A DNA stretch of 64,000 nt, from NCBI RefSeq assembly GCF_000466385.1, contig NZ_KE952720.1, positions 1 to 64,000 on the forward strand, given 5' to 3'. The first letter of the stretch is position 1; each line of letters begins with the position of its first letter. The position numbers and the translations under genes were made by a program. Source of the stretch: Aneurinibacillus aneurinilyticus ATCC 12856 (GTDB taxonomy: Bacteria > Bacillota > Bacilli > Aneurinibacillales > Aneurinibacillaceae). Under the pieces are notes generated by a model. It worked only from the letters and a program-made list of their open reading frames with translations. It had not been told where the DNA came from and ran no database searches. Shown piece after piece: positions 1 to 64,000 of the stretch.

Positions 1-48
1 CGCGTGCACCTTCCTTCTTCCACCTTATGGATAACCAACAGGTGTGAT
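1..48 (-). repeat. Partial copy of intergenic repeat family B
   Basis: Read on the minus strand, this stretch matches the left end of the full element at 8621-8838: both run from CACCTGTTG through TATCYATAAGGTGGAAGAA to AAGGTGCACGCG, with only a few differences over about 45 bases. The rest of this copy lies before the window start. It sits just upstream of the PAP2 gene. Confidence 0.7.
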
Positions 49-136
49 GTTTTTTTAAAATATATAGTAGTGGTCAATACTTTTGAGTATAATGAGGAAT
101 AAAATAAATAGAAGAGAAACAAGAGGTGTGTACATA

Positions 137-1051
137 TTGCAACGTGTCATGTCTGTGCTGCAAAGCGTTAGTGACTATCCAGGGATACGTCGTGCTCTGT
201 TTATTATACTGTTTATATGCTTTGGCGCCACTGTGTGGAATATTTCTACTGTTGAGAATTGGATCATCTTCAATTGGCTATTTCTAGGGCTTTTGTTACT
301 GGATTTCAATAAAGATCAAAAGGACGTACCCTGGCTCTCTTTTCTTCCGAAAGGCGTCTTTTTGTTGTTCATATTATATTATATTTACCGAAATGCGCCA
401 CATATCTGGTATGTGCTTGCCTCCTATGAAAAGGACCATATTAACCATTGGTTTAACTGGAATAACCTGTTCCGTAATATTCCGTTTAATGATGCCGCTA
501 TCTTCCGCCTCTACCAGCCGGAATGGTTTACCATTTTCTTACGCTGGGTGTATGGATATGGCTTCTCACTCGCACTCTGGGTAGCTGTTATTCGCAGCTT
601 TTTGGCACGAGATGCGGCTAAAATGCTACGTTATGTCCTGTCCAGTCACACATTTCAGCTTCCAATTATTGTACCATTTTATGCCACTGTCCTGCTACAG
701 GAAGTATGGTACGTGCTCGGCCATCCTGACGGCATGGCACGCAATTTTACACCCGAGCAGGCAGCAGTATGGTCATTGAATTGCTTTCCTAGCATGCATA
801 CGTCTGTTTCCTTCGCAATTTTACTGCTTGCACTACGGGAAAAGGGAAAAATTTTCCGCCGTATCATGGTTACGTATTGTTCATTGGTTATTTTCTCGAC
901 AATGTACCTGGAAATCCACTGGATTATCGATGTTATCGCTGGTATGGCGCTGGGATATGCAACCGTTAAGCTTGTAGATAAGCTATATGAAAAGCTGGAG
1001 AAGATGATGGCAAAAAAACAGCTTCAAGCACAAGCCCGCGCCTCAAAATAA
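137..1051 (+). CDS. PAP2-superfamily membrane phosphatase (inositol phosphorylceramide synthase-like)
   Basis: A polytopic membrane protein of 304 aa with several hydrophobic segments. The C-terminal third carries the PAP2 phosphatase signature: FPSMHTS, then HWIIDVIAG near the end, supplying the conserved Ser-His and the final His-x(3)-Asp. Family members remove phosphate from lipid phosphates or move phospho-head groups at the membrane; the substrate cannot be told here. The start is taken at TTG 137, because AAGAGGTG at 121-128 is well spaced for it; an upstream TTG at 83 and ATG at 92 are in frame but have no ribosome site. A strong hairpin terminator follows directly, so it appears monocistronic. 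Confidence 0.8.
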   Translation: MQRVMSVLQSVSDYPGIRRALFIILFICFGATVWNISTVENWIIFNWLFLGLLLLDFNKDQKDVPWLSFLPKGVFLLFILYYIYRNAPHIWYVLASYEKDHINHWFNWNNLFRNIPFNDAAIFRLYQPEWFTIFLRWVYGYGFSLALWVAVIRSFLARDAAKMLRYVLSSHTFQLPIIVPFYATVLLQEVWYVLGHPDGMARNFTPEQAAVWSLNCFPSMHTSVSFAILLLALREKGKIFRRIMVTYCSLVIFSTMYLEIHWIIDVIAGMALGYATVKLVDKLYEKLEKMMAKKQLQAQARASK

Positions 1052-1052
1052 T

Positions 1053-1089
1053 AAAAAGCCTGCAATCTTCAAAAGGTTGCAGGCTTTTT
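1053..1089. terminator. Bidirectional intrinsic terminator
   Basis: AAAAAGCCTGCAA and TTGCAGGCTTTTT form a stem flanked by A and T runs. It can end transcription of the PAP2 gene on the plus strand and of the ubiB pair on the minus strand. Confidence 0.85.
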
Positions 1090-1153
1090 GATGTCAGTTC
1101 ACTTTTATGAATCAGAAAGTAGAACATCTGCGGATACGCTTCCCGCTTTGCGA

Positions 1154-1402
1154 TTATTTATATCGGCTCCAAAATCGCAACAACAAACGGAAGGGCCAGG
1201 GAATCCACCAGCCGGCGCGTTCAGACTGCTTTAAAAAATTGACAAAAGCCGCCCCCACTCTCCGCTGCTCCTTCAATTTTTCCTCATCTCCTCGAACAGT
1301 GAACCTGTATCCATCTTTTAGGCCTTCCACCTTGAACTCGAAACGGCCACGTCTTTCCGTTGCCTGTTTGTATACTTTTTCCTCTCCATTTTCTTGATTC
1401 AT
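1154..1402 (-). CDS. Small hypothetical protein coupled to the UbiB-like kinase
   Basis: 82 aa, charged N-terminal two thirds and an aromatic, basic C-terminus (WWIPWPFRLLLRFW) that could sit on a membrane surface. Its ATG overlaps the stop of the UbiB-like gene by four bases (ATGA), typical of translational coupling, so the two products are probably made together and may act together. I do not recognise a family. It is probably not a chance ORF given the overlap and continuous reading frame. Confidence 0.6.
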   Translation of the reverse strand: MNQENGEEKVYKQATERRGRFEFKVEGLKDGYRFTVRGDEEKLKEQRRVGAAFVNFLKQSERAGWWIPWPFRLLLRFWSRYK

Positions 1403-3072
1403 CTTCCCTCACCTCTGTTCCATGTTTTTCCTTCCTGCTCTTTCAGCAATTTGCCCGCTTTGCGGTACGATAGAAACCATTGCTGCAATGCGAGCGCTGT
1501 TACCCCCAGACTGACATATGTCTCCAACGGATGACCCGTTATCCATAAAACTAGTGCACCACCCCATCCCGCCAGCGTAAAGGCAAGTGTGGCAAGCTGC
1601 TTGTTGCGATAATGCACAAGCCATTGCTTCGTTTCGCTTATACGTCGTTCCCTATATTCTTTTTCAACAGACATATCGATGAAACGGTTTACCTGGCGGG
1701 GCAAAGTCGCCATTTCCCGGGCAGCGTCCCGCAGCAATTGAACAGCCAACCGACGATTGTTCTGCTTGTTCTCCTGCTGATTCAACCATTCCGAGACAAC
1801 GGGCCGTCCCACTTCAAGAAAGTCTACATCCGGCTTAATGGTCGTCACCACACCAACAACCGTACTGACTGCACGCCCGAGAAAAGCATATTCGGCTGGA
1901 AGCTGAATCGGTTGTGCCCGCACAAAGTCCTGAATTTGCAATTGTATTTCTTCAAGCATTTCATCATCAAGCGCTTCAAAGGCCCGATTTAAATACATCT
2001 CCAATCCAACTTGTAACGCTATTTTAACCTGCTCTCGATCGGCCTGTGGCGTCAAAAAACAAAGAGCATCCAATGCTTGCACCATTAAATCATAGTCTTT
2101 CAGTACAACCGCCTGAATGAGCGTCTGAATATGACGGCGTGCTGCCTGTTTAATTTCTCCAACCATACCGAAATCCAATAACACAATAGTTCCGCTGGAA
2201 CGAATAAAAATATTTCCCGGGTGCAAATCCGCATGAAAAAATCCATGGAGAAGTACCTGCTGCAAAAACAAGTTGGTTAGCCGTTGCACTAAAACATCGC
2301 GATCGATATGATGAGCCTCCAAAAAGCTATGATCGGTTACTTTGGCACCTTCTATCCATTCCATGACCAGAATCCGGCGCGTCATCCACTCCTCATAATA
2401 CCGTGGCACTTCTACTGTTGTGCTACCTTCATACATCTGGGCAAAGCGTTTAGCATGCGCGTATTCCTTGCGAAAATCCAGTTCACGTGAAATCGTACGT
2501 TCCAGTTCACGATATAAGGCATCTAAATCCATCGTTTTACCGAAGCGGGTAAAGCGCTTGGCAAGCCGCACAACGACACGTGTCGCCGCAAAATCAGCAT
2601 CAATGATTTTTTCAATGCCCTTACGCTGTACCTTCAGTGCAATTTTTTCGCCGTTTTTCAAATACCCTTTATACACCTCACCGATAGAGGCAGAAGCGAT
2701 AGGTTCTTTTGACAGCGAAACAAAAACATTTTCAACAGGCTGGTTCAATTCTTGTTCAATAATGGCCTTGCTCTTCTCCCAGGGGACGGAAGGAACACGA
2801 TCTGTCAAATCTGACAGTTCAGATGTAAACGCACGCGGCATAATATCCGCACGCGTGCTGAGAAACTGGCCCATCTTAATTAAAAGCCCACCTAGCTTCA
2901 ACGCCGTATGCTTATATTCTCGGGCCTGTTTTTCGACAAGAGCTTCCCACTGTTCCTGAACATCTGTTCTGCTGGCACCTCGATGTGTACGATGAAACCA
3001 CCAGACCTGAAGGAAAAAGCGTACCGTCATGGAAACAATAGCAAAGATGCGATAATAACGGTTATGAATCAT
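1399..3072 (-). CDS. UbiB/AarF (ABC1) family atypical kinase
   Basis: 557 aa, usual length for the family. Visible marks: the KxGQ-type motif (LLIKMGQFLSTR) near residue 65, the Ala-rich loop variant of the P-loop (ASIGEVYKG), the catalytic loop HADLHPGNIF and the metal-binding LLDFGMVG. Two hydrophobic segments lie near the C-terminus, suggesting a membrane anchor as in UbiB. The family supports isoprenoid-quinone metabolism; Bacillales make menaquinone, so a direct ubiquinone role is unlikely and the substrate is unknown. The ATG at 3072 has AGGAGATGG upstream. It forms a two-gene unit with the 82-aa ORF downstream. Confidence 0.88.
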   Translation of the reverse strand: MIHNRYYRIFAIVSMTVRFFLQVWWFHRTHRGASRTDVQEQWEALVEKQAREYKHTALKLGGLLIKMGQFLSTRADIMPRAFTSELSDLTDRVPSVPWEKSKAIIEQELNQPVENVFVSLSKEPIASASIGEVYKGYLKNGEKIALKVQRKGIEKIIDADFAATRVVVRLAKRFTRFGKTMDLDALYRELERTISRELDFRKEYAHAKRFAQMYEGSTTVEVPRYYEEWMTRRILVMEWIEGAKVTDHSFLEAHHIDRDVLVQRLTNLFLQQVLLHGFFHADLHPGNIFIRSSGTIVLLDFGMVGEIKQAARRHIQTLIQAVVLKDYDLMVQALDALCFLTPQADREQVKIALQVGLEMYLNRAFEALDDEMLEEIQLQIQDFVRAQPIQLPAEYAFLGRAVSTVVGVVTTIKPDVDFLEVGRPVVSEWLNQQENKQNNRRLAVQLLRDAAREMATLPRQVNRFIDMSVEKEYRERRISETKQWLVHYRNKQLATLAFTLAGWGGALVLWITGHPLETYVSLGVTALALQQWFLSYRKAGKLLKEQEGKTWNRGEGR

Positions 3073-3167
3073 ACTCCATCTCCTGTTTTTATCATATACT
3101 TACATTATATATACCAACATATATACTTTTCCACGCTTCACAGTCCATTATATCAACGAAATGACAA

Positions 3168-3204
3168 CAAAAAAGAACCGCATAGACTTTTCTACACGGT
3201 TCTT
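3168..3204 (-). terminator. Intrinsic terminator of the truncated haemoglobin gene
   Basis: On the minus strand AAGAACCG ... CGGTTCTT closes a stem and is followed by a T run. It separates the haemoglobin gene from the ubiB unit. Confidence 0.75.
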
Positions 3205-3225
3205 CATACAAATTGCAGAATAGGT

Positions 3226-3594
3226 TTACTTTTCAATGATGTCTTTTTCCATTGGAAGAAGCTTTTCGGCAATAGCCTGAATATCTTCATCTGTTACATT
3301 GAATTCCTTCAATGCCGCAACCAGATGATTTACAATGGCCATAAAATCCTCATGCTTAATATTCATACCTTCGTGCGCTTTTGTCATAGCTTTTCCCGTA
3401 TATTTATGCGGACCGCCGACCGCAAAAGAGATGAACATCGTTTGGTGCCGACGCTGTTTTTCCATGTCAGTATTTTTGAAGAAATGATTTACCGTATCGT
3501 CTGCCAAAATTCGATCATAGAACACATCCACTACCTTAGCGATGCCTTCCTGTTCACCCAAACGTTCGTATAAACTTTGCTGTGTTGTGTTCAT
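3226..3594 (-). CDS. glbN: Group I truncated haemoglobin
   Basis: 122 aa, the normal size for a two-on-two globin. The N-terminus (SLYERLGEQEGIAKVVDVFY) is the A/B helix pattern of the family; the middle has FAVGGPHKYTGK with the Gly-Gly motif, and AHEGMNIKHEDF supplies the proximal F8 histidine. Such proteins bind haem and oxygen or NO and are linked to NO detoxification or redox protection. The start at 3594 is preceded by AAAGGAGAG; the in-frame extension upstream to 3684 lacks a ribosome site and is not family-like. It has its own terminator, so it is probably a single-gene unit. Confidence 0.88.
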   Translation of the reverse strand: MNTTQQSLYERLGEQEGIAKVVDVFYDRILADDTVNHFFKNTDMEKQRRHQTMFISFAVGGPHKYTGKAMTKAHEGMNIKHEDFMAIVNHLVAALKEFNVTDEDIQAIAEKLLPMEKDIIEK

Positions 3595-3732
3595 ATATAT
3601 TCTCTCCTTTTTTGTTTCGGTTTTCTTCACATACCTAGTATAAACTGAAAGGAAAGTTAGAGATATGACATTTATCACTGACAATAACTTTTTTATATAG
3701 TATACCCTAATAACTATTACATTTAAAAAATA

Positions 3733-3768
3733 AAAACAGGGTGAAGATTAATATCCTTCTCCCTGTTT
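3733..3768 (-). terminator. Intrinsic terminator after mtnA
   Basis: Stem AACAGGG-GAAGG pairing with CTTC-CCCTGTT, followed on the minus strand by TTTATTTTTT. Confidence 0.85.
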
Positions 3769-3788
3769 TGTATTTCTTTACTGTCTTT

Positions 3789-4850
3789 TTATTTTTGAAA
3801 TAGCGCTTGCAGATTGTCTGTATACGGTGCGCGTACAATTCCTTTTTCCGTAATAATCGCCGTTACATATTCATGTGGTGTTACATCAAATGCCGGGTTG
3901 TATACTTTAATGTCGGCTGGAGCCACTTGACGGCCCAGCCCCCGAATAATCTCATCTGCTTCCCGTTCTTCAATCGGAATTTCCTTCCCGGTAGGTGTCT
4001 TTATATCAATGGAGGACAATGGAGCTGCGACATAGAACGGAATATTGTGAGCGCGTGCCAGTACAGCTAGCCCGTATGTGCCGATTTTATTGGCGACGTC
4101 ACCGTTGGCCGCAACGCGATCCGTACCGACAATGACTGCTTGCACCCAACCGTTTGACATAACTTTTGCAGCCATGTTATCGCAAATAAGCGTTACATCA
4201 ATACCTGCCTGCTGCAATTCATATGCGGTAAGGCGGGCTCCCTGTAGAACCGGCCGCGTCTCATCGGCGAACACTTTAATATTCCAGCCTTTCTCGTGCG
4301 CCAAATACATCGGGGCTGTTGCTGTGCCGTATTTGGCAGTAGCGAGTCCGCCTGCATTGCAATGTGTCAGCAAACCTATGCCATCCGAGAACAAAGTCAA
4401 CGCATGCTCTCCAATTGCGCGACATACAGCCTCGTCCTCCGCTTGAATATCTTGCGCTTCACTCAATAATATCTGCTTTATCCCTGTCATGGATTCACCT
4501 TGCACGGCAGCAGCTTTTGCTCGACGCACCATCCGATCCAGCGCCCAGAATAAGTTTACCGCTGTCGGGCGCGAAGTTGCCAGATAATCTGCCTGCTTTT
4601 GCACTTCGACCAACAGTTCATCTACTGTAGCGGCCGCAAAATCACGTATTGCGACATACACGCCATAGGCAGCGGTTATGCCGATAGCTGGCGCTCCCCG
4701 GACCTTCAATCGTTCAATCGCATCCCATACTTGTTGTACATCCTGCAGGATTAGGAACTCGGTCTGCTCCGGTAACCTGGTCTGATCAAGAAGAATAAGC
4801 TCATCATTATCCCAGCGTACGGATTGAAGTGGTTCATACGTTTTCGTCAC
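3789..4850 (-). CDS. mtnA: S-methyl-5-thioribose-1-phosphate isomerase family (MtnA / DrdI type)
   Basis: 353 aa, full length. Converts an aldose 1-phosphate (5-methylthioribose-1-P or 5-deoxyribose-1-P) to the ketose 1-phosphate. Visible: RGAPAIG near residue 50, the catalytic Cys in [15 protein letters not shown], the catalytic Asp in [18 protein letters not shown], and the closing APLSSID region. The GTG start overlaps the upstream aldolase stop (GTGA) and has AAGGGGGAG ahead. No kinase, dehydratase or dioxygenase of the classical methionine salvage route is next to it; the partner is a class II aldolase, which favours the DHAP shunt or 5-deoxyribose salvage. Substrate choice cannot be decided from sequence. 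Confidence 0.92.
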
Positions 4851-5548
4851 TTTTTCTCCCCCTTATTATGACGTTGTTGAATAATCTTCTTACCCGGATG
4901 CGCTCCTTGAAGTCCGTAAAACGAACGGGCTTCCACCAGTTTATCCACCTGTTCATCCGGCAGTTCGCGCACACTTCCCAGCATGCGTGCCGTAAACAAA
5001 ATCTTGGCACACATCTCTACTGACTCCATCTTAAATAGCGCTTCTGTCAAGGTCCGTCCCATCGTCACAGCACCATGATTAGCCAACAGAATCGCATCAT
5101 GCTCTTCATAAAAAGGACGCAACGCCTCCGGCAATTCATCCGTTCCTGGGGTGCCGTATGGCGCAAGTGGAATCGTTCCCATCGCAACGATCAATTCTGG
5201 CATGGCCAGCTGATCAAGCGGAATCCCCGCCACTGCAAAACCTGTCGCAGTCGGAGGATGGGCATGTACAATCGCCTGAACATCCGGCCGATGCTTATAA
5301 ATATCAAAATGCATAGCTCCTTCTGTAGATGGACGTCCTGCTCCGTCAACAACTTGTCCTGAAGCGAGATGTATGAGCAGCATAGAATCAGCTTCCATAA
5401 AACCTTTACTAACTCCACTTGGCGTAATCATTACGTGTTCTTCATCGACACGTGCACTAATGTTGCCATCATTTGCAGCAACGAAGCCGCTCTGGTATAT
5501 ACGCCTCCCCACTTCTACAATCTCATGGGCCAAGGTAATTTTGTTCAT
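4847..5548 (-). CDS. Class II aldolase/adducin family (5-deoxyribulose- or methylthioribulose-1-phosphate aldolase)
   Basis: 233 aa. Class II zinc aldolases cleave a ketose 1-phosphate to dihydroxyacetone phosphate plus an aldehyde. Visible: NDGNISAR and TPSGVSKG near the N-terminus (phosphate binding), the catalytic Glu in [11 protein letters not shown], and the zinc ligands in [13 protein letters not shown] and [10 protein letters not shown]. The start at 5548 has GGAGGGGG; the in-frame ATG at 5578 lacks one. It overlaps mtnA by four bases. In known systems this pairing (drdI-drdA, or mtnA-ald2) disposes of 5-deoxyribose or methylthioribose, by-products of radical SAM and SAM-dependent enzymes, giving DHAP and acetaldehyde or methylthioacetaldehyde. 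The exact substrate is inferred. Confidence 0.88.
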
Positions 5549-5687
5549 AAATCGTTCCCCCTCCAAACGGACATGCACAAATTTGTAAAACAGGGAATAA
5601 ATTCGATGATATTGGGTAAACTAATAAAAGAGGTAAGTGAAAAATTCACCTATCTGAAAAAGTACGCTACTAATATACTTCCTACAG

Positions 5688-5716
5688 TTTACTCATTGAG
5701 TATACGTTGATATAAT
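5688..5716 (+). promoter_or_regulatory. Sigma-A-type promoter of the 28-aa ORF
   Basis: TTTACT (5688-5693), a 17-base spacer, and TATAAT (5711-5716). It lies 28 bases before the start codon at 5744, with AAAGGAG between. Confidence 0.65.
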
Positions 5717-5743
5717 CCAAACTGCAAGAAAGGAGCGGGAACA

Positions 5744-5830
5744 ATGGAGCAATCTGAATGGAGTGAGTGGGAGTTTCCGAGCGTATATGAGATTACCCGA
5801 TTAATTACCGAAGCCAAAGAACAAGCTTAA
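5744..5830 (+). CDS. 28-aa small protein
   Basis: Reads MEQSEWSEWEFPS then VYEITRLITEAKEQA. It has its own good promoter, an AAAGGAGCGGG ribosome site seven bases upstream and a hairpin after it, which together argue for real translation. Acidic and tryptophan-rich at the N-terminus, then one short amphipathic helix. No family recognised. It is divergent from the aldolase-mtnA operon. Confidence 0.55.
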   Translation: MEQSEWSEWEFPSVYEITRLITEAKEQA

Positions 5831-5842
5831 TCTTCTCAATGA

Positions 5843-5883
5843 TAGAGGCTGTCCCCAAAAGCAGAATTTTGGAGACAGCCTCT
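5843..5883. terminator. Hairpin after the 28-aa ORF
   Basis: AGAGGCTGTC and GACAGCCTCT pair around a loop that itself has CCAAAA/TTTTGG. The T tract is weak (CTTACTTG), so termination may be partial; it lies between two converging small ORFs. Confidence 0.55.
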
Positions 5884-5909
5884 TACTTGATGGCTATAGA
5901 GATAGCCCC

Positions 5910-6053
5910 TTATTCTTCCTGTTTCTCATCCTTTGCTTCAAAACAAGGAAAACACAAAAGATTACCTGCTTCTAGTACAACCCCGCCAATAAACCCATCA
6001 TGACAGTATACTTGCGCTCCACATTCCATACATGTTCCAACGTATTCGCGCAT
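5910..6053 (-). CDS. 47-aa protein with two CxxC pairs
   Basis: Begins MREYVGTCMECGAQVYCHD and ends with a charged tail. CMEC and CFPC pairs about 25 residues apart, with a further Cys and His, suggest a small zinc ribbon. GAGGAGTGAG precedes the ATG. It lies directly downstream of the broken chemoreceptor on the same strand (gap 17 bases) and could be cotranscribed. Function unknown. Confidence 0.6.
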   Translation of the reverse strand: MREYVGTCMECGAQVYCHDGFIGGVVLEAGNLLCFPCFEAKDEKQEE

Positions 6054-6070
6054 CGTAATCTCACTCCTCG

Positions 6071-8025
6071 TTATAACGCAAATTTCTCACCTTGACGGAC
6101 AATAGAATCAGCCAATCCATGCAATTCATCCGCACTGTTTGCAATATTCTGCAAAGCCATAGCCTGCTGTTCACTTGCACTGGCTAATTGAGCCGTTGAT
6201 TCTGCCATCTCCCTAGAAGACAGGCTAATATCTTCAATATAGTGTAGCAATTGCATTTTTTGTGTGTTCATCTTTTCCACCAGTTCACCGGTTTTCTCTG
6301 TAAACGCTTCTATCAATAGCATCCCTGCTTGCGTAGCATCGAATACCTGCCGCGTACTAAGCTGTTCTTTCTTCTGCTGTTCGAATTGGCTCTCGGCCGC
6401 CTGTACTGAATTGACCGCATCCGTTACTTGTTTCTTCATCTCTTCGATGAAATGCTGAATTTCAAGCGCAGAATGCTGGGATTGTTCCGCCAGCTTACGT
6501 ACTTCTTCCGCTACCACACTGAATCCTTTTCCTGCTTCGCCTGCACGTGCTGCCTCGATGGATGCGTTTAATGCCAGCAGATTGGTCTGCTCAGCAATTC
6601 CGCTAATAACGCTAGTAATTTTCTCTATATTACGCGACTTACAAGCCAATTCCTCTACTACGTCTTCAATTGTTTGGAACAAGGCATAGCTTCTATCTGT
6701 GGCTGCAGCCAGATTGCCGAGTGCCTGTACCCCCCGTTTTGTAATCTCTCCCTGCTCCTTGACCTTCTCATCCGTCTGTTCTGTCTGAACTGTAATCTCA
6801 TCCATATCCTGCTGCCATTCTTGCATCAGTGTAGCAAATTGACGACTGATATCTTTCTGATCGGCTGCGTGACGTGCAATCGAATCGATGCTGACAGCCG
6901 TTTCCTGACTTTGCGATGAGAAATGCTGAAACACTGTTGTTAAATTAGTCGAGGATTGATTCACCACCTGTGCATCTTGATTCAACGACTCAATGATGCT
7001 TCGCAGCGCTCGGCGTACATCATCAAATGCTGCAGCCAGACGTCCAAGCTCGTCGCCGGAATACCTCCCGCTTTCCCCTCGCAAGTCACCTTGCTTTAAT
7101 CGTTCAGCAAGCTGCAATAACAGCTGGATCGAATTCTGAATTCCCCGATTAATATAGAGCATAAAAAGGACAGTAAAAAGAACAATGAGACCCGTTACCA
7201 CGGGCGGCAGCCACTTCATCACCATGATAGCCGCTTTCTCCCTGTTTTCCGCTGCCTCGTAACTGTTCTGTGCAGTTTTTTGAATAGAGCTGGCAAGTGG
7301 CCCCATCTTATTAGCTGCATCATGGTACATTGCAATCATAACTTTCTCATTTTCCACTGTATAAACCAGCTTCTCATACGCTTGCTCGTACTGCTCTATC
7401 TGTGGGGCAAGCTCAGGTGCCGCTTGCTTCATCTCTGCCAGCGCTGCTTTCATTTGCACCGTATTCTTCTCTTCCTGTTGATACAAATAATCGCTCTCTA
7501 GTTTCTTTATGGCCAACAAAGGACGTACTGCCGGCTGGTTCTTTGTCTGAATGATTTTTCTTCGATTTGCATAAGCAGCGTCTGATAGACGGGTTTATTT
7601 TTTGTCTCCCCGACTTTCCCTAGGCTCTCCTCAATTTGATAGACACCGCTAAAAAAACTTTTGTACGTTTCTATTAATGCTAGAACTTCTTTCAACACTT
7701 TTTGTTCGTCTGGGCTTTTCGCCTCTTTCTGTATGTTCACAAGCGTTTGGCGTGCTTTGTCTACTTGCTCCATGACTTTATCTGCTTTTTTACTGTCAGG
7801 AGCTAACAATGTCTCAGAGGCACTGCGCTGCGCTTCCGCCATTTCCAGCACGACTGTTTGCGTCATTCTGATTTTCTGACTAGCATGGTCCTTTTCCGCC
7901 GAAGCGGACAACAACTGACTTTTTGACCATTCATTGAGTAGGAGCAACAACGCAAACCCGCACACCACTACAAACAAAACGGAGAACAGCTTTCGTTTCA
8001 CAGACCAATTATTCATTCTGTACAT
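6071..8025 (-). pseudogene. Methyl-accepting chemotaxis protein, split by a one-base frameshift
   Basis: Two minus-strand frames make one chemoreceptor. The first (8025-7507) has a transmembrane segment near residues 12-30 and a helical ligand-binding region; the second carries the rest of the sensor, a second transmembrane segment, a HAMP region and the signalling hairpin tip ([20 protein letters not shown]). The frame changes in a run of five A (minus strand; 7555-7559). Adding one A restores a continuous 651-aa protein of normal length reading [17 protein letters not shown] across the junction. This may be a true mutation, a sequencing or assembly error in a homopolymer, or a slippery site. 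AAAGGA precedes the start. Both ends are otherwise intact. Confidence 0.85.
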
Positions 8026-8108
8026 TCCTTTCTCCTAACAAACATCTCCCTAAGGCCTATATCAACCAGTTCGACGAATAAGAATATTTTCCTGCTCTCT
8101 TCGTTTTC

Positions 8109-8135
8109 GTTTTCATTTTTGTCAAATTGGGGTAC
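8109..8135 (+). promoter_or_regulatory. Possible sigma-B-like promoter
   Basis: GTTTTC (8109-8114), 15 bases, GGGTAC (8130-8135) resembles the sigma-B pattern GTTTAA - 12 to 15 - GGGTAT (4 of 6 and 5 of 6 matches). It precedes a YtxH-like gene, a family under general-stress control in B. subtilis. The match is imperfect. Confidence 0.35.
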
Positions 8136-8171
8136 TTCATACATAACAATAACCGATAGGGGGAACTACTG

Positions 8172-8561
8172 ATGAGCAACAACACAAGCAATACATCCGC
8201 TAATAGCTACAACCGGTGTGAGGACGCTTCCGTCGAACGTGTCGAACGCACCGGGATGGCAGAAGATGCACGTAGTACAGATTGGACACAGGCAGAAAAA
8301 CGAACAGTAAAAAAATCAATGAACAAGCTTATCTGGGGAACTGTAGCCGGTGGAGTACTTGGTGCCACAGCGATTATTCTTGCAGACAAAACAACACGCG
8401 AAGATGTTTTCCGAAGTACGGCAAAGGCTAAAGACAAAACAATAGAATTCATGTCTTCCAATCGTGTAATGGAAATAGTGGAAGATGCGAAAGAAAGCAT
8501 GCGCAATGCAACATCAGAAACTTCAGATGAAGGGCGAAACTGCATCCACTACGACAATTAA
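8172..8561 (+). CDS. YtxH-like general stress/membrane protein
   Basis: 129 aa. A polar, Asn/Ser-rich N-terminus of about 50 residues is followed by a Gly/Ala-rich membrane segment (LIWGTVAGGVLGATAIIL) and then an amphipathic helical tail (TAKAKDKTIEF and EDAKESM). This order is typical of YtxH-like proteins, which in Bacillus belong to the general stress response. AGGGGG lies eight bases before the ATG. No enzymatic motif. It stands alone, followed by repeat B. Confidence 0.6.
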   Translation: MSNNTSNTSANSYNRCEDASVERVERTGMAEDARSTDWTQAEKRTVKKSMNKLIWGTVAGGVLGATAIILADKTTREDVFRSTAKAKDKTIEFMSSNRVMEIVEDAKESMRNATSETSDEGRNCIHYDN

Positions 8562-8611
8562 TTATATGGACGATAACATCACTTCTGATCGTTATACAAA
8601 TTAAATGAATA

Positions 8612-8847
8612 GGGTAACACAACACCTGTTGATTATCTATAAGGTGGAAGAAAGAAGGTGCACGCGTCGGCGTGTTCCCTCGTCTTTCTCACGAGGAAGA
8701 GACACGGCCGCTTTGTGGCGCCAGGGCCGGACCGGCAAAACATCTGGGTATTACGGGGCGGGAGACGAACCGACGCCCGTTTGGGGCACGGTGTGATGAC
8801 GATCCTCTCTGGATCATATTGGATAATCAACACCCTTGGGGTAACAC
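8612..8847. mobile_element. Intergenic repeat family B, full copy with flanking direct repeats (MITE-like)
   Basis: A roughly 218-bp element (8621-8838) bounded by the nine-base direct repeat GGGTAACAC at 8612-8620 and 8839-8847, as expected for a target-site duplication. Its ends carry inverted TGTTGATTATC (near 8628 and 8820). The interior is GC-rich with further inverted stretches. It has no convincing gene. A second, partial copy in the opposite orientation is at the window start. It could be a non-autonomous transposable element; no matching transposase lies in the window. Confidence 0.65.
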
Positions 8848-8849
8848 AT

Positions 8850-8879
8850 CAAAAATGGAGTAGCGTGCCGCTACTCCAT
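8850..8879 (-). terminator. Intrinsic terminator overlapping the phaJ stop
   Basis: AATGGAGTAGCG / CGCTACTCCATT around a three-base loop, followed on the minus strand by TTTTTG. The stem includes the phaJ stop codon. Confidence 0.8.
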
Positions 8880-9314
8880 TTTCATTACCATTGCTTCTCC
8901 TTCAACAACTACCTTTTGTTGTTGATTCACGAGATTGGTACGCAATTTAATAAGTTTCTTATCGTCTCTTTTTTCTACCACTTCAGCGATTGCAGTAATC
9001 GTATCCCCGATTTTGACCGGAGCTTTAAATTTTAGGTTTTGTGACAGATAAATTGTATTGGTACCAGGTAATTGAGTACCTAATACAGTGGATATGAAGC
9101 TGGCAGTCAACATTCCATGGGCAATTCTTTCTTTAAAAAACGTCTTCTTCGCAAACTCATTATCCAGATGAATCGGATTAACATCACCGGTAAGCTGAGC
9201 GAATGCCACAATATCCTCATCCGTAATCGTTTTTACTACCTCAGCGGTATCTCCAACATGAATATCAGCGTACGAGCGCTCAACTACGTGCTTGGATTTT
9301 TCATATATATCCAT
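8871..9314 (-). CDS. phaJ: MaoC-like (R)-specific enoyl-CoA hydratase, PhaJ type
   Basis: 147 aa hot-dog fold protein. The MaoC signature is clear: FAQLTGDVNPIHLD with the catalytic Asp44 and His49, then ERIAHGML. PhaJ hydrates trans-2-enoyl-CoA from beta-oxidation to (R)-3-hydroxyacyl-CoA, a substrate for PHA synthase, so it links fatty acid breakdown to polymer formation. AGAGGAATATAG precedes the ATG. It lies downstream of phaP on the same strand with a hairpin between them, so it may be transcribed partly by read-through. Position in the PHA cluster supports the phaJ name over other MaoC proteins. Confidence 0.85.
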   Translation of the reverse strand: MDIYEKSKHVVERSYADIHVGDTAEVVKTITDEDIVAFAQLTGDVNPIHLDNEFAKKTFFKERIAHGMLTASFISTVLGTQLPGTNTIYLSQNLKFKAPVKIGDTITAIAEVVEKRDDKKLIKLRTNLVNQQQKVVVEGEAMVMKME

Positions 9315-9375
9315 TTCTATATTCCTCTTTCTTTTTTAACTTGATTTCTTGACATTTTTCGACAAAATAAGCAAG

Positions 9376-9400
9376 GAAAAGCCCCCTGGCTATCAGGGGG
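9376..9400 (-). terminator. Hairpin between phaP and phaJ
   Basis: CCCCCTG and CAGGGGG close a very stable stem with a short loop, followed on the minus strand by CTTTTCC. Probably lowers phaJ expression relative to phaP. Confidence 0.75.
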
Positions 9401-9406
9401 AGGTGT

Positions 9407-9985
9407 TTACTTTAACAAGCTTATCGTGTTATTCTTATTCGCTTCAAAAGAATCAACTACGCCTTTCTGTGTTGCTTTTACCTGTTGCAAAAAATTATCC
9501 ATCAGCGATTGTACTTCTTCCCGAGTTCTTTGCTGCTGGGCAATTACGTTTTTAAGAGACGCTTCAAGCTGCTCTTGGGACTTATTAACTACATTCATAT
9601 TAGCTTTACCCGGTGTCCACGTTAGTTGTTGAATCCGTGCCGCAATCTCTTCAAGGCGTTGAGTCCATTCTTCGAAGGTCTTGCTTATTTGCTCGCCGCC
9701 AATATTTTTTACGTTGTTTTGATAATTAACTTTAATGTCTTCGAGGAATTTTTTCATCTCCTCTTCCATTTTATCCATATTTTCTGTTGTTTTAGCCCAG
9801 ATTTCTTTTTGGCGTTCAAGAGTCTGTAACGTCAAATTCTCCATTTCACGCTGATAGGCGTACATCATCTTAACACCGTTCATCCAGCCGTCCCACACAG
9901 CATCGATTACGCTTGAAGCCGCACTCCCCTGGCTTTGCGCCTGCACAATCGTCGACTCTTTTTCGTTTTTCTTGTTAATAGCCAT
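9407..9985 (-). CDS. phaP: Phasin, PHA granule-associated protein
   Basis: 192 aa, almost entirely helical with many Gln and charged residues, no signal peptide and no enzymatic motif. It resembles Bacillus PhaP (SSVIDAVWDGWMNGVKMMYA near residue 25, then long amphipathic helices). Phasins coat PHA granules in the cytoplasm and control their number and size. AAGGAGGAATTGAGCAG precedes the ATG. It is followed by phaJ and preceded by phaQ, its likely regulator, on the same strand. Slightly longer than the 170-aa B. megaterium protein. Confidence 0.85.
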   Translation of the reverse strand: MAINKKNEKESTIVQAQSQGSAASSVIDAVWDGWMNGVKMMYAYQREMENLTLQTLERQKEIWAKTTENMDKMEEEMKKFLEDIKVNYQNNVKNIGGEQISKTFEEWTQRLEEIAARIQQLTWTPGKANMNVVNKSQEQLEASLKNVIAQQQRTREEVQSLMDNFLQQVKATQKGVVDSFEANKNNTISLLK

Positions 9986-10002
9986 CTGCTCAATTCCTCC
10001 TT

Positions 10003-10051
10003 ATAAACATGTGTAAAAGAAAAATGTTTATGGTAAGTGCAGCATGCTGCA
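10003..10051 (-). promoter_or_regulatory. Two inverted repeats in front of phaP
   Basis: ATAAACAT (10003-10010) pairs with ATGTTTAT (10024-10031), and TGCAGCATGCTGCA (10038-10051) is a perfect 14-bp palindrome. They sit between the phaQ stop and the phaP ribosome site and could be operators (PhaQ?) or mRNA hairpins setting phaP level. The role is inferred. Confidence 0.4.
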
Positions 10052-10067
10052 GTACCGCCATAAAAGG

Positions 10068-10505
10068 CTACTTTTCTTCTTTTTTTTCCTTGTCCGTCCG
10101 GTACATATCCATTGACGAAGGCATAAAAAATCCCGTATACATCGTGAAGAATCTATCCAGCATCGATTGGTATTGCTCAAGCGAGGAAGCCCATGACTTC
10201 AAATACTGTTCCCCGGCGTCCGTAAGCGAATAAATCCGTTTGGCAGGTCCGCCGGTTGAAGTATCCCACTCTGATTTCACCATATTATCTTTTTCTAGCT
10301 GTCGAAGCGTTCGATATACGTTTCCCTGATCGATAGAGGGAAATCCGAATTTAATAAGTTGCTGTATTAGCTCATACCCATGGACATTCCAGCCTCGCAA
10401 ACTCAGAAGCAAAAAAGGAACCATTAAATTTTTGGGCGCTCCGCCTATCGTTTTTTCGTCTTTTGATTGAGCGCCTGAGCGAGAATTTTCTTCACTCGCA
10501 GACAT
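10068..10505 (-). CDS. phaQ: PadR-family regulator PhaQ
   Basis: 145 aa. The PadR-type winged helix is visible: NLMVPFLLLSLRGWNVHGYE, then the recognition region GNVYRTLRQLEKDNMV and the wing GGPAKRIYSLTDAGEQYL. In B. megaterium PhaQ represses the phaP operon and is released by PHB. The ATG at 10505 is chosen because AGG lies eight bases upstream; GTG 10514 and ATG 10511 are in frame but too close to the site. It is read in the same direction as phaP and divergently from phaR. Confidence 0.85.
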   Translation of the reverse strand: MSASEENSRSGAQSKDEKTIGGAPKNLMVPFLLLSLRGWNVHGYELIQQLIKFGFPSIDQGNVYRTLRQLEKDNMVKSEWDTSTGGPAKRIYSLTDAGEQYLKSWASSLEQYQSMLDRFFTMYTGFFMPSSMDMYRTDKEKKEEK

Positions 10506-10539
10506 GTGCATCACCTACAAATCTGTAAATATCTCTTAT

Positions 10540-10572
10540 GTGTAATTTACACCTATAAAATCTTTTTGTCAA
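10540..10572 (-). promoter_or_regulatory. phaQ promoter with overlapping operator candidate
   Basis: On the minus strand TTGACA (10572-10567), 17 bases, then TAAATT (10549-10544). The -10 lies inside the palindrome GTGTAATTTACAC (10540-10552). This is a good position for autorepression by PhaQ. The rest of the 335-base phaQ-phaR gap (10573-10840) is AT-rich; TTGACT near 10742 may belong to the phaR promoter but a clear -10 is lacking. Confidence 0.5.
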
Positions 10573-10840
10573 ACCTTTCCTCTTAAAATTTTTCCAAATC
10601 ATTTTTCTGACCGTAATCCCTTCTTATGCATTCTGTCAATAGTTGGCAGGCAATAAAATACCTATCTTCACTTAAACTTCATAAAACCTTAAAAAAAATG
10701 ACGTAATTTATCGAATCTTTTTATTTGAGTTCCTTTGTTTTGTTGACTATACTTTTACATGAACTACCTTTTACATACATAATTTTCTCCCAGGCCCATA
10801 TATTGGTGAGGTGGAAAAAAACAAAAAAGGAGATGAACCA

Positions 10841-11335
10841 GTGAGTAAGCAAAATCCGTTCGACCCTTTTTCAATGTGGAAAGACGTATACGACAAAACC
10901 GAGTCCCACTGGAGTAAAATGTTTAATGAATCGATGAGCAAAGAGGATTTTTCGGCGTGGATGGGACAATTTCTAAATGTATATTTGCAGTATCAGAGCA
11001 TGATACAGCAATCGACAGAGAAGTATCTGGCCCAGGCAAACATGCCTTCCCGCACCGATCTTTCCAATCTGGCCTCTCTGCTCGTCAACCTTGAGGCTAA
11101 AGTCGATAATCTGGAAGAAATGATCGAAGAAGATCTTTCTCATCAGATTAACAGTCTAAATGTCAGCCGCGAAGTCAACAAACTAAAATCCGATATGAAA
11201 AATCTTGATAAAAAACTTGATCAAATCTTGGATGTACTAAAAAAACAGGCAGAAACGAAAGAAGCATCCGTCAAAGAGGTAGCTGCTGCCAAGGAGAACG
11301 AACAAAGCAAAGAAACAGAGCAAAAAGACGCATAA
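10841..11335 (+). CDS. phaR: PHA synthase subunit PhaR (class IV)
   Basis: 164 aa. The N-terminus NPFDPFSMWKDVYDKTESHW is typical of PhaR, followed by coiled-coil helices (LVNLEAKVDNLEEMI and DMKNLDKKLDQILDVL) and a charged Lys/Glu tail. In class IV synthases PhaR is required with PhaC for activity. The GTG at 10841 follows AAAGGAGATGA; the in-frame GTG at 10811 has no proper site. It opens the phaR-phaB-phaC run. Confidence 0.88.
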   Translation: MSKQNPFDPFSMWKDVYDKTESHWSKMFNESMSKEDFSAWMGQFLNVYLQYQSMIQQSTEKYLAQANMPSRTDLSNLASLLVNLEAKVDNLEEMIEEDLSHQINSLNVSREVNKLKSDMKNLDKKLDQILDVLKKQAETKEASVKEVAAAKENEQSKETEQKDA

Positions 11336-11433
11336 GCTTGTTTATCCGTGCTATTACAAGAGATTTCTAGGTATGATTTCGATTCATCATTTTCTTGATA
11401 AAAATTGATGTCAGCTAAGGGGTGTTATTGTTT

Positions 11434-12177
11434 ATGGTGAATGTAAACGGTAGAGTAGCGATTGTAACAGGCGGGTCTCGTGGAATTGGCGCAGCAATTG
11501 CAAAGGAACTGGCAGCAAACGGTGTAAAAGTGGCCATCAACTATAACAGCAACAGCGAAGCCGCAGATGCTGTCGTTCAAGAAATTGAACAAGCGGGTGG
11601 CGAAGCATTTGCAGCACAGGCAGACGTATCCGATCCGGCGCAGGCACGCGTGCTGGTAGAAGAAACCATCAATAAATATGGCAAACTGGATATCCTAGTA
11701 AACAATGCCGGCATTACCCGTGATCGCACTTTCCGCAAAATCACCGAGGAAGATTGGACAAATGTTATTGATGTCAACTTAAACAGTGTCTATAACATGT
11801 CAACAGCAGCACTTTCCCACATTCAATCATCGGACGCAGGGCGCATCATCAACATCTCCTCTATCATCGGTCAAGCGGGCGGCTTCGGACAAACGAATTA
11901 CGCTGCAGCTAAGGCCGGTATGATCGGCTTCACCAAATCCCTCGCGCTCGAACTTGCAAAGACAGGGACAACCGTGAATGCAATCTGCCCCGGATTTATC
12001 GATACAGAAATGGTGCAGGCGATTCCAGATGAGATTCGTGCTCAAATCGTAGCAAAAGTCCCTGCACGTCGCTTCGGGCTTCCAGAGGAAGTTGCACGTG
12101 GTGTTCTCTACTTGTGCCAGGACGGCGAATATATTACAGGGCAACAATTAAATATAAACGGCGGGCTTTATATGTAA
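11434..12177 (+). CDS. phaB: Acetoacetyl-CoA reductase (SDR)
   Basis: 247 aa short-chain dehydrogenase. Cofactor loop TGGSRGIG (12-19), NNAG (90-93), catalytic Ser142 or 143 in NISS, Tyr156 and Lys160 in YAAAK, and the ending INGGLYM. It reduces acetoacetyl-CoA to (R)-3-hydroxybutyryl-CoA for PHB. The ATG at 11434 has AAGGGGTG nine bases upstream; the in-frame GTG at 11422 does not fit. Sequence alone would also allow FabG; the place between phaR and phaC decides for phaB. No phaA thiolase is in the window. Confidence 0.88.
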   Translation: MVNVNGRVAIVTGGSRGIGAAIAKELAANGVKVAINYNSNSEAADAVVQEIEQAGGEAFAAQADVSDPAQARVLVEETINKYGKLDILVNNAGITRDRTFRKITEEDWTNVIDVNLNSVYNMSTAALSHIQSSDAGRIINISSIIGQAGGFGQTNYAAAKAGMIGFTKSLALELAKTGTTVNAICPGFIDTEMVQAIPDEIRAQIVAKVPARRFGLPEEVARGVLYLCQDGEYITGQQLNINGGLYM

Positions 12178-12228
12178 ATACATATGAACAACGTATTTAC
12201 GAAATATTTTATGTGTATCACTCTGCTC

Positions 12229-12397
12229 TATATAAATTACACTTGATATTTTGACAAAGTAGCGTGGTTGGAAGTAGGAGATTCGTAAAAGAGAAGAGGT
12301 TGGATGCGCCCTGCGCTCCGGCTCCCGCCCACCGCCCTTCCTTTCTTCTTACCTCCCACCACAAAAATGTGTCGATTTATCAAATCTGATGTATATA
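12229..12397. repeat. Intergenic repeat family A, copy 1 (inside the phaRBC run)
   Basis: A 169-bp imperfect palindrome bounded by TATATA at both ends. The left arm (ATTTTGACA, GTGGTTGGAAGTAGGAGA) pairs with the right arm (CTTACCTCCCACCAC, TGTGTCGA). Closely related to copies at 22685-22858 and 26937-27139. It fills most of the phaB-phaC gap and could act as an RNA hairpin changing phaC expression. Confidence 0.75.
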
Positions 12398-12442
12398 GTT
12401 GTATAAAGAGAACATTTATTTATGTTGGAGGGGAAATTGATT

Positions 12443-13531
12443 ATGTCAGCTCCAGTGACCAAAAGTTTGGAAGATTTGCTTGACTCTATGCCCCAAGAAA
12501 TGCAGCGCACATACCGACGCTTCAAAAAGGCTTCAGAAGTATTAACTACGGAAGCGGAACCGGAAGTCGGCTTGACGCCGAAAGAAGTAATCTGGACAAA
12601 AAATAAAACAAAGCTGTACCGTTATCAGCCAGCACTGCCGAAAAAACATCGTATTCCATTGCTAATGGTATATGCCCTCATTAATAAGCCTTATATTCTC
12701 GATCTTGCCCCTGGTAATAGCCTTATCGAATACCTGGTGAATCGCGGATTTGATGTATATTTGCTCGATTGGGGTACACCTGCACTCGAAGATCGGCATA
12801 TGAAGCTTGACGACTATATTATGGACTATATTCCACGTGCTGTACGCAAAGTGCTCAGAACCTCGGGGGCTGAAGAAATCTCTCTGCTTGGCTACTGCAT
12901 GGGGGGTACAATGACTTCCATTTTCGCCGCGCTGCATCCGCAGTTGCCGATTCGTAACATTATTTTCATGACGAGCCCGTTTGATTTTGCCGATGCTGGC
13001 CTGTTCACAAACTGGCTCGACGAGAAATATTTTAATTTGGATAAGATGGTTGATACAATGGGAGTCGTTCCGCCAGAAATGATCGATTTCGGCAATAAAA
13101 TGCTGAAACCGATTGTCAACTTCTACGGTCCTTATATAAATCTTGTAGATCGGGCGGAGAACGAAAACTTTGTAAACGGATGGAAGCTGATGCAGAAATG
13201 GGTCAATGACGGCATCCCATTCCCTGGTGAGGCATTCCGACAATGGATTCGTGAATTCTATCAGCACAACAAACTGCTCAAGGGTGAACTATATATTCGA
13301 GGACGACAAGTTGACTTGAGCAATATTAAAGCCAATGTATTGAACATCGCCGCTGAGCGAGATCATATTGCGATTCCGCATCAAGTAGAAGCCCTGATGC
13401 CGATTATCTCCAGCAAGGATAAAACTTATATGGAGATGCCAACCGGACATGTATCGGTATGCTTTGGCCGCCAGGCGATTAACAAAACATATCCTTCCGT
13501 AGGCGATTGGCTGGAGCAGCGTTCAAAATAA
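12443..13531 (+). CDS. phaC: Class IV poly(3-hydroxyalkanoate) synthase catalytic subunit
   Basis: 362 aa, the standard length of Bacillus PhaC. Alpha/beta-hydrolase fold with the lipase-like box GYCMGG, where Cys152 is the nucleophile, Asp307 in AAERDHI and His336 in TGHVSV. It polymerises (R)-3-hydroxyacyl-CoA with PhaR on the granule surface. The ATG at 12443 is well spaced from GGAGGGG (12426 on); the in-frame ATG at 12422 is not. It ends the PHA cluster at a strong terminator. Confidence 0.93.
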   Translation: MSAPVTKSLEDLLDSMPQEMQRTYRRFKKASEVLTTEAEPEVGLTPKEVIWTKNKTKLYRYQPALPKKHRIPLLMVYALINKPYILDLAPGNSLIEYLVNRGFDVYLLDWGTPALEDRHMKLDDYIMDYIPRAVRKVLRTSGAEEISLLGYCMGGTMTSIFAALHPQLPIRNIIFMTSPFDFADAGLFTNWLDEKYFNLDKMVDTMGVVPPEMIDFGNKMLKPIVNFYGPYINLVDRAENENFVNGWKLMQKWVNDGIPFPGEAFRQWIREFYQHNKLLKGELYIRGRQVDLSNIKANVLNIAAERDHIAIPHQVEALMPIISSKDKTYMEMPTGHVSVCFGRQAINKTYPSVGDWLEQRSK

Positions 13532-13544
13532 TCGTATAGATATA

Positions 13545-13580
13545 AATAAAAATAGAGCGGCATCCCGCTCTATTTTTATT
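13545..13580. terminator. Bidirectional terminator between phaC and thiI
   Basis: AAAAATAGAGCGG / CCGCTCTATTTTT around a short loop with A and T runs on both sides; serves both converging genes. Confidence 0.88.
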
Positions 13581-13606
13581 TATCCAATCTTGTTTCTTCC
13601 TTCAAT

Positions 13607-14812
13607 TTAGAAGAAATCCTGATGCTCCGGTTCTTCAGCCACCGGATCAATCCAGATACTCTCCACTGCAGCAACGGCCTCATCCACGAGTCGTTCCACA
13701 TCTAACACTTGTTCAAATTTTTCTGCTACTTCAGGCTTTGGACGTGTGACTGGTGATTTCGGAACAAATACCGTACAGCAATCCTCATACGGAAGAATGG
13801 ATGTTTCATACGTCTCAATTTGCCTAGAAATCGTCATAATCTCTTCTTTATCCATCGCTACCACCGGTCGCAGAACAGGTGTATTGATCACATGATTGAT
13901 AGTATACATGCTTTCCATTGTCTGTGAAGCGACCTGACCCAGGCTTTCCCCTGTAGCAATCGCAAGCGCACCGTGCTTTTGTGCCAAACGTTCTGTAATC
14001 CGCATCATAAAGCGGCGCATAATCGTAATCGTATAATGCTCCGGACAATGCTGTCGTATCTGAGTCTGAATCTCTGTAAAAGGCACGATATGCAATTTCA
14101 TTCCACCGCTGTACTGTGTCAGAATACGCGCCAAATCGATAACCTTCTGCTTGGCCCGCTCTGAAGTAAATGGATAACTATGAAAATGTACACCTTCAAT
14201 GCGAACACCACGCTTCATTGTCATCCATCCAGCGACAGGACTATCAATCCCTCCTGAGAGCATAAGCATCGCTTTACCGCTGCTTCCAGTTGGAAGCCCT
14301 CCCATACCGCGAACGGTACGACACGAAATAAAGACACCTTCAACACGAATTTCTACTCTGACTTCCACATCGGGTTTGTGAACATCGACTTTTAGATCGT
14401 CTGTATTACGTAGTATATATCCCCCTATAAGATGGTTCATCTCTTGTGAACGATGTGGAAACTGCTTATTGGGCCGCTTTACAATTGCCTTGAATGTACG
14501 TGGTGCCGGCTCTACGTCTAACACGGCTTCAAGGGCCGCGTGCTGAATTGCTTCCAGGTCAAACGTCTGTAAGAAACGCGTTGGACTGAATGAATGGATA
14601 CCAAACACCTTTTTTAGCTTAGCTTCTACCTGCTCATACGGTTCTCCGTTTAATACAAGATACATCCTACCGTATACACGCTCTACCTGCACCTTCGGAT
14701 GTGCTTTTAAGCTTTTTTTGATATTGCGGACAAGCTGCGACTCGAATTCTCCTCGATTACGCTTCTTAAGCGCTAACTCACCATAACGAATTAAAATATG
14801 CTCATACTGCAT
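13607..14812 (-). CDS. thiI: tRNA 4-thiouridine synthase ThiI
   Basis: 401 aa. N-terminal ferredoxin-like/THUMP region, then the adenylation domain with the PP-loop SGGIDSPVAGW (about residue 184) and later the family region DCCTVFVP. It lacks a C-terminal rhodanese domain, as in Bacillus. It transfers sulfur to U8 of tRNA, taking persulfide from the dedicated desulfurase encoded next to it. It starts five bases after the nifZ stop, so the two are one operon. Confidence 0.93.
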   Translation of the reverse strand: MQYEHILIRYGELALKKRNRGEFESQLVRNIKKSLKAHPKVQVERVYGRMYLVLNGEPYEQVEAKLKKVFGIHSFSPTRFLQTFDLEAIQHAALEAVLDVEPAPRTFKAIVKRPNKQFPHRSQEMNHLIGGYILRNTDDLKVDVHKPDVEVRVEIRVEGVFISCRTVRGMGGLPTGSSGKAMLMLSGGIDSPVAGWMTMKRGVRIEGVHFHSYPFTSERAKQKVIDLARILTQYSGGMKLHIVPFTEIQTQIRQHCPEHYTITIMRRFMMRITERLAQKHGALAIATGESLGQVASQTMESMYTINHVINTPVLRPVVAMDKEEIMTISRQIETYETSILPYEDCCTVFVPKSPVTRPKPEVAEKFEQVLDVERLVDEAVAAVESIWIDPVAEEPEHQDFF

Positions 14813-14817
14813 AATGT

Positions 14818-15972
14818 TTACACCCTCATTATCTTCACTAGATTTGGCACAATTTCTTCGATCGCACGCACAAACGCATCGACCTCTTCTTCCGAATTAT
14901 CAGCAGAAAAACTGACGCGCAATGCGCTTTTGGCTCGTTCTTCCTCCACTCCCGCGGCCAGCAGCACACGGGACGGCTTATCCGTCTTAGATGAACAGGC
15001 GGAACGGGTTGAGACGTATATATCTTTCTTCTCAAGCGCGTGCACGACCACTTCTGCTTTCACCCCAGGAAACGAGAAATTAACGATGTGTGGCGCCGCG
15101 CACTCGTCATCTTTACTAGGGCCATTCAGCTTGCAGTATGCAAGCGGCGATAATGCATCTATTAAACGATTCCGCAACCTTTTCATGTGTGAACGGCTCG
15201 CCTCCAGGCTGTCCCGCTGTATGCGCATCGCCTTGGCCATAGCGACGAAGCCAGGTACGTTTTCTGTTCCGGAACGGTAGCCGGACTCCTGTCCTCCACC
15301 TATAATAAGTGGAGCTAACATTACACCACGACGGACATATAGAAGTCCGCAGCCACGCAATCCATGAAACTTATGTGCAGATAGAGATAGTAAATCCACG
15401 CCCCATTTACCTGGAAGGAGCGGTAGCTTACCGAATCCCTGTACGGCATCAACATGAAAGTACACTTTCGGATAATCAGCAAGCAGACGACCAATCTCTT
15501 CAATCGGTTGTACAGTTCCCAGCTCGCTGTTAACATACATAACTGATACAAGGATTGTATCATCGCGTAGAGCACGTTGAACATCCTCAACACGTACCCG
15601 GCCTTTCTCATCAGTCGGCAGATACGAAACCGAATATCCCTGCTCTTCCAATTGTCTGCATGTTTCATAGACAGATGCATGCTCTACACTGCTCGTAATA
15701 ATATGTTTTCCACGCGACAGATGCTGCTGTGCCACACCTTTTAGAGCGGCATTATTACTCTCGGTACCGCCGGACGTAAATACGATTTCACTTGATCGTA
15801 CTCCAAGGCAATCAGCCGCAACTTTATGCGCCTGTTCGAGCAGCTGAGCCGCTCTTCCTCCTAGATGGTGAAGCGAAGAGGGATTGCCAAAATACTGAGC
15901 CGCCACGTCACCAAACGTCTTCAGCACATCAGGATACGGACGCGTCGTTGCACTATTGTCAAAATAAATCAT
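14818..15972 (-). CDS. nifZ: Cysteine desulfurase (NifZ type) partnered with ThiI
   Basis: 384 aa class V aminotransferase fold with pyridoxal phosphate. Visible: FDNSATTRP at the N-terminus, SSVEHASV, the Schiff-base lysine in SAHKFHG, and the persulfide cysteine in STRSACSS. The Bacillus gene directly upstream of thiI is the desulfurase that supplies ThiI; adjacency supports this over IscS or SufS. GAAGGGAAAAGC precedes the ATG. Confidence 0.92.
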   Translation of the reverse strand: MIYFDNSATTRPYPDVLKTFGDVAAQYFGNPSSLHHLGGRAAQLLEQAHKVAADCLGVRSSEIVFTSGGTESNNAALKGVAQQHLSRGKHIITSSVEHASVYETCRQLEEQGYSVSYLPTDEKGRVRVEDVQRALRDDTILVSVMYVNSELGTVQPIEEIGRLLADYPKVYFHVDAVQGFGKLPLLPGKWGVDLLSLSAHKFHGLRGCGLLYVRRGVMLAPLIIGGGQESGYRSGTENVPGFVAMAKAMRIQRDSLEASRSHMKRLRNRLIDALSPLAYCKLNGPSKDDECAAPHIVNFSFPGVKAEVVVHALEKKDIYVSTRSACSSKTDKPSRVLLAAGVEEERAKSALRVSFSADNSEEEVDAFVRAIEEIVPNLVKIMRV

Positions 15973-16124
15973 GCTTTTCCCTTCTTTACCCTACAAATTC
16001 TTTACCATAGTATTACCCGTACAAGTAGAAAAAAGTTCAAATTTTATCATAGCATATTTGTTTTCATTTCGAAAATAGTAATCTTTCGTGAACAAATTAT
16101 AACATTCTAAAATTTCCTTCTACT

Positions 16125-16138
16125 TGAAAACGATTACA
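16125..16138. promoter_or_regulatory. cre box (CcpA site), full match to consensus
   Basis: TGAAAACGATTACA fits TGWAANCGNTNWCA at every position. It lies in the 320-base gap between nifZ and the 50-aa ORF, about 50-60 bases upstream of the transcription start predicted from the promoter at 16152-16180. In B. subtilis, cre sites at this distance (ackA, pta) mediate activation. Confidence 0.6.
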
Positions 16139-16151
16139 TTCGAAAACCCTA

Positions 16152-16180
16152 TTTACAAATAAAATAGGGCCTGTTATTAT
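16152..16180 (+). promoter_or_regulatory. Sigma-A-type promoter of the 50-aa ORF
   Basis: TTTACA (16152-16157), 17 bases, TATTAT (16175-16180). It gives a leader of about 105 bases before the ATG at 16293. Confidence 0.6.
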
Positions 16181-16292
16181 AGTTTTCAATAAATTAAAAA
16201 TACGTCGACAACTAAGCAAATTGTATAGAACAATGAGCGTTCAAAGTCGAATGTTAATTTTTCAGAATATTAAAACAAAAGGAGAGATTAAC

Positions 16293-16445
16293 ATGACTGT
16301 GACAGTAAAGGTAGAGAAACTTCAAAAGATGGAGGCAGAAATCGCCAGGCTACAGCGTGAATTGTATGCCCTGCAAGCAAAGTCAACACAGGGCTTTGAA
16401 CATCTTGATACGGATATCTTCTTGACTGAGGTATATAACGGATAA
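16293..16445 (+). CDS. 50-aa coiled-coil small protein
   Basis: Reads MTVTVKVEKLQKMEAEIARL and continues as one Leu/Glu-rich helix, then a polar tail ending VYNG. AAAGGAGAG precedes the ATG at good spacing; the longer frame upstream has none. The unit is compact: cre box, promoter, ORF and terminator within about 400 bases. It may be a small carbon-regulated peptide or a dual RNA/peptide. No family recognised. Confidence 0.6.
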   Translation: MTVTVKVEKLQKMEAEIARLQRELYALQAKSTQGFEHLDTDIFLTEVYNG

Positions 16446-16483
16446 ATATACGAATAAAAATAAAGAGAATAAGATGGAGAGAT

Positions 16484-16526
16484 AAAAGGCCGACACTTCT
16501 GCAAATGCAAGAGTGCCGGCTTTTTG
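16484..16526. terminator. Bidirectional terminator
   Basis: AAAAGGCCGACACTTCTGC pairs with GCAAGAGTGCCGGCTTTTT with one or two bulges. It lies between the converging 50-aa ORF and the M50 protease gene. Confidence 0.8.
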
Positions 16527-16610
16527 TTTATGTCATGCTACCCAAAAATCGTTTTGCTTTTTCGCCGAAAAAGGACGAACGAAGAAGCACATGATTTTTT
16601 CCTAATTTTC

Positions 16611-17717
16611 CTATCCCGCAAGCGGAATTTGTGGCATTTGAACGGACGTATAAACCATAAGAAGCCCTAGCGTAATTGCAAGTCCGAAATATGCCAGGCC
16701 ATACACCCAACGGGTACGTGGCGATACCTCATAGTACTTGTCGTCTCGAATCATCCCTTGTTCTTCTTCATACGGCTCCACTTTCATTTCTACGGACATC
16801 TTCACTTGTTCTCCGACAACTTCCGTCATGACAAGCTGTACATCATGCACAAGTCCGCTAGTGTAGTTAAATGTTTTTGTCTCTTCAATTCCGGGATAGC
16901 CAATTATTAGCATATCCTGCTTTTTCTCTACGTCACCAACATGCATAAACGGCAAAGCACGACGATGTTCCGTGGCCGGAATAAATAATCCTTTCTCCTC
17001 GAATGATCGCACAGGTACCCATAATAAAGCATGCTCCATCTTCAAGCGAGAACCATCTTTATCCTTCTTCTTTTTCCGAACATATTTACTGTATAATTCC
17101 CATGCGAATATGCCCCAGAAAATGAGAAAAATAATCGCTTTAAGATATACAATAACGACTAAGCCGCCGATTAAACCAACCAACCATAACCAACGGGAGA
17201 TGGCGGTAACGATGCGGCCTCCATCCAATGGATGAATCGGCAGCAGATTAATTAAATTAAGAAAAAAACCAATCATAGCGATAGCATACAGTACCGGATA
17301 ACCAGTCATAATGCCGAGCAACAGCACTACAACCGCTCCCAGCGTACCCAACAGCGGTCCTCCCAATGCCACATAGGCTTCTGTTTCCGCATCTTTCGGC
17401 TGTTTTTTCATCATAATCAATGCGCCAAGAAACGGAAGAAAGGCTGGAGCGGAAACGGGAAGGTTTTTGCGCTTCGCGGCCCACACATGCCCCATCTCAT
17501 GGATGAATAGCATCATAACAAGACCAAGCGCGAATGTCCATGGATATATCAACATATATGCCCCTATCGATAATACCATTGTCCAAATGGTCGCACCGAA
17601 TTTTCCCATTTTCAATAAGGGAAGCAGAAATTTCAGCTTACCGCCGAAGAGAGCGAGAAATCCTAGCAATCCTCCGGCCGCGCCCCAGCCGCGTTTTTTC
17701 TTCTTTATTTCAGCCAA
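16611..17717 (-). CDS. Site-2 protease family (M50) membrane metalloprotease
   Basis: 368 aa. A hydrophobic N-terminal half with several membrane segments carries both M50 motifs: HEMGH (zinc ligands and catalytic Glu, about residue 74) and NLLPIHPLDGGR (third zinc ligand Asp). The second half is mostly soluble and ends in another membrane segment. Such proteins cut transmembrane substrates inside the bilayer; the target is unknown. The start is TTG with AAGGAGGC nine bases upstream; no better start is present. Unlike RseP it has no obvious PDZ domain. Confidence 0.85.
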   Translation of the reverse strand: MAEIKKKKRGWGAAGGLLGFLALFGGKLKFLLPLLKMGKFGATIWTMVLSIGAYMLIYPWTFALGLVMMLFIHEMGHVWAAKRKNLPVSAPAFLPFLGALIMMKKQPKDAETEAYVALGGPLLGTLGAVVVLLLGIMTGYPVLYAIAMIGFFLNLINLLPIHPLDGGRIVTAISRWLWLVGLIGGLVVIVYLKAIIFLIFWGIFAWELYSKYVRKKKKDKDGSRLKMEHALLWVPVRSFEEKGLFIPATEHRRALPFMHVGDVEKKQDMLIIGYPGIEETKTFNYTSGLVHDVQLVMTEVVGEQVKMSVEMKVEPYEEEQGMIRDDKYYEVSPRTRWVYGLAYFGLAITLGLLMVYTSVQMPQIPLAG

Positions 17718-17914
17718 CGGTTGTTGCCTCCTTATTTGTAATATCTTTACTTTATGCTTATACGGGAAAGCTTGAAGGAAGTTTCAATATTTCTATTGTA
17801 TGGTTTGCCACAACAGCACAGCTACAATTCCACCCAATACGACAATCATAACATTAAAGTGGGGCAGACTATGGAAGAGCGCAACCGGTTCTCATCTATC
17901 CTTCCCTAGCCATA

Positions 17915-17943
17915 GAAAAAAGCCGGATGCTTATCCGGCTTTC
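17915..17943 (-). terminator. Intrinsic terminator
   Basis: AAAGCCGGAT / ATCCGGCTTT with a short loop, followed by TTTTTTC on the minus strand, after the 116-aa membrane protein gene. The 260 bases from here to the M50 start hold no supported gene. Confidence 0.85.
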
Positions 17944-17978
17944 GCGGCCAAAATGAGGGGTACAGCAAGGCCGCTCAA

Positions 17979-18329
17979 TTAATAGAAAGGACGCAGCAGC
18001 AAGGTGAGAATCACCGCAACGGTGGACAGCCCCATCGCCCATCGCCCGGCCTTCGAACCCCGTGCAGCTGCAATATATCCGGCAATAAAACCGGAGATAC
18101 CAAGCACGATTGGCATCATAAAAAAAGCCAGGATAGCCATTATTAGCCCAAGGATGCCGAGCCCTATTCCGCCCTCTTTCTTCCGCTCGTTCGCCTCCTG
18201 ATACTCCTGCTTGTTCCGTCGTTTTTGAATAATATACCGACGCAGTGGAGTCTGTGCATGTGCTTCGCTTGCAAATTCTTCCCGAAACGGAAATGGAATG
18301 ACTTTGCCTGATTGCTTTGGCTTTTTCAT
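17979..18329 (-). CDS. Small two-helix membrane protein (DUF4190-like)
   Basis: 116 aa. A basic, polar N-terminus of about 50 residues is followed by two Gly/Ala-rich membrane segments (GLGILGLIMAILAFFMMP and GLSTVAVILTLLL) joined by RGSKAGRWA. The pattern resembles the DUF4190 type of small membrane protein. GAGGGATG precedes the ATG. Function unknown. Confidence 0.6.
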   Translation of the reverse strand: MKKPKQSGKVIPFPFREEFASEAHAQTPLRRYIIQKRRNKQEYQEANERKKEGGIGLGILGLIMAILAFFMMPIVLGISGFIAGYIAAARGSKAGRWAMGLSTVAVILTLLLRPFY

Positions 18330-18368
18330 ACCGGTTCATCCCTCATCTCCGTAAAAGTATGGTTCGGG

Positions 18369-18587
18369 TTATCCTCTGTTCTTCGATTTGAACGTATGAC
18401 AGCATGTCTGACCCGAATTGGAAGCCTGTTCTTGGCGATCAGAAGAGATGCCAATTTCTCCGATTTCTTCTTTATAATTAGTATTGGCATGCTGATCCAC
18501 ATCAACCATGATTACTTGTGCGCTACAGTTATTTCCCACTGCATAGTATACACAGTTCGATACACTGCATTTTACACCTTGCGGCAC
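18369..18587 (-). CDS. DUF1540 domain protein
   Basis: 72 aa, beginning with GTG. The DUF1540 pattern is visible (VKCSVSNCVYYAVGNNCSA): evenly spaced cysteines likely to bind a metal, then a polar region with more Cys near the end. AAAGGGGGG lies about seven bases upstream and decides the GTG start. The family is common in sporulating Firmicutes with no defined role. Confidence 0.75.
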   Translation of the reverse strand: MPQGVKCSVSNCVYYAVGNNCSAQVIMVDVDQHANTNYKEEIGEIGISSDRQEQASNSGQTCCHTFKSKNRG

Positions 18588-18612
18588 AAAAAAGCCCCCC
18601 CTTTGATTTGCT

Positions 18613-18650
18613 TAAGAAGGGCCGCTGTATAAAAGCAGCCCGCCCTTCCC
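18613..18650 (-). terminator. Hairpin after the M20 gene
   Basis: GAAGGGC-GCTG and CAGC-GCCCTTC form a stem. The T tract on the minus strand is weak, so efficiency is uncertain. Confidence 0.5.
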
Positions 18651-18718
18651 TGCTATATAGGGTCTACGCTGCTGCTTGCACGTATTCGTCTATTTTTTTT
18701 CCAAACGACTCGCACGTG

Positions 18719-19933
18719 TTACCGTTGCTGTTCCAAATATTCAAGCGCAATGCCAGCCAATAACTTACTACCAACAGGGAGCATCTTCTCGTCAATCGTA
18801 AAGCGAGGGTGGTGATGACTGTAGATTGCTTGTTCATTACGAATGCCAAGGAAGAAATATGCACCCGGCACACGTTGCAAATAATAGGAGAAATCTTCTC
18901 CTGCCATGCTCGGCACAGCCGGTCTTACATTCTCTTTACCCAAAACCTTACATCCTACTTGTTCCACAATCGAATTCATACGTGAATCATTGACAACAGA
19001 AGGGTCTCCTTTTACATATTCGAACGTGGACACGGCTCCAAATGATGCGCACACTCCATTTGCCAAACGCTCAATAAGCGGGGGAACCTCATCCTGTACA
19101 TCCGGATGAAAATAGCGGACCGTGCCCTGCAACTGTGCTGTGTCAGGGATAATATTGTATGTATCACCCGAGTAGATTTGCCCTACACTGATGACTGCCG
19201 GATATAACGGATTAAGCGAACGACTCACTACTGTTTGCAATTGCGTTACAAGATGGGATGCGATAACGATCGGATCGATAGTGAGATGCGGCATTGAACC
19301 GTGCCCGCCTCTCCCCTGAATCTTAATAGTAAAAGAATCGGAACCAGCCATAATCGGACCGGCGCAAGTCTCTAAAAGCCCACTATCTACATTCTGCCAC
19401 AGATGCAGGCCAAAAATGGCATCCACATCGTCGAGCGCGCCAGCTTCCACCAGTTCATTTGCTCCGCCCGGTACAACTTCTTCGGCATGTTGAAAAATCA
19501 GTTTAATTTTGCCGGAAAAAGGCATGTTTGCACTTACAAGCGCCCGAGCCGCCCCGAGTAAAATTGCCGTATGACCATCATGTCCGCAAGCATGCATAAC
19601 GCCTGGATTTTGTGAAGCAAAAGGTAATTCAGTCTCTTCCTGAATCGGCAGCGCATCAATATCGGCACGCAACGCAACCGTTTTACCCGCTTCAGTTCCT
19701 TCTATATAGGCTACAACATCTTTTCCAGTATAAGAGCGGGTGGCAAGCCCCATATTTTCCAACTGTTCTCGAATATAGCCTACAGTCTTCATCTCATGAT
19801 GTGACAATTCCGGATTTTGATGAAGATGGCGACGTGCTTCCACTATCCATCCTGTATATTCGTCCACGAGCGGGTTTATCCTTGCTTGCTTGTCCGCATG
19901 ATTATGCGCATGGTTTACGAGCTTGCTATCCAT
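18719..19933 (-). CDS. M20 family amidohydrolase (N-acyl amino acid / IAA-conjugate hydrolase type)
   Basis: 404 aa, normal length. Metal and catalytic residues can be seen: RRHLHQNPELS at the start, ADIDALPIQEET, HACGHDGHTA (metal ligands), HAEEVVPGG (catalytic Glu) and the dimerisation stretch GRGGHGSMPH. These di-metal enzymes hydrolyse N-acyl or conjugated amino acids. GGAGGGG eight bases before ATG 19933 decides the start; the longer frame to 20002 has no site. The substrate cannot be inferred. It lies 71 bases after the SDR gene on the same strand. Confidence 0.9.
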   Translation of the reverse strand: MDSKLVNHAHNHADKQARINPLVDEYTGWIVEARRHLHQNPELSHHEMKTVGYIREQLENMGLATRSYTGKDVVAYIEGTEAGKTVALRADIDALPIQEETELPFASQNPGVMHACGHDGHTAILLGAARALVSANMPFSGKIKLIFQHAEEVVPGGANELVEAGALDDVDAIFGLHLWQNVDSGLLETCAGPIMAGSDSFTIKIQGRGGHGSMPHLTIDPIVIASHLVTQLQTVVSRSLNPLYPAVISVGQIYSGDTYNIIPDTAQLQGTVRYFHPDVQDEVPPLIERLANGVCASFGAVSTFEYVKGDPSVVNDSRMNSIVEQVGCKVLGKENVRPAVPSMAGEDFSYYLQRVPGAYFFLGIRNEQAIYSHHHPRFTIDEKMLPVGSKLLAGIALEYLEQQR

Positions 19934-20004
19934 GTAAAATCCCCTCCGCTTCCTTCTTGTTATTATATATAGTAGAAGATGGAGAGGATTTTGAAAAGAC
20001 AAAA

Positions 20005-20745
20005 TTATAATGTAAGTCCGCCATCCACCGACAAAACGGCTCCATTAATATAAGAAGACTGCGGGGAAGCGAGGAACACATAGGCTCGTGCGATGTCTTC
20101 CGCTTCACCTATACGTAGAACCGGAACTTTTTGGCGCATCATTTCCAAAATTTTTTCCGGCACAGCATCTAGCATGGGTGTGCGGATGAAGCCAGGTGCT
20201 ACTGCATTCACCGTAATACCTTTTGCGCCAAGTTCCTTAGCCCACGTTTTCGTCAAGCCAATAACCCCGGCTTTGGCAGCGGCGTAATTCGTTTGACCGA
20301 TGTTACCATAGAGCCCGACTACTGAGGATGTATTGATGATGCGTCCGTATCCGTTTTCCAGCATAAGAGGGATCGCTGCTTTCGTACATACATATACACC
20401 GGTCAAGTTAATAGCAATAACTTGATCCCATTTTTCTTTTCCCATCTTATGCAACATGCCGTCACGGGTAATGCCGGCGTTATTGATAAGGATATCAAGC
20501 CGTCCGATCTTCTGCCTAATCCCTTCTATTAGTGTCTGTACAGATGCTTCATCAGCTACATTCACCTGAATGAAATCCGCTTTTCCACCGTTTTCTCGCA
20601 ATTCAGTGACCGTCTGTATACCCTTTTCTTCATTCACATCGGCAACAATTACATGGACGCCTCTTTCGCAGAACAGTTGTGCTGCTTTTCTCCCTAAACC
20701 GCTCGCTCCACCAGTAATCAGCGCGCTCTGCTTCTCGAATTCCAT
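20005..20745 (-). CDS. FabG-like short-chain dehydrogenase/reductase
   Basis: 246 aa. TGGASGLG cofactor loop near the N-terminus, NNAGIT, catalytic Ser in NTSSVVG, Tyr and Lys in YAAAKAG, end SVDGGLTL. It resembles 3-oxoacyl-ACP or acetoacetyl-CoA reductases and could supply extra 3-hydroxyacyl-CoA, but it is outside the PHA cluster. AGGAGGGG before ATG 20745 decides the start. It may be cotranscribed with the M20 gene. Confidence 0.85.
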   Translation of the reverse strand: MEFEKQSALITGGASGLGRKAAQLFCERGVHVIVADVNEEKGIQTVTELRENGGKADFIQVNVADEASVQTLIEGIRQKIGRLDILINNAGITRDGMLHKMGKEKWDQVIAINLTGVYVCTKAAIPLMLENGYGRIINTSSVVGLYGNIGQTNYAAAKAGVIGLTKTWAKELGAKGITVNAVAPGFIRTPMLDAVPEKILEMMRQKVPVLRIGEAEDIARAYVFLASPQSSYINGAVLSVDGGLTL

Positions 20746-20898
20746 CCAAACCCCTCCTGAAGATGGCTTTCTACAGTTTATTCGCCTATAGGCGAAATGT
20801 GACACGTATTGTCAAATGCACAATAAAGTATTTTTTCACTTAGCAGAGAGCAGGGATTGGGCTTATTCTGTCAAACCTAATGAACAGGAGGTGAATGG

Positions 20899-21687
20899 AT
20901 GAAAAAGCTTCAAGATAAAATTATTGCTATTACTGGTGCTTCCAGCGGAATCGGAAAATCGTGTGCCCTGCTTGCAGCAAAGCTCGGAGCTACCCCTATA
21001 CTATTGGCCCGTTCTGAAGATTCACTGCGTGCAATTGTGGAGGAGATTAAACATAAAACGTCAAATATAGGCTTTCATTCATTAGATGTAACAAACATGG
21101 AACAAATTGATGACGTTGTGGCAAATATTCATGCCCAATACGGACGGATTGATATGTGGATTAACAATGCAGGCTACGGAATATTTTCATCATTTACCGA
21201 TACGACACTGGAAGATATACAAGGAATGATGAATGTAAATTACCTTGGCACCGTTCGTTGCACAAGAGCCGTATTACCCTATATGCTGAAACAAAAAAGT
21301 GGACATATCGTTAACGTCGCTTCGGTTGCCGGCAAGCTGGCTACTCCGAAATCAAGCGGCTACTCCGCCAGTAAATTTGCCGTTATCGGCTTCACACAAA
21401 GTTTGCGTCAGGAATTGAAAGGCAGCGGCGTATCCGTCTCGTCTGTAAATCCTGGACCTGTATGTACTCCCTTCTTTGATCACGCCGATCCTGCGGGCGA
21501 CTACCGACGCAGCGTAGAAAAATTCATGGTAACACCGGAATCTGTAGCACAGGCAATTCTGCACACTATCCATACCCGACAAGGAGACATCACCATTCCC
21601 CGCTATATGCAGATTGGGGTCGTTTTGTCTCACCTGTTTCCACGCTTTTTCGAACGGCTTATCGCTCCACTTTTAAACAAAAAATAA
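20899..21687 (+). CDS. SDR family oxidoreductase (YqjQ-like)
   Basis: 262 aa. TGASSGIG (about residues 12-19), NNAGYG, catalytic Ser in NVASVAG, Tyr and Lys in YSASKFA, and a C-terminal hydrophobic tail (VLSHLFPRFFERLIAPLL) that may touch the membrane. This layout matches the DltE/YqjQ branch rather than FabG. AGGAGGTG precedes the ATG. Divergent from the FabG-like gene. Substrate unknown. Confidence 0.82.
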   Translation: MKKLQDKIIAITGASSGIGKSCALLAAKLGATPILLARSEDSLRAIVEEIKHKTSNIGFHSLDVTNMEQIDDVVANIHAQYGRIDMWINNAGYGIFSSFTDTTLEDIQGMMNVNYLGTVRCTRAVLPYMLKQKSGHIVNVASVAGKLATPKSSGYSASKFAVIGFTQSLRQELKGSGVSVSSVNPGPVCTPFFDHADPAGDYRRSVEKFMVTPESVAQAILHTIHTRQGDITIPRYMQIGVVLSHLFPRFFERLIAPLLNKK

Positions 21688-21779
21688 TGAACGCTTTCTG
21701 GGTGTTTTCTCCTTTCTGATTATCCATAATGAAAATGGACATAATGAAAATACAGGTCTAGAAAGGAGATGAAGAAAGC

Positions 21780-21977
21780 ATGGATCGCTTAGCTCTCATT
21801 CTTGTTATCGTCGGGGCCATCAACTGGCTACTGGTAGGCTTGTTTCAATGGGACCTTGTAGCAGCGTTGTTTAACGGTGAAAGCTCGTTCTTAAGCCGTA
21901 TTGTATATTCTCTCATCGGCTTAGCGGGACTATACTCCATCAGTTTGTTGTTCCGTGAACGCCGAACGGCTTCCTGA
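21780..21977 (+). CDS. DUF378 small membrane protein
   Basis: 65 aa, two membrane helices. LILVIVGAINWLLVGLFQWD and the second helix SRIVYSLIGLAGLYSI are typical of DUF378 (YuzA). AAAGGAGATGAAG precedes the ATG. Function unknown. Confidence 0.85.
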   Translation: MDRLALILVIVGAINWLLVGLFQWDLVAALFNGESSFLSRIVYSLIGLAGLYSISLLFRERRTAS

Positions 21978-22005
21978 ACCAATACAAGAAAATAAACAGT
22001 CCTTA

Positions 22006-22045
22006 ACAAAAAAGCACCGAATCGAACTTCATTCGGTGCTTTTCC
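22006..22045. terminator. Terminator after the DUF378 gene
   Basis: AAAAGCACCGAAT / ATTCGGTGCTTTT around a short loop. It overlaps the end of the converging 45-aa ORF. Confidence 0.85.
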
Positions 22046-22166
22046 TTATAATTTCTTTCCATATAGGCTTATTGAGTTCGTTTCGCAGTTCGTCTATGGT
22101 TTTATCCAGCTTCATTTCCCGCTTCTTATTATCCAAGTCCTGCATCTTATCCGGGTATTTATCCAC
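22029..22166 (-). CDS. 45-aa charged small protein
   Basis: GTG start; reads MDKYPDKMQDLDNKKREMKL then continues with DKTIDELRNELNK. Lys/Glu/Asp-rich, probably one helix. AAGGAGTGA is about ten bases upstream. Its end lies in the shared terminator. No family recognised; coding is likely but not certain. Confidence 0.45.
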   Translation of the reverse strand: MDKYPDKMQDLDNKKREMKLDKTIDELRNELNKPIWKEIIRKSTE

Positions 22167-22232
22167 GTGCGAATCACTCCTTGGCACTAGTATACCCGGA
22201 TATTATGAATTTGAAACCAAAAAGTAAAGTGC

Positions 22233-22394
22233 TTAGCAGGTTTTATATACGATGAGAATACAACTAACCAGCTCGCTATAAATATTATATTTTATGTCGA
22301 CAAGCTGAGCCTCCTCCAATCCGGCCAAAAACTCGTTTATCCGCCGCTCTGCATCTCCGCCACGCGCATACATAAACTCTTTGACCTGAATCAT
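22233..22394 (-). CDS. 53-aa protein resembling sporulation protein Cse60 (DUF2758)
   Basis: Begins MIQVKEF and contains RRINEFLAGLEE, VDIKYN and ILIVYK. This order (MIxVKxF, INxFL, DIKY, IVY) resembles the small Cse60 family made in sporulating bacilli. AAGGGGAT precedes the ATG. It is about 65 bases upstream of the 45-aa ORF on the same strand. Family assignment is from memory of the pattern. Confidence 0.5.
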   Translation of the reverse strand: MIQVKEFMYARGGDAERRINEFLAGLEEAQLVDIKYNIYSELVSCILIVYKTC

Positions 22395-22572
22395 TCGGCT
22401 TTATCCCCTTTTCTTTTTATATTATGCATACACCAAACAAGTCAGACTTATAAATTTATGTGTAGCCCACCCTAAAAACGGGGTAAAGAATAAAAAACAA
22501 ATCCAGGCTATCACGGCTAGCTTTCCTGCGTATGCCGTCGACACAGCGAAGGAAACGGAGAGGATATTCAAT

Positions 22573-22683
22573 ATGAACCCCGTAAAAAAGAAACGTTTTT
22601 TTCAGAAGGCATGGTTCTGGATTCTTCTATTTATTATCGCATTCTGGCTAATTGTTCGTGAGATGTCTCAACCAACAATGTAA
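22573..22683 (+). CDS. 36-aa single-helix membrane peptide
   Basis: MNPVKKKRFFQKAW followed by one membrane segment (ILLFIIAFWLIV) and a short polar tail. GGAGAGGA lies eight bases upstream. A positive N-terminus would place it inside the cell. Function unknown. Repeat A copy 3 begins two bases after its stop codon. Confidence 0.5.
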   Translation: MNPVKKKRFFQKAWFWILLFIIAFWLIVREMSQPTM

Positions 22684-22684
22684 C

Positions 22685-22858
22685 TATATAGAATTTACTT
22701 GATGTATTAACAAATGCTTGTGGTTAAAGATAGAAGAGTCAGGGAAAGTAAAGGCTGGATGCATCTGCGCTCCAGCAGAAGAAAGGCAAATGTGCCTTTT
22801 CCCAGCCGCTCCTTTCCACTGCAAGCATTTGTCGATTGAGTAAATCAGATATATATAT
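22685..22858. repeat. Intergenic repeat family A, copy 3
   Basis: A 174-bp palindrome-like element with TATATA at both ends. Outer arms ACAAATGCTTG and CAAGCATTTGT pair; the centre has GGCAAATGTGCC. It is the most diverged of the three copies but keeps the CTGGATGC / CGCTCCAGCAG core. Confidence 0.7.
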
Positions 22859-22888
22859 TTCGATGGCACACACATCTGTCAAAAAATA

Positions 22889-22926
22889 AAATAGCCGCTA
22901 TTCATTAAACATAGAATAGCAGCTAT
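22889..22926 (-). terminator. Terminator of the di-haem peroxidase gene
   Basis: ATAGCTGCTATTC and GAATAGCGGCTAT pair (minus strand), followed by TTTTATTTTTTG. Confidence 0.8.
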
Positions 22927-22958
22927 CCAAGCTCGCAATCGTTTACCATGGGAATTTA

Positions 22959-24032
22959 CTATGGAAGCTTTGGCGGTTCCACAACTGGCACCTCACCGCT
23001 TAACGCCTCCAAGAAAGCGACCAATGCATCAATCTCCTGATCGTTTAAGTTAATAGGCTGCATTAAGGGGTCTTTGTTCGGATGGGCACCTCCTCCTTTG
23101 TTGTAATACTCAATGACCTCACGCAGTGTCTTTATGCTGCCGTCATGCATATATGGAGCAGTATGGGCAATACCTCGTAAAGCTGGTGTTCTGAACTTCC
23201 CTTTATCCGCCTCCTGTTTTGTCACACCGTAGCGCCCATCATCTCCTTCTATGCCAATGTTATGGAAACTTTGATCCGAAAGCGTCGGTCCTGCGTGGCA
23301 CGACATACAATTTGCTTTCCCGGCAAACAGCTTCATCCCTTCAATCTGTTGCTCCGTTAATGCTCCTTTATCGCCCTTTAAAAAACGGTCAAACTTTGTA
23401 TCGTTAATTACAATTGTTCTTTCAAATGTCGCAAGCGCCTTCGCAATATTTTTAGCGTTAATCTCATCATTGAAAACTGCTTTAAATTCATCTACATAAG
23501 CAGGAACAGATTTTAGTTCTTTCACTAATACATCAAGATTTTGATTCATTTCTGCCTCGGATTGAATCGGACCTAGTGCTTGCTCTTCAAGACTAGCTGC
23601 ACGCCCGTCCCAGAAGTTAGACGTATAATAACCAGCATTGATAATGGTTGGACTGTTACGCGCTCCTTTAAATCCTTCAAAGCCTACAAATGTAGGCAAG
23701 TTATCGCCATAACCTGCACCCGGAACATGACATGACATACAGCTTGATTTATTATTGCCGGATAATCTCGGATCAAAATATAATTTTTTACCTAACTCTA
23801 CTTTGTTTGCACTCATTGGATTGTCTGCCGGAACCGGCATTTCGCCCAACGGCTGGAATTTTGCCAGCAAAGCCTGCAATTCCGCATCTTCCTTAGACGC
23901 TTGTTTTACTTGTTTATCCTGTTCGATTTTAGTCGACGCTTCCCCTTCAGCATTATTAACAGGGGTATTATTGCACCCCGCCAATAATACAGTTACCAAG
24001 ACTCCTACTCCTATGGCTTTTAGCTTCTTCAT
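22959..24032 (-). CDS. Di-haem cytochrome c peroxidase (MauG/CcpA family) lipoprotein
   Basis: 357 aa. Lipoprotein signal with lipobox LLAGC (Cys20), so it should be anchored outside the membrane. Two haem c sites: CMSCH at 98-102 and CMSCH at 242-246, in the order of bacterial di-haem peroxidases. These reduce hydrogen peroxide with electrons from cytochrome c. TAAGGAGATGAGG precedes the ATG. It is a single gene with its own terminator. MauG-like maturation activity is possible, but no partner gene is near. Confidence 0.92.
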   Translation of the reverse strand: MKKLKAIGVGVLVTVLLAGCNNTPVNNAEGEASTKIEQDKQVKQASKEDAELQALLAKFQPLGEMPVPADNPMSANKVELGKKLYFDPRLSGNNKSSCMSCHVPGAGYGDNLPTFVGFEGFKGARNSPTIINAGYYTSNFWDGRAASLEEQALGPIQSEAEMNQNLDVLVKELKSVPAYVDEFKAVFNDEINAKNIAKALATFERTIVINDTKFDRFLKGDKGALTEQQIEGMKLFAGKANCMSCHAGPTLSDQSFHNIGIEGDDGRYGVTKQEADKGKFRTPALRGIAHTAPYMHDGSIKTLREVIEYYNKGGGAHPNKDPLMQPINLNDQEIDALVAFLEALSGEVPVVEPPKLP

Positions 24033-24099
24033 TACCTCATCTCCTTAACAATCGTTATGAAAATGCATTCCTTCCATTTTTTCTAGTATTTGTATTACC

Positions 24100-24114
24100 T
24101 TATATTAATTATAT
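24100..24114. promoter_or_regulatory. Possible PerR/Fur-family box over the peroxidase promoter
   Basis: TTATATTAATTATAT matches 13 of 15 positions of the PerR box TTATAATNATTATAA and overlaps a TATAAT -10 on the minus strand (24113-24108). The region is AT-rich, so chance is a serious alternative. Confidence 0.3.
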
Positions 24115-24237
24115 ATTTAAAACAGTTACAATAAGCTGAACGAGTTTGAATATATTGTGAAATATTTCCAATATATCATATACACCGTTTTTAATATAAA
24201 AAAATTATTCATTATAAAGCAAAGAGGTTGCTGATAA

Positions 24238-24891
24238 TCAGCAACCTCCTTTCAGACCCACTTCTTTTCCCCACCCCTTTATCTCGTTCACTCCTAATGA
24301 AATAAGAATAAGTAAAAGTGCGGCAATGTCACTCCATTTCAAATGTTCATCTAAAAATACAGTTCCAAGTATGACACCGAACAATGGAACAAGATAATTA
24401 GTTAGGGAAGCAAATGTGGCCCCTGTACGATTAATCAAAATATAATAAAGCATATAGACGATTCCAGCCTGCACGGTTCCTAATACAATAACCGCAATAG
24501 TTTGTTGCAATGTCAATCTTATTGTCCATGGTGCATCGAATATGAGAGACAGAGGGATAAGAATAATCGTAGCGATAAATAACACATTACGCATAGCTAA
24601 GACGGAGGAGATCGGTGGTAGCCGCTTAATCAAGATAAGTGAAGCCGCAAAGCTAAGTGCCGCTCCCAAAATTGCTGCGTCTCCAAGTAAACTATTATGC
24701 AAACTGACTGAAGTAATCCCGGGACCTATAAGAATACTGAGTCCAATAAAACCAATAATGATGCTAAACAGATTTTTTATATTTAGTTTTTCATCGGGAA
24801 CAAAGAGTCTAACCAGAATAATGGTGAAGATTGGGGTTGTTCCTATTAGAATTGCTGAGATACTGCTAATAATTCGTTGATATAATATATG
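24238..24891 (-). pseudogene. 5'-truncated EamA-family transporter
   Basis: An open frame with no usable start runs from a stop at 24894-24892 down to 24238. It reads SSISAILIGTTPIFTIIL, then about five to six further membrane segments in the second EamA repeat (AAILGAALSFAASLILIKR, ASLTNYLVPLFGVILGTVFL). The first 70-80 residues of a normal 300-aa EamA exporter are missing, although an internal ATG at 24702 could express the second half only. Most likely a decayed gene cut at its 5' end. Confidence 0.75.
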
Positions 24892-25037
24892 TTAAAATCT
24901 TACACAAACTTACACGATACCAAATTTAACATATAATTCATTGTTTATCGATCCATTTTTGCATATGATTGGTTTTGTATTGACTATTATAATTCGTGAA
25001 AACGAACGGCATGAAAACAGCAGGATGCTTCCTTTCT

Positions 25038-25051
25038 TCTAATCGTTTTCA
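25038..25051. promoter_or_regulatory. cre-like box in front of the PduL-AckA gene
   Basis: TCTAATCGTTTTCA, reverse complement TGAAAACGATTAGA, has one mismatch to the cre consensus. It lies 22 bases before the start codon and downstream of a TATAAT at 24988-24993, a position expected for repression by CcpA. Confidence 0.5.
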
Positions 25052-25072
25052 CCAAAAAGGAGTGGAGTAACT

Positions 25073-26794
25073 GTGAAAATTCCTGTAGGGATTTCGAATC
25101 GACATGTCCATTTGTCACGTGAACACCTTGATATTTTGTTCGGTAAAGGTTATGAATTAACGAAAATAAAGGATTTACGGCAAAAAGGACAATTTGCTGC
25201 TGAGGAAACAATTGATATAGAAGGACCAAAGGGGAAAATTAGCCATGTACGCATCCTCGGTCCTGAGCGTAACAAAACCCAAGTTGAAATTTCAAAAACG
25301 GATGGCTACGTTCTTGGGGTAAACCCTCCAATGCGGGATTCTGGCGATTTAGCAGAAACACCTGGTATAACCATCATTGGCCCCAGAGGACAAGTAATGC
25401 TTCAAGAAGGATTAATTATAGCAGCACGCCATATTCATATGAACGAAACCGATGCTGCAAAAATCGGTGTAAAAGACAATGAACATGTAAGTGTACGTGT
25501 AGATGGTGAACGCTCCTTAATTCTTGAAAAAGTACTTTGTCGGGTGCATCCTAGCTTTGTGCTTGAGTTCCACATCGATACGGACGAAGGGAATGCAGCC
25601 GGGCTAAAAAACAGTGATGTAGTTGAAATTATTCAGGTTGACTCCTATCATCAGCTTGAAGTGGTGGAAGAAAGACAAATTCTTCTCTTCAACTGCGGCA
25701 GTTCATCTATTAAGTACAAACTATACCGTATGCCAAACAAGCAGTTGCTAGCTTCCGGTGTTATCGAACATATCAAGAAAGAGGAGTATGGACAACATCT
25801 ACTCCAAATTGCACAAGATATGCAGCTATACCGCATTGATGCAATTGCTCACCGCATCGTGCATGGGGGAGAAGAATTTGCGCAATCTATCATCATTGAC
25901 GAACGTGTAAAAGCCGCTATTAAAAAGCTGACTCCGTTTGCACCGCTCCATAATCCGGTAAACTTGCTAGGTATTGAATGGACGGAAAAGCTGTTTCCCA
26001 ACTTGCCTCAAGTGGCTATTTTCGATACCGCGTTCCACCAGACGATGCCGCCTTCTTCGTTTATTTACCCAATTCCGTATGAATACTATACGAACTATAA
26101 AATTCGCAAATACGGCTTCCATGGTTCCAGCCATCGGTATGTCATGGAGCGAGCAGAAGTCATGCTAGAAATGCCAAAAGAAAAATTGCGTCTCATTAGC
26201 TGCCATATCGGAAACGGTGTATCCCTTACCGCGATCCGGTACGGAATCTCCTACGATACAACGATGGGCTTCACTCCAATTTCTGGCGTCAGTATGGGCA
26301 CACGTAGCGGAAATATCGATCCGGGTATCATTCCTTATCTAGCGGAGATTGAAGGGACGGATGTTCATGGGGTCGTAGAAAACATTTTAAACAAAAAAAG
26401 CGGATTACTTGGCATTTCTGGAAAATCAAACGACATCCGGGATATTCTTCAGGGCATCCGAGAAGGGGATGAACGTTGCAAGCTAGCCATTGACGTGTTT
26501 ACGAAACGAATCCAGGCGTATATCGGGCAATATTTAGCTAGACTCCATGGAGTAGACGGCATTATTTTCACTGCCGGAATTGGCGAAAATAGCGCTGAAA
26601 TCCGTGAAAGAATTTGTGCTGGATTTGAACACGCAGGTGTTGTCATCGATCAACATGCCAACCACCGTGCTACAGGAGAGCGTTTCATCAGTACTCCTTT
26701 CTCTCCAGTTAAAGTCATGGTTATCCCAACGAACGAGGAACTGATTATGGCTCGCGATGCTTATCAGCTCGTAACACAAATGATCAGTGTGTAA
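25073..26794 (+). CDS. Fused PduL-type phosphotransacylase and acetate kinase
   Basis: 573 aa, two enzymes in one chain. Residues 1-190 are PduL-like: metal sites HVH (11-13) and HIH (120-122) and the third His in EFHIDTDEGNA (167). Residues 201-573 are acetate kinase: FNCGSSS (206-212), HRIVHGGE, PLHNP, FDTAFHQTMP, YGFHGSSH, HIGNGVS, MGTRSGNIDPG, FTAGIGENS and PTNEEL, so all known catalytic residues are present. The kinase part is about 30 residues shorter than usual near its start. Together they would convert acyl-CoA plus phosphate to acyl phosphate and then to acid plus ATP, or the reverse. GTG start with AAGGAGTGGAG. No frameshift or stop at the junction (about 190-201). Acetyl or propionyl preference is unknown. 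Confidence 0.92.
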   Translation: MKIPVGISNRHVHLSREHLDILFGKGYELTKIKDLRQKGQFAAEETIDIEGPKGKISHVRILGPERNKTQVEISKTDGYVLGVNPPMRDSGDLAETPGITIIGPRGQVMLQEGLIIAARHIHMNETDAAKIGVKDNEHVSVRVDGERSLILEKVLCRVHPSFVLEFHIDTDEGNAAGLKNSDVVEIIQVDSYHQLEVVEERQILLFNCGSSSIKYKLYRMPNKQLLASGVIEHIKKEEYGQHLLQIAQDMQLYRIDAIAHRIVHGGEEFAQSIIIDERVKAAIKKLTPFAPLHNPVNLLGIEWTEKLFPNLPQVAIFDTAFHQTMPPSSFIYPIPYEYYTNYKIRKYGFHGSSHRYVMERAEVMLEMPKEKLRLISCHIGNGVSLTAIRYGISYDTTMGFTPISGVSMGTRSGNIDPGIIPYLAEIEGTDVHGVVENILNKKSGLLGISGKSNDIRDILQGIREGDERCKLAIDVFTKRIQAYIGQYLARLHGVDGIIFTAGIGENSAEIRERICAGFEHAGVVIDQHANHRATGERFISTPFSPVKVMVIPTNEELIMARDAYQLVTQMISV

Positions 26795-26881
26795 AAACTC
26801 AACAATCGAATAGGATTGCTCCCGTACCTTTTACATCTCTGTATATACCAATTGATGTACGGCGATTCGGCTCATAATAAA

Positions 26882-26918
26882 TAAGCCGCCAAGGACACGA
26901 CTCCCTGGCGGCATTTTA
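26882..26918 (+). terminator. Terminator after the PduL-AckA gene
   Basis: AAGCCGCCA and TGGCGGC close a stem, followed by ATTTTAAT. The 370-base gap to fixX also holds repeat A copy 2 and nothing else that I can support. Confidence 0.7.
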
Positions 26919-26936
26919 ATAAAGACGGATAGAACC

Positions 26937-27139
26937 TATATAAGCTACACTCGGTATTTTGACAGGGGAGTGTGGCTGGAAGGAGGAGATTCGGAAAAAG
27001 AAGAGGGTGGATGCCCCTGCTCTCCGGCAGAAGAAGGGCCAGCGTGTGTTTTTCCGACCGCTCCCGTCCACCGTCCTTCCTTCTTCTCTTACCTCCCACC
27101 ACCAAAATGTGTTGATGTATCAAATCAGATGTATATATA
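26937..27139. repeat. Intergenic repeat family A, copy 2
   Basis: The longest copy, 203 bp. Starts TATATAAG and ends in GTATATATA. TTTTGACAGGGGAGTGTGG is answered by CCACCACCAAAATGTGTTGA in inverted form, and GAAGAAGGG and CCTTCTTC occur in the inner arms. The overall order matches copy 1 from end to end. Confidence 0.75.
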
Positions 27140-27164
27140 ATGCTTTAGCTTACTGATTTGTAGG

Positions 27165-27461
27165 CTAAGCTAGACGAAACACAATCCCATGCCCGCCCTT
27201 TGGATACTCCCACTTAATATTCTGATACGGACAGCCAATGCGGCAGCTTCCGCACTCATGACAGCCCTCGTAGCCAACCGCCATCCGCATCCCTTCCCAC
27301 TTATATACCTCAGCCGGACAAAATACCGTGCAAAGCTTATCCGGACAATTCGTAGCACACACATCATGATCTAACACATGCAGATGCGACTTTGTATCCG
27401 CCCTGAACCGAACCAAATACTGCTTCTCTTCAATCGTATTCGTATGTGGTACAAGAGTCAT
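27165..27461 (-). CDS. fixX: Ferredoxin-like protein FixX
   Basis: 98 aa. Eight cysteines: C35, C39, C44, C48 and C67, C70, C73, C77 (CHECGSCRIGCP), of which the second group is a clean 4Fe-4S motif. FixX carries electrons to the quinone oxidoreductase FixC. The ATG shares one base with the fixC stop (TAATG), with AAGGTGATG ahead; the in-frame ATG at 27479 is less likely. Confidence 0.92.
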   Translation of the reverse strand: MTLVPHTNTIEEKQYLVRFRADTKSHLHVLDHDVCATNCPDKLCTVFCPAEVYKWEGMRMAVGYEGCHECGSCRIGCPYQNIKWEYPKGGHGIVFRLA

Positions 27462-28756
27462 TATTTCATCACCTTCCATGCGCGATAAATGTCTTGAACC
27501 ATGCCCAGCTTACTTTTACCTTCCGTTAACCTTTTGAAGATTTTTTTCTGTTTCTCCCGTTTCGGTATACCATCCACTGTGAAGAATTGACTGGCCGCTT
27601 GATTAATCATTGGAATATATTCTTTAAAATACTGTGGATACGATTCAAATGTATGTGTAGCATCTTTGTATTTTTTCAAATCCTGGCCGACAAAACTCTC
27701 AAGCAACCGGATACGATACGTATCAAGCATGTTTGCAGAGAAGTCGTTCGCCTCTTTTGCAAGTACAATCGTTTCGGCTGCCAGACGACCGGACGTCATC
27801 GCCATATTGCTTCCTTCACGGTGAATGCTATTAACCATCTGACCTGCATCGCCTACGACTACGACTCCATTACCTACGATTTTTGGCATCGAATGGAAGC
27901 CCCCTTCCGGAATGAGATGCGCCGCATATTCCATCGGCTCACCTCCACCTATTAATGGGCGTACAATCGGATGGTTCTTCAAATAATCGAGAAGGTCATA
28001 CGGACGAAGCTTAAGCTTAATCATCCCAGATAATGTCGTCCCAACACCAATATTAATGCTTGTTTTATTTGTATAAATAAATCCGGTCCCGAGAGCTCCT
28101 TTAGTCGCATCACCGAAAATTTCAATTGTTGTGCCCTGATTCGGCTCCAAATTGAAACGGTCTTCAATTTTCTCCGCTGGAAGATTAATAACCTCCATGA
28201 CAGCGAGAGCTACTTCCTCTGGTTTGAACTCTTTATGGAAGCCAAGTGATTTGGCAAGCAACGAGTTCACACCATCTGCCAGTACGACAACATCGGCGTA
28301 TACATCACCATCCGGGCGGTCTGTACGTACGCCGATCACCCTGTTATCTTCGACAATACATTCAGTAACAACGGTTTCGTTAATTAGAAGCGCTCCGACT
28401 TCCACAGCCTTACTGGCATACCACTGATCGAATTTGGCACGCAGCACCGTAAAATTATTGTATGGTTCCTTCGCCCACTCCAATCCCTTATAGCCGCTCG
28501 TAAATACCGAATCCTCACCCAGCATCCAGAAACGCTGCTCCACTACAGGGCGTTCAACAGGGGCTTCCTTGTAAAACTCCGGGATCATCTCCTCCATCTG
28601 ATGACGGTACAATACTCCGCCCATTACGTTCTTAGCCCCGGGATATTCTCCTCTTTCGATTAGCAATACATTCAAACCGGCTTTTGCCATAGTATATGCG
28701 GCTGATGTGCCCGCAGGACCTGCACCGACAACAATTGCATCAAATTTCTCAGACAT
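27461..28756 (-). CDS. fixC: Electron-transfer flavoprotein:quinone oxidoreductase FixC
   Basis: 431 aa. FAD-binding VVGAGPAGTSAAY at the N-terminus and the second FAD segment VVGDAGQMVNSIHREG near residue 280. FixC passes electrons from the FixAB flavoprotein to menaquinone. The start MSEKFD at 28756 lies inside the end of fixB (8-base overlap); the long in-frame extension upstream is the fixB reading region and not coding for FixC. Confidence 0.93.
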   Translation of the reverse strand: MSEKFDAIVVGAGPAGTSAAYTMAKAGLNVLLIERGEYPGAKNVMGGVLYRHQMEEMIPEFYKEAPVERPVVEQRFWMLGEDSVFTSGYKGLEWAKEPYNNFTVLRAKFDQWYASKAVEVGALLINETVVTECIVEDNRVIGVRTDRPDGDVYADVVVLADGVNSLLAKSLGFHKEFKPEEVALAVMEVINLPAEKIEDRFNLEPNQGTTIEIFGDATKGALGTGFIYTNKTSINIGVGTTLSGMIKLKLRPYDLLDYLKNHPIVRPLIGGGEPMEYAAHLIPEGGFHSMPKIVGNGVVVVGDAGQMVNSIHREGSNMAMTSGRLAAETIVLAKEANDFSANMLDTYRIRLLESFVGQDLKKYKDATHTFESYPQYFKEYIPMINQAASQFFTVDGIPKREKQKKIFKRLTEGKSKLGMVQDIYRAWKVMK

Positions 28757-30089
28757 GGACCGCTTCACCGCCTTGTGTGACTTTTTTGAACGCTTCAATA
28801 AGCTTAGGCACCACTTCAAAGGCGTCACCAACAATGCTGTAGGTGGCAACACTATGAATCGGTGCATCTGGATCTTTATTAATCGCAATAATAAATTCGG
28901 AATTTTGCATACCAACAATATGCTGGACAGCGCCTGAAATGGCGATGGCAAAATAAATCTTCGGCGTCACCGTCACACCTGTCTGCCCAATCTGATAGTG
29001 ATGGTCGATCCAGCCCGCCTCCACCGCATCCCGGCTTGCACCCACGCTCGCGCCCAGCACCTCGGCCAGGTCGTAACAAATCTGAAATCCTTTCGCATCA
29101 CCTAACCCTTTGCCGCCAGCGACGATAATATGCGCTTCGTCCAGCTTAACCTTATTTCCTGTCTCGCGTACAATTTTCAGCACTTTCGTCTGCAAATCAT
29201 CCTCATGTATACCGAGCGGCTCATGAATTAACATTCCCTGACGGCCTGGTTGTGGCTCCAGCGTTTTCATTACTTTCGAGCGGACCGTCGCCATCTGCGG
29301 ACGATGATTTTTACAGAGGATCGTCGCCATAATATTCCCCCCAAATGCGGGACGACTCGCTTCAAGCAAACGCTTTTCAGGATCCACGTCCAGCATCGTA
29401 CAATCCGCGGTCAAACCTGTTGCAAGATCCGTAGCTACAGCACTCGCCAGGTCTTTGCCATTAGTGGTTGCGCCATACAGAATGATTTCCGGCTTGTATT
29501 TATTACAAAGATCGGCAGTTCCCTTCATATATGTTTCAGAACGATAGTTCTTTAATACCGGATCATCAATCATATAAACAATATCAGCACCGTATTCAAA
29601 ACAGGTCTGAGATAGCGGCTCGATTTGGTATCCAAGCATAAATCCGGCAAGCGGCACGTTCAACTTATCGGCAAGGCGGCGGCCCGCTCCCAGCAACTCA
29701 AGCGATACGCTTGCAATCCTGCCGTCCGTTTGATCAATGAATACCCATACCCCTTCATGGTCAGCGAATTCGTCTGTGCGAACACCCGACCTCGGCTTTG
29801 CTTCGATTTTCGCTTCAATCGCCTCATTTGAAGCGACAGCAGGCGTTTTCGCCTCTTCTTTCTTCGGTTCAGAAACGGCGGGAGCAGGCGGTGGTGGAGC
29901 CGATTTTGCTTTCGTTGGGTTTGGCAGACTAATTGCCTCTGTTGGACAAACTGGAATGCATTCCTGACATTCCTCGCATTTTGCCGTGTCTACTTCACAT
30001 TTGTCAGGCCCAAGGTACAGTGCACTGACGGGACAAGTATCTACACATGTGCCACAGGAAATACAAGCGGCAGAAATCGTAACGGCCAT
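28749..30089 (-). CDS. fixB: FixB (EtfA) with N-terminal 2x[4Fe-4S] ferredoxin domain
   Basis: 446 aa. The first 55 residues form a two-cluster ferredoxin: C9-C12-C15-C19 and C38-C41-C44-C48 (CISCGTCVDTCP and CEECQECIPVCP). A Pro/Ala/Lys linker (about 56-100) joins it to a normal EtfA chain ending with the FAD-binding GQTGVTVTPK and GAVQHIVGM stretches. The ferredoxin may deliver or accept the low-potential electron of bifurcation. GGGAGGCAAATAAC precedes the ATG, one base after the fixA stop. Confidence 0.93.
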   Translation of the reverse strand: MAVTISAACISCGTCVDTCPVSALYLGPDKCEVDTAKCEECQECIPVCPTEAISLPNPTKAKSAPPPPAPAVSEPKKEEAKTPAVASNEAIEAKIEAKPRSGVRTDEFADHEGVWVFIDQTDGRIASVSLELLGAGRRLADKLNVPLAGFMLGYQIEPLSQTCFEYGADIVYMIDDPVLKNYRSETYMKGTADLCNKYKPEIILYGATTNGKDLASAVATDLATGLTADCTMLDVDPEKRLLEASRPAFGGNIMATILCKNHRPQMATVRSKVMKTLEPQPGRQGMLIHEPLGIHEDDLQTKVLKIVRETGNKVKLDEAHIIVAGGKGLGDAKGFQICYDLAEVLGASVGASRDAVEAGWIDHHYQIGQTGVTVTPKIYFAIAISGAVQHIVGMQNSEFIIAINKDPDAPIHSVATYSIVGDAFEVVPKLIEAFKKVTQGGEAVHV

Positions 30090-30090
30090 G

Positions 30091-30915
30091 TTATTTGCCT
30101 CCCTGTACAAGTAATTCGCGCTTTTCTTTTAGCAAAACTTCGACCAGTTGGCTCACCTGTTGCTCTGCTGTACCTGTAAGGCGTTTTCCTCCCTCCGGTT
30201 TCGGAGGGCTGAACATCTTGCCCACGATAGTAGGTGAACCTTTTAGACCGAGCTGACTACGGTCCACATCTTCTAGATCATTAACTGTCCAGACGGTGGG
30301 CTGATAGCGAGCCGCACGGATCATATTGGGGAGCGGTGAATAGGGAACTTCGTTAATTTCCTTCTCTACCGTTAGCAGGCAGGGCAACGGAGAAGTCAGT
30401 ACTTCATAGCCGTCTTCGAGTTTACGATGCACAATAATTTTTTGGTTTGCCTCATCCACTTCCTCCACTTTTTTCACACCTGTGAGGGGAGGAATGTTCA
30501 TACGCCGTGCAATGCCAGGACCTACCTGTCCGGTATCTCCGTCAATGGCCATTTTTCCACATATGACAAGATCGATTGGCTCTTCTTTCATAATACGGTT
30601 AATTGCCCGTGACAACGCATAGCTGGTCGCCAACGTATCCGCACCAGCAAATGCGCGGTCGGAGATTAAGTAACCCTCATCCGCACCGATTTCCACGCAC
30701 TTTTTAAGCGCAGCTACGGCCTGCGGCGGCCCCATGGATAGAATGGATACTTTGCCGCCATATCGGGCACGCAGGCGTACTGCTTCCTCAACAGCATGTG
30801 TATCGTACGGATTCAAAATAGCCGGTACACCTCGCCTGTCAAGCGTGTTTGTTTTTGGATCGATTTTAATAATTTTTGTATCCGGTACTTGCTTAACGCA
30901 AACCAGAATGTGCAT
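30091..30915 (-). CDS. fixA: FixA (EtfB), electron-transfer flavoprotein beta subunit
   Basis: 274 aa. The start MHILVCVKQVPDT is the EtfB signature, followed by NPYDTHAVEEA and DGDTGQVGPGIA. With FixB it forms an ETF; in bifurcating ETFs it oxidises NADH and sends one electron to quinone through FixCX and one to ferredoxin. AAGGAGG precedes the ATG. First gene of fixABCX. No nif genes are in the window. Confidence 0.93.
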   Translation of the reverse strand: MHILVCVKQVPDTKIIKIDPKTNTLDRRGVPAILNPYDTHAVEEAVRLRARYGGKVSILSMGPPQAVAALKKCVEIGADEGYLISDRAFAGADTLATSYALSRAINRIMKEEPIDLVICGKMAIDGDTGQVGPGIARRMNIPPLTGVKKVEEVDEANQKIIVHRKLEDGYEVLTSPLPCLLTVEKEINEVPYSPLPNMIRAARYQPTVWTVNDLEDVDRSQLGLKGSPTIVGKMFSPPKPEGGKRLTGTAEQQVSQLVEVLLKEKRELLVQGGK

Positions 30916-31249
30916 AAAAAAGCCTCCTTGTGCAAAATGAATGTATTGTGAAAAAAATTACATACACAGGATGATCATGGTGAATAAACTAGGCGGAATG
31001 AAAAAGAATCTGAAAATAAACTGAGATGTATCTTGGAAGAAAGAAGGCGGAATGTTCTGATTTTAATTACTATATTAATAGTATTTATGGTGAAAGTGAT
31101 GGGAATATGTATCTGTGAAGTTTGTTTCATTTTATTATATACTTGGTATTCGTCATCCCTCAAAAGATTCCTGCTTTCTTTTTAGAAAAATCACAGGAAA
31201 GAGACAAAACGGCAAATTTTCATCGAACTGCCGCTTTGCTGCATTTTTT
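30916..31249. other. Intergenic stretch upstream of fixA
   Basis: 334 bases without a supported gene. It should contain the fixA promoter, but I see no clear one. CGGCA...TGCCG at about 31207-31235, followed on the minus strand by TTTTG, may be the terminator left from the CoA-transferase remnant. A 13-base match (GGAAGAAAGAAGG, near 31035) to repeat B is too short to call a copy. Confidence 0.4.
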
Positions 31250-31407
31250 CTATACAACTCCTGCACTGCGCAACTGATGAATATCTTCTGGTGTATATAT
31301 CTCCGTATGCTCCCCCAATCCGGGTGCCGGATTTTCAACGCATCCGGGCGTGGACCGGCCGATACCCTCGCTAAATCCAAGATCCGAATCCCTTCCAATG
31401 CCTTCAT
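31250..31407 (-). pseudogene. CaiB/BaiF family CoA-transferase remnant with the middle deleted
   Basis: The first 19 codons read MKALEGIRILDLARVSAGP, the standard start of family III CoA-transferases. A few bases later, in a different frame, ENPAPGLGEHTEIYTPED and then a short run to AGVV plus stop give the standard C-terminus. About 350 codons between are gone. Only the two ends remain, joined near 31352, so no function is possible. Confidence 0.75.
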
Positions 31408-31449
31408 CTTTTTATCTGGTGATATTTAATTAAAAAAATTCTCAAATAA

Positions 31450-31473
31450 AAAAAGGCTTCCCAAAATGGGTAG
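31450..31473 (-). terminator. Terminator of the 58-aa ORF
   Basis: GGCT-CCC and GGG-AGCC close around AAAA; the minus strand continues TTTTTTTATTTG. Confidence 0.7.
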
Positions 31474-31505
31474 CCCTCTGTATTTTTGACTCATCAATAT
31501 AAAAT

Positions 31506-31682
31506 TTACTTTACGCCTGCATGTTCATCAAGCGCCCAATAAATTTTTTTAATTTCATCGGTACGTTCTTTTGACGAAAGACTGGCATCAAACGTAATCT
31601 GTCGAATTAATTCAAGGACAAAATGTTGCATGTTGCCATTTTTTTGTTCATTTTCAGACAACAATTTCAAGTATCTTTCCAT
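31506..31682 (-). CDS. 58-aa small helical protein
   Basis: Starts MERYLKLLSENEQKNG and includes FVLELIRQITFDASLSSKER. GGGAGGGAGTCACCC precedes the ATG and a terminator follows, so it is probably a real gene. Mostly helical, acidic and soluble. No family recognised. Confidence 0.6.
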   Translation of the reverse strand: MERYLKLLSENEQKNGNMQHFVLELIRQITFDASLSSKERTDEIKKIYWALDEHAGVK

Positions 31683-31817
31683 GGGTGACTCCCTCCCATA
31701 ACGCTAATAATACATCAAAATGGTTCTTTTATTATTATACCATTGTTCAAAGAGAAAGTGGGAAGGATTTCCTGATATACTACACTACCTGCAATGCGAT
31801 TTTTGCGCTTGTTTTTC

Positions 31818-32618
31818 TTATTCTTTCCACATATCGTTTAGCTTTTCATACGTAGCAGGATATTTGGCCTGATACTGTAAAAAGCTCGGAATTGGATATC
31901 TCACTCCACCTTTATGTGTGCCAGCAAATCCCTCTATCACATTGTCTGCTATACGGTACGGGAAAGAAAAAGCCATTTCATGATCATATGTCTGACCGAA
32001 CACTCGGTCACCATAGCACGGCAAAATAACCTGCGGACTATCCATCTGTATTGTACGAATGATAATATCCGCACAATCCGCTCTGGCTGAAAACTCTGAG
32101 GAAATAGAGCCTCCTGTTTTAAATAACGTCGCAGCAACCATACGCATAACCTGAGCCGAATTGCCATATACCACTACTACGTCCGGCTCGAATGTCGCAC
32201 GGCTCAGCGGACTGACAACAATCGTCCCGCTCTCTTCTTTACTGAACTTCGGTACCTCTTCCTCCGTTAGTTGCGCACAGGCCAATGTCTCCGCATACAT
32301 ACCGTGTGCCAGATTTCCTTCCGTATAGAACGAAACCGGCTCTTCAAAGTGAAATGCCGCTTTTGCGATTGGACAGGATAAGTCTTCCCCGCCCATCGCA
32401 ATAGCCCAGCCATAGCGACGTGACATCGTTATTCCCTGACAGATACTTACCTGCACTTGCAAATCATGTACAGGGCGCTTCGCTTTAGGTGGTATCTCCT
32501 CTCCCGGACGTAACACCCGAATTGCCAAGGGAAATGTATCGGGTCTCACATGTTTTTCGATTTCGCGATTCAGCAACGCAAGCTTATCATTACGCAGCAA
32601 CTGTTTTGTCTCACTCAT
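31818..32618 (-). CDS. DUF169 family protein
   Basis: 266 aa. Matches DUF169 proteins in length and in RRYGWAIAMGGEDLSCP, EPDVVVVYGNSAQVMRM and SARADCADIII, with a pair of conserved Cys. The family often lies near redox or C1 genes but has no firm function. ATG 32618 is nine bases after AAAGG; the in-frame ATG at 32627 is too close to it. Stands alone. Confidence 0.8.
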   Translation of the reverse strand: MSETKQLLRNDKLALLNREIEKHVRPDTFPLAIRVLRPGEEIPPKAKRPVHDLQVQVSICQGITMSRRYGWAIAMGGEDLSCPIAKAAFHFEEPVSFYTEGNLAHGMYAETLACAQLTEEEVPKFSKEESGTIVVSPLSRATFEPDVVVVYGNSAQVMRMVAATLFKTGGSISSEFSARADCADIIIRTIQMDSPQVILPCYGDRVFGQTYDHEMAFSFPYRIADNVIEGFAGTHKGGVRYPIPSFLQYQAKYPATYEKLNDMWKE

Positions 32619-32764
32619 ATTTTTCATCCTTTCTCATATAAGTTTGAATATTTATTATATTCTTCCTAATTCTTCTTTTCCCTTTTCAGATTGCAACTTT
32701 TTTATGTTTAAGTTGCAATCTTTGAAGCTGCCTGTCAAAAATAATAGAGAAGGATGGTGGTTTC

Positions 32765-34078
32765 ATGTCAAATTGGGATGTTATCGTTATCGGCGGAGGA
32801 CCTGCAGGCTTGATGGCCTCTGTAGCTGCCGCTACGAACGGTGCTAAAGTAATGTTAATTGATAAAGGCAATAAATTGGGGCGAAAATTAATGATTTCCG
32901 GTGGTGGGCGTTGTAATGTTACAAATGCTAAACCGTTGGAAGAACTCATAAAGAACGTTCCAGGTAATGGGAAGTTCCTTTTCAGTGCACTTCATAGTTT
33001 CGGCAATCGTGAAATTATCGATTTTTTTACCGGACTTGGCATTGCATTAAAAGAAGAGGACCGGGGACGTATGTTTCCTGCTAGTGACAAAGCAAAAACA
33101 GTGGTGGACGCACTGCTTAATGAAGTGAGACGACTCGGTGTTCTCCTTCGTGTAAACGAACCTGTCAAACAATTGCTATACAGTGAAACTGATATGGAAG
33201 GTGTCGAGCTTTCATCCGGCGAAATCATTCACTGTCGGCATGTTATCATCGCGACAGGAGGCTGCTCCGTACCGACTACCGGTTCTACCGGCGATGCTTA
33301 TCCGTGGGCGCGTGACGCTGGACATACTGTAACCGAGCTGTTTCCTACTGCTGTACCGCTTAATGCAAACGATGCCTATATTAAAAAGGCTAAGCTGCAA
33401 GGCTTGTCATTGAGGGATGTTACCCTCTCTTTATGGAGTCCGAAAGGTAAAAAAGTATGCACTGAAGAAGGGGATATGCTATTTACACATTTCGGTATTT
33501 CGGGGCCTGCCGTCCTGCGTGTCAGCCACTATGTATCTGTAACACAGCGTAAATTCGGCCCTGCACCTCTCCTGCTTACCGTTGACATATTGCCTGATAA
33601 AACGACGGATAATATTGAGCGCGAAACACAGAACATGATGAAAAAGGAACCAAAAAAAGCGGTTAAAAATGTGTTGCGCACGTATATACCGGAAAGGTTA
33701 CTCCATCTTATCCTGGAGATGGCCGATATAGAAGAGAATACGACATACGCTCATATTTCACACACCAAATGGCGGGAAATGGCACAGCTTATGAAACAAT
33801 TTCCTGTAACAATAACCGGTACGCTCCCGCTCGAACAAGCCACAGTGACAGGAGGTGGTATTACCGTCAAAGAAGTTGATCCGAAAAGCATGCAATCGAA
33901 AGTAAAACGCGGCCTTTTTTTCGCCGGTGAGGTACTCGATGTACATGCGCACACAGGGGGCTATAACATCACTGTCGCTTTTACAACCGGTCATGCTGCC
34001 GGATCGGCCGCTGCCAGACAAGCCCTTGGAATAGAAGAAAGTTTTATTCCGTTAAAACAAAAAAACAAGGGGCGATAA
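32765..34078 (+). CDS. HI0933/YhiN (BaiN-like) flavoprotein oxidoreductase
   Basis: 437 aa. FAD-binding VIGGGPAGLMASVAAA, the family motif KLGRKLMISGGGRCNVTN near residue 40, and the C-terminal GGYNITVAFTTGHAAG that closes the FAD site. The family includes BaiN-type enzymes but the substrate is generally unknown. The DUF294 gene begins three bases after its stop, so they form an operon. Confidence 0.9.
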   Translation: MSNWDVIVIGGGPAGLMASVAAATNGAKVMLIDKGNKLGRKLMISGGGRCNVTNAKPLEELIKNVPGNGKFLFSALHSFGNREIIDFFTGLGIALKEEDRGRMFPASDKAKTVVDALLNEVRRLGVLLRVNEPVKQLLYSETDMEGVELSSGEIIHCRHVIIATGGCSVPTTGSTGDAYPWARDAGHTVTELFPTAVPLNANDAYIKKAKLQGLSLRDVTLSLWSPKGKKVCTEEGDMLFTHFGISGPAVLRVSHYVSVTQRKFGPAPLLLTVDILPDKTTDNIERETQNMMKKEPKKAVKNVLRTYIPERLLHLILEMADIEENTTYAHISHTKWREMAQLMKQFPVTITGTLPLEQATVTGGGITVKEVDPKSMQSKVKRGLFFAGEVLDVHAHTGGYNITVAFTTGHAAGSAAARQALGIEESFIPLKQKNKGR

Positions 34079-34081
34079 AGG

Positions 34082-35989
34082 ATGCAGGAAAGAGTAAAAG
34101 AAATGATTCAACAAAACGAGTTGTTTCGCTCGCTGCCGAAGGAAGCTATCGAGGAAATTCTTACGTCCTCTACTGTGGCCGATTATCCAAAGCACCATTT
34201 TGTTATCCATGAGCGTGAACAGGAAAATCATTTACTTTTCTTATTAGAGGGCATGGCTAAGAGTATCATTCTGACAGATGAAGGTGAAGAAATCACAATA
34301 CGCTTTTATCATCCCGGAGAGTTGGCCGGATTGATTAATACCCTTGCAGAAGATGCGTCTCGTTTTTCCGTACAAACGTTAGAAAACTCCCGTTTTTTGA
34401 TTATCAAAAAATCGCTGTTTAACCGATTGGTGCATGACTATGCTTCATTTGCCGAACAGTTGACCCATGATATCAGCAAGCGTCTACAACATATGTATCG
34501 CACGCTTGCTACGGAATCCTCCGTACGCCATCATGGATTCGAGACGTATCCATATCGTAAAAAAGTAGGCGAATTAATGGAAACAGACATCGTTTCTCTT
34601 CCTCCTCATGCATCAGCAGTCGGGGTCGCCTCTGCTATGCTGCGTGAGCAGGTCAGTTCTGTATTAATTATAGAAGACGATGCATTGCGCGGTATTGTAA
34701 CGGAACGTGATTTGATCGCCCTCCTGCCTAAACACGAGATCATCGCTTCTCTTTCCGTTGACAGTATTATGAGCCGGGATGTTATTACCATACCGGAAAG
34801 CGCATATTTTTATGAAGCAATGCTAGCAATGATGAAGCATCAGGTGAAACATCTACCCGTTCTTTCGCACGGAAAAGTGACGGGCATTGTAACGCTCAAA
34901 AAGCTAACAGACTTCCGCAGCCATTCCGTGCTTGGCATCGTAAAAGATATAGACTCAGCACATACTGTCGAAGAATTAGCCAAGCAGCATAAAAAAGTGA
35001 TAGCATTTATTGACGGGATGATGAATGACGGGGCAGCAGCACATGAAATCTGCTCTATTATTACCGAATTCAACGATCGAATGTTACGCCGGATTATTGC
35101 GTTATCCGAACGGGCAATGATCGCTGAAGGTAAGGGGGCCCCTCCTACGGATTATTGTTGGATTACAATGGGGAGCGAAGGGCGTAAGGAACAAACATTG
35201 AGCACGGATCAGGATAATGGTATTATTTATCCTGATATTGAAAATGAGGCACACCATGCCGAGGTCGATGATTATTTTGCTACATTAGCAGAGAAAATTG
35301 TTGCCGGGCTTGAAGCATGTGGATTTCCACGCTGCAAAGGCGATGTAATGGCGACCAATTCAAAATGGCGAAAGTCGCTTTCTGATTGGAAACGCATGAT
35401 AAACGCCTGGTTCTCCCATATGCAAGGAGAAGAGATCCGTATGTTCACAATTTTTCTCGACTTCCGCCCTGTCTACGGACAGACGGCATTAGCCCACGAA
35501 CTCAGGCACTATTTTTTGACACGGAAAAAAGATTTTCCGTTTATCTACAATTTGCTGGCGGAAGATGATGCTTCATGCAGCGTTCCGCTCGGTATGTTTG
35601 GCCGCATCATTTATGATAAAAAAATCAAGGATGGAATTGATATCAAAGGCGGGGCACTTGTCCATTTTGTTAATGCGATGCGCATACTATCCATTTTCGA
35701 AGGCATCGAGGCAGTCCCCACACTGGAGCGCCTTGAACAGCTTACAGAACGACGCGTATTTACTCGGGAAGAAGATGATGAAATCAAAGATTCATTCAAC
35801 ACATTGCTTCACTTCCGGATTCGTGAACATATGAAGCAAGCAAAGCAAAAACAGCCTCTTTCCAACGAGCTTCATGTAGCAAATCTGCCAAAAGAGGAGC
35901 AATTGCAAATAAAAAAAGCTCTTTATACAGCTAAGTGGCTTCAACAAAAATTAATTCGCCAGTTTCAAGTACAAGGTATACGCATCTAG
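34082..35989 (+). CDS. DUF294 signalling protein: cNMP-binding, CBS pair, nucleotidyltransferase
   Basis: 635 aa. Domain order: cyclic-nucleotide-binding-like (about 15-130), two CBS domains (about 165-280), DUF294 nucleotidyltransferase with GSEGRKEQTLSTDQDNG (G-S, then D-x-D) near 360-380, and the helical DUF294 C-terminal domain. It resembles GlnD-like sensors often next to acetate or other sodium symporters, as here. It probably senses energy or nucleotides and modifies a partner; target unknown. AAGGGGCGAT precedes the ATG. Confidence 0.88.
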   Translation: MQERVKEMIQQNELFRSLPKEAIEEILTSSTVADYPKHHFVIHEREQENHLLFLLEGMAKSIILTDEGEEITIRFYHPGELAGLINTLAEDASRFSVQTLENSRFLIIKKSLFNRLVHDYASFAEQLTHDISKRLQHMYRTLATESSVRHHGFETYPYRKKVGELMETDIVSLPPHASAVGVASAMLREQVSSVLIIEDDALRGIVTERDLIALLPKHEIIASLSVDSIMSRDVITIPESAYFYEAMLAMMKHQVKHLPVLSHGKVTGIVTLKKLTDFRSHSVLGIVKDIDSAHTVEELAKQHKKVIAFIDGMMNDGAAAHEICSIITEFNDRMLRRIIALSERAMIAEGKGAPPTDYCWITMGSEGRKEQTLSTDQDNGIIYPDIENEAHHAEVDDYFATLAEKIVAGLEACGFPRCKGDVMATNSKWRKSLSDWKRMINAWFSHMQGEEIRMFTIFLDFRPVYGQTALAHELRHYFLTRKKDFPFIYNLLAEDDASCSVPLGMFGRIIYDKKIKDGIDIKGGALVHFVNAMRILSIFEGIEAVPTLERLEQLTERRVFTREEDDEIKDSFNTLLHFRIREHMKQAKQKQPLSNELHVANLPKEEQLQIKKALYTAKWLQQKLIRQFQVQGIRI

Positions 35990-36040
35990 CCTTTCTCTTT
36001 CTTATGTCGACAAAAATGTTCAAACATAGCCACGCTGTTA

Positions 36041-36095
36041 GACAGTATGTTTCTGCTGCTCTGTATAAATGCAAAAGAAACATACTGTCTTTTTA
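36041..36095 (+). terminator. Terminator after the DUF294 gene
   Basis: GACAGTATGTTTCT and AGAAACATACTGTC are perfect inverted arms, followed by TTTTTATG. The rest of the 334-base gap to the DUF485 gene holds the cre-like box below. Confidence 0.85.
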
Positions 36096-36206
36096 TGCTC
36101 ATAATATAGAAAATTAAGAAAAGAGTCCATCGCTTATATGTCGAAAAAAGTCGAATAAATACAGTTTTCAAATTTTTATAAATATTTTAATATTAAAAAG
36201 GAGTTG

Positions 36207-36220
36207 TGAACGCGCTTTCA
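36207..36220. promoter_or_regulatory. cre-like box upstream of the acetate permease genes
   Basis: TGAACGCGCTTTCA has one mismatch to TGWAANCGNTNWCA. It lies about 105 bases before the DUF485 gene, in the region where the operon promoter is expected. Confidence 0.5.
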
Positions 36221-36323
36221 GGGTGAAGGCAACTTCGAAAATATTTCGTGTCAGGGAGGTGACTAAATTTTATCAACTAGACATAGACAAAAAATATAAA
36301 ATAACGATTGGAGTGAACCTGGA

Positions 36324-36680
36324 ATGGCAAATCTTGCAGAAAACAAGCCTTCTGGTACTGGAGGAAAACGGGGACAGAGCATTGACTATACGGCCATTGC
36401 TCGCAGTCAGAAATTTAAGACATTAATGCAGAAGAAAAGAAGCTTCATTGTTCCCATGTGCATCTTTTTCCTCATTTTTTACTATACACTACCAATTATG
36501 ACTTCCTACAGCAATGTATTGAATACACCGGCAATTGGTGCGATCACATGGGCCTGGATATATGCTTTCGGACAATTTATTATGACCTGGGCATTATGCA
36601 TGATTTATTCCCGCAAAGCGGCTTCCTTTGATCAGATCTCTGATGAAATCATTGAAGAGCATCAAAAAGGAGGCGCATAA
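36324..36680 (+). CDS. DUF485 membrane protein, partner of the acetate symporter
   Basis: 118 aa. Two membrane segments (IVPMCIFFLIFYYTLPIMTS and ITWAWIYAFGQFIMTWAL) after a polar N-terminus, followed by an acidic tail. DUF485 (YjcH) is regularly cotranscribed with ActP, and here ends three bases before it. GGAGTGAACC precedes the ATG. An overlapping frame from 36223 is rejected. Confidence 0.88.
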   Translation: MANLAENKPSGTGGKRGQSIDYTAIARSQKFKTLMQKKRSFIVPMCIFFLIFYYTLPIMTSYSNVLNTPAIGAITWAWIYAFGQFIMTWALCMIYSRKAASFDQISDEIIEEHQKGGA

Positions 36681-36683
36681 ATT

Positions 36684-38213
36684 ATGGCATTTACTTTCTT
36701 TGTTCTTATTGTAGCAGCGACGCTTATTATCACATACTATGCTTCTAAAAAAACGAATACAACAAGCGAATTTTATACAGCAGGCGGAGGCCTGACGGGC
36801 TGGCAGAACGGACTAGCCATCGCCGGTGATTACATGTCTGCTGCTTCTTTCCTTGGTATTGCAGGCTCTATTGCCCTTACCGGATTTGACGGTTTCTTCT
36901 TCAGTATCGGTTATCTGGTAGCCTATCTCGTCGTATTGTATATCGTGGCCGAGCCACTGCGTAACCTCGGTAAATATACGATGGCCGACATGATCGCAGC
37001 TCGCTTTAATACTGCTAAGGTTCGCGGCGTAGCAGCACTTAACACGATTACAATTTCCACTTTTTACATGATTGCCCAACTTGTGGGGGCTGGTGCTCTC
37101 ATTAAACTTCTGCTTGGGCTGGATTATACCACTTCTGTGCTCATCGTCGGCACGCTGATGACCATATATGTTATTTTCGGAGGTATGACGGCGACCAGCT
37201 GGGTTCAGATTGTTAAAGCAGTTTTATTGATGGTAGGTACTTTTATCATCTCTGTTATGGTTTTTGCAAAGTTTAACTTCAGCTTTACCGAAATGTTCAA
37301 TCACATGAAGACTGCTACACCGCTTGGTGACACATACTTAAATCCTGGAGTCAAATACAAAAATGGGTTGGATACCATTTCTCTTAATATTGCCCTCGTG
37401 CTCGGCACAGCCGGTCTACCTCATATCCTTATCCGTTTCTTCACGGTAAAGGATGCGCAAACAGCGCGTAAATCAGTCGTATACGCAACATGGCTGATTG
37501 GTATTTTCTATATTCTGACCATTTTCCTCGGCTTTGGTGCAGCCGCTTTTGTAGGTAGCGACACAATTATAGAAGCAAACGCAGCGGGCAACATGGCCGC
37601 TCCATTGTTAGCACAAGTGCTAGGCGGTGACTTGCTGATGGCATTCGTTGCGGCAGTGGCCTTCGCTACGATTCTGGCAGTAGTAGCTGGTCTTGTACTA
37701 GCTGCCGCTTCCGCATTTGCCCATGATTTCTACAGCCATATTATTCGTAAAGGCAAAGCAACTGAAAAAGAGCAAATGGTAGCGGCACGCTACGCTTCTA
37801 TCGGGGTAGCTGTCATTTCTGTTATCCTGGCACTGTTCGCACAAAAAATGAATGTTGCTTTCCTTGTATCTCTTGCATTCTGCGTAGCAGCCAGCGCCAA
37901 CCTACCGGTTATTATTTACACAATTTTCTGGCGCCGCTTCAATACGGCAGGTGCTATTACCGGCATGCTGGTCGGTCTCTTTACAGCACTTATTCTCGTA
38001 GTTGTAAGCCCGAATGTTCTAGACCCTACGCCAGGCAAAGCCATCTTTACTGGCACACCGCTTATTAGCCTGACAAATCCGGCTCTCATCTCGGTACCTG
38101 TTGGTTTTCTTTCTGCTTATCTGGGCGCTCTTCTTTTCGGACGTCCAGAGAGCGATGCAAAGTTTGACGAAGTGCTCGTAAAAGCAAATACAGGTATTCG
38201 CGATTCAGCATAA
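36684..38213 (+). CDS. actP: Cation/acetate symporter (ActP, sodium:solute symporter family)
   Basis: 509 aa with about 13 membrane segments. Family regions seen: SEFYTAGGGLTGWQNGLAIA and GDYMSAASFLGIAG near the N-terminus, GTAGLPHILIRFFTV in the middle and FAHDFY. It takes up acetate and other short monocarboxylates with sodium. AAAGGAGGCG precedes the ATG. With DUF485 and the upstream DUF294 sensor it forms an acetate uptake cluster. Propionate or pyruvate are also possible substrates. Confidence 0.9.
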   Translation: MAFTFFVLIVAATLIITYYASKKTNTTSEFYTAGGGLTGWQNGLAIAGDYMSAASFLGIAGSIALTGFDGFFFSIGYLVAYLVVLYIVAEPLRNLGKYTMADMIAARFNTAKVRGVAALNTITISTFYMIAQLVGAGALIKLLLGLDYTTSVLIVGTLMTIYVIFGGMTATSWVQIVKAVLLMVGTFIISVMVFAKFNFSFTEMFNHMKTATPLGDTYLNPGVKYKNGLDTISLNIALVLGTAGLPHILIRFFTVKDAQTARKSVVYATWLIGIFYILTIFLGFGAAAFVGSDTIIEANAAGNMAAPLLAQVLGGDLLMAFVAAVAFATILAVVAGLVLAAASAFAHDFYSHIIRKGKATEKEQMVAARYASIGVAVISVILALFAQKMNVAFLVSLAFCVAASANLPVIIYTIFWRRFNTAGAITGMLVGLFTALILVVVSPNVLDPTPGKAIFTGTPLISLTNPALISVPVGFLSAYLGALLFGRPESDAKFDEVLVKANTGIRDSA

Positions 38214-38232
38214 TAATAGTTTATAAGATAAA

Positions 38233-38258
38233 AGGCTGCTCTGAAGAGCAGTCTTTTT
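38233..38258 (+). terminator. Terminator after actP
   Basis: CTGCTC and GAGCAG close around TGAA, followed by TCTTTTT. Confidence 0.85.
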
Positions 38259-38416
38259 CGCTCGCTAAAAAAATATTTTATTTGCGTGGATGTTTAAAAC
38301 TAGAACAAGCGGGGAAATATAGTAATGAACCTACTCCCCTTTGAAATTGCAACTGACTCTCACACCTCTACTCCCTTATTTGGACACATCAAATTCGATG
38401 TGTCCCTTTTTATGCA

Positions 38417-38442
38417 TAAAAAAGAGAGGGCATCCCCTCTCT
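38417..38442 (-). terminator. Terminator at the end of the ezrA-like gene
   Basis: AGAGAGGGG / CCCTCTCT around ATG, minus strand followed by TTTTTTATG; it overlaps the stop codon. Confidence 0.85.
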
Positions 38443-40693
38443 AGTTTTGTTCAATCGCATATTTTTCTTGTGCCAAACGGAAAGCTTGATCAGCCGCTTC
38501 ATGTGCCTCCCGGTAATCACCGTTATGAAACGACGCTTCTGCCGTCTGTAACAGCGCGGCAATTTCCTTATCATAGCGACGGAAGCGATTTGTGCGCTGG
38601 ATTTTATCCTCTGTAAGCCGAATATCGCGGATCATCTCGGCCCCATCCTCAAGCAAAGTCGACACCTGTTCTTTCGCTTCTTTCAATAAATGATCGACTT
38701 TTTGCATTTTCAATGGAACTTCCTCTAACGCCTCTTCTACCGTACTAACAGCCTGACGACATAGCTCTATATTACTAGTAATACCATAAGGCATCTTTGG
38801 CAAATGCAGACGCTTTAATTGCTGTTCAACACGGGCAAGGCTGCTACGCAAGTCATGCACATCTTCATGAGCTGCCCGTTCTCCCCGACGAAAATCCTTC
38901 AATTCTTTCATGACGAATTCACGTCGCTCCATCATCTGTGTAACACGATCCGTCACCTGGGTAAGCGTCTCACCATGCCGTTCATAGTCTTCCTTTACAT
39001 CACTTCCGTGAATCTGTTCAAGCGTATTTTCAATATCAGCAACAACCTCAGGAATCTGCTGGTAGTAATGAAAAGCTTCTCCATCCTCTACTTGATAACG
39101 CTGAGACAAATCGCTAAGCTCGTTGGAAAGATAATCTTGATCCTGTTTTAATACATTAAGATAATATGGAAGTTCGGTCACATATTGCCGATACTGATGC
39201 CTATTTGTCACAATTTCTTCCATCGTCTGATACATTGCTTCTATATCTTCACGAACCTCAAGAATGAGATTCTCCACTTCCATCACTTTTCCCTCATCGA
39301 ACATTATAGGTAATTTCTCTACTTTACCCCGAATTTTCACAAGACGTGCTGTGAAAAACTCTTCTCCATTCGTATATCCGCCGTCTACCATTTCTTTGGC
39401 GTCTTCATCCAGCTGACGAACTTCTTGATCCAATTCCTTCACGATAGTTTGACGTACAAGCGGGACTTTCTGCAATAGCTCCATTAGGTTCTGCTGTCCG
39501 TCTGCTAATGATTGCAGATGAGTGTGCGCTTCTTCGAAGTTACCCTTCTCTTCTGCTTGCCTTATGGACTGTGATTCCCTGTCGAATTGATTTATCTGCT
39601 CCTTCAGTGCATGGAATGATACACCGTATTGAATACGAAGCTCGTCTAACCTACGCTCGTTTTTCTGATGTAATTGAGCTGTCTCTTCTTTCAAAGAGGC
39701 GACATCCTTTAACGTTTCACGAAGCTTGTCCAGCCGGATATGTAAATTGCGGTATTCTTCTTCAATGCGGAATAATTTTTCTTTGGCTTCTTGAATAATT
39801 TCCCGGCCTCTTTTAAAACGGAATTTCATTAAGTTTTCTTCTGCATCAACCAGAATAAGCTCTACATCGGCAATCGCATCTTTCTTCAAATCATCTAATG
39901 AGGTAAGAATAGCTAAATATTTCTCCTTAACCCGTCCCGGTTCCTTTTTCCATGAAGAATCAATTTCAAAAGCGTTAAGCTGGTCTGTTATCTTAGTACG
40001 CCACTCGTCCGCTTCGTCAACCTCTTTTAGCACACGACTGCGCTTGGTATATGCCAATGCTGCTCCTCCCAAAGCCACAGCAATGACCACCAATCCAATG
40101 AGTAGCCAAATAGGCCAGGAAGTCACATTATTCGCTACTGCTGGGACTGGGGCAGGCGCCGCTCCTGCCAGAACTACCTGATTCTCGTTTCCCTGCTTTT
40201 GGCCTTGTGCCTGGAGTTCGTCATTCACAGCTCCTACAAATGACATCACTCCAGTCATTAAAGTTCCCTGATTAGCATACGGTTCAAAAAAATATTCCAT
40301 TTTACGCTGTAAAACTTCCTGTGTAATACCATGTTCATGGAAATACTTTCCGCTTAAAATAACCATATTCTTGTCTTCTACAGAAAGGACAATGACCATT
40401 GTCTCATCTTCTATTTTGAACTTATTCTTTACTTCTTGCGCATACTGCTCAAGCGTCGCTGGCTTAGTTTTAGCAATCACTATAAGCTTGTACTTTTGCT
40501 TCATACCAGAAGTCAAATTCGTAAATTCTTTCTCTTCATTCTTTTTAAGAATATTATCAACATCGGTTACGGATTTATTTAAAGAGGCCGGTAGCGAAGC
40601 TGCTAAAGCATAATAAGGACTTGCCAAAGCGGCAAGCATCATTGTACATACTATAAAAAAACGGGATACCCGTTGTATTCTGATATATGTCAT
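38441..40693 (-). CDS. ezrA: EzrA-like septation protein fused to an extracellular TPM domain
   Basis: 750 aa. Residues 1-31 are a signal or anchor segment (ending ASPYYALA), 36-160 a TPM domain (TLP18.3/Psb32 fold: IVLSVEDKNMVILSG), 193-215 a membrane helix, and 218-750 long coiled coils like EzrA, including RVLKEVDEADEWR after the membrane and the C-terminal LQTAEASFHNGDYREAHEAA. B. subtilis EzrA is about 560 aa with only a short extracellular N-terminus. EzrA controls FtsZ ring assembly and PBP1 recruitment. AAAGGAGTACG precedes the ATG. The position next to refZ agrees with ezrA. Confidence 0.82.
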   Translation of the reverse strand: MTYIRIQRVSRFFIVCTMMLAALASPYYALAASLPASLNKSVTDVDNILKKNEEKEFTNLTSGMKQKYKLIVIAKTKPATLEQYAQEVKNKFKIEDETMVIVLSVEDKNMVILSGKYFHEHGITQEVLQRKMEYFFEPYANQGTLMTGVMSFVGAVNDELQAQGQKQGNENQVVLAGAAPAPVPAVANNVTSWPIWLLIGLVVIAVALGGAALAYTKRSRVLKEVDEADEWRTKITDQLNAFEIDSSWKKEPGRVKEKYLAILTSLDDLKKDAIADVELILVDAEENLMKFRFKRGREIIQEAKEKLFRIEEEYRNLHIRLDKLRETLKDVASLKEETAQLHQKNERRLDELRIQYGVSFHALKEQINQFDRESQSIRQAEEKGNFEEAHTHLQSLADGQQNLMELLQKVPLVRQTIVKELDQEVRQLDEDAKEMVDGGYTNGEEFFTARLVKIRGKVEKLPIMFDEGKVMEVENLILEVREDIEAMYQTMEEIVTNRHQYRQYVTELPYYLNVLKQDQDYLSNELSDLSQRYQVEDGEAFHYYQQIPEVVADIENTLEQIHGSDVKEDYERHGETLTQVTDRVTQMMERREFVMKELKDFRRGERAAHEDVHDLRSSLARVEQQLKRLHLPKMPYGITSNIELCRQAVSTVEEALEEVPLKMQKVDHLLKEAKEQVSTLLEDGAEMIRDIRLTEDKIQRTNRFRRYDKEIAALLQTAEASFHNGDYREAHEAADQAFRLAQEKYAIEQN

Positions 40694-40794
40694 CGTGCCG
40701 TACTCCTTTAGGAAAAGTCAATCTATCTTATTATAATAATTATGTATGCAATAAGGAAGTTCCTGCTTTCAAGTATGCTTTCTAAATAAAAAAC

Positions 40795-41421
40795 TTAGCG
40801 AACCATGTTGATAGGTGTCAGCATATGCCGTAAAAAGTCAGACGTATAGCATACCATTTGTTCTACAAATCTTTCATCAAGCGGTTCCAGATAGAATACT
40901 TCACGAATAATCTGTGGATATGAATACGGAAAGTTAATAATAGCTAGCAACTGAATGACGATTCCATTCACCTCTAACACAGGAAATTCCTCTTCTGCAA
41001 TTCCTTCTTCAATAATTGCGGTAAAATAATGCTTAAGACGGGCCAAATACGTACTCATAATCTCTCTTCCAAGCATGGATTCCACTGATAGTTCCCGCTG
41101 AATCAGTCTGGTCACCCGGTGGGACTCACACTGGAAGCGAACCATGTTCTCCACCATACTATGTAATAGTTCAGACAGAGATTCCCATTCACTATCATAG
41201 CGACAGGCATCTAATCTGTGAAACATATTTTCATAGTAATCTACCATTACCCACTCCAGTAGACCTTTTTTATTTTTGAAATAATAGGAAATCAATGCCA
41301 CGTTCACTCCTGCTTTGCACGCGATTTGCCGTACCGTTGTACCGTCGAATCCTTGAGAATCAAACAATTCGACTGCAGCTCCGACAATTTTTTGTTTCGT
41401 TAGCTTCGGTGAACGTTTCAC
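40795..41421 (-). CDS. refZ: TetR-family DNA-binding protein, RefZ-like
   Basis: 208 aa. TetR helix-turn-helix with GFDGTTVRQIACKAGVNVAL and the following ISYYFKNKKGLL, close to RefZ (YttP). RefZ binds sites near the origin and inhibits FtsZ to help capture the chromosome in the forespore. It begins with GTG after GGGGGGGACAG. It lies just upstream of ezrA on the same strand, as in B. subtilis. A general TetR repressor is the alternative. Confidence 0.75.
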   Translation of the reverse strand: MKRSPKLTKQKIVGAAVELFDSQGFDGTTVRQIACKAGVNVALISYYFKNKKGLLEWVMVDYYENMFHRLDACRYDSEWESLSELLHSMVENMVRFQCESHRVTRLIQRELSVESMLGREIMSTYLARLKHYFTAIIEEGIAEEEFPVLEVNGIVIQLLAIINFPYSYPQIIREVFYLEPLDERFVEQMVCYTSDFLRHMLTPINMVR

Positions 41422-41435
41422 GGCCTGTCCCCCCC

Positions 41436-41465
41436 AAAAAAACCTTGCTTTATGAGAGCAAGGTT
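41436..41465 (-). terminator. Terminator after the TVP38 gene
   Basis: AACCTTGCTCTC and AAGCAAGGTT pair on the minus strand and run into TTTTTTT. The stem includes the gene's stop codon. Confidence 0.85.
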
Positions 41466-42109
41466 GATTTTTTCTTCTTCACATAATTGATTCCTAGCAT
41501 AAATAGGCACAGGCCGAGCGCAATAAGAAGAAGCTTGCCTTTATGCTGCTCCCAGTGAATTAAATAATGGCCGAGAACAGATTGAAATAAAACAGCAGGA
41601 CCCTTGCCCAGCAAAGTGGCAAACAAAAACATCTTAAATGGAACCTTTGAAATACCGGCAGCTGTATTAATTGCACTGGAAGGAAAAATCGGTATCCAGC
41701 GGGCAAACAGGATCACAATAAATCCTTTTGTTTCGGCATGCCGGTTTAAATTTTTCACAAATGAATGATGTCCTATCTTCTTCTCTGCCCAGTCCCTGCC
41801 TACATACCGGGCAAGAAGAAAGTTTACCAGCGCTGCCGATATAGCACCGATCCAACTGATTGCAAATCCAAGCCAAAGACCAAAGGCAATAACATTTGCT
41901 CCCGCCAAAAGCACAAAAGGCACAATTGGAAAAAATGTTTGCACTACAATAGCTACGATGGAAATAAGAAAAGCAATCCAACCGTATGATTGAATGTATG
42001 CAGCAATTTGTTCTAAGTTTCCTGTACGAACTAAATGGCCAAATTCAGTCTGCATGACCAGACAGATCATCACAGTCAGAAAGAGGGCGGAAACTAATAA
42101 ACGTTTCAA
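41450..42109 (-). CDS. TVP38/TMEM64 (VTT domain) membrane protein
   Basis: 219 aa with about six membrane segments. VTT-domain marks: FVLLAGANVIAFGLWLGFAI and FARWIPIFPSSAINTAAGIS, then FLFATLLGKGPAVL. Related to DedA proteins and eukaryotic lipid scramblases; the role in bacteria is not settled. TTG start with GGGAGGCGG upstream. Confidence 0.88.
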   Translation of the reverse strand: MKRLLVSALFLTVMICLVMQTEFGHLVRTGNLEQIAAYIQSYGWIAFLISIVAIVVQTFFPIVPFVLLAGANVIAFGLWLGFAISWIGAISAALVNFLLARYVGRDWAEKKIGHHSFVKNLNRHAETKGFIVILFARWIPIFPSSAINTAAGISKVPFKMFLFATLLGKGPAVLFQSVLGHYLIHWEQHKGKLLLIALGLCLFMLGINYVKKKKSTLLS

Positions 42110-42167
42110 TCTACCGCCTCCCTATTCTAATGCATATTACTCAATTTAATTATACCATTAAAAACAT

Positions 42168-42198
42168 AAAAAAACCTCTCTTTCCTTGAGAGGTTTTG
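42168..42198 (-). terminator. Terminator after the MBL gene
   Basis: AAAACCTCTC / GAGAGGTTTT around AAGGAAA, followed by TTTATG on the minus strand. Confidence 0.85.
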
Positions 42199-42227
42199 CC
42201 AAAAGAAACAAATCATGCTGTTCCTAC

Positions 42228-43208
42228 TTATACCTGTCGATAACGGTATATGTTCTCATCTTTTATCCATATAGGCTTTACTCGACCATGTTCTTCCAGC
42301 AAATCCAGGTGCCCCAGTGTCTCAGAAAAAGTTAGCGGCAGTTCCTTAAGGTAAATGGAAGGAAAAAGCTCTGCTGAAAGCTCGAATACCGTTTTGCCTG
42401 TACCTTCTAGCAAACCGTATATTTTTTCTGCACGCTCATCGTTGCGCCGTAAACGATGTGCGATAAGTTCGGCATGGTTTTCTATGCTCTCTCCATGCGC
42501 CGAGAGCATACGACGAATTGGCATTTTTGCTATTTTATTCATTGCCTGACGATACACCAGCAAGGGCTTTGCACGCTCCAATCCCGGGCGCGCTGGCGGC
42601 TCTACGAATGCGTTGGAAGAAATCTCTTTAATTAAAAAATCACCGGATAGCATAACCCCGTCCCGTTTCCTGAACAAAGCAAGGTGATTTTGTGTATGCC
42701 CGGGAGTAAATATGCTTACCCACTCTTCATTCCCTTCCAGCACCTCTCCACCTGTTATAGTCTTATGAACAGGCGCCGGTTCGCTGTACGCTTCCATCAT
42801 CTTCCTGAAACGTTCCACATACCCTAGTAATTTTTCCGGCACGCCATTCTCCCTGTATAACGTATGGAAGAAATGATCATGATGGTGCATAAACTCTGCA
42901 TCTAACGTTATATAAGGTACAGCATCAGGATGTGCAAGAACCTTGGCATCGGTGCGTTCCACTATTTCAGCCGTTAAGCCAACATGATCCACATGCTGAT
43001 GAGTAAGAAATATGCGATCAATGTCACACCAGACCAGACCATTTTCCTTAATGAAGCTTTCTATTAATTCAAACGCCTCTTTTGTCTTCGGCCCCACATC
43101 TACTAGTGTACACGTTTCTCCTTTTAACAAAAAAATGTTAATCGGTCCTACACTAAACGGTGTAGGGATACGCAGTTGGCGTACTTCTGTGCTGTTATTA
43201 TGCTCCAT
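42228..43208 (-). CDS. MBL-fold metallo-hydrolase
   Basis: 326 aa. Zinc motif THQHVDHVG (residues near 75; a His-x-His-x-Asp-His), later TPGHTQNHLAL and SGDFLI, and the final ligand SAHGESI. A C-terminal winged-helix-like region (ELSAELFPSIYLKELPLTFSE onward in parts) follows, as in glyoxalase II-like proteins. Substrate unknown. AGGAGGTACAT precedes the ATG. Confidence 0.88.
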   Translation of the reverse strand: MEHNNSTEVRQLRIPTPFSVGPINIFLLKGETCTLVDVGPKTKEAFELIESFIKENGLVWCDIDRIFLTHQHVDHVGLTAEIVERTDAKVLAHPDAVPYITLDAEFMHHHDHFFHTLYRENGVPEKLLGYVERFRKMMEAYSEPAPVHKTITGGEVLEGNEEWVSIFTPGHTQNHLALFRKRDGVMLSGDFLIKEISSNAFVEPPARPGLERAKPLLVYRQAMNKIAKMPIRRMLSAHGESIENHAELIAHRLRRNDERAEKIYGLLEGTGKTVFELSAELFPSIYLKELPLTFSETLGHLDLLEEHGRVKPIWIKDENIYRYRQV

Positions 43209-43304
43209 ATGTACCTCCTGTATGTGACTGATTGTTCATTCATAATGTAGAGGGAAAGAAAGCCTCATATTAAATGAAGCTCTCTTCCCGGATTCTTCAC
43301 TTTA

Positions 43305-45602
43305 TTATGCAAATTCCGCCATACGAACCTGATTGCGTCCGGCACGCTTTGCTTGATACAATGCTTCATCAGCCCGCTGAAACAACTGCTCCACACTCAA
43401 AATTCCATCTTCTTTTGTCCAGGTAGCTATGCCACTTGAGATCGTAACGGTAGGATGTGTTTTTCTCATCACATTCAGTCGGAGACGTTCTGCTACCTGC
43501 TGTGCAATATCCGACTGTACCTTTGGCAAATATACAGCCATTTCCTCTCCGCCCCAGCGAGCAGCAATATCCGAAGTACGGATAGATACCGTCAGTTCAT
43601 TCGCCACCTGAACAAGAATCTCGTCCCCGATATGGTGTCCATACGTGTCATTAACGTTCTTAAAATGATCCACATCAATTAAAATAAGCGAACCACAAAC
43701 ATCTCTTTTCTGAGATTGACGAATGCTGTCATACAAATACTTACGGTTGTATAATCCGGTTAAATTATCAGTGACCACCATCCGTTCCACCTCGGCATGT
43801 AATGAAGCATTCGTAACAGCTACCTTTACATGCCGCGCCAGCATTTCTAATCGTTTAAAATCATCAAACGTATAACGATGCGGTTTAGAATCAAGCAGCA
43901 TAATAGCCCCATTCACTTCTTCTTTTTCCAACAGCGGCACCGCCATTAATGACTTGTATGAAAAAGAAGGAACGCCTATCTCTGCATCTGCTCCATCTGC
44001 CAGCAAAATCGATTCTTTTCTGACAAATAAGTCATACAATTTCCCGGCAGTCGGTACCGGCAATGCAAACTCCTTTATTTCTTTCTGTGTAGAGGCTCGC
44101 ATCATAAAAGCGTTCTTCTCATCCGACCATGAAAAAATACAGCAGTGCTCTGTACGGAATGACTCGGTTAGCTTCCGCATAATAAATTCCAATAAGTCAT
44201 GAAGCTTAATATTCTTATTTAATTGACGCGTCATTTCATCAATCAGCAGCAGTTCTTTAATTAGACGGTTTGATTGCTCGTATAGCTGTGCATTTTCAAA
44301 GGCGTTTCCTGCCGTATCAGCCAACATTGTAATATATTCCACTTCGCGAGACGGAAGAGAAATTGGTTTATCACTGTACAATTCAAGTACACCGTACACC
44401 CCTTGTTTGCCACGAAGTGGCGCAGCCAGAGTAAGGCTGCGCTCACCGTCTGAAGGAATGATAACGGTCCTCGCTTCCATAAATGCCTGAGCACTTACGC
44501 TATTTCCGTCAATAGAATAGGAGAACTGCTTGACTGGCAGTGTGGTAGAAAACGAGTCATGCGATAGCCACAAATCAACAGACATGTCTGGATAAAGCTT
44601 CCTCGTATTCTCAATAACAGCTTGCAGCACATTATCTACATTTATAGAGGAGTGAAACTTCTTCGTAATTTCAAATAACATCGCCTGCTTCTGTTCATCA
44701 CGCTGGGTGCGCATATAAACTGTGGAATTATGAACAGCCAAGCTTAAATCTTTGGTGAAGCGACATACAAATTTTTGCTCTTGGGTCGTAAACGGGTGCT
44801 CGGTGTCACGCATCAGCAACAGGAATCCGATAATCTTGCCATTGTATCGAAAGGGAGCGATTAACCACCGCTCTGAAAAAGTGTTTTCGCTTCCTAACAG
44901 CTCTTCAAGATTTGCATTGTCATTGTGGAGGACCCTTCGTTTGGCAGAGAAACGTGCCACGATGTTTTCATATATTTTCTTTGGATTGTTCAGAATTTTT
45001 GTCTGCCATTGCAATAGCTTCTGTTCGCTCGAGGACCAACGTGGAAGCATAACGCTTTGCTCCTCATCGAACACAACAGCGATACAATCACTCAAGGTGA
45101 GATTAAGTGTAATACGATGTACAATGGTCTGCATCACACTATCCAAATGAAGATCCTGATTTACCGCCCTAATGCAGTAAGCGATTTCCTTTGCAATCGA
45201 CTGTTCCTGCATAAGGCAAAATACGTTCACAAATCCTTGCAGGAAGGCGGAAACCTGCTTCTCATCGACAGAAAGCGGAAGAACCATTCCTATGAAGCCC
45301 GGAAACCAGGTATCCCCTAGAATTGGAAGATACATAACTTTGCTGGTCATGTCATTCTGGCTGTGTTCGTCCATTTCCTGTATTGGGTAGAAAGGCTTTA
45401 TTTCGAATTCCGGAGCACCGACTTTTTCAAAAGCAAGTACGTTCCCCGATTTATCCGAGATAAATATCCAGCCTTTGTTCAATAAAAAGGATGGAGAAGA
45501 AATGAACCGGAAGCTTTTTCGAAATACGTTTATAATCTGAGCCGAATAATAATCGGCTAAAAAAGTTTCTTTCCGGTTCTGGTTAATCATGCGCTTTTTC
45601 AC
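43305..45602 (-). CDS. dgcP: Diguanylate cyclase with GAF domains (DgcP/YtrP-like)
   Basis: 765 aa, no membrane segments. At least two GAF-like domains fill the first 590 residues (for example ADTAGNAFENAQLYEQSNRL between them); the C-terminal GGDEF domain has DNLTGLYNRKYL, IDVDHFKNVNDTYGH and the active site RWGGEEMAVYLP. GGEEM differs from GGDEF/GGEEF only in the last residue, so activity is likely. It makes c-di-GMP, the ligand of the riboswitch and substrate of the EAL protein at 60-61 kb. GTG start with AAGGCGGGG. Confidence 0.88.
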   Translation of the reverse strand: MKKRMINQNRKETFLADYYSAQIINVFRKSFRFISSPSFLLNKGWIFISDKSGNVLAFEKVGAPEFEIKPFYPIQEMDEHSQNDMTSKVMYLPILGDTWFPGFIGMVLPLSVDEKQVSAFLQGFVNVFCLMQEQSIAKEIAYCIRAVNQDLHLDSVMQTIVHRITLNLTLSDCIAVVFDEEQSVMLPRWSSSEQKLLQWQTKILNNPKKIYENIVARFSAKRRVLHNDNANLEELLGSENTFSERWLIAPFRYNGKIIGFLLLMRDTEHPFTTQEQKFVCRFTKDLSLAVHNSTVYMRTQRDEQKQAMLFEITKKFHSSINVDNVLQAVIENTRKLYPDMSVDLWLSHDSFSTTLPVKQFSYSIDGNSVSAQAFMEARTVIIPSDGERSLTLAAPLRGKQGVYGVLELYSDKPISLPSREVEYITMLADTAGNAFENAQLYEQSNRLIKELLLIDEMTRQLNKNIKLHDLLEFIMRKLTESFRTEHCCIFSWSDEKNAFMMRASTQKEIKEFALPVPTAGKLYDLFVRKESILLADGADAEIGVPSFSYKSLMAVPLLEKEEVNGAIMLLDSKPHRYTFDDFKRLEMLARHVKVAVTNASLHAEVERMVVTDNLTGLYNRKYLYDSIRQSQKRDVCGSLILIDVDHFKNVNDTYGHHIGDEILVQVANELTVSIRTSDIAARWGGEEMAVYLPKVQSDIAQQVAERLRLNVMRKTHPTVTISSGIATWTKEDGILSVEQLFQRADEALYQAKRAGRNQVRMAEFA

Positions 45603-45715
45603 AATCCCCGCCTTCTTTCTCTACTATAACCGCTCTTTTTTATATACTTCAGCTTTCACATAGTGACATTGCTGATCGATTTAGACTCCTTATCGTACTC
45701 CTTCTGTCGCAGCGG

Positions 45716-46333
45716 TCAAGCGCCATCCAGATGCGTTCCATCGTTTACATTATGAACTATCCACATTTCTTCCTGATATTGAATATGGCTTAACGATGTA
45801 TTGACCAATTTTGTTTTACCGGTGCCATGTAGTCCATTGCTCATACGATGCAACACAGCATTAATCAGACCGCCATGGCTAACTACAAGAACATGTTCGG
45901 CGTTACTCCCTCGAACAATGTTAGTTAAACATGCGATGCCTCGTTGCTGCATGTCAGAGTATGTTTCTATATTATATTTACTCTCCGTATCCGTCCATGG
46001 ATCAAAGTCGGGATATTGCTCACGAATACTTCGAAAATCCTTTCCCTCCCAATCACCATAATAGCGCTCCCTAAGCTCGACATGCTGACAAACAGGAAGA
46101 CCAAGAGCATCAGCTACTGCAGAGGCGGTATGAATGGCGCGTTGCAAATCGCTAGAACAAACCTGTGTAATCGGAATTTCCTTCAAACGTATAGCCAATC
46201 GTCTTGCTTGCTCTATCCCCCGTATATTCAACGGAATATCGCTATGTCCCTGAATTAAACGCTGTGCATTCCAATCAGTCTCCCCGTGGCGAACAAGATA
46301 CACATGTTTTATAGTGTTAATAGAATATTCCAT
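45716..46333 (-). CDS. Histidine phosphatase (phosphoglycerate mutase-like)
   Basis: 205 aa. LVRHGETDWN with the catalytic His, SDLQRAIHTA, the Glu in LRERYYGDWEG and VVSHGGLINAVL with the second His. The family includes PhoE, CobC and GpmB-like phosphatases; the substrate is not evident. The annotated ATG lies directly after AAAGG, too close, so the true start may be a few codons on (possibly ATT), and is uncertain. Confidence 0.85.
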   Translation of the reverse strand: MEYSINTIKHVYLVRHGETDWNAQRLIQGHSDIPLNIRGIEQARRLAIRLKEIPITQVCSSDLQRAIHTASAVADALGLPVCQHVELRERYYGDWEGKDFRSIREQYPDFDPWTDTESKYNIETYSDMQQRGIACLTNIVRGSNAEHVLVVSHGGLINAVLHRMSNGLHGTGKTKLVNTSLSHIQYQEEMWIVHNVNDGTHLDGA

Positions 46334-46437
46334 CCTTTCTTACACCGTGTTATTATCTATAATTATACGAAATATCAAACAATGTTTCACGCATTATTTC
46401 TATACATTTCCATTTTGCAATCCGAAGGGTCTCCGCA

Positions 46438-46475
46438 TCAAAAAAAGCCTGAAATCAAGCGTTCAGGCTTTGTCT
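46438..46475 (-). terminator. Terminator after trpB
   Basis: AAAGCCTGAA / TTCAGGCTTT with a short loop and TTTTGATG on the minus strand. Confidence 0.85.
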
Positions 46476-46478
46476 TGC

Positions 46479-47672
46479 TTATTTTGCATTATGCATCATA
46501 TCGAATACTTGCTGTACATCCTTATCTCCGCGACCGGACAAGTTCACAATAATGGACTGCTCCGCAGACAAAGAAGAGGCGAGCTTTATGGCATATGCTA
46601 CCGCATGGGAGCTTTCGATTGCTGGGATAATCCCTTCTGTCCTTGATAGCATATGAAATGCCTCTATTGCTTCTTCATCACTTATCGTTACATACTCGGC
46701 ACGACCGATTGCTTTGTAATAGCTATGCTCCGGTCCGACCCCAGGATAATCCAGCCCAGCAGCGACCGAGTGAGTAGATGCCGGCTCTCCGTCTTCGTCT
46801 TTCATCATATAGCATTTGAATCCGTGGATGATCCCCGGCTCTCCTGCTGTGAGCGGTGCAGCGTGCTGTCCTGCCACAAGCCCTTTTCCCCCCGGCTCTA
46901 CGCCAACAATGCGCACTTCTTCATCGTCGAAGAACGGCGCGAATAGACCAATGGCATTGCTGCCACCACCGACACAAGCAATAATATAATCCGGCAGTCG
47001 GTTCTCTTTCTCTATATGCTGTACACGAGCTTCCCTGCCGATAACGGATTGGAAGTGGCGCACAATGGTCGGATATGGATGAGGGCCAACCGCCGAGCCT
47101 AGCAGATAAAATGTATTCTCATAATTTTGTGCATAGTCCATAAGCGCCGCGTCAACCGCTTCTTTAAGTGTACGCGCACCGTCTTTTACTGCTACAACTT
47201 TTGCGCCAAGCAGCTCCATCCTGAATACATTTAATGCTTGGCGACGGGTGTCTTCTTCACCCATATAGATGACGCATTCCATACCAAACATTGCGCATGC
47301 AGTTGCCGTGGCAACTCCATGTTGACCTGCCCCTGTCTCAGCGATTACCCGCTTAACGCCCATTCGCTTCGCCAGTAGAACCTGTCCCATTACATTATTA
47401 ATTTTATGAGCTCCCGTATGGTTCAAATCCTCACGTTTCAGGTATACCTTTGCTCCACCAAGCTTCTCAGTCAATCGCTGTGCAAAATAAAGGGGATTCG
47501 GGCGTCCTACATATTCCTTCAAATAGTATTCCAGTTCTTTGTTGAATTCCGGCTCTTCCCTATACTGTTCAAAGGCCTGCTCTAAATAATCAAGCGCAGC
47601 CTGCAACGGCTCTGGCACGAAACTCCCGCCAAATTCCCCGAAGTATCCTTTTTTTGTATCTACTTTGCTCAT
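46479..47672 (-). CDS. trpB: Tryptophan synthase beta chain
   Basis: 397 aa. Starts in the usual way ([17 protein letters not shown]); pyridoxal lysine in [17 protein letters not shown]-type loop seen as [14 protein letters not shown], and GGGSNAIG near residue 230 for phosphate binding. This is the TrpB1 type. It condenses indole and serine; the alpha subunit TrpA is not adjacent. GAGGAGTTAGG precedes the ATG. No T-box or attenuator is visible in the 75-base leader. Confidence 0.93.
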
Positions 47673-47824
47673 CTTCCCTAACTCCTCTCAACTTTGCTTT
47701 ATTTATTGAACAGTTCTTCACGTACTTTGCTTGATATTGTACTATAACTATGTTCACTTTTCACCCATTTCTTTATATTTTTGAAATTGTTCATTTTATT
47801 TTTCGAAAGAAGGCGGATACAGTA

Positions 47825-48739
47825 TTGAATACAGAAAAAATTTTTACCCATCGAGCAGGCATCGTAGCAGTTGCAGTAGTTGTCTGTTTTTTATGGGGAA
47901 GTGCATTTCCCTTTATCAAGCTAAGCTATGAACTGTTGGATATTCAACAAGGGGAAGTCTATAAACAAGTGCTCTTCGCTGGCTATCGATTCTTCCTCGC
48001 TTCGTTGATGCTAGCTGCTTTTCTGGTCATAAAAGAACGGCGTATCGCATTTACTAAAGGTTCACTACCGGCACTACTTCAGGTTGGCTTCTTTCAAACA
48101 ACATTGCAATATGTCTTGTTTTACATTGGCTTAAGCTATAGCACAGGTATTCAAGGTTCCATCATTACCGGTTCTAGTACGTTTTTTTCCATTATTCTTG
48201 CTCACTATATGTACAACAATGATCGAATAAACAAACGACGCTTGATAGGGCTTTTACTTGGCTTTACAGGTGTAATGCTGGCAAGCAGCACAAAAGGGGC
48301 TCTACGCTTCTCCTTCGGACTCGGTGAACTGGTACTGCTTCTTTCTGCCTTTTCTAATTCATTAGGAGGAATTCTTGCCAAAAATCGTGCGTCTGCCATG
48401 GATACCGTCTATCTTACTTCCTATCAGATGATGCTCGGCTCCTTTGTTCTTTTACTACTTGGTGCAAGCGGTGCTGGCTGGAAACCGTTTCACTTTACTG
48501 GACTTTCGTTGCTGTATCTCATCTACCTTGCGTTTCTGTCAGCTGCAGGATTCGCGCTGTGGAATACGCTGTTAAAGTACAACAAGGTCGGTAAAGTGTC
48601 CATGTACTTCTTCCTCGTACCGGTATTCGGTGTACTACTGTCCGCTATGTTACTGCATGAAACGCTGCATAGCATTGTATTCGCTGCACTTTTGTTTGTA
48701 GTTATCGGAATCATCGTTGTGAATCAGGAAAAAAGTTGA
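47825..48739 (+). CDS. DMT-superfamily (EamA) transporter
   Basis: 304 aa with ten membrane segments in two EamA repeats: VVVCFLWGSAFPFIKLSYEL at the start, LLLGFTGVMLASS at the end of the first, and YFFLVPVFGVLLSAMLLHE in the second. An exporter of small metabolites; substrate unknown. The start is probably TTG 47825, nine bases after AAGGCGG; an ATG at 47750 is in frame but has no ribosome site. The rpsD promoter overlaps its stop. Confidence 0.85.
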   Translation: MNTEKIFTHRAGIVAVAVVVCFLWGSAFPFIKLSYELLDIQQGEVYKQVLFAGYRFFLASLMLAAFLVIKERRIAFTKGSLPALLQVGFFQTTLQYVLFYIGLSYSTGIQGSIITGSSTFFSIILAHYMYNNDRINKRRLIGLLLGFTGVMLASSTKGALRFSFGLGELVLLLSAFSNSLGGILAKNRASAMDTVYLTSYQMMLGSFVLLLLGASGAGWKPFHFTGLSLLYLIYLAFLSAAGFALWNTLLKYNKVGKVSMYFFLVPVFGVLLSAMLLHETLHSIVFAALLFVVIGIIVVNQEKS

Positions 48740-48763
48740 CTTTTATCTCCAAACGGATATAAT
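48736..48763 (+). promoter_or_regulatory. rpsD promoter
   Basis: TTGACT (48736-48741), 16 bases, TATAAT (48758-48763). It overlaps the stop codon of the transporter gene. Confidence 0.75.
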
Positions 48764-48769
48764 ATTGTT

Positions 48770-48976
48770 TATGTGCTTTGCAAAGGGTAGCAATGATTTT
48801 AGGTAAAAACGTCTGGTCATGTCATTAGTTTCGTCCCTTAAGGGCTGCGGCTGTTTGTCCCTTAACGGAGCATGCGGCGGAAACGCTACCGTCCGAAGAG
48901 CATGTAGCAGAGTAAGGAACTAGCCAGGCGGAAGTAAACACCTAATTAATCTTATCGTAAAGGGGAACGAATATTT
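48770..48976 (+). ncRNA. rpsD leader, candidate S4 autoregulatory RNA
   Basis: About 200 bases between promoter and start codon with several inverted stretches (GTCCCTTAAGGGC, then GTCCCTTAACGGAGCATGCGGCGG). In B. subtilis ribosomal protein S4 represses its own leader by binding a structured RNA here. Position and size fit; I cannot fold it to confirm. Confidence 0.5.
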
Positions 48977-49573
48977 ATGGCACGTTATACTGGCCCTCGT
49001 CACAAACTTGCTCGTCGTCTGGGTATTTCTCTGGACGGAACCGGCAAAGATATCAAACGTAACTTCCCGCCGGGACAACATGGACATGGACGTCGTAAAA
49101 TGAGCGAATATGCACTTCAGTTAACTGAAAAGCAAAAACTTCGCCATATGTACGGCATGATGGAAAAACAATTCCGTAAAACATTCGATCAAGCGAACAA
49201 AATGTCCGGCGTTGTCGGCGAAAACTTCATGAAGCTTCTCGAATCTCGTCTGGATAACCTGGTATACCGTCTTGGCTTCGCAACGACTCGTCCGGCTGCT
49301 CGCCAATTGACAACTCACGGTCATATCACTGTAAACGGCAAGAAAGTGAACATCCCTTCTTACCGTGTAAAACCAGGCGATGTTATCGGATTACGTGAAA
49401 AAAGCCGCAACCTGCAAATCGTAAAGGAATCTCTGGAAGCTCGTGCATACCTGCCGAACTACCTGAGCTTTGATGAAACGAAACTGGAAGGAACGTACAC
49501 TCGTCTTCCAGAACGTGAAGAAATGCCGGCTGAAATTAACGAAAAACTAATCGTCGAGTTCTATTCCCGCTAA
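48977..49573 (+). CDS. rpsD: Ribosomal protein S4
   Basis: 198 aa. [16 protein letters not shown] at the start, [20 protein letters not shown], and the S4 RNA-binding domain with [20 protein letters not shown]. Primary 16S rRNA binder of the small subunit. AAAGGGGAACG precedes the ATG. Monocistronic with its own promoter and terminator, as in B. subtilis. Confidence 0.97.
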
Positions 49574-49590
49574 TCGGAAGGACTACAGAC

Positions 49591-49626
49591 AAAAACCATC
49601 GACAATCCTGTCGATGGTTTTTTATT
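49591..49626. terminator. Bidirectional terminator between rpsD and tyrS
   Basis: AAAAACCATCGACA / TGTCGATGGTTTTT, with A and T runs on both sides. Confidence 0.88.
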
Positions 49627-49654
49627 TAAAGAAAAAACCCTACTGATTGAAGTT

Positions 49655-50917
49655 TCACTTTATCGTTACTTTGGCAAATTTACGCTTGCCGACTTGAACA
49701 ATCATACCTTCTTCCACTGTAATATGCTCATCTACGGAAGCAACTTTTTCTTCATTAATTTTAACAGCACCTTGCTGAACCATTCGACGCGCCTCCCCAT
49801 TAGATGGAACAAGGCCGAGAACAGAAAGAAGTTTCACAATCCACATTTTCCCATCTTCAAGCTCGGCAGTCGCTACTTCTTTTTCAGGTATATCCGTCGG
49901 CAGCGCCCGTTGCTGGAACACCGTTTTGAAATGGTTTTCCGCTTCCTCTGCGGCCGCATCTCCCCAGTACATCTGTACAAAAGTACGGGCAAGGCGCATC
50001 TTAGCATCACGCGGATGAACGGTTCCGTTTTCCAGACCTTTCTCTAAATTTTTTAGCTCTTCAAGAGAGATATCTGTAGCCAGTTCATAGTACTTGAGCA
50101 TAAGCTCATCTGGAATGGACATCGCTTTGCCGTAGATTTCGTTAGGCGGCTCGCTGATCCCAATGTAGTTACCCAGGCTTTTGCTCATCTTCTGTACGCC
50201 ATCCAATCCCTCAATAATTGGCATTGTCAACGCACATTGCTGTTCTTGCCCGTATTCTTTCTGCAATTGCCGCCCCATTAGCAGATTGAACTTCTGATCG
50301 GTTCCACCAAGCTCCACATCGCTCTCTAATGCTACAGAATCGTATCCCTGCATGAGTGGGTAAAAAAATTCGTGGATGCTGATCGGTAAGTTGTTGCTAT
50401 AACGTTTTTCGAAATCATCACGTTCTAGCATTCGGGCCACTGTCATTTTTGCAGCCAATTCGACAACATCAGCGAAGTTCATCCGTGAAAGCCATGTACT
50501 ATTGTAATGCACTTGAATTTTATCGGCATCAAGAATTTTTGCGAATTGCTCTACATACGTTGCCGCATTCGCTTTTACTTGCTCTTCTGTTAATGGTTTC
50601 CGGGTTTCTGATTTCCCTGACGGGTCACCGATACGCCCTGTGAAATCCCCGATAACCAACTGCACGACATGTCCAAGTTCCTGAAATTGCCGAAGTTTAT
50701 GCAATACGACTGTATGCCCCACATGAATATCCGGTGCAGAAGGATCCAGCCCCAGCTTTATATTTAACGGCTTGCCGGTAACAATCGAACGTTCTACCTT
50801 TCTTTTCATCTCTTCTTCCGGAACAATTTCCGCAACTCCACGGCGGATGATGTTCATCTGTCGTTCAACTTCGCGTGCTTGTTCTTCTGTCAGATTGATT
50901 GTCTTTTGTTCACTCAT
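49655..50917 (-). CDS. tyrS: Tyrosyl-tRNA synthetase
   Basis: 420 aa. Class I motifs: HVGHTVVLHKL (HIGH type, about residue 48) and KMSKS, plus FYPLMQGYDSVAL; a C-terminal S4 domain (GEARRMVQQGAVKINEEKV). ATG 50917 is chosen with GGAGGCAGC eight bases upstream; longer frames to 50968 lie in the leader. Controlled by the T-box leader below. Confidence 0.95.
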   Translation of the reverse strand: MSEQKTINLTEEQAREVERQMNIIRRGVAEIVPEEEMKRKVERSIVTGKPLNIKLGLDPSAPDIHVGHTVVLHKLRQFQELGHVVQLVIGDFTGRIGDPSGKSETRKPLTEEQVKANAATYVEQFAKILDADKIQVHYNSTWLSRMNFADVVELAAKMTVARMLERDDFEKRYSNNLPISIHEFFYPLMQGYDSVALESDVELGGTDQKFNLLMGRQLQKEYGQEQQCALTMPIIEGLDGVQKMSKSLGNYIGISEPPNEIYGKAMSIPDELMLKYYELATDISLEELKNLEKGLENGTVHPRDAKMRLARTFVQMYWGDAAAEEAENHFKTVFQQRALPTDIPEKEVATAELEDGKMWIVKLLSVLGLVPSNGEARRMVQQGAVKINEEKVASVDEHITVEEGMIVQVGKRKFAKVTIK

Positions 50918-50951
50918 TTGTGCTGCCTCCATTTTAAATTGGTGAAAAAAT

Positions 50952-51200
50952 AAAAAAACCCGCCCCAAAAAGGGACGAGTTTGCTCGCGGTACCACCCTT
51001 AGTTAAGGACTAAAGTCCTTCACTCATACGGATAACGGCCTATGGCTGCCCATATGCCGTCCGCCCACAACTAAGACAAGATGCGGTGCGGATTCACTCC
51101 TACGCTGTATTTCATCGCTTGACTGGGCCGATTTACACCTTCCACCGACTCTCTGTTATTTCCAGTACTCAAGCCACTACTATTACGTATTCATTGCGAA
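50952..51200 (-). promoter_or_regulatory. T-box riboswitch of tyrS
   Basis: On the minus strand the T-box AAGGGTGGTACCGCG (51000-50986) precedes a terminator stem ACTCGTCCC/GGGGCGGGT (50981-50953) ending in seven T. Upstream are the stem I marks AGAGAGTCGGTGG, and a TAC tyrosine triplet at 51109-51107 in GAAATACAG is the candidate specifier. Uncharged tRNA-Tyr would favour read-through. Confidence 0.92.
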
Positions 51201-51285
51201 TACAATGATATTGTTTTGTTGTTATTCTCATAATAACTAAAAATAGTGCAAAAATGCAACATTTATCCTCTACCACCGTCTTTAT

Positions 51286-51294
51286 GATATAATG
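51286..51294 (+). promoter_or_regulatory. Extended -10 promoter of the PBP gene
   Basis: TGATATAAT is an extended -10 (TG-n-TATAAT) 28 bases before ATG 51322. No good -35 is seen at 17 bases, as usual for extended -10 promoters. Confidence 0.55.
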
Positions 51295-51321
51295 TTGCTG
51301 TTATGTGTAAGGGGGAGTAAT

Positions 51322-53781
51322 ATGGAAAAACAAAACGGTTCCGCCAATACGTCGGACAAGCCGAGACGAAAGAAAAGCTTCTGGCATACTCTTCTCGCCA
51401 CTTTTCAGGTCTTAGCTATTCTGTTCTTTATGGGCGTATTGTTTGCGGGCGGTACCGCTGCCGGCTACGTGGCTTCGCTTGTCAAATCCGATCCGGTACG
51501 TAGTTATAATGAGATTTATCAGAAAATCTCCGCAAACAACCTCACCGGATTTGCGTATTTCAAAGACAAGACGATGATTGGCCAATTAGTTACACAAGAG
51601 GACCGGCGTCTCGTATCGCATAAAGAAGTGTCGCCTCACTTGATCGATGCCATCATTTCCACCGAAGATAAATATTTCTATGAACATAATGGAATTGTGC
51701 CAACAGCAATTGCCCGGGCTGCTATCCAGCAAGCAACAAACTCATCCGTGCAAACTGGAGGAAGTACGCTGACACAGCAGCTTATTAAACAAACCATTCT
51801 CTCTCCGAAGGTAACTCCGGAAAGAAAATTCAAGGAAATCTTCCTTGCTCTTCGTATGGAACGAATGTTTAGCAAAGATCAAATTCTTGATGCCTATATC
51901 AATCGAATGTACTTTGGTAAAAATGCCAATGACTCTAAGGTATATGGGGTACAGGCGGCAGCCAAGGGCATTTTTGGCGTAGATGCCAAAAACCTAAACA
52001 TTGCACAATCTGCCTATCTGGCCGGTATGCTACAAGCTCCGTCTTCGTATATCCCGTTTAAGGAGAAAGGGCTAAAACTCGGAAAAGAACGACAAAAAGT
52101 CGTTCTTGGTCGAATGCTCGAAAACGGAAAAATTAACAAGCAGCAATATGATGAGGCACTCGCTTATGATATTAAAGCCCATCTTGCCAAACCATCTCCA
52201 AAAGCATTCGAGAAATATCCATACCTTATGATGGAAATCGAAGAGAGAGCCGCAAAAATTCTGCTCGATCAGGATTTCGAAAAAAACCCAGAGCTAAAAA
52301 ATGATTCGTACTCCAAGCTATTGGAAGAAAAACGAATCGCCGTGCGTCAAGGTGGCTATCATATCCACACAACAATCGATAAAAAAATCTATGAAGAAAT
52401 GCAAAAAATCGCAGCCGATCCTAATAACTTCGGACCGGAAAAACCGCCGATTAATGGCAAACGTATGCCTGAGCAAGTCGGAGCTATCCTAATCCAAAAC
52501 AAAACCGGCGCTATTCTGGGAATGATGGAAGGACGCAGCTTCAAAATCGAGAATACGAGCCATGTGACTGCTCCGCGTCAACCGGGTTCATCCATTAAAC
52601 CAATCGGCGTATATGCTCCGGCAATTGAGGAAAAAATTATTTCACCAAACTCTACAGTTGTTGATGAAGAAACTGTGTTCCCCGGCAACTGGACACCTAA
52701 AAACTATGGCGGAAGCTTTAAGGGGCCAATGTCGGTACGCAGCGCTCTTGCTCAATCCCGCAACATCCCGGCGGTAAAGATCTATTACGAAACTGGCGTT
52801 CGTAAATCTCTCGCATACGTCAAAAAAATGGGCGTAAGCACGATTGAGGATAATGACTATTATCTGCCGACAGCATTAGGTGGATTTACCAGAGGTATTT
52901 CGGTGGAGGAAATAACTAATGCCTATGCTACGTTCGCAAATAGCGGGAATTTCATCGATGCCTATTTAATCGAACGGATCGATAATAGCGAAGGGGAAAC
53001 CATTTACCAGCACCAAGTAAAACCGACCCCTGTGTTCTCTCCGCAAACGGCATGGATGATGACCGATATGATGCGTGATGTCGTAACCGGAGGTACAGCC
53101 AGAAAGGTCGCTCGCTATACGATGGGTCGGGATGTAGCCGGTAAAACAGGAACAACCCAGGAAGACGGTGACAAATGGTTTGTCGGCTATACGCCAGATA
53201 TTTCACTTGGCGTATGGGTCGGTTATGATAAGAAATATAAACTCTCTAGAGGTTCACATGACAACGCAATGAACATCTGGGGCAAAACATTCTCATCCGT
53301 GCTGAAAATCAACCCGGATCTTTCTCCGGCAGGAAATTATATGAAGCGCCCGCCTGATACGTCGACGGCTGCTATCTATAATGCCAATCTGGCGGCCTCT
53401 AAAAATCCGGCATCTTATGGAAAAGTAGAGGAGAAGAAACCAGCGGAAACTACTACGAAAAAAGAAGACACGACAGAAACAGAACAGACGGATGACAAAA
53501 AGACAGAAGAAGACGGCAAAAAACAAGAACAGGGTACAGAAACTTCTGGTGATAAGAAAGAGCCAGACAAACCAGACGAAAAGAAAGATACTAATAAAGA
53601 CAACAGTAAAGATAGCAAGAAAGATAATAAAAAGGACAATAGCAAAGACACCGCAGATAATCCTGACAGGAAAACAACCAAATCCTCAGAAGGAACATCA
53701 AAAGAAACTAAAGATAAAAAATCAGACAAGAAGCCAGATCATAGTATAGGTAAGAAAGATGAGAAAAAAGGAGAGGGATAG
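51322..53781 (+). CDS. Class A penicillin-binding protein (PBP1A family)
   Basis: 819 aa. Cytoplasmic basic start, one membrane segment (about 24-50), glycosyltransferase GT51 with STEDKYFYEHNG and GGSTLTQQLIKQ, then the transpeptidase with PGSSIKP (SxxK), SRN in AQSRNIP, and KTGTTQ. The last 140 residues are Lys/Asp/Glu/Thr-rich low complexity. It builds and cross-links peptidoglycan. AAGGGGGAG before ATG 51322 decides the start over ATG 51292. EzrA, encoded at 38-41 kb, is known to guide PBP1 in B. subtilis. Confidence 0.92.
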   Translation: MEKQNGSANTSDKPRRKKSFWHTLLATFQVLAILFFMGVLFAGGTAAGYVASLVKSDPVRSYNEIYQKISANNLTGFAYFKDKTMIGQLVTQEDRRLVSHKEVSPHLIDAIISTEDKYFYEHNGIVPTAIARAAIQQATNSSVQTGGSTLTQQLIKQTILSPKVTPERKFKEIFLALRMERMFSKDQILDAYINRMYFGKNANDSKVYGVQAAAKGIFGVDAKNLNIAQSAYLAGMLQAPSSYIPFKEKGLKLGKERQKVVLGRMLENGKINKQQYDEALAYDIKAHLAKPSPKAFEKYPYLMMEIEERAAKILLDQDFEKNPELKNDSYSKLLEEKRIAVRQGGYHIHTTIDKKIYEEMQKIAADPNNFGPEKPPINGKRMPEQVGAILIQNKTGAILGMMEGRSFKIENTSHVTAPRQPGSSIKPIGVYAPAIEEKIISPNSTVVDEETVFPGNWTPKNYGGSFKGPMSVRSALAQSRNIPAVKIYYETGVRKSLAYVKKMGVSTIEDNDYYLPTALGGFTRGISVEEITNAYATFANSGNFIDAYLIERIDNSEGETIYQHQVKPTPVFSPQTAWMMTDMMRDVVTGGTARKVARYTMGRDVAGKTGTTQEDGDKWFVGYTPDISLGVWVGYDKKYKLSRGSHDNAMNIWGKTFSSVLKINPDLSPAGNYMKRPPDTSTAAIYNANLAASKNPASYGKVEEKKPAETTTKKEDTTETEQTDDKKTEEDGKKQEQGTETSGDKKEPDKPDEKKDTNKDNSKDSKKDNKKDNSKDTADNPDRKTTKSSEGTSKETKDKKSDKKPDHSIGKKDEKKGEG

Positions 53782-53797
53782 CCCCTCTCCTTTTTTA
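53766..53797. terminator. Bidirectional terminator between the PBP gene and acsA
   Basis: AAAAGGAGAGGG / CCCTCTCCTTTT around ATAGC, overlapping the PBP stop codon, with T run TTTTTT. Confidence 0.88.
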
Positions 53798-53810
53798 ATG
53801 AATAAGAAAA

Positions 53811-55538
53811 TTAGTCTTCCATTGTGGACAAATCGCCTGTTGGCAAGCCCAATTCCCATGCCTTCAGAACACGGCGCATAATCTTACCGGAACGTGTCTT
53901 CGGCAGTTTGTCACGCACTTCAATTTCACGCGGTGCAGCATGTGCAGCAAACCCTTCTTTTACAAACTTCCTGATTTCTTCAATCAATTCATCCGAAGCC
54001 TCATATCCGTCACGAAGCGCAATGAACGCTTTAATAATCTCACCACGTACCGGGTCCGGTTTACCGATAACACCGGCTTCAGCAACTGCCGGATGTTCTA
54101 CGAGCTTGCTTTCGACTTCAAATGGACCGACACGCTCACCTGCGGTCATAATGACATCATCAACACGTCCTTGGAACCAGAAATAGCCCTCTTCATCCAT
54201 ATAAGCTGAATCGCCTGACACGTACCAGCCTTCAAAACGAAAATATTCTTCATATTTGGAAGGATTATTCCAAATCTTGCGCATCATGGATGGCCATCCT
54301 GCCTTAATAGCCAAGTTCCCCATCCGGTTCGGTGGCAATTCATTGCCTTCATCATCCAGAATTGCTGCCACAGTACCTGGAAACGGCTTGCCCATCGAGC
54401 CTGGCTTAATCGGCATACTCGGATAATTACAAATCAATTGACCGCCCGTCTCGGTCATCCACCATGTATCATGAATACGCTTATCAAATACTTTCATTCC
54501 CCAATATACTACTTCCGGATTTAATGGCTCTCCTACACTTAAAACGTGGCGCAGGCTGGACAAATTATACTGCTTTATCACTTCATCGCCTGCACCCATC
54601 AGCATCCGGAATGAGGTCGGTGCGCTGTACCAGACCGTTACTTTGTATTTTTCAATCGTCAAATACCAATCCTCCAGACTGAAACGGCCTCCGCGAACAA
54701 CGTTCGTTGCTCCGTTCAACCATGGACTGAAAATGCCATACGCTGTTCCCGTGACCCAGCCTGGATCAGCCGTGCACCAATACACATCATCTTCCTGTAA
54801 ATCCAGCACCCACTTACCTGTCTGATAGTGCTGAACCATGGCATTGTGTACATGCAGCACGCCTTTGGGCTTGCCGGTGGAACCGGATGTATAGTGAAGA
54901 ATAAGCCCATCTTCCCGGTCTACCCATTCAATTTCAAAATCAGCAGAAGCTTGTTCCATCTCTTTCTCATAGCTTATCTGACCTGCTTCGAGAGCACCAT
55001 CACCGCCAACAACAATAACATGCTTAAGAGCAGGCAAATCTCCAACTGGTATACGAGGCAGAAGGTCCGGTGTCGTAACAATCGCTACGGCTTCACTGTC
55101 TTCCAGCCTGTCACGTACAGCCCCCTCCATGAACGCCTCAAACAATGGGCCGACAATAGCGCCAACTTTAATGATACCAAGAAGACTTACGTATAGTTCG
55201 GGGCTACGCGGCATAAAAATAAATACGCGTTCACCTTTTGTAATTCCCAGCTTGCGCAGTACGTTTCCGAATTTATCAGAAAGCGTTTTCATATCTGCAA
55301 ATGTATACTTTTCATCACGTGTCGCATTCCTATAGTAAAGCGCCACTTTATTTTCACGGGGAGTACCTATGTGCCGGTCAATGGCTTCATATGCCATATT
55401 AACTTTTCCCGTTTCATGCCAGGTAAATTGCTTCTCTACATCTTCCCAGCTGAATGTATTGTATACCTCTTTATAGGAAGGCATATTATAGCCGCTTCCT
55501 ACGACGGGAAGCATTTTCTTGTTCATCATTTCTTTCAT
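53811..55538 (-). CDS. acsA: Acetyl-CoA synthetase (AMP-forming)
   Basis: 575 aa. AMP-binding loop LHYTSGSTGKPKGVLH (about residue 225), WWMTETGGQ (about 365), YVSGDSAYMDEEGYFWFQGR, and the C-terminal PKTRSGKIMRR whose Lys is the acetylation target of AcuA in B. subtilis. It activates acetate to acetyl-CoA. ATG 55538 with GAGAGGAG decides the start. Divergent from acuABC. Confidence 0.95.
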   Translation of the reverse strand: MKEMMNKKMLPVVGSGYNMPSYKEVYNTFSWEDVEKQFTWHETGKVNMAYEAIDRHIGTPRENKVALYYRNATRDEKYTFADMKTLSDKFGNVLRKLGITKGERVFIFMPRSPELYVSLLGIIKVGAIVGPLFEAFMEGAVRDRLEDSEAVAIVTTPDLLPRIPVGDLPALKHVIVVGGDGALEAGQISYEKEMEQASADFEIEWVDREDGLILHYTSGSTGKPKGVLHVHNAMVQHYQTGKWVLDLQEDDVYWCTADPGWVTGTAYGIFSPWLNGATNVVRGGRFSLEDWYLTIEKYKVTVWYSAPTSFRMLMGAGDEVIKQYNLSSLRHVLSVGEPLNPEVVYWGMKVFDKRIHDTWWMTETGGQLICNYPSMPIKPGSMGKPFPGTVAAILDDEGNELPPNRMGNLAIKAGWPSMMRKIWNNPSKYEEYFRFEGWYVSGDSAYMDEEGYFWFQGRVDDVIMTAGERVGPFEVESKLVEHPAVAEAGVIGKPDPVRGEIIKAFIALRDGYEASDELIEEIRKFVKEGFAAHAAPREIEVRDKLPKTRSGKIMRRVLKAWELGLPTGDLSTMED

Positions 55539-55624
55539 AACGATAACTCCTCTCCCACTAAATTTAATCAAACCTGCCTGAATGTATATTCTATTTCAAT
55601 CTTGAAAACCCTCTCTCAAATTCG

Positions 55625-55654
55625 ATTATATCAAATAATCTGTTAATTTACCAA
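55625..55654 (-). promoter_or_regulatory. acsA promoter
   Basis: Minus strand TTGGTA (55654-55649), 18 bases, TATAAT (55630-55625), about 90 bases before the acsA ATG. Confidence 0.6.
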
Positions 55655-55687
55655 TTCTAATCGTTCACACCTTTTTCAAATTTATCA

Positions 55688-55717
55688 TTGGCAAGCGCAT
55701 CAAAAATATAAGATAAT
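55688..55717 (+). promoter_or_regulatory. acuA promoter with overlapping weak cre-like box
   Basis: TTGGCA (55688-55693), 18 bases, GATAAT (55712-55717). GGCAAGCGCATCAA (55690-55703) has two mismatches to a cre site and overlaps the -35, so CcpA repression is possible; B. subtilis acsA and acuABC carry cre sites. Confidence 0.45.
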
Positions 55718-55766
55718 TTTTGCAAAAGAAAAAATAACCCAACAAGAGTAAGATAAGGTGAATAGG

Positions 55767-56399
55767 ATGAAACATCGCAAAACATTTTTCAGCCAAAAGA
55801 TAAAGAAATCGGCCGGTCTCCTACAGTTTGAAGGCCCTGTGCACCCTGAACGCATTGCCTCCCTGTATATGGACGAAGGTTTAACGGCATTTCGCAGGCC
55901 CTCTCAACAACAAAAAGCGCTTGAGGGCATCGCGGAGCTGCCGGAAGGTCGCGTTATTCTGGCAATACATGAGCATACGATTATAGGATATGTGACATTT
56001 CTTTATCCTGATCCGATGGAAAGATGGTCAGAGGCAAAAATGGATGATTTACTGGAACTCGGGGCAATCGAAGTAACGAAACGGTTCCGCCATCAACATG
56101 TAGCAGAAAATATGCTTGAATTGGCATTCCGTGATGATGCTATGGAAGATTATATCATTTTTACTACAGAGTATTACTGGCACTGGGATTTGAAAGGAAC
56201 CGGCCTCGATGTATGGGCATATAGAAAAATAATGGAGAAAGTGATGGCCTCTGTTGGGCTTGAATGGTTTGCTACCGATGATCCGGAAATTTGCTCGCAT
56301 CCGGCTAACTGCATGATGGCGCGTATCGGTAAGCGTGTGACACTGGAATCCATACAGGCATTCGATCGTATTCGCTTTCAAAATCGATTCATTTTTTAA
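55767..56399 (+). CDS. acuA: Protein acetyltransferase AcuA
   Basis: 210 aa GNAT protein. LELGAIEVTKRFRHQHVAEN includes the acetyl-CoA-binding region. It acetylates and inactivates AcsA. ATG 55767 is six bases after AAGGTG; the in-frame GTG at 55758 overlaps that site. First gene of acuABC. Confidence 0.92.
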   Translation: MKHRKTFFSQKIKKSAGLLQFEGPVHPERIASLYMDEGLTAFRRPSQQQKALEGIAELPEGRVILAIHEHTIIGYVTFLYPDPMERWSEAKMDDLLELGAIEVTKRFRHQHVAENMLELAFRDDAMEDYIIFTTEYYWHWDLKGTGLDVWAYRKIMEKVMASVGLEWFATDDPEICSHPANCMMARIGKRVTLESIQAFDRIRFQNRFIF

Positions 56400-56474
56400 A
56401 AATTTTTTTACTATTTACAAGGAAAATGGAATAAAATGATAGATAAAAAGAAGAACTAGGGGGGAGACTGCACG

Positions 56475-57122
56475 ATGCTTGTGGAAGATATTATGAAGCG
56501 GGACGTAGTCACTGTTGAGCCGACAGAATCGATTCGGCTTGCGCTATTGAAAGTTCATCAGTACCGGATTCGTCATTTACCTGTTGTCCTGCAAGGCAAA
56601 CTAGTGGGCATTATTTCTGATCGAGATGTGCGAGACGCCTGTCCTTCCATTATTGGCATGCCGCGCGAAGATGATGAGCATGTTCTCAATACCCCCGTTT
56701 CTTCCATCATGCGCAAAGATGTAATTTGTGCTCATCCGCTCGACTTCGTGGAGGAAGCTGCTCGCGCCCTGTATGATAATCGCATCGGTTGCCTCCCGGT
56801 GGTAGTCGATGACGAATTGAAGGGCATTATTACGGAAACGGACATCTTGCACACTCTTGTCGAACTCATGGGCGTACACTATCCAAGCTCCCATATTGAA
56901 GTGGAAGTGGATGATCGGACAGGATTGCTCGCCGATGTCGCGGAGATTTTCAAGGAAGCGAAATGCAATGTTACCAGTGTACTGGTCATGCCAGGCAAAC
57001 ACTTAGGGAAGAAAAACCTCGTGTTCCGGGTACAGACAATCGATCCGCGCCATCTTGTTTCTAAAATTGAAGAGGCTGGCTACCGTATTGTATGGCCCAG
57101 AGAATCAGAGGGGTTAGTATGA
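56475..57122 (+). CDS. acuB: AcuB, CBS pair plus ACT domain
   Basis: 215 aa. Two CBS domains (about 1-60 and 75-135; VEDIMKRDVVTVEP and VSSIMRKDVICAHP starts) and an ACT domain (about 140-210; IEVEVDDRTGLLADVAEIF). Probably senses adenylates or amino acids; its role beside AcuA and AcuC is not settled. AGGGGGGAG precedes the ATG. Overlaps acuC by four bases. Confidence 0.92.
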   Translation: MLVEDIMKRDVVTVEPTESIRLALLKVHQYRIRHLPVVLQGKLVGIISDRDVRDACPSIIGMPREDDEHVLNTPVSSIMRKDVICAHPLDFVEEAARALYDNRIGCLPVVVDDELKGIITETDILHTLVELMGVHYPSSHIEVEVDDRTGLLADVAEIFKEAKCNVTSVLVMPGKHLGKKNLVFRVQTIDPRHLVSKIEEAGYRIVWPRESEGLV

Positions 57123-58276
57123 AAATTAAAACTGCATTTATGTATAGTGATGAATATTTAACATATTTTTTCAACGATGATCATCCGTTTAATCAGAAGA
57201 GGCTACGCATGACAATGGATCTTCTGCGTATGATGAATCTGCTTGATGATAGTGACATTGTGCCACCACGTACAGCAACGGACGATGAGCTGGCACTGAT
57301 TCATGACCGACAGTACATCGATATCGTTAAAGAATGCGGCCATACGCAACAGGAAATCGCTATTGCCGCAAGCTTTGGCCTAGGTACCGAAGATTGCCCA
57401 ATTTTTACGAATATGCATGAAGCTACGGCTCTTGCCGTAGGTGGCACGCTGCTCGCCGCAGAATTGGTTATGTCTGGAGAATACCGCCATGCTGTTAATC
57501 TGGCGGGCGGACTCCATCACGGGTTCCGCGGCCGGGCATCCGGCTTCTGCATCTACAACGACTGCTCCGTCGCTATTGCCTATCTGCGTCAAAAATATGA
57601 TGCACGTGTCCTTTATATCGATACGGATGCGCATCATGGCGATGGAGTACAGTGGGCATTTTATGACGATCCAAATGTGTTGACCCTTTCCTTTCATGAG
57701 ACAGGAAAATATTTGTTTCCGGGAACCGGAAACATTACAGAACGTGGCGATGGACAAGGCTACGGCTTCTCCGTTAACGTCCCGCTTGACGCATTTACTG
57801 AAGATGAATCCTGGCTTGAAGCGTATCAGAATGTGCTTCCTACCGTGGCACGCGGCTTCAAGCCAGATGTAATCCTGACACAGAACGGCTGCGACTCTCA
57901 CACCTTTGATCCGTTAACCCATCTTTCCGCTTCTATGCGTATTTACCAGGAGATTCCAAAGCTGGCACGTGAGCTAGCAGAAGAGTTGTGTGAAGGACGT
58001 CTTATCGCAACCGGAGGTGGAGGCTACGATATTTGGCGGGTTGTGCCACGTGCTTGGAGCTTATTGTGGGCCGAATTGTCAGGACAACGTATTACGGACA
58101 ACCTCTCTATACCTAAAGCATGGATTGACAAATATCAAAGCGAAAGCCCTGTACAGCTTGCTCCGACGCTGCTGGACCCGGAAGGATTATTCCCTCCAAT
58201 CCCCAGACGCGCCGAGATTATGACAAAAAACAAAAATACGATTGAAAAAGCTCTTCTCTACTGTCCTCGCGGATAA
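57119..58276 (+). CDS. acuC: AcuC, histone deacetylase family protein deacetylase
   Basis: 385 aa. GGLHHGFRGRASGFCIYND, DTDAHHGDGVQ (zinc Asp and His) and TQNGCDSHTFDPL (second zinc Asp), and GGGGYD near residue 300. It removes the acetyl group from AcsA. ATG overlaps acuB stop as ATGA with GAGGGG ahead. Confidence 0.95.
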   Translation: MKIKTAFMYSDEYLTYFFNDDHPFNQKRLRMTMDLLRMMNLLDDSDIVPPRTATDDELALIHDRQYIDIVKECGHTQQEIAIAASFGLGTEDCPIFTNMHEATALAVGGTLLAAELVMSGEYRHAVNLAGGLHHGFRGRASGFCIYNDCSVAIAYLRQKYDARVLYIDTDAHHGDGVQWAFYDDPNVLTLSFHETGKYLFPGTGNITERGDGQGYGFSVNVPLDAFTEDESWLEAYQNVLPTVARGFKPDVILTQNGCDSHTFDPLTHLSASMRIYQEIPKLARELAEELCEGRLIATGGGGYDIWRVVPRAWSLLWAELSGQRITDNLSIPKAWIDKYQSESPVQLAPTLLDPEGLFPPIPRRAEIMTKNKNTIEKALLYCPRG

Positions 58277-58278
58277 AT

Positions 58279-58326
58279 AAAAGCAACACCTGCTCTGCTA
58301 ACTGAAACGGGCAGGTGTTGCTTTTT
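58279..58326 (+). terminator. Terminator after acuC
   Basis: AAAAGCAACACCTGC and GCAGGTGTTGCTTTTT are perfect inverted arms around a 19-base loop. Confidence 0.88.
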
Positions 58327-58350
58327 GTTGCTTTGTATAAGGTACATGAT

Positions 58351-58542
58351 TTAATGTTTAGTCGAATCCATAATACATACAATACGCTGATGAATGTACG
58401 ATAGTTTGTTTAACATTGACAAAAAATCTTCATGTTTACATGACTTGTGTTGAGACAACACACGTGCTATAACCTTTGCTTCAATTTGCAATTCAACAAC
58501 ATTCACACACTTATTAATTCTTTCGATAAATTCGATATTCAT
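58351..58542 (-). CDS. 63-aa hypothetical protein
   Basis: Begins MNIEFIERINKCVNVVELQI and is mostly helical with three cysteines. Size and helical nature recall Spo0E-like phosphatases, but the SQELD signature is absent. No ribosome site lies before the ATG, so coding is doubtful. It is downstream of the chemoreceptor on the same strand. Confidence 0.35.
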   Translation of the reverse strand: MNIEFIERINKCVNVVELQIEAKVIARVLSQHKSCKHEDFLSMLNKLSYIHQRIVCIMDSTKH

Positions 58543-58615
58543 TTTGGTTTGGACTCTTTATTACGAGCACATGCTCCCCCTCTCATCATTTCCCTACCAG
58601 CCAGTAAGAATGCAG

Positions 58616-60382
58616 CTATAATTTGAATTTATTTATGGACAATTGCAATTCCTGTGCAAGAACTTTAAGTCTAGCTGTAAAATTTGATAGTTCTTCGATT
58701 GAAGAAACCTGGTTTTCAACAGCTGATGTAATGCTTTCCGAACCGATAGCCACTTCTCTTGCTATTCCGGCCATTTCTTGTATAGAAGCTGCTACCTGTT
58801 CGGCTCCTGCAGAAATTTGCTGGGAAGCGGCTGATACCTCCTGAACTTGATTGTTCACATGCTCAAAAGATTTTCTGATATTCTCAAAAGCTTCACCGGC
58901 TTCATTAATGTCATTCAATCCTGCTTCAACTTCATCGGCTTCTTTTTGCATACTAGAGATAGCTTCATTAGCGTCCTCCTGCATCCGCTTAATAAAACCG
59001 GAAATTTCCTCAGCCGATTTTTTCGATTGTTCGGCGAGCTTTCTCACTTCATCCGCTACAACAGCAAAACCTTTCCCATGCTCTCCAGCACGCGCAGCTT
59101 CAATAGCCGCGTTAAGGGACAATAAATTTGTTTGCTCTGTAATTTCGGTAATTACATCCGTAATTTTTTCAATTTCCTTAGAGTGTTCTCCTAATTTTTT
59201 CACTAGCAATGTCGTGCCGTCTACCGATTTGCTAATGGATTGCATCTGTTGAATGGCCTTGGCCAGTGAAGCATTTCCATTTTGCACTTCTTTTATTGAA
59301 TCATCAGAGGTTTCTGCTACTTTTGCGGATGATCCGGCAATACGTTCAATTCCTATTGCCGTTTCTTCCATCGTACTTGCCACCTCCTCACCTGTTTGAG
59401 AAGAAGCTTCCGCACCTTGGTTCAATCCTTCAACAGTCACTGCAATTTGCTTACTCGCCTTACTCGTTTCTTCCATATTGTTCATTAATTGTTCTGATAC
59501 CGTTGCAACATGAATACTCGCATCATTTACTTTTGCAATAATATCTTTCAGTCCGCTTATCATCTCATTAATTGCATTGGCAAGCTCTCCTATTTCATCT
59601 GTAGACTTTGCCTCAATCGTCTTTACCGTCAAATCTCCTTCACTTATTCTTTTGGCTATATTGCTTACATGCAGAATAAGCTTGATTTTTTGATTAAACA
59701 GCCATATAAACACGCCCATGCAAATTAATGAAAACAGAGCAATACCAGCAGCTATAACCCCTTTTATAAGCGGAAGAGAGCCATAAAATTCTTCCGGGTA
59801 TACGGCAATACCAAGCGTCCATCCCCAGGGTTGATAATATTCTACATAACTCATCTGTGTCCGCTCTTTGGTTTCGCCTTCATTTTTCCATGTATAAGTT
59901 AGCAAACGTTCATTGGCATTGCTACTCTTACTCGCTTTTACAAGATCCTGTATTAAATAGGTTCCATCTTCAAGCTTAAATTCTTTTTGATTCTGTCCCT
60001 CATACCCTAGCGGATGCATAACCGCAAGATAATTATCGTCATATGCCCACATGTATCCTTCTTTTTTGTAGATAAAAGGTGATTTGCTTAAATCACGCAT
60101 TTTTTTATCTTCAGACAATGGACCATTAATATACTCTTTTGCTCTATTTTTGGCTTGTTCCAATGTAAGATGGCCATTTTTCACCTCTTCATCCAATACC
60201 CTGATTACAGTGACTGCACCACCGACAATTTGGTGCAAATTCTGGATACCTGCCTTCTCAAGCTCCCCTTTTGCAGCATAATAAGTGACAATACCTACTA
60301 AAGAGCTTGAAAAAATAATAGCAGCCGTTACTGCTATTATTAATTTCCATCGTATACTAAGGTTTTTCTTTCTTTTCAACAT
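58616..60382 (-). CDS. Methyl-accepting chemotaxis protein with Cache domain
   Basis: 588 aa. Membrane segment about 12-32, an extracellular single Cache domain ([20 protein letters not shown] and [18 protein letters not shown]) typical for small organic acids, a second membrane segment (about 205-225), HAMP, and the signalling hairpin with [20 protein letters not shown]. Signals to CheA. Its ATG shares a base with the HTH peptide stop (TGATG), with GAGAGG ahead. It is the main output gene of the riboswitch-controlled unit. Confidence 0.92.
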
Positions 60383-60555
60383 CACAAGACCTCTCTTTTA
60401 CGATAATTCTCGTTCATATCTTTATGCTCACGTATCCAGCGGTATATAGTTTGGCTATTTATACCATATTTTCGAGCTACTATACTGCATTTATATCCCT
60501 TCATAACTTCGCTAACAACATCATGCTTAAGTGTTAAAGAGTAATTTCTTTTCAT
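60382..60555 (-). CDS. 57-aa helix-turn-helix peptide
   Basis: Starts [20 protein letters not shown]; a helix-turn-helix follows ([19 protein letters not shown]). It resembles the N-terminal HTH of IS3-type OrfA transposase proteins but ends at 57 residues and has no second ORF. AAGGAG is six bases before the ATG. Stop and the MCP start overlap, so the two are coupled. It may be a domesticated DNA-binding peptide or a leader needed for MCP translation. Confidence 0.75.
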
Positions 60556-60621
60556 CTCCGTCTCCTTACTTTGTATCTTTCATAGCTAAGTTCCATCCGT
60601 ACAATCCTCTGTGTATCCTTA

Positions 60622-60778
60622 AAATAAAAAGGGCTATACCTGATACCGGAATTACCGAATAGGAAATAGCCTTTCACCTCTGGAAAATTTCGGTAACCCG
60701 GCTATCTTCATTCCTGCGGAACCTTAGACCCGTGGCTTTGCGTCCCTATCTTTCAATAGGTTTGCCTTTATCATTTTA
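60622..60778 (-). ncRNA. c-di-GMP-I (GEMM) riboswitch with terminator platform
   Basis: Minus strand: GGCAAACC (60766-60759), GAAA tetraloop, GGGACGCAAAGCCACGGG, CTAAGG, and GCCGGGTTACCGA (to 60690) match the GEMM-I aptamer. Then GGCTAT ... ATAGCC followed by CTTTTTATTTT (to 60622) is a terminator. The 8-base TTACCGAA (aptamer end, 60696-60689) is complementary to TTCGGTAA (60658-60651) inside the terminator, giving an antiterminator. It lies 15 bases after the EAL gene and before the HTH-MCP pair. I expect ligand to cause termination (inference). Confidence 0.9.
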
Positions 60779-60794
60779 TTTACTTTTATAACAA

Positions 60795-61517
60795 CTAGCT
60801 AAATTGTTCGGGCTTCCCCAGTAAATATCCCTGTCCTATATTAACTCCTAACAATTTAGCTATTGCCAGATCTTCCGATTTTTCAATCCCTTCTAATATT
60901 AAGTAAGCTTCATCCTTACAATAGCTTACTAATAATTCTATTAATCGTTGTTTTCTTGGACATACAGATAAATCAATTGAAAAATATCTATCCAATTTAA
61001 CAAAATCCGGTTCAAACTCTACAAGGTTTTTAAAAGAGGCAGAGCCTTTACCTACATCATCCAGTGCAATCTGAAACCCATTCTGGTGCAGAAAAGAGAG
61101 TATATTACGCATCGATTTAACATCATTTATTTCCTGGGATTCATTAATTTCTAACACTATCTCTCCTTTGGATACAGTGTAGTCAGAAAGTAATCCATCT
61201 AAAAAACAATGAAAATCAGGATGCAATAATGTAGAAGGAAAAATATTCACAAATAATGAAGTTTGTAACGCTTTATTCTTGGGTGTGTAAGAAACAATTG
61301 CCTTAAACAGTGACAAAATATCAAGTTCGTATAGCTTATCAATCCTTTCAGCATTTTGAAACAATTGCTCAGGTGAAACAAAGTATTGAGTTCGCAAAAA
61401 AGCTTCATACCCTAGTAAAGACCAATCAGAAAGAAAGTACAGTGGTTGATAGACGTGATGAAACAGCCTATTCTCAATAACTTTCTCAGTCTGTTCGTCC
61501 AGCAGCGTCTTTTTCAT
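60795..61517 (-). CDS. EAL-domain c-di-GMP phosphodiesterase
   Basis: 240 aa, a bare EAL domain with no sensor. Residues seen: E38 in GYEAFLR (EAF variant), N91, E123 in LEINES, D153-D154 in ALDDVGKG, K174 in VKLDR, E209 and E212 in LEGIEKS, and Q229 in GQGYLLGKP. Metal and catalytic positions look complete, so hydrolysis to pGpG is likely. The riboswitch begins 15 bases downstream. An upstream promoter inside the recombinase segment points at it. Confidence 0.88.
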   Translation of the reverse strand: MKKTLLDEQTEKVIENRLFHHVYQPLYFLSDWSLLGYEAFLRTQYFVSPEQLFQNAERIDKLYELDILSLFKAIVSYTPKNKALQTSLFVNIFPSTLLHPDFHCFLDGLLSDYTVSKGEIVLEINESQEINDVKSMRNILSFLHQNGFQIALDDVGKGSASFKNLVEFEPDFVKLDRYFSIDLSVCPRKQRLIELLVSYCKDEAYLILEGIEKSEDLAIAKLLGVNIGQGYLLGKPEQFS

Positions 61518-61577
61518 GACCTTTCAACTTCACCCCCTTTATGCCCTCTGTTCTAGGGAAGAAATCACTGTCACATC

Positions 61578-61615
61578 ATTTAATCTAACAAAATAGACAT
61601 TTTGTTAGATTAAAT
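61578..61615. repeat. Recombination-site candidate 1 (perfect palindrome)
   Basis: Arms ATTTAATCTAACAAAAT (61578-61594) and its exact complement (61599-61615) around AGAC. Inner elements TAATCTAACAA and TTGTTAGATTA with a roughly 10-base centre look like the paired binding arms of a tyrosine recombinase core site. It is in the leader of the EAL gene. Reverse-complemented, it matches site 2 over 27 bases. Confidence 0.7.
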
Positions 61616-61639
61616 AGAAAAAATATCTAGTCCTTTTTC

Positions 61640-61668
61640 ATTATAACTACTTCTAATTTAAAAATCGA
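61640..61668 (-). promoter_or_regulatory. Promoter inside the recombinase segment, pointing at the EAL gene
   Basis: Minus strand TCGATT (61668-61663), 17 bases, TATAAT (61645-61640). The -10 is perfect, the -35 weak. It is between site 1 and the recombinase stop, so transcription crosses site 1 into the EAL gene, with a leader of about 115 bases. Confidence 0.55.
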
Positions 61669-61705
61669 TATAGCTTTGCAGTTACATTTTTTCTTTTTTC
61701 GCTTT

Positions 61706-62269
61706 TCATAAACAAAATTTTTCCAATGCCTTATCAACCATATCATCATTAATACCTATATATCTCATTGTGATTGAAGGGCTAGAATGCCCAAATATAT
61801 ATTGTAACAATGCTACATCTTTTGATTGCTGGTAAAAATGATACCCAAATGTTTTTCGTAAAGTATGTGTACCGATAGGCCCTTCGACCCCGCAGGCTCT
61901 CGCTGCATGATTAATAATTTGCCAAGCATGCACACGGCTGATTGGCTTTCCTCCCTTTTGGGAAGGGAATAAATACTCTGAATCAGCCATTTTTCTTGAA
62001 TATCGTTCTATTTCATTCTTTAGTGTCTGTGTTATTATGGTCCTCCTTATATTTTTAGTTTTCTTTTCTTGAATGATTAAGTGCTTTGTATATTTAACAT
62101 CCATTACCCGTAGAGGCAATATATCACTAATTCTGAGACCTGAGTTGATTCCAAAAATAAATAAAAAATAATTTCTATAGGAACGACGTAGGAGGTAGTT
62201 TTTTATCTCTTGTATTTTCTCAATCTCCCGTATTGGTTCAACAGCATTTGCACCTTTTTTTGTTGTCAT
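61706..62269 (-). CDS. Small tyrosine recombinase (FimB/FimE-sized)
   Basis: 187 aa, only the catalytic domain plus a short N-terminus; most integrases exceed 280 aa. Catalytic residues: R46 in SGLRISDI, a Lys near 70-72, H135 and R138 in HTLRK, H161 in FGHSS, and Y170 in MRYIG, so it should be active. FimB and FimE, which flip the fim promoter in E. coli, have a similar size. ATG 62269 follows GGAG by eight bases; GTG 62278 is in frame. It is flanked by sites 1 and 2 with 90 and 130 bases to spare. Confidence 0.9.
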   Translation of the reverse strand: MTTKKGANAVEPIREIEKIQEIKNYLLRRSYRNYFLFIFGINSGLRISDILPLRVMDVKYTKHLIIQEKKTKNIRRTIITQTLKNEIERYSRKMADSEYLFPSQKGGKPISRVHAWQIINHAARACGVEGPIGTHTLRKTFGYHFYQQSKDVALLQYIFGHSSPSITMRYIGINDDMVDKALEKFCL

Positions 62270-62354
62270 AGAAGCCACTCCATTGTGTGAATAAATATTT
62301 AACTAATGATTCAATATGTTATATTATCTCATTCTATTTGTTTTTTGGATATAC

Positions 62355-62390
62355 TAAAAAACCTTTAAAATAAAGGCTTTTTTGCTTTTT
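62355..62390. terminator. Hairpin with T runs on both strands, next to site 2
   Basis: AAAAAACCTTTA and TAAAGGCTTTTTT pair, with T runs reading out to both sides. Reading rightward it lies just before site 2, so if the segment were inverted it would stand in front of the EAL gene. Confidence 0.6.
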
Positions 62391-62401
62391 TTAGTGTCAT
62401 T

Positions 62402-62439
62402 TGAAACATAACAAAATGTCTATTTTGTTAGATTATTCT
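62402..62439. repeat. Recombination-site candidate 2 (inverted partner of site 1)
   Basis: TAACAAAAT, GTCT, ATTTTGTTAGATTA (62409-62435) equals the reverse complement of site 1 for 27 bases; the central GTCT is the complement of AGAC. The left arm beyond that point is changed (GAAACA). Confidence 0.7.
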
Positions 62440-62518
62440 CCATATACATATAGAAAATAAAAATTTACTAAATAAATGAACGACTAGGAGAGCAGTAAAC
62501 TCCCTTAAATCAAAGAAA

Positions 62519-62548
62519 TATAGGCGGGAGACAATTCTCCCGCCTATA
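62519..62548. terminator. Terminator after the ABC transporter gene
   Basis: ATAGGCGGGAGA / TCTCCCGCCTAT around a short loop, with T-rich sequence on both sides (ATTTTATT, ATTTC). Confidence 0.85.
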
Positions 62549-62592
62549 TTTTATTAACTGATACCTACTTTACCAGACCATGAATTCTTATG

Positions 62593-64000
62593 TTATGTGG
62601 TCCTATCTTTGTACAGTAATGCAATAATCGCCATACTACACAAAAACAGAATAAACAGGACAAGAATGCTCCAATGAGCCGAAAAATTTCCGGACAATGC
62701 AGGGAACGGCTGCTGAAGAGCACTCCTACTGTTGATATTAACAATGTCTCCTCCGACTAACTCATAGCCCCATTTACTGACAGCCAGATAAAATACGACT
62801 TTTATGTATTCAGGCTTTACATAAGTGATAGGTACGAGCGCTCCTGACAAAATAATCTGGGGAACAAGTACAATAGGGACCATGCTAAGTGCTTTATCAG
62901 AATTAGAAGCAATAGCCGATATAACTAGGCCCATCATTCCCCCTGCTAATGAAAGCAGAAAAAAAGCCAACACATTCGGCCAAAACTTCGGTAAAGCAAG
63001 ACTGTACGCAACAATAGAGACAAGTAATAGCATTTGTGCTAAAGAAATAATGGACAACACACCAATTTTCGATAACAGGTACGGGACAACACGCACGCCA
63101 GCTAACCTCTCTCTTCTGTAAATCACCCGCTCTTTCACAATTTCCCGTGCCGCGTTGGAAGTTCCTAACCATATTGAGGTAAATACCATCAAGGCAATAC
63201 AATTGGACATAAAGCTTCTTCGGTTTTTCTCTTCTTGAATGTTTTGTTGCACCTCTTCTATTTTTCCTGCTGCTACAATCTGCTGAGTAATCTCCAAATC
63301 TTGCGACCGGTAGCCGCTATACTTAAATGTGGGTGCACTATGATAAAAAGCAAGGACAAGTAATAAAGGAATAATGAAAGCTTGAAGACATAGGATTAAG
63401 AGGTTTTTTCTATCTCGGCTAAGCAGTCGTATATAACGCATGGTTAAAATCTTCCATTGTTCAAAGAAAGAAAGCTGAGCAGTCGTTTTCTCCATCCCCT
63501 CGCCTGCGTGTTCAATTTGCTGTCGCCTGTTTCTGATTCGATTCCGATATTTCCGATACACAGCGGAACGTTTATATTCCTCGGTCCAACTCTTCGGATT
63601 CTTTTCCATGTCAAGCTTTCTATAAATATCTACAAAATCTTTTACACCGAAGTAATCAAGCGCTTCAGATGGGGAGCCAAAAAAAGCCAATTGTCCTTCC
63701 CGAGTAAGAAAAACAAGTTTATCACACATTCTAATATTCGCGGTAACATGGGTAACCATAATGATCGTACTGCCCTTCTGCTTCAGCTCCTCAAGAAGCT
63801 CCATTATCGCTTTCTCCAAATCCGGATCAAGCCCCGAGGTAGCTTCGTCAAGAAAAAGAAGACTAGGCTTGGTTAATAGTTCAACGCCTATGTTTACCCG
63901 CTTTCGTTGCCCGCCACTTAAATTCTTGACAGATACCGAGCGTTGGTCTGTTATTTTCACTTCTTCCAGCACTTCATTTACTCTTCTCGTTATTATGCTT
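62593..64000 (-). CDS. ABCG-type ABC transporter (ATPase then permease), 5' end outside the window
   Basis: At least 468 codons; the frame is still open at the window edge (RRVNEVLEEVKIT). Visible are the signature LSGGQRKRVNIG, Walker B with SLLFLDEATSGLDPD, the H-loop MVTHV, a linker, and an ABC2-type permease with six membrane segments after about residue 180. ATPase-before-permease order and signature fit the ABCG/White group; bacterial members often have N-terminal FHA domains, which would be outside. Probably an exporter, substrate unknown. Confidence 0.88.
   Translation of the reverse strand, partial: SIITRRVNEVLEEVKITDQRSVSVKNLSGGQRKRVNIGVELLTKPSLLFLDEATSGLDPDLEKAIMELLEELKQKGSTIIMVTHVTANIRMCDKLVFLTREGQLAFFGSPSEALDYFGVKDFVDIYRKLDMEKNPKSWTEEYKRSAVYRKYRNRIRNRRQQIEHAGEGMEKTTAQLSFFEQWKILTMRYIRLLSRDRKNLLILCLQAFIIPLLLVLAFYHSAPTFKYSGYRSQDLEITQQIVAAGKIEEVQQNIQEEKNRRSFMSNCIALMVFTSIWLGTSNAAREIVKERVIYRRERLAGVRVVPYLLSKIGVLSIISLAQMLLLVSIVAYSLALPKFWPNVLAFFLLSLAGGMMGLVISAIASNSDKALSMVPIVLVPQIILSGALVPITYVKPEYIKVVFYLAVSKWGYELVGGDIVNINSRSALQQPFPALSGNFSAHWSILVLFILFLCSMAIIALLYKDRTT

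Follow-up and report, generated by a model that had tools for sequence, protein, structure and literature searches.

A probable phase-variable c-di-GMP module with a riboswitch-controlled chemoreceptor operon in Aneurinibacillus aneurinilyticus

Results

We analyzed a 64,000-nt stretch (the window) of the 5.3-Mb draft genome of Aneurinibacillus aneurinilyticus ATCC 12856 (G000). Its minus strand carries a locus that we consider, with good though incomplete confidence, to be a phase-variable c-di-GMP module built as a feed-forward AND gate. In transcription order, the row consists of a tyrosine recombinase, an EAL-domain phosphodiesterase (PDE), a c-di-GMP-I riboswitch, an HTH peptide, a methyl-accepting chemotaxis protein (MCP), and a 63-aa protein. 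Whether a given cell lowers c-di-GMP and makes receptor is probably determined by a random DNA flip. The genomes used for comparison include Aneurinibacillus danicus NBRC 102444, from the same genus (G001), a sister genome of G000 (G002), and two further genomes labeled G005 and G009.

The initial annotation of this DNA had placed an EAL phosphodiesterase, a c-di-GMP-I riboswitch, an HTH peptide, and a chemoreceptor in one row at 58616–61517. All four are present on the minus strand by Pfam or Rfam matches, and these coordinates correctly span the end of the MCP gene to the start of the EAL gene. The stand-alone EAL protein (60795–61517, 240 aa; Pfam EAL, 1.3e-41) is followed by the riboswitch aptamer (60689–60776), a 57-aa orphan, transposase-like HTH peptide (60382–60555; HTH_Tnp_1, 7.9e-9), and an MCP with sCache_2-HAMP-MCPsignal architecture (58616–60385; MCPsignal, 1.1e-49; sCache_2, 2.8e-31). 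The coupling proposed for HTH and MCP behind the riboswitch is visible as a TGATG in which the MCP start overlaps the HTH stop. The order from EAL to riboswitch stands as described; the operon itself is longer than described and extends to the gene for the 63-aa protein (58351–58542), which also lies behind the MCP orthologue in A. danicus and G009. A stem-loop with A/T-rich flanks (58279–58325; 15-bp perfect inverted repeat) closes the operon. Searching a plasmid collection with the whole region returned zero matches. Elsewhere in the window, the minus strand carries a T-box leader at 50968–51203 (RF00230, 109.9 bits).

The recombinase gene (61706–62278, minus strand; 190 aa from GTG, likely ATG start at 62269; Pfam Phage_integrase, 1.6e-26) is flanked by perfect 27-bp inverted repeats. 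The outer site (62409–62435) reads TAACAAAA-TGTCTA-TTTTGTTA and is 100% complementary to the EAL-side site (61581–61607); the repeats have the form TAACAAAA-6-TTTTGTTA with asymmetric centers, and the two sites are oppositely oriented. Between them lies an 801-bp segment (61608–62408) whose homologue in G005 has the opposite orientation. The nearest solved structure to the recombinase is XerC-like (4a8e), and only one close homologue is found in G000. In G001, G002, and G005, the recombinase segment has the EAL gene on one side and a divergent GGDEF gene on the other, with the recombinase pointing to EAL in G001 and G002 and to GGDEF in G005. The GGDEF–EAL intervals of G000, G001, and G002 match G005 only when inverted (local scores 665–683 versus 53–58). 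Both cassette orientations are observed between genomes, a comparison in which one assembly represents the window strain. The promoter inversion raised earlier as a possibility is thus supported both by the perfect repeats around the recombinase gene and by the orientation differences. Judged by its sequence, the locus is a probable phase-variable invertible promoter: it has inverted sites, both orientations between genomes, and a putative promoter inside the segment aimed at a target gene. The resident recombinase would act on its flanking 27-bp sites.

The putative outward promoter is a TCGATT-N17-TATAAT motif (61640–61668, minus strand) in the noncoding stretch that separates the recombinase stop from the EAL-side repeat. 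It is directed to EAL in the present assembly; its -10 TATAAT ends 33 bp before the EAL-side site, and the motif is the single match in the window (0.16 expected). Our promoter scoring used an approximate position weight matrix, and by score alone the promoter was not above shuffled sequence (no site exceeded the shuffle maximum); generic sigma-70 and terminator scans were also no better than shuffles. Conservation and spacing were used instead, and these support the assignment. TNGATT-N17-TATAAT occurs at exactly 33 bp from a site in the cassettes of G000, G001, and G002 and in two recombinase-less elements, C171 and L021, described below; the motif is also present in the G002 copy of the C171 element. 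Across 11 family genomes, TATAAT-N33-site (one mismatch allowed) was found at five places, all of them such elements, and the reversed control pattern gave zero matches. The G005 cassette has no TATAAT element at the corresponding place, so its cyclase may be driven by read-through from the recombinase promoter.

The EAL protein aligns with BlrP1 (3gfx) and other EAL enzymes. Relative to BlrP1 it retains the catalytic and metal-binding residues (E of EAL, N, E, DD, K, E, Q); its EAL signature reads EAF, and loop 6, DDFGTG, reads DDVGKG. We regard it as a probable active c-di-GMP phosphodiesterase. On the other side of the switch, G001 and G002 encode a membrane GGDEF protein near the outer site, with an intact GGDEF motif and RxxD before it; its closest solved structures are diguanylate cyclases (DGCs). 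The motif is present in the relatives' cyclases. Three genomes carry the GGDEF-recombinase-EAL trio, each at a different genomic location, a pattern that speaks for functional coupling, and flipping in these three relatives should, to judge from gene content, exchange PDE for DGC expression. The window strain, as read from its alignment with G002, has lost the divergent DGC gene and keeps a scar at 62482–62555: homology breaks at 62482 and returns at 62555, with the GGDEF gene lying between in G002. No close copy of the lost gene was found elsewhere in G000. Reverse orientation in the window strain would therefore only turn the PDE off.

A genome-wide pattern search of G000 found exactly one further site pair, on contig C171, with the sites 344 bp apart. 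This element (L113:6546–6909) faces a further HTH peptide gene that precedes an MCP gene, together a paralogous HTH/MCP operon. Its 324 inner bp align with G002 at 81% identity only after inversion (alignment score 395 versus -13 uninverted; null maximum 31), and the outer flanks are colinear (82% and 88%). Both sites are intact in G000. The G002 copy (L155:830–1189) is missing half of one site and is presumably locked. A. danicus has another recombinase-less version (L021:6115–7155), with 213 bp between its arms, before a second EAL gene with an MCP gene next. When reversed, its content aligns with the 5' flank of the recombinase (score 109 versus a shuffle maximum of 61), and its promoter motif currently faces away from EAL. 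The same recombinase probably flips the C171 promoter in trans.

These elements bear on two alternative explanations. The repeats and recombinase could be decaying or locked in this strain, leaving EAL simply constitutive, as might be expected from the half-site lost in the G002 C171 copy and from the cyclase gene already missing in the window strain. We consider this unlikely, since the two window sites match perfectly over 27 bp, the recombinase gene has an open frame with 98% identity to its G002 counterpart, and neither C171 site in G000 is damaged. It is less probable still, to the point of being hard to credit, that the recombinase and its repeats are a mobile element that landed beside EAL and has no regulatory meaning. 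Close recombinase relatives with flanking repeats do occur in several genera at unrelated positions, but the GGDEF-recombinase-EAL trio stays together at its three locations in three genomes, the promoter keeps its fixed 33 bp, and even recombinase-less copies retain promoter and sites before EAL or HTH/MCP genes. We retain the phase-variable invertible promoter as our reading of the locus.

More distant recombinase relatives (Domibacillus, Geobacillus, and others) are mostly without a directly flanking repeat pair, and such cases were left out of the cassette count. Related recombinases with flanking inverted sites were seen in G009 (L045:3101–3943), Paenibacillus naphthalenovorans (L048:5841–6691), and a Tepidibacillus decaturensis MAG (L053:5874–6740). 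Their neighbors are MCP, CheW, CheB, or EAL/GGDEF genes, which suggests a wider family of motility-linked invertible cassettes in other genera. On contig C26 of G009, a 715-N run upstream of a homologue of the 63-aa protein (L154:2454–3208) is bounded exactly by an inverted-site pair; it is perhaps an assembly gap from mixed orientations.

The riboswitch aptamer matches Rfam RF01051 over its full length (1–87) with a covariance score of 89.7 bits against a cut-off of 35. In the antiterminator (60652–60696), the aptamer 3' strand TTACCGAA (60696–60689) pairs with the complementary TTCGGTAA downstream (60659–60652). The intrinsic terminator (60626–60675; AAAGGCTAT...ATAGCCCTTTTT; -15.0 kcal/mol for the downstream stretch, T run at the end) was missed by our terminator scan because its loop is too long for the scan. 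Terminator and antiterminator are mutually exclusive in four genomes (G000, G002, G001, and G005), with pairing arms unchanged despite varying linker length. Whole-leader minimum free energy folding was unremarkable (z-score -1.07), and a constrained two-state comparison was used in its place. The energies of the free aptamer strand plus terminator versus the antiterminator were -34.9/-38.0 kcal/mol in G000, -34.2/-37.8 in G002, -46.6/-44.6 in G001, and -39.4/-37.3 in G005, within 4 kcal/mol in every case. Since only one of the two folds can form at a time and the aptamer 3' strand is part of the antiterminator, this model predicts that c-di-GMP causes termination and that the riboswitch is an OFF switch, in line with the initial annotation, which had the signal block the genes behind it.

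The sign of response is not fixed for this aptamer class, and the passages of PMC11218506 on the Bacillus thuringiensis Bc1 riboswitch, which lies before mcpE, report that it loses its terminators upon c-di-GMP in SHAPE. An ON switch, by which c-di-GMP would promote HTH-MCP expression and the PDE would lower receptor synthesis, nevertheless seems improbable here. Given the complementarity of TTCGGTAA to TTACCGAA, a ligand-bound aptamer would free the terminator, and the arms are kept in four genomes though the linker length changes. In addition, class I riboswitches of C. difficile are reported to lower transcription (PMC9286219). An OFF switch is the sign that we adopt. Another c-di-GMP-I riboswitch of G000 (contig C99, L025:1988–2679) precedes the gene for a CheY-like response regulator, behind which an HTH peptide is encoded.

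The EAL stop and the Rfam aptamer boundary are separated by 18 bases, the terminator scan of the window found no terminator-like site between them, and the promoter-like site before the aptamer is weak; from these features, we infer read-through from EAL into the riboswitch. A strong separate promoter directly before the riboswitch, which had been named as evidence against a single transcript, is not seen: the best promoter-like site there reaches a score of 5.6, below the shuffle maximum of about 10, and lacks a good -35; conservation instead marks the invertible promoter at 61640–61668. It is possible, if doubtful, that the two units are merely neighbors with no shared transcript, so that riboswitch-HTH-MCP is transcribed from a separate promoter located where the EAL gene ends, and phase variation is limited to EAL. 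The riboswitch-HTH-MCP unit stands alone in A. danicus and G005 and so must have its own promoter there, and TGTTATAAA lies about 10 nt before the window aptamer, where aptamer L027 of the same genome has a -10-like element. Besides the low score and missing -35, however, G002 has CG rather than TG at the extended -10, and the short gap free of terminator-like sites also favors a common transcript. Read-through from the EAL gene is the arrangement that we prefer.

In A. danicus, riboswitch-HTH-MCP-63aa is located away from the PDE gene, with a further riboswitch-HTH next to it. G005 likewise has riboswitch-HTH-MCP away from the PDE gene, and G009 has MCP-63aa without a riboswitch match. The EAL gene is directly followed by the riboswitch operon in G000 and G002. 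The order EAL-riboswitch-HTH-MCP, which the initial annotation proposed to search for in other genomes, proved to be narrowly distributed: it is complete in G000 only, and G002 keeps EAL-riboswitch-HTH and later lost most of its MCP gene. Because the riboswitch operon stands alone in A. danicus and G005, the window row is best read, from gene order, as two units that occur independently and were fused here.

Orphan HTH peptides of 50–61 aa with an IYRW..EYK motif were found repeatedly right behind c-di-GMP-I riboswitches in this bacterial family (window 60382–60555 and loci L117, L118, L119, L122, L124, L127, L131, L132, L134, L140, L142, L152, and L024). At about nine of these loci, the aptamer end is directly adjoined by an SD-like AGGAG/AGGGG, likely forming a translational switch. 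By these sequence features, the family looks like a dedicated c-di-GMP-controlled DNA-binding peptide.

Discussion

Altogether, we propose that the recombinase flips its own 801-bp segment and, with it, the outward promoter that lies 33 bp in from one repeat. In the present orientation, transcription from this promoter would cross the repeat, enter the EAL gene, and continue into the riboswitch. At high c-di-GMP, the aptamer would keep its 3' strand, the terminator would form, and the transcript would stop after the PDE gene. Once the PDE and the rest of the cell have lowered c-di-GMP, the antiterminator would form and the HTH peptide, MCP, and 63-aa protein would be made. Receptor would thus be made only when the segment is in the ON orientation and c-di-GMP is low, which is the logic of a feed-forward AND gate. 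The same recombinase probably also flips, in trans, the C171 promoter before the paralogous HTH/MCP operon.

The initial annotation had instead proposed a positive loop joining PDE level to chemoreceptor synthesis. Gene order speaks against this: the EAL gene lies upstream of the aptamer, hence outside riboswitch control, and no sequence feature returns the signal to the EAL promoter. The logic would be that of a coherent feed-forward gate rather than a positive loop because the PDE gene is not under the riboswitch. The bistable module suggested at the same time survives in part, in that two states would arise through DNA inversion and not through the riboswitch.

In the ancestral form, as found in the relatives, the other orientation would transcribe the diguanylate cyclase, so that flipping would turn the cell's influence on c-di-GMP around; after cyclase loss, the window strain would keep a PDE ON/OFF switch. 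We lean towards describing this arrangement as a binary c-di-GMP reverser, in which a recombinase resides within its own invertible promoter between divergent DGC and PDE genes, and in which the PDE arm of the window has been fused to a riboswitch-chemoreceptor unit as an AND gate. The phase-variable PDEs of C. difficile are known ON/OFF devices. If our reading is right, one DNA event would split a clonal population into two opposite c-di-GMP states, and the riboswitch-MCP operon behind the cassette would report the outcome as receptor level. The parts are small and belong to a culturable Bacillota genus.

In open-licence papers, we found no earlier description of an invertible element joined to cyclase/PDE genes or of phase variation in Aneurinibacillus, and neither a cassette with a resident recombinase flanked by cyclase and PDE genes nor the fusion seen in the window is described there. 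The closest parallels to the PDE switch are C. difficile pdcB and pdcC, in which an invertible segment upstream of a c-di-GMP PDE gene makes c-di-GMP heterogeneous; at the pdcC switch, a start site is used in one orientation only (PMC9286219). These loci resemble the window in having invertible DNA upstream of a PDE gene. Their PDEs, however, carry a degenerate GGDEF in tandem with EAL, whereas the window EAL is stand-alone; the recombinase of the pdcB switch is not identified in PMC9286219, whereas the window cassette encodes its own; and no divergent cyclase or riboswitch-chemoreceptor operon in the row is described for pdcB/pdcC (PMC9286219).

Expression of C. difficile flgB and cmrRST is under both inversion and c-di-GMP (PMC9286219, PMC8844915, PMC5386303), the same dual control that we propose for the window. 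There, RecV works from another part of the genome, the switch and the riboswitch have no described PDE gene between them, and flagella or a regulatory system, rather than a chemoreceptor operon, are controlled. For the riboswitch half, the passages of PMC11218506 on Bc1 describe a c-di-GMP-I riboswitch with intrinsic termination upstream of mcpE, as in the window, where the same class of riboswitch and intrinsic termination precede a chemoreceptor gene. Bc1 differs in its two tandem terminators and in a reported conformational response opposite in sign to our prediction, and those passages do not note a PDE gene, an invertible promoter, or an HTH peptide. Each half of the locus thus resembles known Clostridioides or Bacillus systems, while the PDE/DGC flip, and the joining of this flip to a riboswitch-MCP operon, appear to be new.

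Follow-up and report, generated by a model that had tools for sequence, protein, structure and literature searches.

Organization of the locus

The window analysed here is a stretch of 64,000 nucleotides from Aneurinibacillus aneurinilyticus ATCC 12856 (contig NZ_KE952720.1, positions 1 to 64,000). Close to its end, the minus strand carries, in this order, an ABC transporter gene, a hairpin, recombination site 2, a tyrosine recombinase gene, recombination site 1, an EAL phosphodiesterase gene, a riboswitch, an open reading frame for a helix-turn-helix (HTH) protein and a chemoreceptor gene. The features of this region are as follows.

62593-63999, minus strand: ABC transporter gene, first in the minus-strand order
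62516-62551, no strand: strong terminator-like hairpin immediately beyond site 2, found where the GGDEF gene has been lost
62490-62554, no strand: place of the missing outward GGDEF gene (about 970 bp in the sister species), deleted in the window
62406-62433, no strand: recombination site 2, inverted copy of site 1, centre TGTCTA
62355-62384, no strand: weak bidirectional terminator-like hairpin inside site 2
62300-62326, minus strand: conserved element ATATAACATATTGAAT that resembles a half-site, located upstream of the recombinase start
61706-62278, minus strand: tyrosine recombinase gene, 190 aa from GTG at 62278 or 187 aa from ATG at 62269, stop at 61706
61640-61668, minus strand: putative outward promoter (TATAAT at 61640-61645, weak -35 TCGATT at 61663-61668, 17-nt spacer), directed through site 1 toward the EAL gene
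61583-61610, no strand: recombination site 1, 11-6-11, ATCTAACAAAA TAGACA TTTTGTTAGAT
61583-62433, no strand: invertible segment with 795 bp between the sites, reversed in the congener G005 relative to the same flank genes
60795-61517, minus strand: EAL phosphodiesterase gene, 240 aa (PF00563, E 1.3e-41)
60689-60776, minus strand: c-di-GMP-I riboswitch aptamer, scoring 89.7 bits, immediately downstream of the EAL gene and followed by a terminator-like stem
60382-60555, minus strand: gene for a short HTH_Tnp_1-like HTH protein of 57 aa, following the riboswitch
58616-60385, minus strand: chemoreceptor gene (sCache_2-HAMP-MCPsignal), behind the riboswitch and the HTH open reading frame

Recombinase, sites and putative promoter are thus packed into about 0.85 kb. 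The initial annotation, made from the sequence of the window, had described a complete recombinase carried on the segment that it would flip, facing inverted sites with 27 shared bases and a non-palindromic centre, and an EAL gene beside site 1. Each of these features was recovered.

The recombinase matches Phage_integrase (PF00589, E 1.6e-26) and consists of the catalytic domain only. Its residues R49, K73, H138, R141, H164 and Y173 are invariant in nine relatives and provide the R-K-H-R-H-Y set that, within a Phage_integrase domain, marks the tyrosine recombinase superfamily. Membership in the FimB/FimE family was rejected, with scores of 51.7 and 44.6 bits against the NCBIfam models PRK09870 and PRK09871, whose cut-offs are 221 and 222. 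The best PDB match of the catalytic domain is 4a8e, a XerC-like structure. Each genome that has the recombinase holds one copy, and the genome of the window strain has no second close recombinase, its remaining candidates being distant Xer-like proteins with 21-28% identity. We infer that inversion is carried out by the recombinase of the window.

The EAL protein has E38, N91, E123, D153, D154, K174 and E209 invariant in five homologues, with the signature motif reading EAF. Given the EAL domain and its metal-binding and catalytic residues, it is predicted to be a c-di-GMP phosphodiesterase. A riboswitch was considered as a common part of all such switches and rejected, as it was found only in the window strain and its sister species (G002). 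In the latter (L091 8150-9000), the riboswitch and the HTH open reading frame are kept and the chemoreceptor gene seen in the window is absent. Two repeats or leaders elsewhere in the window may be recorded here: a T-box leader at 50968-51203 on the minus strand (Rfam RF00230, 109.9 bits), and an interspersed repeat, AAAATGTGTCGATTTATCAAATCAGATGTATATA, with 101 matches at up to 3 mismatches in the strain's own genome (reversed control, 0). The repeat occurs, for example, at 12356-12397 and 27096-27137 of the window and at L011 8301-8340, with many copies also in the sister species; its 3' end is sharply defined at TATATA, and on the 5' side, TTTTCTTACCTCCCACCACA, it fades out.

Recombination sites

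Both sites are 28 bp long and are built from symmetric 11-bp arms (ATCTAACAAAA and TTTTGTTAGAT) around an asymmetric 6-bp centre (TAGACA or TGTCTA). Between the two, 2 of 22 arm positions and none of the 6 centre positions differ. The stretches 61581-61607 and 62409-62435 are perfect inversions of each other over 27 bases, and the recombinase gene falls between the two sites. Site 1 is embedded in a perfect 38-bp palindrome (61578-61615; 17+4+17), the centre of which is non-palindromic.

The exact core TAACAAAAT-N4-ATTTTGTTA occurs four times in the 5.31-Mb genome, all copies lying within two inverted pairs. When up to 2 mismatches were allowed, the count remained at four, compared with one for a control with the reversed pattern. 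The second pair, located on contig C171, consists of facing sites 344 bp apart with the centre TAAACA/TGTTTA, and no recombinase gene was found beside it. The possibility raised in the initial annotation, that the sites might be conserved elements elsewhere in the genome unrelated to the recombinase, was not borne out, since the remaining copies form this second pair, which is flipped between sister species.

The element ATATAACATATTGAAT upstream of the recombinase start corresponds to half of a recombination-site arm. Equivalents are present at the loci L013, L096, L095 and L105, and the element persists in an A. danicus segment now devoid of the recombinase gene. It could possibly be a recombinase operator for autoregulation or an accessory binding site.

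Inversion between species

Seven genomes of the genus Aneurinibacillus were compared, including A. danicus NBRC 102444 (NZ_BJXX01000057.1, contig C57 of G001), the sister species of the window strain (G002) and a further congener (G005). The recombinase is present in four of the seven; sites and an EAL homologue are found in the same four, and the remaining three have none of these elements. In the sister species, A. danicus and G005, the segment is flanked by an EAL gene and a GGDEF gene, each reading outward. By their position, these GGDEF genes are orthologues, with 69% and 43% identity to that of the sister species; they retain the GGDEF motif and match PF00990.

Between G005 and A. danicus, the GGDEF and EAL flanks are collinear and the segment between them aligns in reverse. 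When oriented by the EAL gene, the segments of the window, the sister species and A. danicus agree with each other in orientation (81-92% identity), whereas that of G005 aligns to them at 66.5-66.7% reversed, as against 41% in the same orientation. At the second locus, alignment of the C171 segment to its counterpart in the sister species gives 80.9% reversed and 44.1% unreversed, and the HTH flank is collinear (83%). Reversed alignment at both loci, together with collinear flanks, indicates that both targets have been inverted since the species diverged, with breakpoints at the sites. The segment is thus enclosed by inverted repeats, and both orientations occur against constant flanks, between species and at two loci. 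A comparison of orientation in relatives had been proposed as a check with the initial annotation; with the segment reversed in one of four congeners relative to conserved EAL and GGDEF flanks, it supports an invertible, recombinase-carrying switch upstream of the EAL gene. The GGDEF gene of the relatives, the second target in trans and the riboswitch downstream of the EAL gene were beyond the reach of that annotation.

The same data bear on two other readings. The paired palindromes could be mere operators or terminators, at which the recombinase or a different protein binds but no recombination takes place, as their palindromic form and the promoters that they flank would allow. The two segments inverted between species, and centres that match within pairs while arms drift, make the chance of this negligible. 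Alternatively, the recombinase between terminal inverted repeats might constitute a small mobile element inserted upstream of EAL genes, its orientations reflecting separate insertions. The arrangement of a recombinase between inverted repeats would fit, as would the fact that the module of GGDEF gene, segment and EAL gene lies in differing genomic surroundings in the window and its sister species, in A. danicus and in G005. A transposable element was nonetheless rejected as an explanation and is considered very improbable: there is a single recombinase copy per genome, the pairs without a recombinase enclose promoter DNA (C171 and C162 of A. danicus), the same GGDEF and EAL flanks surround both orientations, no empty site was seen, and matched, locus-specific centres suit inversion better than insertion.

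The pair on C162 of A. danicus lies directly upstream of a second EAL gene, which a chemoreceptor gene follows. On another contig of the same species (C117; L094 7274-7380), a solitary site precedes the initial codons of an EAL gene, after which the sequence is a different one; this site appears to be the remnant of a deleted third switch.

Conservation of the 6-bp centres

Ten site pairs, taken from eight genomes or MAGs, were compared. Within pairs, the centres differ at 0 of 60 positions and the arms at 23 of 220. Strand exchange across a homologous overlap would be expected to give this pattern of matched centres in spite of drifted arms. The centre varies from locus to locus among the ten pairs, and orthologous loci retain it: TAGACA is found at the recombinase locus in three species, and TAAACA/TGTTTA can also be read at the chemoreceptor locus of the sister species. 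Distinct centres would be expected to stop the two switches of one cell from recombining with each other.

Promoter and terminator-like hairpins

In six of eight segments, a TATAAT box is found 29-32 nt inside the site at the recombinase-3' end; the 75 nt next to the opposite site contain none in any of the eight. The sequence around the box is conserved in the window, the sister species and A. danicus, and the A. danicus segment without a recombinase gene has retained the box as well. Scans for sigma-70 promoters performed no better than on shuffled sequence, and the consensus scan of the window did not call the main promoter with its weak -35; the promoter assignments consequently stand on conserved position and not on the scans. 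The TATAAT box is on this basis a putative promoter. The initial annotation had placed a TATAAT promoter inside site 1 and a terminator inside site 2, which inversion would exchange upstream of the EAL gene. The -10 element is indeed perfect (reverse complement of 61640-61645), but the -35 (TCGATT) is weak. The hairpin inside site 2 exists but is modest (-6.7 kcal/mol outward and -11.1 on the other strand), a much stronger one lying outside the site at 62516-62551. The counterpart of the inner hairpin in the sister species is strong (-19.3, z -6.9); none was found in A. danicus or G005, and the proposed exchange of promoter for terminator is weakened by the fact that the hairpin is conserved no further than the sister species.

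The C171 segment contains a better promoter candidate (TTGAAA-18-TATAAT, 11 of 12 consensus matches), which points away from the HTH-chemoreceptor operon; the flipped copy in the sister species (TTAAAA-TATAAT) points toward it. The chemoreceptor operon would accordingly be predicted to be OFF in the window strain and ON in the sister species, and the EAL gene to be ON in the assemblies of the window strain, the sister species and A. danicus. In the sister species, the site of this second inverton on the side of the S-layer gene has five arm bases missing (L092 8828-8855), and the chemoreceptor switch may be locked there in the ON orientation.

Inversion could also be real and the TATAAT box incidental, with the relevant transcript arising by read-through from the recombinase's own promoter, so that recombinase and flank gene are co-expressed. 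In its favour, the recombinase always faces the prospective ON side, G005, the genome with the flipped segment, has no TATAAT at the recombinase-3' end, and the -35 is weak. We regard this reading as unlikely in view of the fixed distance of 29-32 nt between TATAAT and site in six segments, one of them devoid of a recombinase gene, and of the upstream block conserved in three species. In G005, a terminator-like hairpin (-15.3 kcal/mol) lies between the segment and the GGDEF gene; as TATAAT is missing there too, the GGDEF-ON state is seen in no single genome.

Flanking genes and loss of the GGDEF gene

The window is collinear with the sister species apart from the GGDEF gene (about 970 bp), which is absent between 62489 and 62555. 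Since this gene is missing in the window and kept in three congeners, the layout appears toggle-like in the latter and like a simplified on/off version in the former. The switch could have become locked after this loss, inversion having stopped or being without effect in the window strain. The GGDEF deletion itself, the arm deletion at the trans site of the sister species and the single orientation seen in the assembly of the window strain would agree with this reading. Against it, the recombinase is intact with all catalytic residues, both sites have full arm cores and identical centres, and the EAL protein retains its catalytic residues, so that a locked state appears quite unlikely.

In more distantly related genomes, the segment adjoins an EAL-MCP-MCP cluster in a Tepidibacillus MAG (EAL gene frameshifted), a frameshifted HD-domain gene with MCP and CheW genes behind it in G009, and MCP-CheW and a response-regulator gene in P. 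naphthalenovorans. Judged from gene content, c-di-GMP breakdown and chemoreception recur as a theme beside segments with matched pairs. The locus L015 has a matched pair and no c-di-GMP gene nearby. A GGDEF gene of P. naphthalenovorans was rejected as a switch target because it points toward the segment and not away from it. At the examined loci of relatives from Bacillus, Anoxybacillus, Geobacillus, Roseburia and gut Melainabacteria (43-61% identity), palindromes resembling the sites were few, and neither an inverted pair of sites nor a neighbouring EAL or GGDEF gene was found; the claim consequently extends only to the Aneurinibacillus group, P. naphthalenovorans, G009, Tepidibacillus and L015.

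The 57-aa HTH protein has a relative of 52 aa beside the second inverton (L011 8349-8507), and both of these stand-alone transposase-type HTH proteins are encoded directly upstream of a chemoreceptor gene. In G009 and P. naphthalenovorans, an unrelated small protein of about 75 aa occupies the same position.

Relatives of the recombinase are also found at the end of site arrays in Domibacillus aminovorans and D. iocasae (L026 463-4549 and L065 2168-4846). These arrays consist of 28-bp palindromic sites, ATGCAACATAA-N6-TTATGTTGCAT, with variable 6-bp centres, spaced every 0.3-1.2 kb and with one or two small open reading frames between neighbouring sites. One interval, 84% identical between the two species, is enclosed by sites in each of them and has differing neighbours; one interval of L065 contains a GGDEF gene. 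In their layout, the arrays look like an integron-like gene-cassette system, from which the switch may descend.

Discussion

The locus is best explained as a self-contained DNA inversion switch, a promoter inverton that carries its own recombinase, which ancestrally set c-di-GMP synthesis against breakdown, now turns the EAL gene on and off, and flips a chemoreceptor promoter in trans (probability about 0.83). The recombinase would bind the 11-bp arms of both facing 28-bp sites, and strand exchange across the matched 6-bp centre would invert a segment of about 0.82 kb that includes the recombinase gene itself. The promoter at the recombinase-3' end would read out through the adjacent site and, in the orientation seen in the window, drive the EAL phosphodiesterase gene, with c-di-GMP breakdown ON. 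In the presumed ancestral layout, represented by three congeners, inversion would point the promoter at the GGDEF cyclase gene and thereby toggle breakdown against synthesis; in the window strain, deletion of the GGDEF gene would have reduced the switch to EAL on/off. The second target in trans would be the 344-bp promoter segment at the HTH-chemoreceptor operon, with its different 6-bp centre. Inversion may be frequent, with switching within one population and a resulting change in c-di-GMP; cells probably switch heritably between two c-di-GMP states.

In the E. coli fim switch, the small tyrosine recombinases FimB and FimE invert a promoter segment between short inverted repeats. The recombinase of the window is likewise small and consists of the catalytic domain only, and it is proposed to invert a promoter in the same manner; unlike fimB and fimE, which lie outside their segment, its gene lies inside, and by NCBIfam score it stands outside their family. 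Hin of Salmonella is a serine recombinase that needs an enhancer and has a second effect via a repressor. The layout with a recombinase gene on the inverted segment and a promoter reading out of one end is shared with Hin, but the recombinase of the window is of the tyrosine type, and in its relatives a second structural gene, not a repressor gene, lies on the other side. Xer/dif systems resemble the switch in the 11-6-11 site architecture and in the catalytic domain, which is closest to Xer-type structures; they differ in that here the N-terminal core-binding domain is missing, the arms are symmetric (one protein), the centres are locus-specific, and the sites form inverted pairs as opposed to one chromosomal site.

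Promoter inversion is already known to cause phase variation of a c-di-GMP phosphodiesterase in Clostridioides difficile, in which the phosphodiesterase genes pdcB (Cdi2) and pdcC (Cdi3) lie behind invertible elements flanked by inverted repeats (PMC9286219, PMC5903667; reviewed in PMC11868660). For pdcB, orientation was shown by experiment to set phosphodiesterase expression and the c-di-GMP level, with the recombinase not identified; the element comprises 174 bp with imperfect 19-bp repeats and is located 840 bp from the gene (PMC9286219). The window shares with pdcB and pdcC the invertible sequence with inverted repeats upstream of a phosphodiesterase gene. It differs from pdcB in that the segment carries the recombinase and, in the congeners, has a cyclase gene opposite, neither of which has been described for pdcB; moreover, PdcB is a PAS-GGDEF-EAL protein, whereas the EAL domain of the window stands alone. 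No description of an inversion toggle between cyclase and phosphodiesterase was found in the open-licence literature, which is not proof of its absence.

A wider proposal, which we put forward tentatively and at somewhat less than even odds, is a heritable toggle in which one promoter points at either cyclase or phosphodiesterase, the chemoreceptor operon is served in trans with the centres as addresses, and, in the window strain and its sister species, the riboswitch feeds the outcome back on another HTH-chemoreceptor unit; descent from an integron-like cassette system may also apply. The 6-bp centre appears to serve as an address that separates several switches in one cell, with a possible use in synthetic biology. 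The genomes and loci at hand allow the study of the origin of invertons, of their spread to new targets and of how they become locked. If true, the layout with cyclase and phosphodiesterase would represent a two-way genetic memory for the decision between motile and sessile states, beyond a simple on/off switch.
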